NCBI GenBank assembly: GCA_025057055.1 | Contig: JANWYF010000089.1 | Span: 1 to 35,426 of the forward strand | Source: Rhodovarius sp. | Lineage (GTDB): Bacteria > Pseudomonadota > Alphaproteobacteria > Acetobacterales > Acetobacteraceae | DNA length: 35,426 bases | Direction of reading: 5' to 3' | Part shown: piece by piece, positions 1 through 35,426 of the stretch | How positions within the stretch are numbered: position 1 is the first letter of the stretch | Layout of the letters: each line of letters begins with the position of its first letter | Position numbers and translations under genes: made by a program | Notes under the pieces: generated by a model | Seen by the model: the letters and a program-made list of their open reading frames with translations, nothing else | Database searches by the model: none | Told to the model about the DNA's origin: nothing

Positions 1-870
1 CAGCACCTCGAACAGACGGGGGACGGCGGTGATCGCCCCCGGGCGGAACTCGGCCATCTCGGCCGCCAGCCGATCGGCGCCGCGGGAATAGACCACCTCC
101 ATCCCGATCATCGGCAGGATGAAGCCGCCCACCGTGTGCTCGTAGCTGTGCGACATCGGCAGGAAGGAGAGGTAGCGCTCGCCGTCCAGCTGCAGCGGCC
201 CCAGGATCTGGCGCACCCCCTCGGCGTTGGAGAGCATGCTGCGATGCGGCAGCATCACGCCTTTCGGGCTGCCCCCGGTGCCCGAGGTGTAGATCAGGCA
301 GGCAAGCCGCCCGGGGGGGATCTGCTCGACCTCGGCGAGCAGGGCGGCGGGATCGGCGGCGTGGGAGAGCAGCCAGTCCCAGCCGAGCGTCCGCACCCCC
401 TGCGGCACGGCGCCCGGCTCCTCCATACAGATCAGGGTATCGAGGCCTGCCGCCTCGGCCGCTGCGGCCAGCACCCGCTCGGCCAGCGCGGCGGTGCTGA
501 CGATGGCGATGCGCGCGCCGCAGTCGCGCAGCACATGGGCGTGATCGGCCATGGTGTTGGTGGTATAGGTCGGCACTGTGACCGCGCCGATCGCCATGAT
601 GGCGACATCGGCGATGAGGAACTCCGGCCGGTTTTCGCTGACCAGCAGCACGCGATCGCCCGGGGCGACCCCGGCCGCCCGCAGCCCGGCGGCCGCGCGG
701 GCCACCCGGGCGGCAAACTCTCCCCACGGGATCGCCTCCCACTCCTCCCCGCGCCAAGCGCGCAGCATGGGCTTGTCTGGATGGCGGGCGGCAAGGCCCA
801 GCATCATGTGCGGCAGGCTCCGCCAGCCGCCGATCGCCTCCTCGGCCGGCGCGCGCACGGACTGCTCCAT
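1..870 (-). CDS. Long-chain acyl-CoA synthetase (AMP-forming), N-terminal 290 residues, cut by window edge
   Basis: This is an AMP-binding ligase of the FadD/FAA1 type. It would activate a fatty acid to acyl-AMP and then to acyl-CoA in the cytoplasm. The adenylate-forming signature SGTGGSPKGVML is at residues 196-207, and LSFLPMSHSYEH at about 234-245 is typical of the long-chain (COG1022-like) group. The frame is open to base 1, so the C-terminal half, including the catalytic lysine, lies outside the window. The ATG at 868-870 is preceded by a G-rich ribosome binding site (GGGGAG, about four bases away). The gene is divergent from the peptidase gene at 946, with 75 bases between them. The family is clear; the exact substrate is not. 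Confidence 0.9.
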   Translation of the reverse strand, partial: MEQSVRAPAEEAIGGWRSLPHMMLGLAARHPDKPMLRAWRGEEWEAIPWGEFAARVARAAAGLRAAGVAPGDRVLLVSENRPEFLIADVAIMAIGAVTVPTYTTNTMADHAHVLRDCGARIAIVSTAALAERVLAAAAEAAGLDTLICMEEPGAVPQGVRTLGWDWLLSHAADPAALLAEVEQIPPGRLACLIYTSGTGGSPKGVMLPHRSMLSNAEGVRQILGPLQLDGERYLSFLPMSHSYEHTVGGFILPMIGMEVVYSRGADRLAAEMAEFRPGAITAVPRLFEVL

Positions 871-911
871 CGTCTCCCCCCCGGAAATCGCGGGATGCCG
901 GGCGGCCCGGC

Positions 912-939
912 TTGGCCCCGGCGCCGAATGGCATATATG
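912..939 (+). promoter_or_regulatory. Possible promoter for the M3 peptidase gene giving a leaderless transcript
   Basis: A TTGGCC hexamer (912-917) lies 16 bases before TATATG (934-939). Transcription starting about seven bases after the -10 element would begin at the ATG at 946. No ribosome binding site precedes that ATG, which fits a leaderless message. The -35 element is imperfect. Confidence 0.35.
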
Positions 940-945
940 ACAGGC

Positions 946-2775
946 ATGTCAGCTTTCCCAGATCTCTCGTCCACCCCGCTGGCCCCCCTCGATGCTGCCG
1001 GCGGGGTTGGAGCCTTGCCGAGCTGGGACCTCTCCGACCTCTATGCCGGTCAGGAGGATCCGCGCCTCGCCCAGGACCTCGAGCAGGCGGAGGGCGCGGC
1101 GCGGGCCTTCCATGCGGCCTATGCCGGTGGCTTGGCCAAGCTGTCCGGGGAAGAGCTGGCGGCGGCGATTGCCGAATACGAACGGATCGAGGAGCTGCTC
1201 GGCCGGGCGATGAGCTATGCGAGCCTGCTCTTCGCCGCCGATGCCCAGAACCCGGAGCATGGCCGCTTCTACCAGACGGTGCAGGAGCGGGTGACGGCCA
1301 TCTCCTCGCATCTCGTCTTCTTCACCCTCGAGCTCAACCTGCTCGAGGAGGGGCTGCTCGAGGAGCGGATGGCCGACAGCCCCGCGCTGGCGCGCTATCG
1401 CCCCTGGCTGCGGGACCTGCGCGTCTTCCGCGACCATCAGCTCTCCGACGAGATGGAGCGGCTGCTGCACGAGAAGGAGGTCACCGGCCGCGCCGCCTGG
1501 ACGCGCCTGTTCGATGAGACGCTGGCCACCATGACCGTCCCGGTCGAGGGCAAGGAGCTCTCCGTCTCAGCCGCGCTCAACCTGCTCTCGGACCGCGACC
1601 GCAAGCTGCGCGAGGCGGCCGCCCGCGGCATCTCGGAGGCGTTCGGCAGCCGCATCCGGCTCTTTGCGCTGATCACCAACACCCTGGCCAAGGACAAGGA
1701 GGTGATGGACCGCTGGCGGCGCTACCCGCGCCCCGGCAGCTTCCGCAACCGCGCCAATATGGTCGAGGACGAGGTGGTCGATGCCCTGGTCGAGGCGGTG
1801 CGCGCCTCCTATCCTCGGCTGTCGCACCGCTATTACCGGATGAAGGCGAAGTGGCTCGGGCTGGAGAAGCTCAAGCACTGGGACCGCAATGCGCCGCTGC
1901 CCGGCGATGCCGACCGCCCGATCCCCTGGGCCGAGGCGGTGGAGCGCGTGCGCGCTGCCTATGCTTCCTTCAGCCCCAAGCTGGCCGAACTCGCCGCACC
2001 TTTCTTCGAGAAGCCCTGGATCGACGCCGCGCTGCGCCCGGGCAAGGCGTCGGGCGCCTTCGCCCATCCGACCGTGCCCTCCATCCATCCCTATCTGCTG
2101 CTCAACTACCACGGCAAGGCGCGGGATGTGATGACGCTCGCGCACGAACTGGGCCACGGCGTGCATCAGCGGCTGGCGGCACGGCAGGGCTATCTCATGT
2201 CCTCCACCCCGCTCACCCTGGCCGAGACCGCGAGCGTCTTCGGGGAAATGCTCACCTTCCGCGCCATGCTGGAGGCCGAGACCGACCCCGTGCGCAAGCG
2301 CGTGCTGCTCGCCGGCAAGGTCGAGGACATGCTCAACACGGTGGTGCGGCAGATCGCCTTCTACCGCTTCGAGACGCTGCTGCACGAGGAACGCCGGCAG
2401 GGTGAGCTGAGCGCCGAACGGATCGGGGAGCTCTGGCTCTCGGTCCAGACCGAAAGCCTGGGCCCGGCCTTCGACCTCACGCCCGACTACGCCTGCTACT
2501 GGTCCTACATCCCGCACTTCATCCACACGCCCTTCTACGTCTACGCCTACGCCTTCGGCGATTGCCTGGTGAATGCGCTCTACGGCGTCTGGCGCGAAGG
2601 GTCGGTGCCCGGCTTCGAGGAGAAGTACCTCGCCATGCTGGAGGCCGGCGGCACGCTGCGCCATCGCGAACTCCTCGCCCCTTTCGGCCTGAACGCCGCC
2701 GAACCCGGCTTCTGGCAGCGTGGCCTCGACGTGATCGCGGGTTTCATCGACGAGCTGGAGCGCAGCGATGGCTGA
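946..2775 (+). CDS. pepF: M3 family oligoendopeptidase (PepF-like)
   Basis: This is a zinc metallopeptidase of the M3 family (PepF/M3B type) that cleaves short peptides in the cytoplasm. The 609-residue length is normal. The metal-binding HELGH motif is at residues 400-404, within TLAHELGHGVHQRL. The third zinc ligand is probably Glu427 in LAETAS, matching the VEAPS-type segment of the family. The PSWDLSDLY segment near the N-terminus is typical of the alphaproteobacterial group. The frame is open far upstream, but in-frame ATGs at 928, 937 and 946 are the realistic starts. I chose 946 because a -10-like element ends seven bases before it; the other two lie in or before that element. The stop overlaps the kinase start by eight bases, so the two genes are probably co-transcribed. 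Confidence 0.88.
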   Translation: MSAFPDLSSTPLAPLDAAGGVGALPSWDLSDLYAGQEDPRLAQDLEQAEGAARAFHAAYAGGLAKLSGEELAAAIAEYERIEELLGRAMSYASLLFAADAQNPEHGRFYQTVQERVTAISSHLVFFTLELNLLEEGLLEERMADSPALARYRPWLRDLRVFRDHQLSDEMERLLHEKEVTGRAAWTRLFDETLATMTVPVEGKELSVSAALNLLSDRDRKLREAAARGISEAFGSRIRLFALITNTLAKDKEVMDRWRRYPRPGSFRNRANMVEDEVVDALVEAVRASYPRLSHRYYRMKAKWLGLEKLKHWDRNAPLPGDADRPIPWAEAVERVRAAYASFSPKLAELAAPFFEKPWIDAALRPGKASGAFAHPTVPSIHPYLLLNYHGKARDVMTLAHELGHGVHQRLAARQGYLMSSTPLTLAETASVFGEMLTFRAMLEAETDPVRKRVLLAGKVEDMLNTVVRQIAFYRFETLLHEERRQGELSAERIGELWLSVQTESLGPAFDLTPDYACYWSYIPHFIHTPFYVYAYAFGDCLVNALYGVWREGSVPGFEEKYLAMLEAGGTLRHRELLAPFGLNAAEPGFWQRGLDVIAGFIDELERSDG

Positions 2776-4159
2776 GCACAGCCTGTTCGGCGAGGTGCGG
2801 CGGATGGTGCGCACCTCGGGCGCGGTCACCGGGATCGCGGCCCGGGTGGCGGGCGAGCGTCTGCTCGGCATCAAGACCGACAAGGCGAGCCACGCCAGCG
2901 ACCTCAAGGCGGTGCTCGGCAGCCTCAAGGGCCCGATGATGAAGGTCGCGCAGTTCCTCTCCACCGTCCCGGACGCCCTGCCCGAGGAATACGCGCGCGA
3001 ACTGGCCACCCTGCAGTCCAACGCCCCGCCGATGGGCTGGAGCTTCGTCAAGCGGCGGATGACGAGCGAGCTCGGCCCGGATTGGCAGAAGCACTTCGCC
3101 GAGTTCGGGCAGGAGGCCGCGGCCGCCGCCTCGCTCGGGCAGGTGCACAAGGCGCGGCTGCGCGACGGCACTCTGGTTGCCTGCAAACTTCAGTATCCCG
3201 ACATGCCGAGCGTGGTGGAGGCCGACCTCAAGCAGCTGCGCCTCGCGATGAGCCTCTACCAGCGTCTCGACCGCACGCTGGAGAACAGCGAGGTCTACGA
3301 GGAGATGGCGGCCCGCCTGCGCGAGGAACTCGACTACACGCGCGAGGCGGCGCACCAGCGCCTGTATGCCTTCATGCTGGCCGGCCATGACCTGGTGCGG
3401 GTGCCGCGCAACATCCCTGAGCTGACCACCCGCCGGCTGCTGACCATGACTTGGCAGGAGGGACGGGCGATCCTGCGCCGGCTGGAGGAGGACCCACCGC
3501 AGGAGGAGCGCAACCTCTACGCTGCTGCGCTGTTCCGCGCATGGTATCATCCCCTCTACAATTACGGCGTGCTGCATGGGGATCCGCACCTTGGCAATTA
3601 CCTGGTGCGGCCACCTTCGGCGCATGATCCGGGCGGGATTGCCCTGCTCGACTTCGGCGTCATCCGCGTCTTCTCGCCGCGCTTCATCAAAGGCGTGATC
3701 ATGCTCTTCGAGGCGATCCGCGACGGGGACAACGACAAGGCGGTGGTCGCCTTCGAAAGCTGGGGCTTCCGCGGCCTGTCGCGGGAGACGATCATGGCGC
3801 TCAAGCGCTGGGCGGATTTCCTCTATGCCCCTCTCCTGCGCGACGAGGTGGGGCCGATCCAGGACCTCAACGACCTGCAGCTCGGCCGCCGGGTGGCGGA
3901 GAGCGTGCACAAATCGCTCAAGGAGGAGGCCGCGCGCACCGGACAATCGGTGCGCATCCCGCGCGAGTTTCCGCTGATGGATAGGGCTGCGATCGGCCTC
4001 GGTTCGGCCTTCACCCGGCTGCGCGCGCGCCAGAACTGGCACCGCATGTTCCTCGAGCTGATCGAGGGTTTCGACGAGGCGACGATGGCGGAACGCCAGG
4101 CCGCCGCGATGGCTGCGGCCGGCGTGCCCGCCGATGACTGCGTGCCGGCATCGGCCTAG
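2768..4159 (+). CDS. ABC1/AarF/UbiB-family atypical kinase-like protein
   Basis: This 463-residue protein belongs to the ABC1 (UbiB/ADCK) protein-kinase-like family, whose members support ubiquinone biosynthesis or lipid homeostasis. Visible family elements are a KxGQ-type motif reading KVAQ (59-62), an alanine-rich loop AAAASLGQVH (118-127), the lysine of VACK (140), ELDYTREAAH (187-196), the catalytic HGDPHLGN (270-277) and the metal-binding DFG (295-297). The glycine of KxGQ is replaced by alanine, which I believe is usual in this alphaproteobacterial subgroup. There is no clear C-terminal membrane anchor like that of E. coli UbiB, so it is probably an AarF-like paralogue rather than UbiB itself. 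Its start overlaps the peptidase stop, suggesting translational coupling. Confidence 0.87.
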   Translation: MAEHSLFGEVRRMVRTSGAVTGIAARVAGERLLGIKTDKASHASDLKAVLGSLKGPMMKVAQFLSTVPDALPEEYARELATLQSNAPPMGWSFVKRRMTSELGPDWQKHFAEFGQEAAAAASLGQVHKARLRDGTLVACKLQYPDMPSVVEADLKQLRLAMSLYQRLDRTLENSEVYEEMAARLREELDYTREAAHQRLYAFMLAGHDLVRVPRNIPELTTRRLLTMTWQEGRAILRRLEEDPPQEERNLYAAALFRAWYHPLYNYGVLHGDPHLGNYLVRPPSAHDPGGIALLDFGVIRVFSPRFIKGVIMLFEAIRDGDNDKAVVAFESWGFRGLSRETIMALKRWADFLYAPLLRDEVGPIQDLNDLQLGRRVAESVHKSLKEEAARTGQSVRIPREFPLMDRAAIGLGSAFTRLRARQNWHRMFLELIEGFDEATMAERQAAAMAAAGVPADDCVPASA

Positions 4160-4172
4160 CCTGGCAGGCCCC

Positions 4173-4197
4173 GCGCTGCGCCGGGCGGCGCCAGCGC
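4173..4197. terminator. GC-rich hairpin between convergent genes, possible bidirectional terminator
   Basis: GCGCTGCGCC and GGCGcCAGCGC can pair around a GGGC loop, with one bulged C. The hairpin sits in the 60-base gap between the converging kinase and metH genes. There is no U-tract on either strand, so it would need Rho or act only as a 3' stabiliser. Confidence 0.35.
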
Positions 4198-4219
4198 TGC
4201 CCTGCCCTTCGCCCCGGGC

Positions 4220-7200
4220 TCAGACCGTGAAGTATTTCGCCCGCGGGTGGTGCAGCACGATCGCGCTTGTGCTCTGCTCCGGGTGGAGCTGCCATTCCTC
4301 GCTGATCGAAACCCCGATGCGGTCGGCCTTGAGCAGGGCGAGCAGCGGTGCCTGATCCTCAAGCCGCGGGCAGGCCGGATAGCCGAAAGAGTAGCGCCCG
4401 CCGCGATAGCCCTGCTGGAGCATCCGCTCCATGTCGGGATCGTCCTCCCCGGCGAAGCCCCATTCGGCGCGGATGCGCTTGTGGACGTATTCCGCCATCG
4501 CCTCCGCCATCTCAACCGACAGGCCGTGCAGGTAGAGGTAGTCCTGGTAGCGGTTCTCCTCGAACCAGGCGCGCGCGGTATCGGAGGCCTTCTGGCCAAC
4601 CGTCACGACCTGCAGGGCGATCACGTCGCGCTCCGCGTCCTCGATGTCGCGCACGAAATCGGCGATGCATTCGCCATCCGGCTTGGGCTGCCGGGGCAGG
4701 GTGAAGCGCGCGACCTCGGTCACGCCGTCCTCCTCGAAGAGGATCAGGTCATTGCCCTGGCCGGCACATTTCCAGTAGCCGTAGATCGCCTGCGGCTGGA
4801 GGATGTCCTGCTCCTCGATAAGCGTGAGCATGCGCTTGAGCACCGGGCGCAGCTCCTGCTTTGCCCAGCCCAGGAAATCCTCGAGCGAACGGCCCGCCTT
4901 CCGGAAGCCCCATTGGAACTGGTAGAGGCTGCGTTCGTTGATGAAGGGCACCAGGGCGCGCGGGCTCGCCTCGATCCGCCGCGGCCCCCAGAAGGGTGGC
5001 CTCGGTATCGGCAGGCCCGCGGTCAGGCGGCGGCGGCGCGCCTGCGCGTAGCCGATATCGACGGGCGCGAAGCCGCGCGGGTCGGCCTGGCCCAGCACGC
5101 GTTTTTCGTTGCGCGCCTTGCCCTTGCGCCGCGCCTGGATGGCCGCAAGGTAGCCGTCGAAGTCGTTGCCCATCACCTTGTCCATCAGGTGCAGGCCGTC
5201 GAAGGCATCGCGCGCATAGGCCACGCGCCCGCAGGCATAGGCCTTCACGCAATCCTCCTCGACGAAGTTGCGCGTCAGCGCCGCCCCGCCCAGCAGCACC
5301 GGGATGTCGACGCCCAGGCGCGACATCTCCTCGAGGTTCTCCTTCATCACGACGGTCGATTTGACGAGCAGCCCCGACATGCCGATGGCATGGGCGCGGT
5401 GTTCGCGGGCCGCCGCCAGCATATCCTGCAGCGGCACCTTGATGCCGAGGTTGATGACCTTGTAGCCGTTGTTGGTCAGGATGATGTCGACCAGGTTCTT
5501 GCCGATATCGTGCACATCCCCCTTGACGGTGGCGAGCACGATCGTGCCTTTCTCCTGCCCCTCGACGCGCTCCATGAAAGGCTCGAGGTAGGCGACGGCG
5601 GCCTTCATCGTCTCGGCCGATTGCAGCACGAAGGGCAGCTGCATCTTGCCTGCGCCGAAGAGGTCGCCCACCACCTTCATCCCCTCGAGCAGGATGTTGT
5701 TGATGATATCGAGCGGCTTGTGGCCCTTGGCCATGGCCGCGGCGAGGTCCTCTTCGAGCCCCTTGCGATCGCCATCGACGATCCGCTCCTTGAGGCGCTC
5801 TTCGGGAGTGTCGGCCCGCTTCCTGGCGCCCGCATCGCCGGCCTTGCGCCCGGCGAACATCTCCAGCACGCGGGCCAGCGGGTCATAGCCCTCGCGCCTG
5901 CGGTCGAAGATCAGATCCTCCATCACCGCCACTTCCTCGGGCGGGATCTGATGCAGGGGCTTGATCTTGCTGACATGCACGATGGCGCCCGTCATGCCGG
6001 CCTTCACCGCATGATCGAGGAAGACGCTGTTCAGCACATGCCGTGCGGCCGGGTTCAGCCCGAAGGAGATGTTGGACAGCCCGAGGATGATCTGGATGTC
6101 CGGGAACTCCTCCCGGATCATGCGGATGCCCTCGAGCGTCCAAAGGCCGAGTTTCCTATCGTCCTCGTTGCCGGTCGCGATGGTGAAGGTCAGCGGGTCG
6201 ATCAGCAGATCCGAGGGCGGCAGCCCGTGGCGGCGGCAGGCGAAGTCCACCAGGCGGCGGGCGATGCGCAGCTTGTCCTCGGCGGTCTTGGCCATGCCGC
6301 CCTCATCGATGGTCAGCGCGATGACGGCGGCGCCGAACTTGCGGGCCAGGATCATGCGCTCCTCAGCCGCGCGCTCGCCCTCCTCGAAGTTGATGGAGTT
6401 GATGATCGGCTTGCCGCCGTGCAGCTTGAGCGCGGCCTCGATCACCGCCGTCTCGGTCGAATCGATGACGAGCGGCGCGTTGATGCTGGCGGTGAAGCGG
6501 CGCACCACCTCGCACATCTCGGCCAGCTCGTCGCGGCCGACGAAGGCGGTGCAGAGATCGAGCGCGTTGGAGCCTTCTGCCACCTGTTCGCGCCCGATCG
6601 CGAGGCAGCCGTCCCAGTCATGCGCCGCCTGCCGCTCCCGCCAGGCCTTGGAGCCGTTGGCGTTGCAGCGCTCGCCGATCGAGAAATAGCTGTTCTCCTG
6701 CCGCAGCGGCACGGCGGAGTAGAGGGAGGCGACGGAGGGCACCCAGACTGCGCGGCGCGGCACTGGCGCGGGGCGGCGGCGGCTGCCGGCGCGCCGGCGC
6801 AGCATCTCATCGAGGGCGGCGATGTGCCGGTCGGTGGTGCCGCAGCAGCCGCCGATCAGGTTGACGCCGTATTCGGCCACAAAGCGCTCGAGCCAGACCG
6901 CCATTTCCTCCGCACCGAGCGGGTAGTGGGTGCGCCCTTCGACCAGTTCGGGCAGCCCGGCATTGGGCTGGACCGAGATCAGCCCGGGCCAGTTCTGCGC
7001 CAGCCAGCGCACATGCTCGGCCATCTCCTGCGGGCCGGTCGCGCAGTTGAGGCCGAGCAGCGGCACATCCAGGCTGTGCACGACGGTCGCCGCGGCGGCG
7101 ATGTCGGGGCCGACGAGCAAGGTGCCGGTCGTCTCGACCGTCACCTGCACGAGGATCGGGATGTCGGAGCCGGCCTCGGCCCGCGCCGCCTTGGCCGCAT

Positions 7201-7714
7201 TGACCGCGGCCTTGATGTAGAGGGTGTCCTGGTTGGTCTCGGTCAGCAGGGCATCGGCCCCGCCGGCGATCAGCCCGCGGCACTGGATAGTCAGCGCGGC
7301 TTCCAGCTCGTCATAGGTGATGTGGCCGAGGCTCGGCAGCTTGGTGCCCGGCCCGATGTCGCCCACCACCCAGCGGTGGCGTCCGTCGGCGAAGCTCTCG
7401 GCGGCTTCGCGGGCGAGTTCGACCGCCCGTCGGTTGATCTCGAAGGCGCGGTCGGCCAGCCCGAACTCCCCGAGCGTGACCGGGCTTGCGCCGAAGCTGT
7501 TGGTCAGCACCATGTCCGCCCCGGCGGCGAAGTAGCTGCGGTGGATCTCCCGCACGATGTCGGGGCGGGAGAGGCAGAGGATATCGGTGCAGTTCTCCTG
7601 CCCCCAGTAGTCGCGCTCGATGTCGAGCGCCATCCCCTGCACGCGCGATCCCATCCCGCCGTCGCAGAGCAGGACTTCGCTCGCCAGGGCTTCGAGCAGA
7701 TGCGGTCGGGTCAT
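4220..7714 (-). CDS. metH: Cobalamin-dependent methionine synthase, full length
   Basis: MetH transfers the methyl group of 5-methyltetrahydrofolate to homocysteine through methylcobalamin. All four modules are present in 1164 residues. The homocysteine domain (about 1-305) has the zinc cysteines Cys224 (LNCATG) and Cys290/Cys291 (GGCCGTT). The pterin domain (about 340-620) begins SIGERCNANGS. The cap and B12 domains (about 640-870) carry GDVHDIGKN at 732-740, where His735 is the lower cobalt ligand. The reactivation domain (about 900-1164) has RYSFGYPACP and an HPEQSTSAIV-type end that bind S-adenosylmethionine. The pterin-domain segment equivalent to E. coli IDINMDEG reads LDLCTAFVG, so it is a divergent subtype. 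The ATG is six bases after the regulator stop, so the operator upstream of the regulator should control metH too. Confidence 0.97.
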   Translation of the reverse strand: MTRPHLLEALASEVLLCDGGMGSRVQGMALDIERDYWGQENCTDILCLSRPDIVREIHRSYFAAGADMVLTNSFGASPVTLGEFGLADRAFEINRRAVELAREAAESFADGRHRWVVGDIGPGTKLPSLGHITYDELEAALTIQCRGLIAGGADALLTETNQDTLYIKAAVNAAKAARAEAGSDIPILVQVTVETTGTLLVGPDIAAAATVVHSLDVPLLGLNCATGPQEMAEHVRWLAQNWPGLISVQPNAGLPELVEGRTHYPLGAEEMAVWLERFVAEYGVNLIGGCCGTTDRHIAALDEMLRRRAGSRRRPAPVPRRAVWVPSVASLYSAVPLRQENSYFSIGERCNANGSKAWRERQAAHDWDGCLAIGREQVAEGSNALDLCTAFVGRDELAEMCEVVRRFTASINAPLVIDSTETAVIEAALKLHGGKPIINSINFEEGERAAEERMILARKFGAAVIALTIDEGGMAKTAEDKLRIARRLVDFACRRHGLPPSDLLIDPLTFTIATGNEDDRKLGLWTLEGIRMIREEFPDIQIILGLSNISFGLNPAARHVLNSVFLDHAVKAGMTGAIVHVSKIKPLHQIPPEEVAVMEDLIFDRRREGYDPLARVLEMFAGRKAGDAGARKRADTPEERLKERIVDGDRKGLEEDLAAAMAKGHKPLDIINNILLEGMKVVGDLFGAGKMQLPFVLQSAETMKAAVAYLEPFMERVEGQEKGTIVLATVKGDVHDIGKNLVDIILTNNGYKVINLGIKVPLQDMLAAAREHRAHAIGMSGLLVKSTVVMKENLEEMSRLGVDIPVLLGGAALTRNFVEEDCVKAYACGRVAYARDAFDGLHLMDKVMGNDFDGYLAAIQARRKGKARNEKRVLGQADPRGFAPVDIGYAQARRRRLTAGLPIPRPPFWGPRRIEASPRALVPFINERSLYQFQWGFRKAGRSLEDFLGWAKQELRPVLKRMLTLIEEQDILQPQAIYGYWKCAGQGNDLILFEEDGVTEVARFTLPRQPKPDGECIADFVRDIEDAERDVIALQVVTVGQKASDTARAWFEENRYQDYLYLHGLSVEMAEAMAEYVHKRIRAEWGFAGEDDPDMERMLQQGYRGGRYSFGYPACPRLEDQAPLLALLKADRIGVSISEEWQLHPEQSTSAIVLHHPRAKYFTV

Positions 7715-7720
7715 GGCGGC

Positions 7721-8671
7721 TTACAGCTCGAGGGCGGGCTGGGCGGGCAGGGCGGCGCGGATGCGTTCGCCGAGCCAGATCCGCACGGCGAGCGGGCCCG
7801 GGATCTCGCGCAGGGGCCGCGCCATGCAGCCTGCCGGCAGCAGCCAGCCGGCAATCTGCTGGTCGGTGAAGCCCGGCCAGCGATGGGCATGGGCCGAGAC
7901 GATGTCGGCGCGGGCATGGGCAGCGAGATCGACGAGGAGCAGCCGCCCGCCCGGGCGGAGCACACGCGCGGCTTCGGCCAGCGCGGCGGCCGGGTCCTCG
8001 GCGTAGTGCAGCACCATCTGCAGCGCCACGGTATCGAAGGCGCCATCGGGCAGGGGCAGGTGATACATGTCCGCCTGGCGCACCGAGCAGCGCGCGCCGA
8101 GCCCCCGCTCGGCAAGCCGGGCCCGCGCGAGCGCCAGCATCTCGCGGCTCGCATCGATGCCCAAGGCGGTCTCGGCGCGTTCGGCGAGCAGCTCGAGCAG
8201 TCGGCCGGTGCCGGTGCCGATGTCGAGCAGCCGGCCCAGGGGGGCTGGCAGGGCGTCGCGGATCGCCTCCTCGATCGCCGCCGCGGGCAGGCCAAGGGCG
8301 CGCATCTCGTCCCAATCCGCGCCGTGGCGGCGGAAGGCCTCGCTGGCGGCGCGGGCGCGTTCGGCGGCGATGCGCGCGGCCTGCCGGCGGTCATGCGCCA
8401 GGGTCGGCTCATCCTCCGGCAGGCGGGCGAGCAGCTGATGGACGAGCGAGGCCCCCGCAGGGACCTGGAAATAGGCGTTGGCGCCTTCCGGGATGCGCTC
8501 GAGCAGTCCGGCCTCGACCAGCAGCTTCAGATGGCGCGACAGGCGCGGCTGGGACTGGCCGAGCACGGCGCAGAGGTCGCTGACGCAGAGCGCCCCGCGG
8601 GCGCAGAGGGCGAGCAGCCGCAGCCGGGTCGGTTCGGCCGCCGCGCGGAGTTGGGTGAGAAGCGCCTCCAT
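7721..8671 (-). CDS. ArsR-family regulator fused to a SAM-dependent methyltransferase domain (SahR-like)
   Basis: Residues 1-85 form an ArsR/SmtB winged helix (DLCAVLGQSQPRLSRHLKLL at about 32-51). Residues 140-245 form a class I methyltransferase fold with LLDIGTGTGR (148-157), GIDAS and VLRPGGRLLLVDL. The ArsR metal motif is degraded: family members have CVCD where this has CVSD, so it probably does not sense metal. ArsR-methyltransferase fusions are known upstream of methionine genes in alphaproteobacteria, and SahR-type regulators respond to S-adenosylhomocysteine, so that is the likely signal here (inference). The ATG at 8669-8671 is chosen because it leaves a full HTH. A GTG lies one codon upstream, and there is no clear ribosome binding site. 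The nested palindrome is six bases upstream, suggesting autoregulation. It forms an operon with metH. Confidence 0.88.
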   Translation of the reverse strand: MEALLTQLRAAAEPTRLRLLALCARGALCVSDLCAVLGQSQPRLSRHLKLLVEAGLLERIPEGANAYFQVPAGASLVHQLLARLPEDEPTLAHDRRQAARIAAERARAASEAFRRHGADWDEMRALGLPAAAIEEAIRDALPAPLGRLLDIGTGTGRLLELLAERAETALGIDASREMLALARARLAERGLGARCSVRQADMYHLPLPDGAFDTVALQMVLHYAEDPAAALAEAARVLRPGGRLLLVDLAAHARADIVSAHAHRWPGFTDQQIAGWLLPAGCMARPLREIPGPLAVRIWLGERIRAALPAQPALEL

Positions 8672-8676
8672 CACGC

Positions 8677-8711
8677 GATAGACATGACATAAAGATATCC
8701 TTATGTCTATC
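8677..8711. promoter_or_regulatory. Nested palindromic operator between the regulator-metH operon and the CxCC-protein gene
   Basis: Two overlapping inverted repeats are visible. The outer one pairs GATAGACAT (8677-8685) with ATGTCTATC (8703-8711) perfectly. The inner one pairs GACATAAaGATATC with cTTATGTC across 8686-8707, 22 bases with one mismatched pair. Both share the right half ATGTC, so two registers of binding are possible. The element is AT-rich in an otherwise very GC-rich region and lies in the divergent intergenic space. It is the obvious site for the ArsR-type regulator encoded next to it; a GATATC core flanked by ATAAAG is what I recall for alphaproteobacterial SahR-like sites. 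Confidence 0.75.
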
Positions 8712-8729
8712 AGGCGTGAGGAGCGCCCC

Positions 8730-9092
8730 ATGACTTGGCGGATCGACGCCCGGGTGCCGGTGAGCGTGACCGACACGCTGCCGCCGCTGACAGCCGGTAC
8801 CGCCCTGCTGGCCGAGGGCGCGCTTCCCCCTGACCTGCCGCCCGACCTGCCGGCGGCGGTGTTCGCGCGCACAGGGGAGGGGGAGCAAGCCGCCCATCCC
8901 GCGGCCTGCCTGTGCTGCCGCGGTCAGGGGGCGGCGGCGGCGGCGCTCGCGGCGCTGTTTCGGGCCCGCGCCACCGGCGGGCCCTGGTTTGATCGGGTGG
9001 TGGCGCTGGTGCGCACGCCGGCCGGCCGGGCCGAGGTGGAGGAGGCGCTGACGCGCGACATCCTCACCCTCGCCCGCTATCGGCGGGCCTGA
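8730..9092 (+). CDS. Small protein with CobW/COG0523-like CxCC segment, function unknown
   Basis: This 120-residue protein has no recognised full-length family. Its C-terminal half reads CLCCRGQG, then an alanine-rich helix and FDRVVALV. That mirrors the CLCC-x-RGDL...FDRVVIE stretch of CobW/COG0523 metal-chaperone GTPases. However, there is no Walker A motif, so it cannot be a GTPase. The start is ATG at 8730 because a clear ribosome binding site, GAGGAG (8718-8723), lies six bases before it. An earlier in-frame ATG at 8703 falls inside the operator. The gene is divergent from the regulator-metH operon and shares its operator, which suggests a role in methionine synthase or metal supply (inference). 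It could instead be an unrelated protein with a chance CxCC. Confidence 0.75.
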   Translation: MTWRIDARVPVSVTDTLPPLTAGTALLAEGALPPDLPPDLPAAVFARTGEGEQAAHPAACLCCRGQGAAAAALAALFRARATGGPWFDRVVALVRTPAGRAEVEEALTRDILTLARYRRA

Positions 9093-9107
9093 CCGGCCCT
9101 CTGCCCC

Positions 9108-10445
9108 TCAGGCCGGCAGGTTGCTGCCGAAGAGGGTGCGGTGCATCAGGCGATAGACATCCACATTGTCCATGGTGCCCGCCTGGCTGATCAGCTCGGC
9201 GTTCAGGCCGACGCCGCGCACCAGGATCCCGCCCGAGACATCGGTCAGGGTCGACCAGGCGATGGCGAAGGGATGCCGCCGCCCGGCCTTGTCGGGGGCC
9301 GAAAGCCAAGCGGTCGTGCCGGTGCCGCGCTGGCCGTCGAGCGGGGCACCGTTGCGGTCGCGCTCGGGCAGGTTCTGGCCCTCGCGGATCACCTGCTGCC
9401 CGGCGCCGGGGCCGATCACCTGCATCCCGCCCGCATCGGAATCGGCGCAGGTCAGCATCAGCGTATTGGGGTTGGCTGCGACATAGCGGCGGAAGAGCCC
9501 GATCGCCGCATCGGCGCGCGCGCCGGCCTCGAGGCTGCCCGCCGCGTTGTTGACATTGCCGAAATTGTCGCAGCCTTCTTCCTCGGCCACCAGGAGGAAG
9601 CCCTGCGGCGCGCGGGAGAGGATGCGCAGCGCCACTTCGCTCATCTCGGCGATGCTGGGCGCGGTCGGGACGTAGTGCGGCAGGCCCTCGCGGGCCAGGG
9701 CCTCCTCGCTGCGGTCATGGAAAGTGTGGTCGTGGGCGAAGATGCCCCACACCCGCGTCGCATCGGGCGGCAGGGCGGCCAGCTCCTCGCGCGTGTAGAC
9801 GATGTGATAGCCCCGCCCGCGCAGCATCTCGATCAGGTTGAGGCCGTCTTCGCGCGCGCCCTCCCCGTGGCGGCCCTGCACGCCGCGCGGCAGATACCAG
9901 CGCTCGCCGCCGGCCATGTGGACCTGCACCCCGGACTCAGCGACCAGCCGGGTGATCTCGGCCAGGTTGGCGCGCCGTTCAGTGCTGGCGACGAAGGCCG
10001 CCGTGCCCGGCTCATAGGCCGCGCCGGAATTGACGAGGCCCACCCATTTGCCGCGCGCCATCGCCTCCCGCGCGATGGAACCGTCGAAGCCGGAGAGGCT
10101 GCGGATCGGGGTGCTGCCGTCCATGCCGAAGCTGTCGGCCTGCACGCGGATGCCGAAGGCATGGGTGGTGGCCCCGCCATGCGAGGTGCCGGTCAGCCCA
10201 TCCTTCATGTGGCCAAGATAGACCGCCATATGCGGCAGCCGGTCCCATTCCAGCCGGCCGTCGGGCCCCTTCTCGACGAAGCGCAGCGCGCCCCAGTGGT
10301 TCACCCCAAAACCGTCGGGATGGAAGAAAATGACATTGCCGGTGGCGGGCGCGGCGGGCTGCGGCGCTGCGGGCTGCGCCCCGGCAGGCAGGCTGGCGGC
10401 CAGCACGGCCCCGGCGGCGCCGGTGAAGAGCGAACGTCGATCCAT
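9108..10445 (-). CDS. Alkaline phosphatase superfamily protein, Tat-exported, atypical metal site
   Basis: This 445-residue protein starts with a twin-arginine signal (DRRSLFTGAAGAVLAASLPAGAQ), so it is probably a folded periplasmic enzyme. It aligns with PhoA: NVIFFHPDGFG gives Asp44 (PhoA Asp51), TSHGGATTHAFG gives Ser88 (nucleophile Ser102), EEEGCD gives Glu288 and Asp293 (Glu322, Asp327), and CADSD gives Asp335 (Asp369). The three zinc histidines are not where expected: His331 aligns with Asn297, His370 with Ser336, and the His412 region reads GTGTTAW (374-380). It may be a divergent phosphatase or phosphodiesterase with other ligands, or an inactive binder. A perfect AGGAGG lies ten bases before the ATG. 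The small-RNA candidate is just upstream on the same strand. Confidence 0.82.
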   Translation of the reverse strand: MDRRSLFTGAAGAVLAASLPAGAQPAAPQPAAPATGNVIFFHPDGFGVNHWGALRFVEKGPDGRLEWDRLPHMAVYLGHMKDGLTGTSHGGATTHAFGIRVQADSFGMDGSTPIRSLSGFDGSIAREAMARGKWVGLVNSGAAYEPGTAAFVASTERRANLAEITRLVAESGVQVHMAGGERWYLPRGVQGRHGEGAREDGLNLIEMLRGRGYHIVYTREELAALPPDATRVWGIFAHDHTFHDRSEEALAREGLPHYVPTAPSIAEMSEVALRILSRAPQGFLLVAEEEGCDNFGNVNNAAGSLEAGARADAAIGLFRRYVAANPNTLMLTCADSDAGGMQVIGPGAGQQVIREGQNLPERDRNGAPLDGQRGTGTTAWLSAPDKAGRRHPFAIAWSTLTDVSGGILVRGVGLNAELISQAGTMDNVDVYRLMHRTLFGSNLPA

Positions 10446-10527
10446 GGTTGCGAACCCTCCTGGCCGACGGCACTACCGTGCCGGCGCCGGGCCTGCACGC
10501 AAGGACCGATGACGTTTCGGCGGCACG

Positions 10528-10557
10528 AAAAAAAATGGCGGGGCCAGGGGCCCCGCC
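10528..10557 (-). terminator. Strong intrinsic terminator of the small-RNA candidate
   Basis: On the minus strand GGCGGGGCC (10557-10549) pairs perfectly with GGCCCCGCC (10545-10537) around a three-base loop. An A and then eight T follow (10535-10528). Its position 83 bases before the phosphatase start codon means it ends a separate short transcript, or attenuates read-through into the phosphatase. Confidence 0.8.
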
Positions 10558-10615
10558 GAGTTGTAGGGAGGAAACGTCCAAGAAAGGCAGGCGAGAGAGG
10601 CATTCCCTCGCTGCG
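10528..10615 (-). ncRNA. Candidate trans-acting small RNA resembling alphaproteobacterial mmgR/suhB (alpha-r8) type
   Basis: About 88 nucleotides with three parts. A 5' hairpin pairs GCGAGGG (10611-10605) with CTCTCGC (10597-10591), including one G-U pair. A mostly unpaired middle contains UUUCCUCCCU (complement of 10565-10574). The 3' end is a nine-base-pair GC terminator with eight U. A good sigma-70-like promoter precedes it. From memory, an unpaired UUUCCUCCCU followed directly by the terminator is the hallmark of the mmgR/suhB family, which acts with Hfq and affects polyhydroxybutyrate storage in Sinorhizobium. The CU-rich core is complementary to ribosome binding sites. The exact 5' end (10614-10617) is estimated from the -10 element. 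Alternatively this is the phosphatase leader with an attenuator. Confidence 0.62.
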
Positions 10616-10621
10616 GCCTTC

Positions 10622-10650
10622 TCTATAGCGCCGGGATCGTTCGCATGCAA
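10622..10650 (-). promoter_or_regulatory. Sigma-70-type promoter for the small-RNA candidate
   Basis: Minus-strand TTGCAT (10650-10645) is separated by exactly 17 bases from TATAGA (10627-10622). Both hexamers are close to consensus, which is rare in this GC-rich window. The predicted start is at about 10615. Confidence 0.6.
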
Positions 10651-10727
10651 GCGACTTTTCGCGGCGCAACATAACCGAACCTCTTAGCTATCGGCAGGGC
10701 TGGCATGCCGCTTGCGCGGGACTCGGC

Positions 10728-11615
10728 ATGCGCACCTGTCCCTTCACCGCGGCTCTGGCCTCTTGGCTCCGCCACCGCCGGCCAGGCCGGCGCGGATGCG
10801 CCCTGCTGCTGGCCGCCGCGACCGTGACCGCCCTAGCCCAGCCGCCGCGCGCCCTGGCCGCCCCGGGCCTCTGCCGCGCCGCGATCGCCCTGGCCGAACG
10901 CGAGGCCAACATCCCCCCCGGCCTGCTGCAGGCGATCGGGCAGGTGGAATCCGGCCGCCGTGACCCTGCGACCGGCGAGCGGGAGCCCTGGCCCTGGACC
11001 GTCCACGCCGAGGGACAGGGCAGATTCTTCCCCGACCGGGCGGCAGCCGTTGCCGCGGTGCGCGAGCTGCAGGGCCGGGGGGTCCGGCTGATCGATGTCG
11101 GCTGCCTGCAGGTCAACCTCCATCACCACCCCCAGGCCTTCGCCAGCCTCGAGGAGGCCTTCGACCCCCTCGCCAATGCCCGCTATGCCGCGCGCTACCT
11201 GCGCCAGCTGCAGGAGGGCCGGGGCGATTGGCTGCTCGCCGCCGGGCATTACCATTCGCACACCCCGCATCTGGCCGAGGCCTATCGGGCCCGGGTCGCC
11301 GCTGCCTGGCCGGCCGAACAGGCCAGGTTGGCCGCGGCCCGGCTGAGCTTGGCCGCCCTGCGGCCCGCCTCGGCCACGCCTGGGGGCTCGGGGGCGGCGG
11401 GGCTGTCCAACCGGGCCGAAGCCGCGCGGCTGCTGCCGTCGGCCGCCGGGGCCGGGCGCGGGCTCGATGCCTATCGCGCCGCGCCGGTGCCGATTGCGGG
11501 CCGCAGCCCGGCCGCCGCGGCCCCGCCGAGCCCGGCCGCCGGCCCGCCGCGCGGTATGTGGCTGGCCGCGGGGCCGGGGCGCCCGCTCTGGCCTGTTCCC
11601 GCAGCCCGCCCCTAG
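10728..11615 (+). CDS. Exported lytic transglycosylase (SLT domain) with alanine/proline-rich tail
   Basis: This 295-residue protein has a basic N-terminus and a hydrophobic stretch (CALLLAAATVTALA, about 24-37), with a likely signal-peptidase site near ALA|AP at 44. The SLT fold covers about 47-190. The catalytic glutamate is Glu74 in AIGQVESGR, followed by a DVGCLQVNLHHH segment that corresponds to the GLMQI motif of other lytic transglycosylases, and LAAGHYHSHTPH. It would cleave peptidoglycan glycan strands to 1,6-anhydro ends in the periplasm. Residues 200-295 are low-complexity Ala/Pro/Gly/Arg and probably disordered. No strong ribosome binding site precedes the ATG at 10728, but no other start keeps the signal peptide. 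This variant resembles single-domain transglycosylases associated with secretion or flagella, but no such genes are nearby. Confidence 0.83.
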   Translation: MRTCPFTAALASWLRHRRPGRRGCALLLAAATVTALAQPPRALAAPGLCRAAIALAEREANIPPGLLQAIGQVESGRRDPATGEREPWPWTVHAEGQGRFFPDRAAAVAAVRELQGRGVRLIDVGCLQVNLHHHPQAFASLEEAFDPLANARYAARYLRQLQEGRGDWLLAAGHYHSHTPHLAEAYRARVAAAWPAEQARLAAARLSLAALRPASATPGGSGAAGLSNRAEAARLLPSAAGAGRGLDAYRAAPVPIAGRSPAAAAPPSPAAGPPRGMWLAAGPGRPLWPVPAARP

Positions 11616-11659
11616 GCTGGCAGATACCGCCGCGCTGCGAGTCGCCCTATCTTGCTGCC

Positions 11660-12655
11660 ATGACTACACTGCGCCGCCGCGCCCTGCTGGGCGCCGCCCT
11701 GATGGGCCCCTGCCTTGCCACCCCCCTCCGCGCCCAGGGCTTCCCGACGCGCCCGGTGCGCATCATCGCCCCCTTTCCGCCCGGCGGGGCGGTGGACATC
11801 ACCGCCCGGCTGCTCGCGGAACGCCTGCAGCCCATCCTGGGCCAGCCCGTCCTGGTCGAGAACCGCGGCGGCGCCGGCGGCAATCTGGGCGCCGAGGCGG
11901 TGGCCCGGGCCGAGCCCGACGGGCATACCATCCTGCTCGGCACCGCCACCATCCTGGCCGCGAACAAGTTCCTCTATCGCCGCTCGATGACCTTCGACCC
12001 GCTGCGGGATTTCGCGCCGGTGACGCGGGTCTCGACCGGCACGGTGCTGCTCGTCGTCAACGCCGACCGGCCCTGGCGCAGTTTCCAGGAGCTGGTGGCG
12101 GCGGCACGCGCCCAACCGGGGCGGATCACCATGGGCTCCTCCGGCACCGGGACGGTAAGCCATTTCACCCTCGCCTCGCTCAACCGGGCCGCCGGCATCG
12201 AGATCACCCATGTCCCCTACCGCGGTGGCGGCCCCGCCATCACCGATCTGCTCGCCGGATCGATCGACATGATGTTCGATGTCATCCCGGCGCTGATGCC
12301 CCATGTGCGCTCCGGTCGCTTCCGCCCCCTCGCGGTGGGCAGCGCCGAGCGCATCACCTTCGTGCCCGAACTCCGGGATGTGCCCGGGATGCGCGAGCTG
12401 CTGCCCGGTTCGGGCATCGACATGCAGTCCTGGTACGCGGTGGTGGCGCCGGCGCGCACCCCGCCTGCGGCCATCACCCGGCTGCATCAGGCCCTGCTGC
12501 AGGTGGTGCAGAGCGAGGACTATCGCTCCCGTCTCGAGCCCCTGGGCTTCGAGCCGGTCTTCGACCCCTCGCCCGAGGCTTTCGGGGCTTATTGGCGCGA
12601 ACAGGAGCGGGTCTGGCAGGGCCTGGTCGAGGCCTCGGGCGCCACACTCGATTGA
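11660..12655 (+). CDS. Tripartite tricarboxylate transporter substrate-binding protein (Bug family)
   Basis: This 331-residue periplasmic solute-binding protein is of the Bug/TctC type. The signal peptide MTTLRRRALLGAALMGPC... ends near LRAQ|GFP, and its RRR could permit Tat export. Family marks are FPTRPVRIIAPFPPGGAVDITAR (about 28-50), PVLVENRGGAGGNLGAEAVARA, a THVPYRGGGPAITDLLAGSIDMM segment that binds carboxylate ligands, and a SWYAVVAPARTP stretch. No TctA or TctB membrane subunit is nearby, which is common because Bug genes are often orphaned and expanded in Acetobacteraceae and Burkholderiales. The ligand cannot be deduced. TATCTT at 11648-11653 ends seven bases before the ATG and no ribosome binding site is seen, so the message may be leaderless. 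Confidence 0.92.
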   Translation: MTTLRRRALLGAALMGPCLATPLRAQGFPTRPVRIIAPFPPGGAVDITARLLAERLQPILGQPVLVENRGGAGGNLGAEAVARAEPDGHTILLGTATILAANKFLYRRSMTFDPLRDFAPVTRVSTGTVLLVVNADRPWRSFQELVAAARAQPGRITMGSSGTGTVSHFTLASLNRAAGIEITHVPYRGGGPAITDLLAGSIDMMFDVIPALMPHVRSGRFRPLAVGSAERITFVPELRDVPGMRELLPGSGIDMQSWYAVVAPARTPPAAITRLHQALLQVVQSEDYRSRLEPLGFEPVFDPSPEAFGAYWREQERVWQGLVEASGATLD

Positions 12656-12657
12656 GG

Positions 12658-12677
12658 GAGCGGCCGCGGGGCCGCTC
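12658..12677. terminator. GC hairpin after the Bug gene, possible terminator
   Basis: GAGCGGCC (12658-12665) pairs perfectly with GGCCGCTC (12670-12677) around GCGG, two bases after the stop codon at 12655. There is no U-tract. The rest of the 228-base convergent gap up to 12883 is GC-rich and shows no gene. Confidence 0.35.
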
Positions 12678-12883
12678 GCGCCCCCGGCCTGCGCTCGCCG
12701 GACTGGCCCGAGCCGCTCCCTCTCCTGGCCATCGGGCGGCGAGCCGGGGCTGGAGAGCCTCCACCGCCCTCCGGCAGAGGGCGGGCCGGCTGGGGGAGCG
12801 TGCCGGGGCCGGGGCGTTCTCCGTCACGCCTCTGGCTTCGGCCACGGCCGGGGTGGCCAGGCCGCTCAGCTGCGCCTGCCCGC

Positions 12884-14377
12884 TCAGCCGGGGGCCGGGA
12901 AGCGGATGGCGCCCCGCCTGCCGGCGGCATCCTCGAGCAGGCGCGCTGCCGCCAGCCGGCCAGAGAGGGCGGCCATCGGCACCCCCGCCCCCGGATGGAC
13001 CGACCCGCCGGCCAGATAGAGCCCGGGCAGGGCCGACCGCGCCGCCGGGCGCCCGAGTGTTGCCCGCAGCCCGTGGCTGGCGCGGCCATAAAGGGCACCG
13101 CCGGTTGCCGGAAACAGCGCATTGAAGCCCGAAGGGGTGGTTGCCACCGTGTTCGAGGCGGCGTGCTGGATTTCCAGCCCGCAGCCGCGCAGCATCTGAA
13201 AACAGCGCGCGGCATATTCGGCGGTGTCGAAGCGGCGCAGATCGCCATCGGGCGGGGCGTTGATCAGCAAGAGCAGCCGTTCCGGCGCGCCGGGTGCGAC
13301 CTCGGCCAGGCCGCGGTCCTGGGCGCAGACATAGACGGTGGGCTGATCCGGCACCTCCCGCCGCTGGAAGATGGCGCGGAACTCCTCCTCGTAGTCCTCG
13401 CCGAAGAAGACGTTGTGGTGGCTCAGCGGAAAGCCCGCGGTAGGGGCGCGGATGCACCAGGTGATGGCGGAGAGCGAGCGCTGTTCCCGCCGCACCACCG
13501 CCGCTGCCCCCCCCGCGCCCAGTGCCGGCAGCGCCGCGACATCGCCGGTGAAGAGGATGGCATCGGCGCCGATGCGCTCATCGCCCGGCAGGAGCACGCC
13601 GGCGGCGCGTCCGCCCTCGATCAGGATCTGGCGCACATCGGCCCCGCAGCGAAAGCGCGCGCCCTGCGCCTCGGCCAGGGCGCGCAGCTGATCGGCCAGT
13701 GCGCGCATCCCGCCTTCGATCAGCCACACCCCCTCCTGTTCGACATGGGCGATCAGCATCAGGGCGGCCGGGGCCAGCCAGGGGGAGGAGCCGACATAGG
13801 TCGCATAGCGGCCGAAGAGCTGGCGCAGCCGCGGGTCGCGAAAATGCCGGCCCAGGCGCTGCCACATCGGCTGCCAGGCGCGCGCGGCGACCAGGGCGGC
13901 ACGCCGCGCCGGCCCGAGCCGGGCGGCGAGCGTGAGGGGGGAGGGGCGCTCGGCGGCGATGAAGCCCCGCGCGAGGGCGAGGAAGAGCCCCCGCGATTCG
14001 GCCGCGAAGGCGAGAAAGCCCTGGGCCTCCGCTCGGCCGGCGAAGGTGGCGATCGCCTCCGCGCTGCGCGCCGGATCGGCGAAGAGGTCGAGCTGCCCGC
14101 CCCGGCGCCAGGCATGGCGGGCCAGCACCTCGGCCGGATGCAGGCGGAGGTGGTCGGACAGGCGCCGCCCCGCATCGGCGAAAAGATCCTCGAACACCCA
14201 GCGCATGGTGAAGACGGTCGGGCCGGCATCGATGCCCACCCCCTGCACCGAGAGCTGGCGCATCTTGCCGCCATGGCTGGCTTGGCGTTCGAGCACCAGC
14301 ACCTCCGCCCCGCGGCGGGCGAGTTCGGCGGCGGCCACCATGCCCCCGACCCCGGCGCCGATGACGATCACCCGCAT
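12884..14377 (-). CDS. crtD: CrtD-like carotenoid desaturase (FAD-dependent, phytoene desaturase family)
   Basis: This 497-residue flavoenzyme begins with the dinucleotide-binding motif VIGAGVGGMVAAAELARRG (5-23), ending the first beta strand at VLVLER. The HGGKM segment and the GPTVFTMRWVFEDLF stretch (about 53-67) are what I associate with CrtD (1-hydroxycarotenoid 3,4-desaturase) rather than CrtI. The C-terminus has GLYLAGGSVHPGAGVPMAALSG, the FAD-binding end of the family. CrtD introduces a C-3,4 double bond next to a hydroxylated end group. No crtB, crtI, crtC or crtF is in the window, so the substrate may come from elsewhere or be another polyene. It is 34 bases behind the membrane-protein gene and probably in its operon. 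Confidence 0.82.
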   Translation of the reverse strand: MRVIVIGAGVGGMVAAAELARRGAEVLVLERQASHGGKMRQLSVQGVGIDAGPTVFTMRWVFEDLFADAGRRLSDHLRLHPAEVLARHAWRRGGQLDLFADPARSAEAIATFAGRAEAQGFLAFAAESRGLFLALARGFIAAERPSPLTLAARLGPARRAALVAARAWQPMWQRLGRHFRDPRLRQLFGRYATYVGSSPWLAPAALMLIAHVEQEGVWLIEGGMRALADQLRALAEAQGARFRCGADVRQILIEGGRAAGVLLPGDERIGADAILFTGDVAALPALGAGGAAAVVRREQRSLSAITWCIRAPTAGFPLSHHNVFFGEDYEEEFRAIFQRREVPDQPTVYVCAQDRGLAEVAPGAPERLLLLINAPPDGDLRRFDTAEYAARCFQMLRGCGLEIQHAASNTVATTPSGFNALFPATGGALYGRASHGLRATLGRPAARSALPGLYLAGGSVHPGAGVPMAALSGRLAAARLLEDAAGRRGAIRFPAPG

Positions 14378-14411
14378 GCCGCCCCCTTGAGGCGGGCCGC
14401 CGCCATCGCCG

Positions 14412-15140
14412 TCAGGAGGCGGCGGCGCGCCGGCCGAAGGCGCCGAGGCGCCACCAGTGATAGAGGATCATGCCCAGCCCGACGACGAGCGGAATGGCCC
14501 ACATGCCTGGGTGCAGCGCGAGCTCCGGCATCAGGCGCACCGCGCCGAAGGCCATGAAGGCCGTATAGACCGAGATCCCGCAGCCCACGAGGCCCTTCAG
14601 GTGCTCGCGCTGCCAGGCGAGCGGGCCCGGGCGGCTGCGGCGGATGAAGCGCAGATTGGTCACGCCGGTGGCCACGCCGACGACGGCCAGCCCCAGCATC
14701 AGATACTGGCCAGCGATCGAGCCCTGGATCGCGCAGTTGATCGCCGCCGCCAGCACCGCCCATTGCAGGCTGAGGTTGAGGGGGCGGGCATTGGCCGCAT
14801 GGTTGCGCCGGTTGCGCACGCATTCCCACCCATACCAAGCCAGGTTGACGGTGAGGATCCCCATGTGGAGCATCAGCCAGCCGAAGATCGCCCGGATGAA
14901 GAGGGTATCGAACCGCCCCTCGAGATGCGGGTGGGTCCCGATCGGTTCGTAGAGCGTCAGCAGCGACATCGCGATCGCACAGCTGCCGGTGGCCAGCATG
15001 CAGATGGTGAAGATCCGTCCCCAGCGGCGGTGCGCCTCTCCCCCTTTGCGGCCCAGAACCGGCACCCAGAAGGCGATGGCGCCGATCGAACCGGTGACGA
15101 TGTGCAGGGCGATCAGGGCATGAAACAGATGCAGTTCCAT
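14412..15140 (-). CDS. Polytopic membrane protein, DUF2306-like
   Basis: This 242-residue protein has about seven hydrophobic segments (roughly 3-30, 40-64, 77-105, 121-140, 142-160, 182-205, 212-232). The pattern HALIALHIVTGSIGA followed by GGEAHRRWGRIF resembles DUF2306 membrane proteins, whose function is unknown. Several histidines lie in or next to helices (His7, His13, His93, His228), so heme binding is conceivable but unproven. It is the first gene of a two-gene unit with crtD and is divergent from the P450 gene across a 94-base region with a palindrome. A supporting role for the desaturase or P450, for example electron or pigment handling, is inference. The ATG at 15138-15140 has only a weak ribosome binding site. 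Confidence 0.72.
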   Translation of the reverse strand: MELHLFHALIALHIVTGSIGAIAFWVPVLGRKGGEAHRRWGRIFTICMLATGSCAIAMSLLTLYEPIGTHPHLEGRFDTLFIRAIFGWLMLHMGILTVNLAWYGWECVRNRRNHAANARPLNLSLQWAVLAAAINCAIQGSIAGQYLMLGLAVVGVATGVTNLRFIRRSRPGPLAWQREHLKGLVGCGISVYTAFMAFGAVRLMPELALHPGMWAIPLVVGLGMILYHWWRLGAFGRRAAAS

Positions 15141-15195
15141 GGGCGCTTTGGCTCACTCGGGCCTGCCGCGCTGGCACGGCATGCCCGATGATGAC

Positions 15196-15219
15196 ACTTG
15201 ACAGTCGGGCGTGTAAAGT
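15196..15219. promoter_or_regulatory. Inverted-repeat operator between the divergent crtD and P450 units
   Basis: ACTTGACA (15196-15203) and TGTAAAGT (15212-15219) form an inverted repeat with seven of eight pairs, spaced by eight bases. Each arm contains a -35-like hexamer: TTGACA for the plus strand and TTTACA for the minus strand. A bound regulator could therefore control both directions at once. No good -10 hexamer at standard spacing is evident, which would fit activator-dependent promoters. The cognate regulator is not in the window. Confidence 0.55.
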
Positions 15220-15234
15220 TGCGCCATCGATACG

Positions 15235-16656
15235 ATGAGCGCAGCAACCGGCCTGGCAGTGCCCGTGCAGCCCGCCCCGGCGGGCCATGTGCCCTTCGTG
15301 CCCCCTCGGCCGACGCCCGGGGCGGCGGTGGTCAATCTGGTGCGCGTGCTGCTGCGGGGCGATGGCGATCTGCTGACCCTGCTGCCGCGGTCGGCCTATC
15401 GGGTGAAGGCGGGCTGGCTCGGCTGGTCGCGCCGGTCCATCCTGATCGTCAATGATCCGGCCGAGGTGCGCCGGGTGCTGTCCGATCCGGAGGGGATCTT
15501 CCCCAAATCCGATCTGATGGTCGAAGCGCTCGATCCGCTGATCGGGGATTCGATCTTCGTCTCCTCGGGCGCGACCTGGCAGCGGCAGCGGCGGATGCTT
15601 GACCCCTCTCTTTCGATGATGCGGGTCCATCGCGCCTTCCCGGCGATGCAGGCGGCGGCCGCGGCGATGGAGGAGAAGCTCGACGAAGCGGCGGCGGAGG
15701 GCCGGCCGGTCAGCCTGGATCTCACCATGTCGCACCTGACCGCCGATGTCATCTGCCGCACCGTCTTCTCGACCACGCTCGATTCGCAGGTCGCGCATGA
15801 CGTCTTCGACGCCTTCAGCCTGTTCGAGCGCAGCGTCGCCCAGGTCAGGATCCGCCGGCTGATCTTCGACCCTGCGTTCAAGAAAGTGGCCCAGCCGCCA
15901 CATGTGCTGGCGGCCTGCCGGCTGATCCGCCGCCATCTCGGCGATCTGCTCGATACCCACCTGGCCGCCGGGGCTGCCTTCGATGACATCTGCCAGCAGG
16001 TGATCGAGGCGCGCGATCTTGAGGATGGCAGCCGCTTCTCGCGCGAGGAGCTGATCGACCAGCTGGGCGTGCTGTTCCTGGCCGGGCATGAGACCAGCGC
16101 CAGCGCGCTGACCTGGGCCTTCTACCTGCTCGCGGTCCAGCCCTGGCTGCTCGCGCGGCTGCGCGCGGAGGTCGAGGAGGTGACGGGCGGGGCCGAGATC
16201 TCCTTCGAACACACCAAGCGGCTGGTCCTGACGCGCCACGTGTTCCGCGAGACGCTGCGGCTGTATCCGCCGATCACCTTCCTGCCCCGCGTCGCCATGG
16301 AGCGGACCGAGATCGCGGGCTATCGCGTCCGGCGCGGGGCGCTGATCATGGTGGCCCCCTGGGTGCTGCACCGGCATCGCCTCTACTGGCGCGACCCTGA
16401 CGCCTTCGACCCGGATCGCTTCCTGCCCGAACGCGAGGGCGAGCTGACCCCGGGCGCCTATATCCCCTTCGGCATCGGGCCTCGGGTCTGCGCCGGGGCG
16501 GCCTTCGCGCAAGCCGAGGCGGTGCTGATGATAGCGCGGCTCTTCCGCCGCTATGATGTCGAAGTCCTGGCCCCCGAGGAGGTGCGTCCGGCGGCGCGGC
16601 TGACCACCCGCCCGGTGCGGCAGGTGATGGTCCGGCTCCGCCGGCGCCGGGCATGA
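15235..16656 (+). CDS. Cytochrome P450
   Basis: This 473-residue P450 is soluble in appearance, with no N-terminal anchor. It has WQRQRR in helix C (115-120), the oxygen-binding helix I motif AGHETS (283-288), ETLR (339-342, the ExxR pair) and the heme loop FGIGPRVCAG (412-421) with Cys419 as the heme ligand. It would hydroxylate or otherwise oxidise a hydrophobic substrate using electrons from a ferredoxin or similar partner not encoded nearby. His-Glu in place of the usual acid/alcohol pair before the I-helix threonine is common in fatty-acid- and carotenoid-type P450s. The ATP-grasp gene follows after 13 bases. The ATG at 15235 has no ribosome binding site, so a leaderless start or a slightly later start is possible. 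Confidence 0.92.
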   Translation: MSAATGLAVPVQPAPAGHVPFVPPRPTPGAAVVNLVRVLLRGDGDLLTLLPRSAYRVKAGWLGWSRRSILIVNDPAEVRRVLSDPEGIFPKSDLMVEALDPLIGDSIFVSSGATWQRQRRMLDPSLSMMRVHRAFPAMQAAAAAMEEKLDEAAAEGRPVSLDLTMSHLTADVICRTVFSTTLDSQVAHDVFDAFSLFERSVAQVRIRRLIFDPAFKKVAQPPHVLAACRLIRRHLGDLLDTHLAAGAAFDDICQQVIEARDLEDGSRFSREELIDQLGVLFLAGHETSASALTWAFYLLAVQPWLLARLRAEVEEVTGGAEISFEHTKRLVLTRHVFRETLRLYPPITFLPRVAMERTEIAGYRVRRGALIMVAPWVLHRHRLYWRDPDAFDPDRFLPEREGELTPGAYIPFGIGPRVCAGAAFAQAEAVLMIARLFRRYDVEVLAPEEVRPAARLTTRPVRQVMVRLRRRRA

Positions 16657-16669
16657 GGCGGGCGCCGGC

Positions 16670-17824
16670 ATGAGCGGGACGGTGGTGCTCACCCTCGGCC
16701 GGCTGCCCAAGGCGCTCGATCTGGCGCGCAGCTTCGCCGGCGCGGGCTGGCGGGTGGTGGTGGCCGAACCCTTTGCCCGCACCCTTGTCGGGGCCTCCCG
16801 CATGGTGGCCGCCCGCCACCGCCTGCCGGCCCCGGCGCACGATCACGCGGGCTACATCGCCGCTCTCGCCCGCATTGCCGAGGCCGAGGGGGCGCGGCTG
16901 ATCCTCCCGGTCTCGGAGGAGACGGTGCATGTCGCCCATCTCGCGGGGCCGGTGCCGGTCTTCACCATGCCGGCCGCCACCGTGCTGCGCATGCACAGCA
17001 AGCTCGGCTTCATCGAGGCGGCGCAGGCGATCGGCCTCGCGGTGCCGGAGAGCCACCCCTCCGGCAGCGCGGCGGCGCGGGCGCTCGCGGCCCGCAGCGA
17101 TGTCGTCATCAAGCCGCTGCATTCCTGCTCGGGCCGCGGGCTGCGTGTGCTGCGGGCCGGGGATGCCCCGCCCGAGGAGCCAGGCTTTGTGGTGCAGCGG
17201 CGGATCGCGGGGCAGGTCATCTCCTCCTGCACCCTCGCCCATGGCGGGCGCATCGCCTCCACCAGCCTCTATCGCGGGGCGCTGTTCTCGGGCTCGGTCG
17301 CCATTGCCTTCGAGCGGATCGAGCACGCCGCAACCGAGGAGTGGATCGAACGCTTCGTCGCGGCCACCGGCTGGACCGGCTTCATCAGCTTCGACTTCAT
17401 CCTGGACGAGCGAGGCCGGCCCTGGGGCATCGAGTGCAACCCGCGCACCACCTCCGGCCTGCATTTCTGGCGCACCGAAGATATCGCGCCTGCCATCCTC
17501 GAGCCCGGCCAGCCGCTGCGGCACCGGCCGGAGCGGCTGATGCAGCAGGCCTATGCCGTGCTGACCGAGGCCTGGTCCGCCCTGCTCCACCGCAAGGGCA
17601 CGCTGCGCCGCAGCCTCTCCATGCTGGCGCGGGCGCGGGATGTCTCCTGGTCGCGCAGCGATCCCATGCCCTTCCTCACCATGACCTGGACCTCCTGGCC
17701 GATCATCCGCGAGGCGCTCCGCCGCGGCATGACGCTCGGTGAGGTGGCGACGCTCGATGTCGGCTGGCAGGCGGGGGTGGCGGCCGCTGCCCCGGCGGTG
17801 GACGCGGCGGCGCTTTCTGCCTAA
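16670..17824 (+). CDS. ATP-grasp ligase family protein
   Basis: This 384-residue protein has a Rossmann-like pre-ATP-grasp domain (about 1-105) and an ATP-grasp domain (about 110-290). VVIKPLHSCSGRGL (about 144-157) is the ATP-binding lysine and flexible loop. GFISFDFILDERG and IECNPRTTSG (about 261-270) supply the magnesium-binding acid and asparagine. The C-terminal 100 residues are extra, with TWTSWPIIREALRRG. ATP-grasp enzymes make carboxylate-amine, -thiol or -hydroxyl bonds through acyl phosphates, so it could conjugate a carboxylate formed by the neighbouring P450 (inference). It resembles carbamoyl-phosphate-synthase-like ATP-grasp proteins only in the fold. It is probably translated with the P450 gene, whose stop is 13 bases before its ATG. 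Confidence 0.82.
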   Translation: MSGTVVLTLGRLPKALDLARSFAGAGWRVVVAEPFARTLVGASRMVAARHRLPAPAHDHAGYIAALARIAEAEGARLILPVSEETVHVAHLAGPVPVFTMPAATVLRMHSKLGFIEAAQAIGLAVPESHPSGSAAARALAARSDVVIKPLHSCSGRGLRVLRAGDAPPEEPGFVVQRRIAGQVISSCTLAHGGRIASTSLYRGALFSGSVAIAFERIEHAATEEWIERFVAATGWTGFISFDFILDERGRPWGIECNPRTTSGLHFWRTEDIAPAILEPGQPLRHRPERLMQQAYAVLTEAWSALLHRKGTLRRSLSMLARARDVSWSRSDPMPFLTMTWTSWPIIREALRRGMTLGEVATLDVGWQAGVAAAAPAVDAAALSA

Positions 17825-17925
17825 AGCCCCGGCATGGTCCGCCCTGTCCAGACTGTCCCGGCTGCCCCGATCGGGCGGTGCTCCCCGGCGGCTGCGCCTG
17901 CTCAGCGCCGCTGACGGGGGCGCCG

Positions 17926-20037
17926 ATGGCTCCGCTGTGGCTGCCCTGGATGCGCCGGCGCGGCGGCGTTGCTGCCGATGCCCCCTCGGCTCACTCGCCC
18001 GCCCCGCCGGAGGATCCGCGCCCGCTGGCCGATGCCGCCATGGCGGCCCGCCGCTGGGAGGAGGCAGCACGGCTCTACGCCCTGGTGGTCGAACGGCAGC
18101 CGGAGGATGTCGCGGCCTGGATGCAGCTCGGCCACAGCCGCAAGGAGAGCGGCGATCTGGCCGGCGCCGGAGAGGCCTATGCCCGGGCCCAGGCGCTCGC
18201 GCCGTGGGATGCCGACATCGCGCTCAATATCGGCCATCTGCGCAAGGTCGAAGGCGATGCGCATGCCGCGCTCGCCGCCTATGAGCAGGCGGCCGCGCTG
18301 GATCCCGGGCTTGAGGATGCGGTGCTCGAGGCGCAGGCGATGCGCGCCCTCATCGCCGAGGGCCGGCGGCTGCCGCGCCATGCGCTGACCGGGGCCGGAC
18401 GGCTGCTCGCCGCGGCGGATGCGGCGCGCGATGCGCGCCAGTGGCGGGAGGCGGCGCGGCTGTATGCCGAGTATCTCCAGGCCGAGCCCGAGCATGCCGA
18501 GATCTGGGTCCAGCTCGGCCATGCCGAGAAGGAATCCGGTCGGCTGGCCGAAGCCCTCTCCGCCTATCGCCGCGCGGTCGAACTCGCCCCGCTCATGGCC
18601 GACGGCCATGTCCAGCTCGGCCATGCACTCAAGCTCGCCGGTGATCACGAGGGGGCGCTTGCGGCCTATGCCCGTGCCTTGGAGCTCGATCCCAGCCGAT
18701 CCGACGCCTGGCGCGAGCTGCGGGGCTATGCCGCCCAGGGCCGCGCGCTCAAGGCCCTCTCCGGCCGGCCGGCGGAAGGGGATGCGGCAGGCGCGGCCGA
18801 GGAGCGGCCGCATGGCGGCATCGCCCCGGCCGCGGCGGCAGGCGCGGTCGCCTTCTGCACGATCGCGGCGGTCAATTACCTCGCGCAGGTGCGCGTGCTG
18901 CACGACAGCATCCGCCGTCACTACCCGGAGGCGCGCTTCATCTTCTGCCTGGCCGACGGGCCGCTACCCGAGGATGCCGCCCTGCCGGAGACGCTCGAGG
19001 TGCTGCCGGCCGAGGCGATCGGCATTCCGGATTTCCCGAGCTTCGCCTTCCGCTACGAGGTGACCGAGTTCTGCACCGCCCTCAAGCCGAGCCTGCTCAG
19101 GCTGCTGCTGGGCGAGCTCGGCTTCACGATGGTGGTCTATCTCGACCCCGACATGCTGGTCCTGGCGCGCGCGCCGCAGCTGCTCGAGCGGCTGTGGCGA
19201 GAGGCGGCGCTGGTGCTCACCCCGCATCTGCGTCGCCCGGCCGGCGCGAGGCTCCCGCCCAATGACCTCTCGATCATGCGCGCCGGTGCCTTCAACCTCG
19301 GCTTCATCGCGGCTGCCCAGCGCCCCGAGGCGCTGCGCCTGCTCGCCTGGTGGGGCGAGCATCTGGCGCATAACTGCCTGGAGCGGCCGGAGGAGGGGCT
19401 GTTCGTCGACCAGCGCTTCATGGATCTGGTGCCGGGCTTTTCCGATCAGGTGCACATCGAACGCCATCCCGGCCTCAACCTCGCCTACTGGAACCTGCCC
19501 GAGCATCGCCTGACCCGGCACGGAGAGTTCTTCGAAGTCGACGGGGAGCCGCTGCAGATCATGCATTTCAGCGGCTTCGACCCGACGCGGCCCGAGATCC
19601 TCTCGCGCCATACCCAGATGTTCCGGCCGATCACCGATCCGGCGCTGCGCGCCCTGGCTGACCGATACGCCGGGCTGCTGCAGGCGGCCGGCTATGCCCG
19701 CTGGTCATCCGCTCCCTACCGCTATGCCCGCTTCGCCTCGGGCCGGCCGATCCCGCGCCTGGCCCGCCGCTACTTCGCCGACCGGCACGCGAGCTGGCGC
19801 GGGGATCCCTTCGCCACGCTGGAGGCGCATCTCTGCGCCCCGGCCTCTGCCCAGGCACCGCGCCTGCCGCGGCTGCTCGAATATGCCTGGAGCCGCGATC
19901 CTGTCCTGCGCAGCGTCTTCGACGTCGCAACCGCCGACGGGCACGCGGCCTTCCTCTCCTGGCTCGAGCGCGACGGGGCAGGGCTGCTCGGGCTCGACCG
20001 GGAGTGGCTGGAGCGGCTGCTGGCCGCGGCAGGTTGA
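17926..20037 (+). CDS. TPR-repeat protein with a GT-A-type glycosyltransferase domain
   Basis: This protein of about 703 residues has an N-terminal half (about 45-270) of repeated 34-residue TPR units, such as AAWMQLGHSRKESGDLAGAG and two further GH-containing repeats. From about 305 a nucleotide-sugar transferase fold begins (FCTIAAVNYLAQVRVLHDSI). The metal-binding DxD is YLDPDML, Asp407 and Asp409. HPGLNLAYWNL and QIMHFSGFDP are conserved features of this bacterial glycosyltransferase group, whose substrates are mostly unknown. The ATG at 17926 is chosen because a GGGGG ribosome-binding stretch precedes it; a GTG at 17878 and an ATG at 17950 are alternatives. It lies 101 bases after the ATP-grasp gene on the same strand. 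It may belong to that cluster, for example glycosylating its product, or to surface polysaccharide synthesis. Confidence 0.85.
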   Translation: MAPLWLPWMRRRGGVAADAPSAHSPAPPEDPRPLADAAMAARRWEEAARLYALVVERQPEDVAAWMQLGHSRKESGDLAGAGEAYARAQALAPWDADIALNIGHLRKVEGDAHAALAAYEQAAALDPGLEDAVLEAQAMRALIAEGRRLPRHALTGAGRLLAAADAARDARQWREAARLYAEYLQAEPEHAEIWVQLGHAEKESGRLAEALSAYRRAVELAPLMADGHVQLGHALKLAGDHEGALAAYARALELDPSRSDAWRELRGYAAQGRALKALSGRPAEGDAAGAAEERPHGGIAPAAAAGAVAFCTIAAVNYLAQVRVLHDSIRRHYPEARFIFCLADGPLPEDAALPETLEVLPAEAIGIPDFPSFAFRYEVTEFCTALKPSLLRLLLGELGFTMVVYLDPDMLVLARAPQLLERLWREAALVLTPHLRRPAGARLPPNDLSIMRAGAFNLGFIAAAQRPEALRLLAWWGEHLAHNCLERPEEGLFVDQRFMDLVPGFSDQVHIERHPGLNLAYWNLPEHRLTRHGEFFEVDGEPLQIMHFSGFDPTRPEILSRHTQMFRPITDPALRALADRYAGLLQAAGYARWSSAPYRYARFASGRPIPRLARRYFADRHASWRGDPFATLEAHLCAPASAQAPRLPRLLEYAWSRDPVLRSVFDVATADGHAAFLSWLERDGAGLLGLDREWLERLLAAAG

Positions 20038-20055
20038 GGGTGCGGACGCGACGCG

Positions 20056-21789
20056 TCAGGCGAAGCTCTGCGCCAGCACCATCCGCCGGTAGAGGCCATC
20101 CTGCGCCATCAGCGCGGCGTGGGTGCCCTGCTCCACCGCGCGCCCGCCCTCGATCACCACGATCCAGTCGGCCCGCTGCACCGTGGCCAGCCGATGGGCG
20201 ATGACGAGGCTCGTGCGGCCGGCGCAGAGGCGCTGGATCGCCTCCTGCACCGCGGCCTCGTTCTCGGCGTCGAGGGCGCTGGTCGCCTCGTCGAGCAGCA
20301 GCACGCGCGGGTTGCGCAGCAGGGCGCGGGCCAGAGCGATGCGTTGGCGCTGCCCGCCCGACAGCCGCCCCCCGCCCGGGCCCAGCACCGTCTCGTAACC
20401 CTGGGGCAGGGCCGTGATGAACTCATGCGCCCGGGCGGCGCGGGCGGCCTCCTCCACCTCCTGCCGCGATGCGCCCGGCCGGCCGCAGGCGATGTTGGCA
20501 TAGGCGGTATCGTCGAAGACCAGCGCCTCCTGACCGACATAGGCGATGGCATCGCGCAGGCTGGCCAGGGTGACGCGCCGCACATCCAGGCCATCGACCA
20601 GCACCGCGCCCTGTTCGACCTCGAGCAGGCGGGGCAGCAGCATCATCGCGGTCGATTTGCCCGCCCCTGAAGGGCCGACCAGCGCCACCGTCTGACCCGG
20701 CCGTGCTTCGAAGCTCAAGCGATCGAGCGCTGCCGCCGCCGCCCCGGCGTAGCGGAAGCAGACGTCGCGGAAGACGACATGGCCGGGCCCGGGCGGCAGG
20801 GGCCGGGCATCCGGCGCATCGACCACGCGGCGCGGCGCATCGATCATGCCATAGACGCTGGCAAGCCCCGCGATCCCCTGCTGCAGCGCGGCATTCAGGC
20901 TGCCCAGCGCGCGCACCGGCTGCGAGGCGATGAGCAGGGCGGCGACGAAGCCGGTGAACTGGCCGATCGTCGCATCGCCGAAGGTGACGCGCCAGCCGAC
21001 GAAGGCGAGCACCGCCGCCACCGCGAGGCCGCCCAGCACCTCGAGCATCGGATCGAGCCTCGCCCGGGCCGCGCCCATCGCGAACAGGGCGCGGCGGAGG
21101 TCGGCGAAGGCGCGTCGGGCGCGGGCCTCTTCCTGCGCTTCCAGCCGATAGGCGCGCACCAGCCGGGCTGCTGCCATGCTCTCCGCCACCAGGGCCGAGG
21201 CATCGCCCACCCGCTCCTGCATCGCCGCCGAGGCACGCCGGATCGCCTCCCCAAGGCGCGTGATCGGCCAATAGGCGATGGGGTAGAGGAGGGCGGCGAT
21301 GAGGGCGAGCTTCCAGTCGAGCCAGAGCATGGCAGCGACCAAGCCGAGGATGGTGAGCGCATTCGACACCCCGCCCATGCCGCGTAGCAGCGCCTCGCGG
21401 ATGGCGGTGGCATCGGTGGTGAAGCGGGCGGCGTGGCGGGCCGGCGCCTCGGCTGCGATGCGCTCCCAATCGGCGCGGGTCAGCGCGGCGAAGAGGTCGA
21501 TCTGCAGCCTCTCCTGCGTGCGCAGGGCGATGTGCTGGGCGGTCAACTGTTCGCCGAGCAGCAGCGCGGCGCGCAGCGCGGTGACCAGGATGATGACCGG
21601 GGGCAGCAGCCAGGCGACGTCGGAGTCGCCGCGGGCGAAGCGGTCGAAGGCCTGCTGGATCACCACCGGATAGAGGGCGGTCACCGCCGCCAGCCCCAGC
21701 GTGCAGAAGCCGAGGAAGAGGATGCGGCCGGCCAGCGGGGCGAGGCATTCGCGCCAGAGCCGGGCGAGGATGGAGAGGGCCGGGGACAT
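20056..21789 (-). CDS. ABC transporter, fused permease and ATPase (MsbA-like exporter)
   Basis: This 577-residue half-transporter has six predicted transmembrane helices in residues 1-310 and an ATPase domain from about 330. Walker A is GPSGAGKST (372-380, Lys378). It also has a Q-loop (YVGQEAL), the LSGGQRQ signature, Walker B VLLLDEATSALD and the switch histidine in VIAHRLATV. The architecture is that of lipid or multidrug exporters (MsbA, LapB-like), acting as a homodimer in the inner membrane. The cargo cannot be read from sequence. The ATG at 21787-21789 is 13 bases after the CCA-enzyme stop, so it is likely the last gene of the operon. It converges with the glycosyltransferase gene, leaving 18 bases. 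Confidence 0.92.
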   Translation of the reverse strand: MSPALSILARLWRECLAPLAGRILFLGFCTLGLAAVTALYPVVIQQAFDRFARGDSDVAWLLPPVIILVTALRAALLLGEQLTAQHIALRTQERLQIDLFAALTRADWERIAAEAPARHAARFTTDATAIREALLRGMGGVSNALTILGLVAAMLWLDWKLALIAALLYPIAYWPITRLGEAIRRASAAMQERVGDASALVAESMAAARLVRAYRLEAQEEARARRAFADLRRALFAMGAARARLDPMLEVLGGLAVAAVLAFVGWRVTFGDATIGQFTGFVAALLIASQPVRALGSLNAALQQGIAGLASVYGMIDAPRRVVDAPDARPLPPGPGHVVFRDVCFRYAGAAAAALDRLSFEARPGQTVALVGPSGAGKSTAMMLLPRLLEVEQGAVLVDGLDVRRVTLASLRDAIAYVGQEALVFDDTAYANIACGRPGASRQEVEEAARAARAHEFITALPQGYETVLGPGGGRLSGGQRQRIALARALLRNPRVLLLDEATSALDAENEAAVQEAIQRLCAGRTSLVIAHRLATVQRADWIVVIEGGRAVEQGTHAALMAQDGLYRRMVLAQSFA

Positions 21790-21802
21790 GCCCCGCCCGG
21801 TA

Positions 21803-23005
21803 TCAGGGCGGGGGTTCGCTGGCCAGCTGGCGCAGCCGCTCCAGGCAGGCGGCACGGTCGGCCACGGCACCGCCTTCCAGCCACCATTCCCGCACCGCGG
21901 CGAGCAGAGCGCCGATCCGCGGGCCGGGCGCCAGACCCAGGGCCAGCGCATCGCGGCCTTGCAGCGGGAAGACGGGTGCGGGCCCGGCCGGCAGCGCGGC
22001 GAGCAAGGGCTGGGGATCGCGCGCCGGATCCTCGGCCGCCCAGACGTAGAGCGCCTGTCGCGCATCGGCGTGCGGATCCTGCGCGCGCAGCCGGGCTGCC
22101 CAGCCGCGGAGTGCGGTCGGATCGGGCTCGCCGGGCGGGGGCAGGCGGTGGACCAGGTGCAGCGCGCGCAGCCGTGCCGCCTCCTCTCCCGACAGCCGCA
22201 GCCGGGCGGCAAGGGCAGCGATGTCGGTGCCCCGAGGCAGCAGCAGCGCGAGCCGGAGCAGGGGGTCCGGCGGCAGGCCGTGGGCGATCGCGACATCGAG
22301 CCGCGCCGGCGGCCCCGCTTCGGGGAGGATGGCGGCCAGCACGCCGGTCTCGGCCATCAGGGCGAGGGCGGCGCGGGGATCGGGGGCGGCCAGGATCCGC
22401 TTGATCTCCATCCACACCCGTTCGGCCGAGAGGCGGGAGAGGCCCGGCACAGCGGCGCGGATCGCGGCCAGCGCCGCCGGGTCGGGCGCCCCCCGGCCAT
22501 AGCGCGCATGGAAGCGGAAGAAGCGCAGCGCACGCAGGTAATCCTCGGCGATGCGGGCGGCGGGATCGCCGACGAAGCGCACCCGTCCCGCCGCCAGATC
22601 GGCCCGCCCGCCGAAGAGGTCGTGCAGGGTGCCGTCGGCCTCCATGCTCATGGCGTTGATCGTGAAATCGCGCCGGGCTGCATCTTCGGCCCAGTCGCCG
22701 GTCCAGGCGACTTCGGCATGGCGGCCGTCGGTTGCGACGTCGCGGCGCAGGCTGGTCACCTCCACCGCGTCGCCATCGAGCACCGCGGTGACGGTGCCGT
22801 GGGAGAGACCGGTCGGGAAGACCTTGAGCCCCGCCGCGGCCAGCCGGCGCATGACCTCCTCCGGCGGGTAGGGGGCGGCGATGTCGACATCCTGGATCGG
22901 CAAGCCGGCGAGGTGATCGCGCACCGCCCCGCCCACCGCCCGCGCCCCGGGCAGGGCCGCGAGCACCGCCGCCGCGGCGCCGCGGGAGAGAAAGGGCGGC
23001 GTCAC
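21803..23005 (-). CDS. cca: CCA tRNA nucleotidyltransferase
   Basis: This is a class II CCA-adding or poly(A) polymerase family enzyme of 400 residues that builds or repairs the 3' CCA end of tRNA. The nucleotidyltransferase core has AVGGAVRD (23-30), the catalytic DVD (39-41), RRDFTINAMS (111-120) and DYLRALRFFRFHARYG. The start is a GTG at 23003-23005 that overlaps the TGA of the preceding small gene (GTGA), a typical coupled junction. The open frame extends further upstream, but that part is only the overlapping small gene in another frame. The Nudix and CCA genes occur close together in many alphaproteobacteria. Confidence 0.92.
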   Translation of the reverse strand: MTPPFLSRGAAAAVLAALPGARAVGGAVRDHLAGLPIQDVDIAAPYPPEEVMRRLAAAGLKVFPTGLSHGTVTAVLDGDAVEVTSLRRDVATDGRHAEVAWTGDWAEDAARRDFTINAMSMEADGTLHDLFGGRADLAAGRVRFVGDPAARIAEDYLRALRFFRFHARYGRGAPDPAALAAIRAAVPGLSRLSAERVWMEIKRILAAPDPRAALALMAETGVLAAILPEAGPPARLDVAIAHGLPPDPLLRLALLLPRGTDIAALAARLRLSGEEAARLRALHLVHRLPPPGEPDPTALRGWAARLRAQDPHADARQALYVWAAEDPARDPQPLLAALPAGPAPVFPLQGRDALALGLAPGPRIGALLAAVREWWLEGGAVADRAACLERLRQLASEPPP

Positions 23006-23256
23006 GGCGCCCCCGCCCCGCGGCCGGGCAAGACGCGCTCGCCCTCGCCCTGCCAGGTCGGGGGGATGTAGCGCTCGCCGCGCTCCAGGCTGCGGCTCAT
23101 GCCATAGAAGATCGCGCCGCCCAGCCCGATGGCCACCGCGAGGAAGGCGGCGATCACCAGGGTGAGGCTCGGCTCCTGGCCGGGGCGGAAATGCCGCCAC
23201 AGCAGCAGCGCGGCCAGCGGCAGGAGGAAGGCGAGCGCGGCCAGCAGGATCGGCAT
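23002..23256 (-). CDS. Small two-helix membrane protein, DUF6111-like
   Basis: This 84-residue protein has two hydrophobic helices (about 2-20 and 33-51). A short hydrophilic tail, GERYIPPTWQGEGERVLPGR, resembles the Y-(I/V)-P...PG end of the DUF6111 family found next to CCA-enzyme genes in alphaproteobacteria (from memory). Function unknown. It starts five bases after the PfkB stop and overlaps the cca start by four bases, so it is tightly embedded in the operon. Confidence 0.75.
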   Translation of the reverse strand: MPILLAALAFLLPLAALLLWRHFRPGQEPSLTLVIAAFLAVAIGLGGAIFYGMSRSLERGERYIPPTWQGEGERVLPGRGAGAP

Positions 23257-23261
23257 GGCCC

Positions 23262-24161
23262 CTATGTGCCGCTTCCGATCAAGGCGTCCACCATCGCCCG
23301 GTCGGGGGTGGTGCCGTCGCGCGCCCGCAACGCCCCGGCGGCGGCGGCGAAGCGCAGCGCCTCGGGCACCGGCCGGCCTTCGGCGATCGCCACCGCGAAG
23401 GCGCCGTGGAAGACATCGCCCGCGCCGGTGGTATCGGTGGCCTCGACCGGGAAGGCGGGCAGATGCGCCGGCCGGTCCATCCCCCGGGCGAGCCAGAGCA
23501 CGCCCCGCTCCCCGCGGGTGACCGCCACGCTCGCCAGGGCATGGCGCGAGAGGATGCGGCAGAGCGCCTCCGCCGCCGGCAGGCCGGGCGAATGCACGGC
23601 CAGGCCGCCTTCGGCGAAGATCACGTGATCAGCGAGCGGGACCAGCTCGACCAGCAACCGCGCCTCGCTCTTCTCGGCATCGAGCACGGATGGCACGCCG
23701 CGGCTGCGCGCGGCGGCGAAGGCGGTGCGCGCCCCCTCGGGCCAGCGCGGATCGGAGAGCACGGCGCCCGCCCCGTCGAGGGTGGAGAGCGGAAGCCAAT
23801 CGGCCTCGGCCGACAGCCCCTCCCCGCGCCAGGTGACGATGGCCCGTTCCCCGCGCTTGTCGACCAGCACGGCCGAGAGCGGGGTGCGCGCGCCCGGAAT
23901 GCGCCGCAGCCCGGAGAGCTCGAGCCCCTCTGCCGCGAGGGCGGCGGCCACGGCCTCTCCGTTGGCATCCTCGCCGATGCGGCCCCAGAAATGGACCCGG
24001 GCGCCGAGGCGGGCGGCGGCGATCGCGGCATGGGCTGCCATCCCGCCCACCGTCGCCCGGTAGCGACGGGCGGTCACCTTGCTTGGCGCCTGCTCGATCT
24101 CATCGACGTAGAAGCAGTGGTCGAGCAGCGCTTGCCCGCAGCAGACCACGCGCGGCGGCAT
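23262..24161 (-). CDS. PfkB-family carbohydrate kinase
   Basis: This 299-residue ribokinase-fold enzyme phosphorylates a sugar or related alcohol. The N-terminus (VVCCGQALLDHCFYVDEI, then VGGMAAHAAIAAARLGA) matches the family's substrate lid and first signature. The second signature is DTTGAGDVFHGAF with catalytic Asp249. A GGM motif near residue 39 resembles sulfofructose-kinase-like (YihV) members more than ribokinase, but the substrate is uncertain. The frame is open further upstream. The ATG at 24159-24161 is chosen because it begins the conserved domain and lies one base after the stop of the Nudix gene. Confidence 0.87.
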   Translation of the reverse strand: MPPRVVCCGQALLDHCFYVDEIEQAPSKVTARRYRATVGGMAAHAAIAAARLGARVHFWGRIGEDANGEAVAAALAAEGLELSGLRRIPGARTPLSAVLVDKRGERAIVTWRGEGLSAEADWLPLSTLDGAGAVLSDPRWPEGARTAFAAARSRGVPSVLDAEKSEARLLVELVPLADHVIFAEGGLAVHSPGLPAAEALCRILSRHALASVAVTRGERGVLWLARGMDRPAHLPAFPVEATDTTGAGDVFHGAFAVAIAEGRPVPEALRFAAAAGALRARDGTTPDRAMVDALIGSGT

Positions 24162-24162
24162 G

Positions 24163-24753
24163 TCATTCCCCGGGCCGGAGCAGCCGGGCGAGGGTGAGGA
24201 GAATGCTCGCGGTCGCGCCCCAGATGTGATGCCGCTCATGCGGCCAGACCCAGTATTCGCGCCGGTGGCCCTGATATTCCCGCGCTTCGCGCCGCGGCGC
24301 CGCGGGGTCGAGCAGGGTGGCGAGAGGGAACTCGAAGGTCTCCTCCACCTCATTGGCGTCGGGGGCGAGGGGGAAGCCCGGCTCCAGCAGGCCGACCACC
24401 GGTGTCACGGCATAGCCGGTGCCGGTCAGATGCAGCGGCATGCGCCCGATCAGGCGTGGCCAGTGGCGGGGCAGGCCGATCTCCTCCTCGGCCTCGCGCA
24501 GCGCGGCCTGTTCGGGTGTTTCCCCCTCCTCGATGCGGCCGCCAGGGAAGGCGACCTGCCCGGCATGCCGCGGGAGGTGGGCGCTGCGGCGGGTCAGCAG
24601 GATGACCGGTTCGGCATACAAGACGATCGGCACCAGCACGGCGGCCGGGCGCAGGCCGGCGGGCGGGAAGGCCTCGGCCTGCGGGCCGGTCGGCCCGATG
24701 GCGTAGAGCCGCGCCGGATCGCTCAGACGCCGCTCGATCTCGGCCCTCTGCAT
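24163..24753 (-). CDS. Nudix hydrolase, CoA pyrophosphatase type
   Basis: This 196-residue protein has the extended UPF0035 signature LLTRRSAHLPRHAGQVAFPGG (52-72) joined to a perfect Nudix box (Gly72 to Leu94, with REAEEEIGL at 86-94). This group (NudL/YeaB, human NUDT7-like) hydrolyses coenzyme A and its derivatives to phosphopantetheine and 3',5'-ADP. The ATG at 24751-24753 overlaps the TGA of the DUF1285 gene by one base; a GTG directly before it is an alternative. It forms part of the six-gene minus-strand operon. Confidence 0.9.
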   Translation of the reverse strand: MQRAEIERRLSDPARLYAIGPTGPQAEAFPPAGLRPAAVLVPIVLYAEPVILLTRRSAHLPRHAGQVAFPGGRIEEGETPEQAALREAEEEIGLPRHWPRLIGRMPLHLTGTGYAVTPVVGLLEPGFPLAPDANEVEETFEFPLATLLDPAAPRREAREYQGHRREYWVWPHERHHIWGATASILLTLARLLRPGE

Positions 24754-25349
24754 CACTCGGCAGCCAGTTCCTTAGGCTGAGCCTCGTCGATCGGGAAGAA
24801 GACGCCCTGCGACCAGACGCCGAGCACCTCCCGCCCGTTGATCACCTCGGGCTCGGCCAAAGCGACCAGTTCATAGAAGACGGGGCGGCTGATCTTGGCC
24901 TCGAGGCCCGGCCGGACGGTGATGTAGGGCCGCGGTTCGCGGGTGCCGGGGGCAAGATGCACGAGGATCGGATGCTCCGGCCCGGCGGTGACGCATTCGT
25001 CGAGGTTGGTGCGGAAGCTCAACACCTGGCAGCCCAGCTCGTCGCGCTGCCAGAACAGCTCAACCGCGATGAAGGGCGCATCCTCGACCTCGATGGTGCC
25101 GCGTTCGAACGGCGTCTCCAGCACGAAACGCCCGTCCGGGTCGCGCTTGAGCACGCTGGCGAAGAGGCAGACCAGCTCCTTCCGGCCGATCGGGCTGCCC
25201 TTGTAGTACCAGGTGCCGTCGCGGGCGATGCGGATGTCGAAATGGCCGCAATCATGCTTCGCCCGCAGCCCTGCCCGCGGGAGAGGCACCACCGCCCCGG
25301 CCTGTGCTCCCGCCCCACCAATCTGTGCTTTGTCCGACGGATCGGCCAC
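24753..25349 (-). CDS. DUF1285 family protein
   Basis: The conserved core starts at GHFDIRIARDGTWYYKGSPIGRKELVCLFASVL and continues through APFIAVELFWQ, which identifies DUF1285, a family of unknown function usually next to the MoxR/DUF58 genes in alphaproteobacteria. With the GTG at 25347-25349 the protein is 198 residues, close to the family length. GGGAAG six bases upstream can serve as ribosome binding site. The frame is open for over a kilobase upstream, but that part runs antisense to the MoxR gene. It is divergent from the MoxR gene with 66 bases between, and first in the minus-strand operon. Confidence 0.82.
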   Translation of the reverse strand: MADPSDKAQIGGAGAQAGAVVPLPRAGLRAKHDCGHFDIRIARDGTWYYKGSPIGRKELVCLFASVLKRDPDGRFVLETPFERGTIEVEDAPFIAVELFWQRDELGCQVLSFRTNLDECVTAGPEHPILVHLAPGTREPRPYITVRPGLEAKISRPVFYELVALAEPEVINGREVLGVWSQGVFFPIDEAQPKELAAE

Positions 25350-25370
25350 CCTAAGCTTCCCAGTGCAGGT

Positions 25371-25388
25371 CCGAGAACCATATCTCGG
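25371..25388. promoter_or_regulatory. Short inverted repeat in the DUF1285-MoxR divergent region
   Basis: CCGAGA (25371-25376) and TCTCGG (25383-25388) pair perfectly around ACCATA. It sits in the middle of the 66-base divergent gap and could be an operator or mRNA hairpin. Six-base arms can occur by chance in GC-rich DNA. Confidence 0.3.
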
Positions 25389-25415
25389 GGCCCATATAGG
25401 CATGAGGTGCTGCGG

Positions 25416-26409
<994 letters not shown>

Positions 26410-26417
<8 letters not shown>

Positions 26418-27264
26418 CCCCGCGCTTGCCCATCGCGCCGAAGCCGCCGGCGCGCATCTGCCCCCCCTGGTGGTGGAGGCCGAGCGCGTGGCCGCCACCG
26501 TGATGGGCGGGGTGCATGGCCGCCGCCGCGCCGGCCAGGGCGACAGCTTCTGGCAGTTCCGCCCCTATCTGCCGGGCGATGCCGCCTCCCGCGTCGACTG
26601 GCGGCAATCGGCCAAGGCCGATCGCCTCTATGTGCGCGAGACCGAATGGGAAGCGGCGCAGACCGTCCTGCTCTGGCGCGATGGCGGGCCACGGATGGGC
26701 TGGCGCAGCCACCTCTCGCCGGTGACCAAGGCAGAACGGGCCGATCTGCTGCTGCTCGCGCTCGCTGCCCTGCTGCTGCGCGGCGGGGAGAGGGTCAAGC
26801 TCGCCCGGGCCGGCGCGCGGCCCTTCTCCGGGCGCCGCGCCCTGGCGGCCCTGGCCGCCGCCCTGCCCGGCCCGCCAGCGCCGCCGGCGGCCGAGGCCAT
26901 CCCGCGCCATGGCCGCATCGTCCTCTTCGGCGATTTCTTGGACCCGCTCGAGGAGACCCGGGCGCTGCTCGCCGCCCTCTCGGCGCGCAGCCCGCGCGGG
27001 CAGATCGTGCAGGTCATGGATCCGGCCGAGGAGACGCTGCCCTATGCCGGTCGCCGCCGCTTCGAGGGGCTTGCCGGCGAGGCGCCGATGCTGCTGCCGC
27101 GGGTCGAGGCGGTGCGCGGCCTCTATGCCGAGAGGCTCGCCGCCCATCGGGCCGGGCTGAGGCAGCTCGCCGGCCAGCTCGGCTGGGGATTTGCCACCCA
27201 CCGCACCGACCAGCCGCCGGCGGCGGTGCTGCTCGCGCTCTGGCAGGCGCTCTCCCCGCCATGA
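26410..27264 (+). CDS. DUF58 domain protein
   Basis: This 284-residue protein has the DUF58 core HGRRRAGQGDSFWQFRPYLPGDAASRVDWRQSAKADRLYVRETEWE (about 36-80). Here the following Asp-x-Ser of VWA-like folds reads WRDGGPRMGW, so the metal-ion-dependent adhesion motif is degraded. DUF58 proteins pair with MoxR ATPases. The likely start is a TTG at 26410, overlapping the moxR stop by eight bases. The stop overlaps the next ATG (ATGA). No ATG or GTG gives a better N-terminus. It is cytosolic by appearance. Confidence 0.85.
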
Positions 27265-29960
27265 TCACCTTCGCCGCGCCCTGGCTGCTGGTCGGTCTGC
27301 TCGCCCTGCCGGTGCTCTACTGGCTGCTGCGCATCACCCCGCCCGAACCCCGCCCGCAGAGCTTCCCGCCGGTTGCGCTGCTGCGCGACCTCCCGGTCAC
27401 GGAGGAGACGCCGGCCCGCACCCCTTGGTGGGTGCTGCTGTTGCGGCTGCTCGCCGCGGCGCTGGTCATCCTTGGTCTGGCCCGGCCCACGCTCGGCCCG
27501 CAGGGCGGGGTCGAGGGCGAGGGGCCGCTGCTCGTCGTTGTCGACGACGGCTGGGCGAGCGGTGCGGATTGGGGGGCGCGCATGGCGGCGGCGGAGGCCG
27601 CGCTGGAGGCCGCGGCCCGGCAGGACCGGCCGGTGGCTCTGCTCGCCACCGCCCCCGGCGAAGGCGGCAACCCCCCGCGCGTCATCGGGCCCATGCCGGC
27701 GCCGGATCTGCGCGCGCGGCTCTCCGCGCTGCGCCCCAAGCCCTGGCCCACCGATCCGGAGGGGGCGGCACGTGCGCTGGCGGATTGGCGGGCGGCCCAT
27801 CCCGGCCCCTTCGCCGCGCTGCATGTGAGCGACGGTCTGCCCGCCCCGGCGCTGGCGGCCGCCTTGCGCGGGGCCTCGGCGCTGACACTGCTGCGGGCCG
27901 AGGACCGGCCGCGGCGCATCCTGGCCGAGGCGCGGGCCGAGCCCGACCGCCTGCGGGTCCTGCTGCGCCAGACCCCCCAGCCCGCCGCCGGAGAGGTGGC
28001 GGTGCTCGCCCGCACCGCCGATGGCCGGGCGCTCGGCCGCATCCTGCTTCCGCTGCCGGCCGGCGCGACCGAGGCGGCCGGCGCCCTCACCCTGCCGATC
28101 GAGCTGCGCAACCAGATCGTGCGGCTCGAGATCGAGAACGAAGCCCAGGCCGCGGCGGTGCTGCTGCTCGACGAACGCTTCCGCCGGCGCCCCGTCGGGC
28201 TTCTGCCCGGCGCCGAGGAGGGCGCGGATGCCCCGCTGATCGGGGAGCTTTTCTACATCTCCCGCGCCCTTGAGCCCTATGTCGAACTCCGCCGCGGCAG
28301 TGTCGAGACGCTGCTCTCCCGGCCGCTGTCGGTGCTGGTGCTGGCCGATCGCCCGGTTGCCCCGGGGCGGGAGGAACAGGCGCTGGCAGCCTGGGTCGAG
28401 CAGGGTGGCATGTTGATCCGCTTTGCCGGCTCGCGCCTTGCGGAACGGCCGGATGGGCTGCTGCCGGTGCGGCTGCGGGCCGAGCGCGCCCTGGGCGGGG
28501 GGCTGACCTGGGAACAGCCGCAACCGCTCGCCCCTTTCCCCGAGCACTCTCCCTTTGCCGGCCTGCCCACCCCGGCCGAGGTGCTGATCGAACGGCAGGT
28601 GCTGGCCGAACCCTCGCCGCGGCTCTCCGAGCGGATCTGGGCCCGGCTGGCAGATGGGACCCCGCTCGTCACTGCCGAGGCGCGCGGCCGCGGGCGTATC
28701 GTGCTCTTTCACGTCACCGCCACCGCGGATTGGTCTTCGCTGCCCCTCTCCGGCCTCTTCGTGCAGATGCTGCGCCGGCTGGTCGCGCTTTCGGCCGGGG
28801 TGGCGGGCGGGCCGGAGGGTGAGGGCCCACTGGCGCCGCTGGAATCCCTCGACGGTTTCGGTCGGGCCACGCCACCCTTCCCGGCAGCGGCGGCACTCCC
28901 GCCCGGGGAGGGGCTGCCTGCTCCCTCACCGCGGCATCCGCCCGGCTGGTATGGGCCGCCGGGGGCCGATGCCGCCTTCCGCCGCGCGCTCAATCTCGGC
29001 CCCGCCCTGCCTCCGCCGGTGCTGGCCGAACCGCCGGCCGGGGCGCGCCTCGGCCGGATCGAGACGCTGCCGCGTGAGGCCGATCTCGGCCCCTGGCTGC
29101 TGGCGGCGGCGCTGATCCTGCTGGCGGTCGACCTGCTGATCGCCCTCAGGCTGCGCGGGCTGCTGCCGCTGCGCCTCAGGCTGCGGCCGCGGCCGGCGGC
29201 CTGGGGGCTTGCCCTGCTGCTGGCGGCTGCGCCCGCCGCGGGGCAGCCCCTGCCCGAGGGGGCGGCGGCCAATCACACCCGGCTGGCCTATGTGATCACC
29301 GGCGATCCCGCCCTAGATGAGCTGCAGCGCGCCGGCCTGATCGGCCTGTCGGATTTCGTCAACCGCCGCACCGCCGTGACACTGGCCGAACCGGTCGGGG
29401 TGGTGCCGGGGGAGAGCGACCTCTCCTTCTACCCCCTGCTGTATTGGGCGGTGCCGCCGGATGCCCAGCCTCTCTCCCCCGCCGCGATCGCCGCGCTCAA
29501 CGATTTCATGCGCCATGGCGGGATCATTCTGTTCGACACCCGCAGCGAAGGCTCGGGCGAGGGCTTCGCGCCTGGGGCGAGGGCGGCGCTGCGGCGCGTG
29601 ACGCAGGGGCTCGCCATCCCGCCGCTCGCCCCGGTGCCGGAGGATCACGTGCTGCGCCGCGCCTTCTATCTGCTCAGCGAGTTGCCCGGGCGCTTCACCG
29701 GCGGGCAGGTCTGGGTCGCGCGCGATACGGACCGGGCGAACGACAGCGTCTCTCCGGTGGTGATCGGCGGCCATGACTGGGCCGGGGCCTGGGCGGTGGA
29801 TGCGCGCGGGCAGCATCTGCACGCCGCCGTGCCGGGCGGGGCGCGGCAGCGCACCCTCGCCTATCGCTTCGGCACCAACCTCGTCATCTACGCGTTGACC
29901 GGCAACTACAAGGGCGACCAGGTCCATGTGCCGGCCATCCTGGAGCGCCTCGGCCAATGA
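27261..29960 (+). CDS. BatA-like membrane protein with C-terminal DUF4159 domain
   Basis: This 899-residue protein begins with a BatA/Aerotolerance N-terminal helix pair (FAAPWLLVGLLALPVLYWLLRI and WWVLLLRLLAAALVILGLARP). A periplasmic part of about 500 residues follows, including a VVVDDGWASG pseudo-VWA stretch and a GATase-like region (GGMLIRFAGSRLAE). Two more hydrophobic helices lie at about 612-660. The C-terminal DUF4159 domain (about 672-899) has LAYVITGD, FYPLLYWAV and GGIILFDTRSEG. DUF4159 is of unknown function but is always seen with MoxR/DUF58 partners. Its ATG overlaps the previous stop and its TGA overlaps the next ATG, so translation is coupled across the operon. Confidence 0.87.
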   Translation: MITFAAPWLLVGLLALPVLYWLLRITPPEPRPQSFPPVALLRDLPVTEETPARTPWWVLLLRLLAAALVILGLARPTLGPQGGVEGEGPLLVVVDDGWASGADWGARMAAAEAALEAAARQDRPVALLATAPGEGGNPPRVIGPMPAPDLRARLSALRPKPWPTDPEGAARALADWRAAHPGPFAALHVSDGLPAPALAAALRGASALTLLRAEDRPRRILAEARAEPDRLRVLLRQTPQPAAGEVAVLARTADGRALGRILLPLPAGATEAAGALTLPIELRNQIVRLEIENEAQAAAVLLLDERFRRRPVGLLPGAEEGADAPLIGELFYISRALEPYVELRRGSVETLLSRPLSVLVLADRPVAPGREEQALAAWVEQGGMLIRFAGSRLAERPDGLLPVRLRAERALGGGLTWEQPQPLAPFPEHSPFAGLPTPAEVLIERQVLAEPSPRLSERIWARLADGTPLVTAEARGRGRIVLFHVTATADWSSLPLSGLFVQMLRRLVALSAGVAGGPEGEGPLAPLESLDGFGRATPPFPAAAALPPGEGLPAPSPRHPPGWYGPPGADAAFRRALNLGPALPPPVLAEPPAGARLGRIETLPREADLGPWLLAAALILLAVDLLIALRLRGLLPLRLRLRPRPAAWGLALLLAAAPAAGQPLPEGAAANHTRLAYVITGDPALDELQRAGLIGLSDFVNRRTAVTLAEPVGVVPGESDLSFYPLLYWAVPPDAQPLSPAAIAALNDFMRHGGIILFDTRSEGSGEGFAPGARAALRRVTQGLAIPPLAPVPEDHVLRRAFYLLSELPGRFTGGQVWVARDTDRANDSVSPVVIGGHDWAGAWAVDARGQHLHAAVPGGARQRTLAYRFGTNLVIYALTGNYKGDQVHVPAILERLGQ

Positions 29961-32035
29961 TGCAGGAGATCACCCGGCTGGATCTCGCCCCGCTGCTGCC
30001 GGCCTGGCTGATCGCCGCGGCCGGGGCGGCGGCGCTGCTCGCGCTCCTGCCTGCGCTGCTGCGGCGGGCGCGCGGGGCGTGGTGGCGGGCGGCGGCCTTC
30101 CTGGCCCTCTTCCTCGCCCTGCTCCAGCCGCGCCTCGTCTCCGAGACGCGGGAGCTGCGCCCCGACATCGCGGTGCTGGTCGTCGATCTTTCGGACAGCA
30201 CGCGGCTGGTTCCGGGCCGGGCCGAGGCGATCGCCGAGGCGCGGCGGCGGCTGCAGGAGCGGCTGTCACGCCTGGATGGGCTGGAGCTGCGCACCCTCGA
30301 GGTGCCCGAGGCCGGCAACCAGGGCACGCGGCTCTTCAGCGCGCTCGAACAGGCCCTGGCCGATATCCCGCGGGCGCGGCTGGCCGGCGTGCTCGCCCTG
30401 ACCGACGGGCAGGTCCATGACGTGCCGGCCACTGCGCCCTTTGATGCGCCCTTCCACCTGCTGCTGCCCGGCCGCCCGGGGCAGACCGACCGGCGGCTGC
30501 GGGTGATCGAGGCCCCGGGCTATGGCATCATCGGGCGCAGCGTCGAGCTGCGCGTGGCGATCGAGGATCTGGGCGTGGCGCAGCCGGCCGGTGCGGCGCG
30601 GCTTGCGATCCGCCGCGGCGGTGCCCAGCCGCGCGAGGAATCGGTGCCGATCGGGCGCGAGCACCGGATCGAGGTTCCGATCGAACGCGGCGGCCCGACC
30701 GTGATCGAACTGGTGGCCGAGACCCGTCCCGACGAGGTGAGCGAGGCCAACAACCGCGCCGTGGTCACCATCAACGGCGTGCGCGATCGGCTGCGCGTGC
30801 TCTTGGTCTCGGGCGAGCCGCATGCCGGCGAGCGCACCTGGCGGCGGCTGCTCAAGGCGGATCCGGGGGTGGATCTGGTGCATTTCACGATCCTCCGCCC
30901 GCCCGAGAAGGACGATCTGACCCCGCTCAACGAGCTGTCGCTGATCGCCTTTCCCGTGCGCGAGCTGTTCCAGGTCAAGCTGCGTGAGTTCGACCTGATC
31001 GTCTTCGACCGCTTCGCCAACCGCGGCATCCTGCCGCCCGCCTACATGCGCAACATCGCCGACTATGTGCGGGCGGGGGGGGCGTTGCTGGTCAGCGTCG
31101 GCCCGGAGTTCTCGGGCCCGCCGAGCCTGGCGGCGACACCGCTCGGCGCCGTGCTGCCGGCCCGCCCCCTGCCGGCGCCGCGCGCCCTGCGCGAGGAGGC
31201 CTTCCGCCCGCAGATCACCGAGATCGGCCGGCGCCATCCGGTCACTGAGGGGCTGCAGCCGCCGCCCGGCGGGCAGTGGGGGCGCTGGTACCGGCTGCTG
31301 GCGAGCGAACAGCGTTCCGGCACCGCGGTGATGGAAAGCCCAGACGGCCATCCGCTGCTGCTGCTCGATCGGGTGGGGCAGGGGCGGGTCGCGCTGATGC
31401 TGTCGGATCATATCTGGCTCTGGGCGCGCGGGCATGATGGCGGCGGGCCGCATCAGGAGCTGCTGCGGCGCCTGGCCCATTGGCTGATGCGCGAGCCCGA
31501 GCTCGAGGAGGAGGAGCTGACCGCCCGCATCGAGGCCGGCCGGCTTGTTGTGCAGCGGCGCAGCCTCTCGGCCGATCCGCCGCCCGAGATCACCGTGGTG
31601 GGGCCCGACGGCCGGCTGCTGCGCGCGCCGCTGCGGCCCTTTGCGCCAGGCCGGGCGAGCGCGGAGCTGCCGGCCGAGGAGCGCGGGATGTGGCAGGTCA
31701 GCGACGGCCAGCGCCTGGCCTTCGCCGCCGCCGCCCCTGCCAATGGGCCGGAGCTTGCCGATCTGCGCGCGCTGCCGGATCGGCTGGCGCCGATCGTGCA
31801 GGCAACCGGCGGTGCCGTGCGCTGGCTGGGCGATGGCAGCGCGGTGCCGGAGCTGCGCCGCGTGGCCCAGGGGCGGGAGACGGCCGGCGGCGGGCAGCAG
31901 GGCTGGCTCGGCCTGCGGCGCAATGCGGACCACACCACGCTCGGCATCGCCGCCACGCCGCTGCTGCCCGGCTGGCTGCTGCTGCCGCTGCTGCTGGGTC
32001 TGGCGGTGCTGGCTTGGCGGCGGGAGGGGCGGTAG
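29957..32035 (+). CDS. Membrane protein with VWA-like and glutamine-amidotransferase-like domains
   Basis: This 692-residue protein has two N-terminal helices (about 13-38 and 43-58) and a C-terminal helix (PLLPGWLLLPLLLGLAVLAW). Between them are a degenerate VWA-like domain (DIAVLVVDLSDSTRLV at about 70-85, then GVLALTDGQVHDV) and a class I amidotransferase-like Rossmann domain (RVLLVSGEPHAGERTWRRLL through FDLIVFDRFANRG and GGALLVSVGPEF). The catalytic cysteine of real amidotransferases is absent. The large soluble part is predicted periplasmic. Its ATG overlaps the DUF4159 stop. It is the last member of the MoxR operon and probably assembles with the DUF58 and DUF4159 proteins. Confidence 0.85.
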   Translation: MMQEITRLDLAPLLPAWLIAAAGAAALLALLPALLRRARGAWWRAAAFLALFLALLQPRLVSETRELRPDIAVLVVDLSDSTRLVPGRAEAIAEARRRLQERLSRLDGLELRTLEVPEAGNQGTRLFSALEQALADIPRARLAGVLALTDGQVHDVPATAPFDAPFHLLLPGRPGQTDRRLRVIEAPGYGIIGRSVELRVAIEDLGVAQPAGAARLAIRRGGAQPREESVPIGREHRIEVPIERGGPTVIELVAETRPDEVSEANNRAVVTINGVRDRLRVLLVSGEPHAGERTWRRLLKADPGVDLVHFTILRPPEKDDLTPLNELSLIAFPVRELFQVKLREFDLIVFDRFANRGILPPAYMRNIADYVRAGGALLVSVGPEFSGPPSLAATPLGAVLPARPLPAPRALREEAFRPQITEIGRRHPVTEGLQPPPGGQWGRWYRLLASEQRSGTAVMESPDGHPLLLLDRVGQGRVALMLSDHIWLWARGHDGGGPHQELLRRLAHWLMREPELEEEELTARIEAGRLVVQRRSLSADPPPEITVVGPDGRLLRAPLRPFAPGRASAELPAEERGMWQVSDGQRLAFAAAAPANGPELADLRALPDRLAPIVQATGGAVRWLGDGSAVPELRRVAQGRETAGGGQQGWLGLRRNADHTTLGIAATPLLPGWLLLPLLLGLAVLAWRREGR

Positions 32036-32044
32036 CATCCCGCC

Positions 32045-32677
32045 ATGCCCTCCCTCCGCGCGATCCTGCTGCCTGTCGCCCTGCTGCTGTCGGCCGCCGC
32101 CCTTGCCCAGCCGGGGCCGGGGCTTCTGGGCAGCGCGACGGAACTCCGCCCCCCGCCCGAACCGCCGCGGGAGCGACCGCCCGGACTGCCGGGGCTGCAG
32201 GCCCGGCCCTCGGTGGTGATCCCGCCGCAGCAGCCGCCCGGGGCGATGAACCCCAATGATGCGCTGTTCGATGCGATCGCCCGCGGCGATGTGCCGGCGG
32301 CGCGCGAGGCGGTGCGGCGCGGGGCCGATACCAACGCGCGCAATGCGCTGGGGCTGACGCCGCTCGAGTCGGCGGTCGACCACGGGCGGCCGGAGATGAT
32401 CTTCTACCTGCTCTCTCTGCGCGGCAGCGCGGGCAATCCGCCGCCGCCGGCGGAGGCCGATCCCCGGCCGCGCCGCGCCCGGGCCGAAGCCTCGCCGCCG
32501 GCTGCGCCGGCCCGTCCGACCACAGCCGAGGCGCCGGCCGCCCCGGCCAACCCCGCGCCCGCTCTGCGTCCCCAGCTCTGGGCCAATGACGGTGGGGCCC
32601 CGCGGCCGGAGGTCGGTTTCCTCGGCTTCGATGCCGGGCGGCCGGGGGGTGCTGCCCCGCGCCCGCCGCGCAGCTGA
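32045..32677 (+). CDS. Exported proline-rich ankyrin-repeat protein
   Basis: This 210-residue protein has a clear signal peptide ([22 protein letters not shown]). Proline-rich sequence (23-66) follows, then roughly one and a half ankyrin repeats ([55 protein letters not shown], about 70-124), and a low-complexity Pro/Ala/Arg tail to the end. The function is unknown; it is likely periplasmic or outer-membrane associated. It starts nine bases after the stop of the VWA-like gene, so it may be read from the same transcript. A hairpin with a U-run follows ten bases after its stop. Confidence 0.75.
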
Positions 32678-32686
32678 CCTGCAGGC

Positions 32687-32733
32687 TGGGAAAGTTTTTC
32701 CCAACCCTTTTTGTGTTGCCCCGCCTGGGAAAA
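32687..32733 (+). promoter_or_regulatory. Terminator-like hairpin with overlapping alternative pairing, possible carA attenuator
   Basis: TGGGAAA (32687-32693) pairs perfectly with TTTCCCA (32697-32703) around GTT, and a T-run follows at 32708-32712. This resembles an intrinsic terminator of the upstream operon. A second copy, TGGGAAAA (32726-32733), can pair instead with TTTTCCCA (32696-32703) over eight bases. The two structures are mutually exclusive, as in attenuators. The same repeats could also be a DNA operator. The tract is AT-rich compared with its surroundings and ends 18 bases before the carA ATG. Confidence 0.45.
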
Positions 32734-32750
32734 TTGGGCACAGGGGGGCC

Positions 32751-34121
32751 ATGCGCAGCGTCGAAGAGATCATCGCCCTGCTCGGCGGCCCGGAGGCTGC
32801 CGCGGCGCGTCTTCACCTGGGCACGGAGGCGCTGCGCAAGTGGCGCCAGGCCCGGGCCATTCCCGCCAAGCATTGGCCGGCGATCATTGCCGCCACCGGC
32901 CTCAGCCTGGCCGATCTGCCGGGCGCCCCGGCGGCCGAGGCCGACCAGGCCGATCCTCACCGCCCGCCCGAGGGGGCGACAGCGGTCCTGGTGCTCGAGG
33001 ATGGCACTCTGTTCTGGGGGCGCGGCTTTGGCGCCCACGGCACCCGCGTGGCCGAGATCTGCTTCAACACCGGCATGACCGGCTACCAGGAGACGCTGAC
33101 CGATCCCTCCTATGCCGGGCAGATCATCACCTTCACCTTCCCACACATCGGCAATGTCGGCTGCAACCCCGAGGACCATGAGGCGCTGAACCCGGCTGCC
33201 CGTGGCTTGGTGGTCAAGCAGGACGTGACGGAGCCGGCGAGCTGGCGCGCCACCCAGCACCTCGAAGCCTGGCTGCGCCAGCACGGGCTGCCCGGCATCG
33301 CGGGGGTGGATACCCGGGCGCTCACGCAGCGCATCCGCGATGGCGGGGCGCCGAAAGGCGTTCTGCATTTCCCGGCCGATGGCCGCTTCGACATCCCGGC
33401 CCTGATCGAACAGGCGCGCGCCTGGCCAGGGCTTGAGGGGATGGACCTCGCGCGGGAGGTCACGACGCGCCAGGCCTATCGGTGGGATCAGGGCCTCTGG
33501 GCCTGGGGGGAGGGCTATCGCCCGGCCCCGCCCCCTCGCTTTCAGGTGGTGGCGATCGATTACGGGGCCAAGCGCAATATCCTGCGCAACCTGGCCGAGG
33601 TCGGCTGTGCCGTCACCGTGCTGCCGGCCACCGCCACGGCGGAGGAGATCCTGGCGCTCCAGCCCGATGGCGTCTTCCTCTCGAACGGCCCGGGAGATCC
33701 GGCGGCCACGGGCGAATACGCCCTGCCGGCGATCCGCGCCGTGCTGGCGGCGCGGGTGCCGCTGTTCGGCATCTGCCTGGGTCATCAGCTGCTCGCGCTG
33801 GCGCTCGGGGCGCGCACCTACAAGATGCAGCGGGGCCATCGCGGCGCCAACCAGCCGGTGCAGGACCTGGCCACCGGCCGGGTCGAGATCACCAGCCAGA
33901 ACCATGGCTTCGCGGTCGATGAGGCCTCGCTGCCGGAGGGCGTGGTGGTGACGCACCGGAGCCTCTTCGACGGCACGAATGAGGGCATCGCCTGCACCGA
34001 CCGCCCCGCCTTCTCGGTCCAATATCACCCCGAGGCCTCGCCCGGCCCGTCTGACAGCCGCCACCTGTTCCGCCGCTTCGTCGAGCTGATGGAGCGCGGG
34101 GCGGCGGGGCGCGCGGCCTAG
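32751..34121 (+). CDS. carA: Carbamoyl-phosphate synthase small subunit with N-terminal HTH-like extension
   Basis: CarA hydrolyses glutamine and passes ammonia to CarB for carbamoyl phosphate, used in pyrimidine and arginine synthesis. The CPSase small-chain domain starts at about residue 76 ([18 protein letters not shown]...[17 protein letters not shown]). The class I amidotransferase domain (about 265-450) has the nucleophile Cys342 in FGICLGHQ and the His426/Glu428 pair in QYHPEA. The first 58 residues are extra: [40 protein letters not shown] resembles a Cro/YdaS-like helix-turn-helix. I recall NCBI naming this module carph-isopro in alphaproteobacterial CarA. The ATG at 32751 has GGGGGG four to nine bases upstream. 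At 456 residues it is longer than E. coli CarA (382). Confidence 0.95.
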
Positions 34122-34470
34122 CGCGGCGGCAGCGACCGCCACCGAGCCATGCGCGGACCCACTGCGCTGCCGGTCGCGACCTCTCCATCGCCCCCGCCGG
34201 CCGGGCTTCTCTTGCCGCCTCTGGCCCCATGCGGCGCCGCCATGCGGGCGCGGGCGAGGCAGGCCGCCGCTCTCTCGGCCTGGCGCGGCGACCGGCGCGG
34301 ACCACGGCCGGTGGCGGCGCGGCGCGGCGCCACCTCGCCCCGCCGGATGCCGGCAGGGGCGGTGGTGGGCGGGCAGGTCGGCCCCCACGGGCTTGGCCGC
34401 GGCGGCGCGGTGCCGACCCCTGCCGCCGAAGGCTGCGGGGGCGCAGCGGCGGCGGCGGGGTGCGGCTGAG
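34122..34470. other. 349-base spacer with no recognisable gene
   Basis: This stretch lies between carA and the small membrane-protein gene. It is extremely GC-rich. Open frames exist on both strands (for example 34149-34469 plus), but their translations are Arg/Ala/Pro/Gly low complexity without domain, signal peptide or ribosome binding site. I see no terminator, tRNA or clear promoter. It may be a decayed gene or a structured leader. Confidence 0.5.
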
Positions 34471-34722
34471 ATGGAGATCGTCATCATCCTCTTCGCGCTC
34501 AGCTACTCGGCCGCTGTGCTCTTCGCGCTGGCCTGGGCGCTGCGCGCGCGCCTGGGCGCGCGCCGGGCGGCGTGGTCGGCCCTCGGCATCTCCGCCGCCC
34601 TGCATGCTGCGACGCTGCTCCTCGTTCCCGCCGATCAGCGGGGCTTCTTCCTGGCCTTCTGGGCCGTTCCGCATCTGCTGCTGGCGCCGCTGCTTCTGCT
34701 CGCCGCCCGCCACCGATCCTGA
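34471..34722 (+). CDS. Small hydrophobic membrane protein between carA and carB
   Basis: This 83-residue protein has three hydrophobic segments (about 3-22, 36-52, 60-78), with Arg/Ala-rich loops between the first two. It matches no family I recognise. The ATG at 34471 is chosen because the hydrophobic helix starts right there; an upstream in-frame extension to 34393 is only Arg/Ala-rich spacer. Its TGA is nine bases before the carB ATG, so the two genes should be co-transcribed. A link to carbamoyl phosphate synthesis is not evident from sequence. Confidence 0.6.
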   Translation: MEIVIILFALSYSAAVLFALAWALRARLGARRAAWSALGISAALHAATLLLVPADQRGFFLAFWAVPHLLLAPLLLLAARHRS

Positions 34723-34731
34723 GAGGCCGCC

Positions 34732-35426
<695 letters not shown>

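Follow-up and report, generated by a model that had tools for sequence, protein, structure and literature searches.

The window, a 35,426-nt stretch of Rhodovarius sp. DNA (contig JANWYF010000089.1), carries a predicted small RNA (sRNA) gene on its minus strand, between genes for an alkaline phosphatase and an SLT-domain transglycosylase. The features of the locus are listed below.

9108-10445, minus strand: alkaline phosphatase gene (Pfam PF00245), downstream of the sRNA; not a conserved neighbour.
10528-10615, minus strand: predicted sRNA transcript of about 88 nt (RF00519 match, fold z −4.6); 5′ end placed from the −10 box, both ends predicted.
10528-10557, minus strand: intrinsic terminator of 9 G-C pairs and a 3-nt loop, then A and eight T (terminator scan and sequence).
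10565-10574, minus strand: UUUCCUCCCU anti-Shine-Dalgarno core, reported as common to alphaR8 RNAs (excerpts of PMC12559287).
10587-10614, minus strand: strong 5′ hairpin (from the fold), mostly 5′ of the part modelled by Rfam.
10622-10627, minus strand: putative −10 box TATAGA, found by eye; absent from the output of the sigma-70 scan.
10645-10650, minus strand: putative −35 box TTGCAT, found by eye; 77 of the 105 scored copies have a TTG likewise spaced from the upstream box.
10654-10674, minus strand: PhaR/AniA box matching the 21-nt consensus WNWDDNYGCRNYGCRNHHWNW (consensus from excerpts of PMC12542648); sole match in the window.
10668-10660, minus strand: 9-nt core of the PhaR/AniA box, ending 9 nt before the −35 box.
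10728-11615, plus strand: SLT-domain transglycosylase gene (Pfam PF01464), divergent from the sRNA; the commonest neighbour found.

The 88-nt RNA folds with a predicted energy of −39.3 kcal/mol (z = −4.6), and none of 200 shuffled sequences folds as well. Its predicted fold contains the 5′ hairpin (10614-10587) and the terminator stem. The UUUCCUCCCU core (10574-10565) is predicted to be largely exposed: the minimum free energy (MFE) structure has 7/10 bases unpaired and 3/10 weakly paired, and the centroid 8/10 and 2/10. The terminator scan finds a single terminator (10557-10537; shuffle mean 0.3), followed by an A and eight T (10535-10528). An earlier sequence-only reading of this DNA had described a 5′ hairpin, an unpaired anti-ribosome-binding-site motif and a strong terminator with eight U, and our analysis recovers all three on the minus strand at the positions listed above. 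The near-consensus promoter that it also described is too strong a claim, since a sigma-70 scan reports no promoter at the sRNA and the boxes (TTGCAT, 17 nt, TATAGA; 10650-10645 and 10627-10622) are seen by eye only.

The weak hairpin expected of alphaR8 just 5′ of the core has four pairs in the family model, including one C-A and one U-G as read here. Upstream of the core the MFE structure pairs differently from the model, and the strong hairpin stands further 5′. The sequence of this 5′ segment is poorly conserved among relatives. Counted over distinct segments, it folds more than 1 s.d. better than shuffles in 56/58 transglycosylase-linked copies, in 51/54 other copies and in 9/9 copies linked to RNase J and prolyl-tRNA synthetase genes (rnj-proS).

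A covariance-model search matches RF00519 (suhB/mmgR, alphaR8) at 10595-10522 with 50.8 bits, over the gathering score of 41 (E = 9e-8, window). The match spans the whole model, and RF00519 is the sole Rfam family above cut-off in the window. The sequence-only reading had named the mmgR/suhB (alpha-r8) family and proposed this search; the score and the relatives described below bear out the assignment. On sequence grounds, then, the minus-strand gene is an alphaR8 sRNA, a fresh copy of a known family. A neighbouring N-formylglutamate amidohydrolase gene, which is usual for alphaR8 and not defining, is found directly beside neither the window copy nor the second copy in this genome.

The same reading had held that this gene would extend the family. 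That part is rejected, because alphaR8 is already reported in all Alphaproteobacteria except Rickettsiales (excerpts of PMC12559287) and is common in Acetobacteraceae, where 207 of 249 genomes have an RF00519 match and 203 have one above cut-off. Across genomes of the class, 107/190 match and 86 exceed the cut-off. A re-search with a laxer filter took in 41 of the 42 sRNA-negative family genomes (G246 was left out): none of 40 gave a match above cut-off (best, 27.9 bits), and G081 was RF00519-negative. Weak matches in sRNA-negative genomes score no better than those in unrelated control genomes. Two further groups of loci were seen in passing. Five genomes of the genus (loci L113, L114, L115, L116 and L117) carry matches of 32-45 bits whose core instead reads about CCUUCCUCAACCUAGACU; they form a diverged sibling group with another seed. 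One locus on contig 178 of the present genome (L005) and one in G225 (L119) both carry CUUCGUCUCCCAGACGUGAAGCCUCCCUG, after which come a terminator-like hairpin and a T-run; this element lies under the suhB cut-off and is possibly another sRNA family.

For comparison of copies we used 132 Acetobacteraceae RF00519 loci, drawn from the top-scoring matches and not a random sample. Eight of these (L113-L119, L166) have no exact core plus T-run and were left out; as copies were chosen by exact core, the constancy of the core is by construction. An SLT transglycosylase gene adjoins the sRNA at 57 of the 132 loci, the window among them, and all 58 core copies at these loci are divergent from and upstream of the transglycosylase. 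Of the 9 genus genomes, 8 carry a copy of the window's type; in 7 it adjoins the transglycosylase. The genome itself holds a second RF00519 copy above cut-off (contig 57, locus L004, 1501-1572; 46.2 bits), which lies between RNase J and prolyl-tRNA synthetase genes (Pfam), has no PhaR box, and belongs to a type that recurs in relatives: ten core copies at the best-scoring family loci, this one included, stand beside RNase J and/or prolyl-tRNA synthetase genes. At four loci (L012, L193, L250, L251) two or three alphaR8 copies are clustered within a few hundred bases, and each of the 11 such copies seen has its own 9-nt PhaR-type box.

In Sinorhizobium meliloti, the PHB-binding repressor PhaR (AniA) is reported to recognise WNWDDNYGCRNYGCRNHHWNW and to shift the mmgR promoter in EMSA (excerpts of PMC12542648). 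This 21-mer matches once in the 35-kb window (10674-10654), just upstream of the −35 box, against 0.08 matches on average in shuffles, 8 of 100 of which have one or more. We scored a 9-nt box pattern (YGCRNYGCR) in the 130 nt upstream of each core, with random windows from the same loci as background. Among the best-scoring family loci, the 9-nt box lies upstream of 111/127 copies, compared with 792 of 4863 background windows (16%), and the full 21-mer upstream of 44/127, compared with 5/4802. Transglycosylase-linked copies have the 9-nt box without exception (58/58), other copies in 53/59 cases and rnj-proS copies in none (0/10). Two places are favoured, one upstream of the −35 (106/127) and one at the start site (61/127), and in 77/105 scored copies the first TTG after the upstream box comes 9 nt later. 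The window copy has the upstream box only; a start-site box is present in 41/58 transglycosylase-linked copies. A lone box upstream of the −35 could repress weakly or even activate.

Outside Acetobacteraceae, the 9-nt box precedes 26 of the 31 copies at the best 30 class loci (background 66/1093, 6%), and the full 21-mer 7 of 31; three of these loci gave no core copy (L247, L257, L265), and L250 and L251 gave three each. Boxes in 26/31 copies outside the family suggest that the link between the PhaR box and the sRNA is probably old. Against a strict rule, one copy with rnj-proS-type sequence (L282, in G039) has a 9-nt box. Titles and abstract openings among the matches listed in the open literature gave no report of a box conserved across the class or of TctC targets; the MmgR papers of 2016-2018 may already note a conserved AniA box.

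The present genome has a PhaR gene (TIGR01848, E = 2e-42), and the classic PhaR targets, the phasin genes, carry the same box in this genus. We collected 17 phasin loci from 9 genomes of the genus and used 15 for spacing; L224 starts too near a contig end and L232 is a weak match. A 9-nt box lies within 520 nt before the phasin domain match at 15/15 of these loci, with a TTG 9 nt later in 9/15 and 8-11 nt later in 11/15. In the phasin region of the present genome, one box stands 9 nt before a TTGC and a second lies further down.

The sRNA and PhaR also tend to occur together. Among 249 family genomes, 197 have both, 10 the sRNA only, 1 PhaR only and 41 neither (11 discordant); the corresponding counts for PhaC are 181, 26, 1 and 41, and neither table is corrected for kinship or genome size. 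One or few losses could account for the absences within the family. In the class set of 190 genomes, likewise uncorrected for kinship and genome size, 90 have both sRNA and PhaR, 17 the sRNA only, 19 PhaR only and 64 neither (36/190 discordant). Seven of the 10 sRNA-only family genomes have PhaC, each with at least one boxed copy, and may miss PhaR through assembly gaps; the other three are without PhaC.

To find candidate targets we searched the genome for AGGGAGGAAA, the complement of the core, a search that the sequence-only reading had also proposed. There are six matches, two of them the sRNA genes themselves, against three for the reversed control pattern; there is thus no excess in number, and the signal lies in the positions of the matches. 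All four non-sRNA matches stand 4-7 nt before a start codon, and the genes concerned encode three TctC receptors and one EamA transporter. A broader target test covered 1.10 Mb of the 3.07-Mb genome (36%), with coding-like ORFs and heuristic start sites; the ORF filter passed over the third discovery gene (contig 61), which is absent from the test. Complements to the sRNA of at least 7 nt are found at the ribosome-binding sites of 8/16 TctC genes and 27/468 others (P = 2.8e-6), in the same genome in which three of the four exact matches had suggested TctC. With the two discovery genes removed, the comparison gives 6/14 against 27/468 at 7 nt or more (P = 1.3e-4) and 1/14 against 5/468 at 9 nt or more (P = 0.16). 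TctC and other genes do not differ significantly in generic Shine-Dalgarno match (P = 0.09-0.85), and the true 10-mer ranks first among 32 purine variants.

Eleven other genes have a complement of at least 8 nt. Nine of these were scanned, and three encode DctP (TRAP) receptors; the remaining six are unrelated (a TPP enzyme, glycine cleavage T, ribosomal S8, a CoA ligase type, an FAD enzyme and an HPPD type). The 1.10-Mb sample contains 8 DctP-like ORFs in all. Within the 1.10 Mb read, the core has its best complements at ribosome-binding sites of carboxylate receptors, TctC and DctP. TctC genes near sRNA-family matches in three relatives' loci match over 5 or 6 nt only. As to gene order, a TctC-like receptor gene ending at 12655 on the plus strand follows the transglycosylase gene in the window, and in some relatives (L102, L103, L104) TctC-like genes are found no more than 1.5 kb from the sRNA. 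Excerpts of PMC7143759 and PMC12559287 call the direct MmgR targets unknown, and the latter reports SisA targets in Caulobacter to be rich in membrane transporters. By analogy with SisA, the Hfq-dependent control of many mRNAs suggested by the sequence-only reading is plausible; an Hfq sequence used as query had no match in 1.10 Mb of the 3.07-Mb genome (36%).

We propose, with a probability of roughly 0.6, that the gene is an alphaR8 sRNA of Acetobacteraceae with a PhaR (AniA)-controlled promoter, that PHB titrates PhaR, and that the sRNA lowers translation of carboxylate receptors (TctC, DctP). Its family, predicted structure, box with the conservation of that box, the phasin boxes, the co-occurrence with PhaR and the TctC complementarity are read from the DNA itself. 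When no PHB is stored, PhaR would occupy the box beside the −35 element and the sRNA would stay low. As PHB granules form, PhaR would be titrated and the sRNA would rise together with the phasins; for the phasins of S. meliloti such titration has been described, and MmgR likewise increases there when PhaR is lost (excerpts of PMC12542648). The exposed UUUCCUCCCU would then pair with ribosome-binding sites and block translation, in line with the masking by an anti-Shine-Dalgarno core proposed for SisA in Caulobacter (excerpts of PMC12559287). The most likely targets here would be the periplasmic carboxylate receptors TctC and DctP, so that uptake would fall when storage is full. For this scheme we infer expression of the RNA, binding of PhaR and the sign of its effect at the single upstream box, dependence on Hfq, and translational repression of the targets.

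The strongest alternative, unlikely in our judgement yet to be taken seriously, keeps an alphaR8 sRNA under PhaR and gives it the main job proposed for MmgR in S. meliloti, namely to limit phasin synthesis and PHB instead of receptors. Deletion of mmgR is reported to raise PhaP1, PhaP2 and PHB in that species (excerpts of PMC9049629), and the box shared with the phasin genes of the genus, at the same spacing in 9/15, would fit such a role. The phasin mRNA does not stand out as a target, however: in this genome its start region pairs with the sRNA segment at −19.2 kcal/mol, 2 of 15 window genes do better, and the same region has no AGGGAGGAAA match.

It is less probable still that some regulator different from PhaR binds the box, or that the box is kept for another cause such as promoter architecture. 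PhaR binding at the window is predicted, and only the upstream box is kept there. Genomes without a PhaR or PhaC match are informative on this point, with boxed copies in G009 (0/1), G190 (0/4) and G227 (1/2); in the PhaR-negative set the core was not found at four loci (L284, L285, L286, L288). The boxed copy of G227 counts against a strict PhaR-box rule and favours a different regulator, whereas the 0/5 boxed copies of G009 and G190, three of the five being of the window's type, speak for PhaR. Two of the four G190 copies have rnj-proS-type sequence, a type without the box anyway. The excerpts of PMC12559287 report that the upstream regions of the four Caulobacter siblings have no motif in common, which stands against an old link between box and sRNA; this and the G190 copies weigh a little against the proposed reading. 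In favour of PhaR, the consensus is that published for this repressor, the mmgR promoter included (excerpts of PMC12542648), the same box stands at the phasin genes of the genus, and the rnj-proS copies lack it.

We consider it improbable that the window gene is decayed or silent and that the rnj-proS copy on contig 57 does the work. By consensus the window copy has weak −35 and −10 boxes, and it has no start-site box; against decay, it retains an intact core, an intact terminator and a 5′ arm that folds, and a copy of its type was found in 8/9 genus genomes.

We dismiss as very unlikely that the element serves the phosphatase gene, whose start codon lies 82 nt downstream in the same orientation, as its leader or attenuator and is not a trans-acting sRNA, since the phosphatase is not a conserved neighbour: among the 132 best-scoring sRNA loci it occurs within the examined stretch at the window alone, against a transglycosylase beside 57, and of 17 phosphatase loci scanned in other records 16 have no suhB match (some span less than 1 kb of upstream DNA), the remaining one, L049, whose length suggests the same contig as L011, having sRNA and phosphatase about 1.8 kb apart. 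Most of the nearest relatives of the window phosphatase come from Roseococcus and other Acetobacteraceae records. Beyond its close relatives in Roseococcus-like records, the protein (9108-10445) is next matched, at about 50% identity, by proteins from cyanobacteria and further phyla, a hint of transfer.

We tentatively entertain, as possible and distinctly less probable than the local proposal, that PhaR control of alphaR8 is an old, class-wide circuit between storage and uptake, in which PHB titrates PhaR, sRNA and phasins go up together and translation of TctC and DctP is shut down, while the RNase J-prolyl-tRNA synthetase siblings stay largely outside PhaR control. With boxes recurring in many families, a class of siblings that lacks them and a named class of targets, it becomes possible to test which siblings respond to PHB and whether storage acts back on uptake. 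As PHB is an industrial product, a switch shared by phasins and uptake would, if true, be of practical use.

Three known systems offer a comparison. SorX (RF02784) has a similar CCUCCCU stretch followed by a terminator; the window RNA scores 20.7 bits against the SorX gathering score of 46.6 and so is not of that family, and SorY, also considered and rejected, falls far under cut-off. The gene resembles mmgR of S. meliloti in its RF00519 match, its UUUCCUCCCU core, its terminator and the PhaR/AniA box at its promoter. It differs from mmgR in having a strong hairpin 5′ of the stretch covered by the model, in the position of the box (upstream of the −35 here, ending 13 nt before the transcript in mmgR), in its transglycosylase neighbour, and in being one of two copies above cut-off, whereas S. 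meliloti has one. With SisA-D of Caulobacter crescentus it shares the same 10-nt core, the presence of several siblings per genome and targets among which nutrient receptors and transporters are prominent (excerpts of PMC12559287 for Caulobacter; predicted here). Unlike the window's type of sRNA, sisA-D are reported without a shared upstream motif in the same excerpts, and where their targets include TonB-dependent receptors, those predicted here are the periplasmic receptors TctC and DctP.
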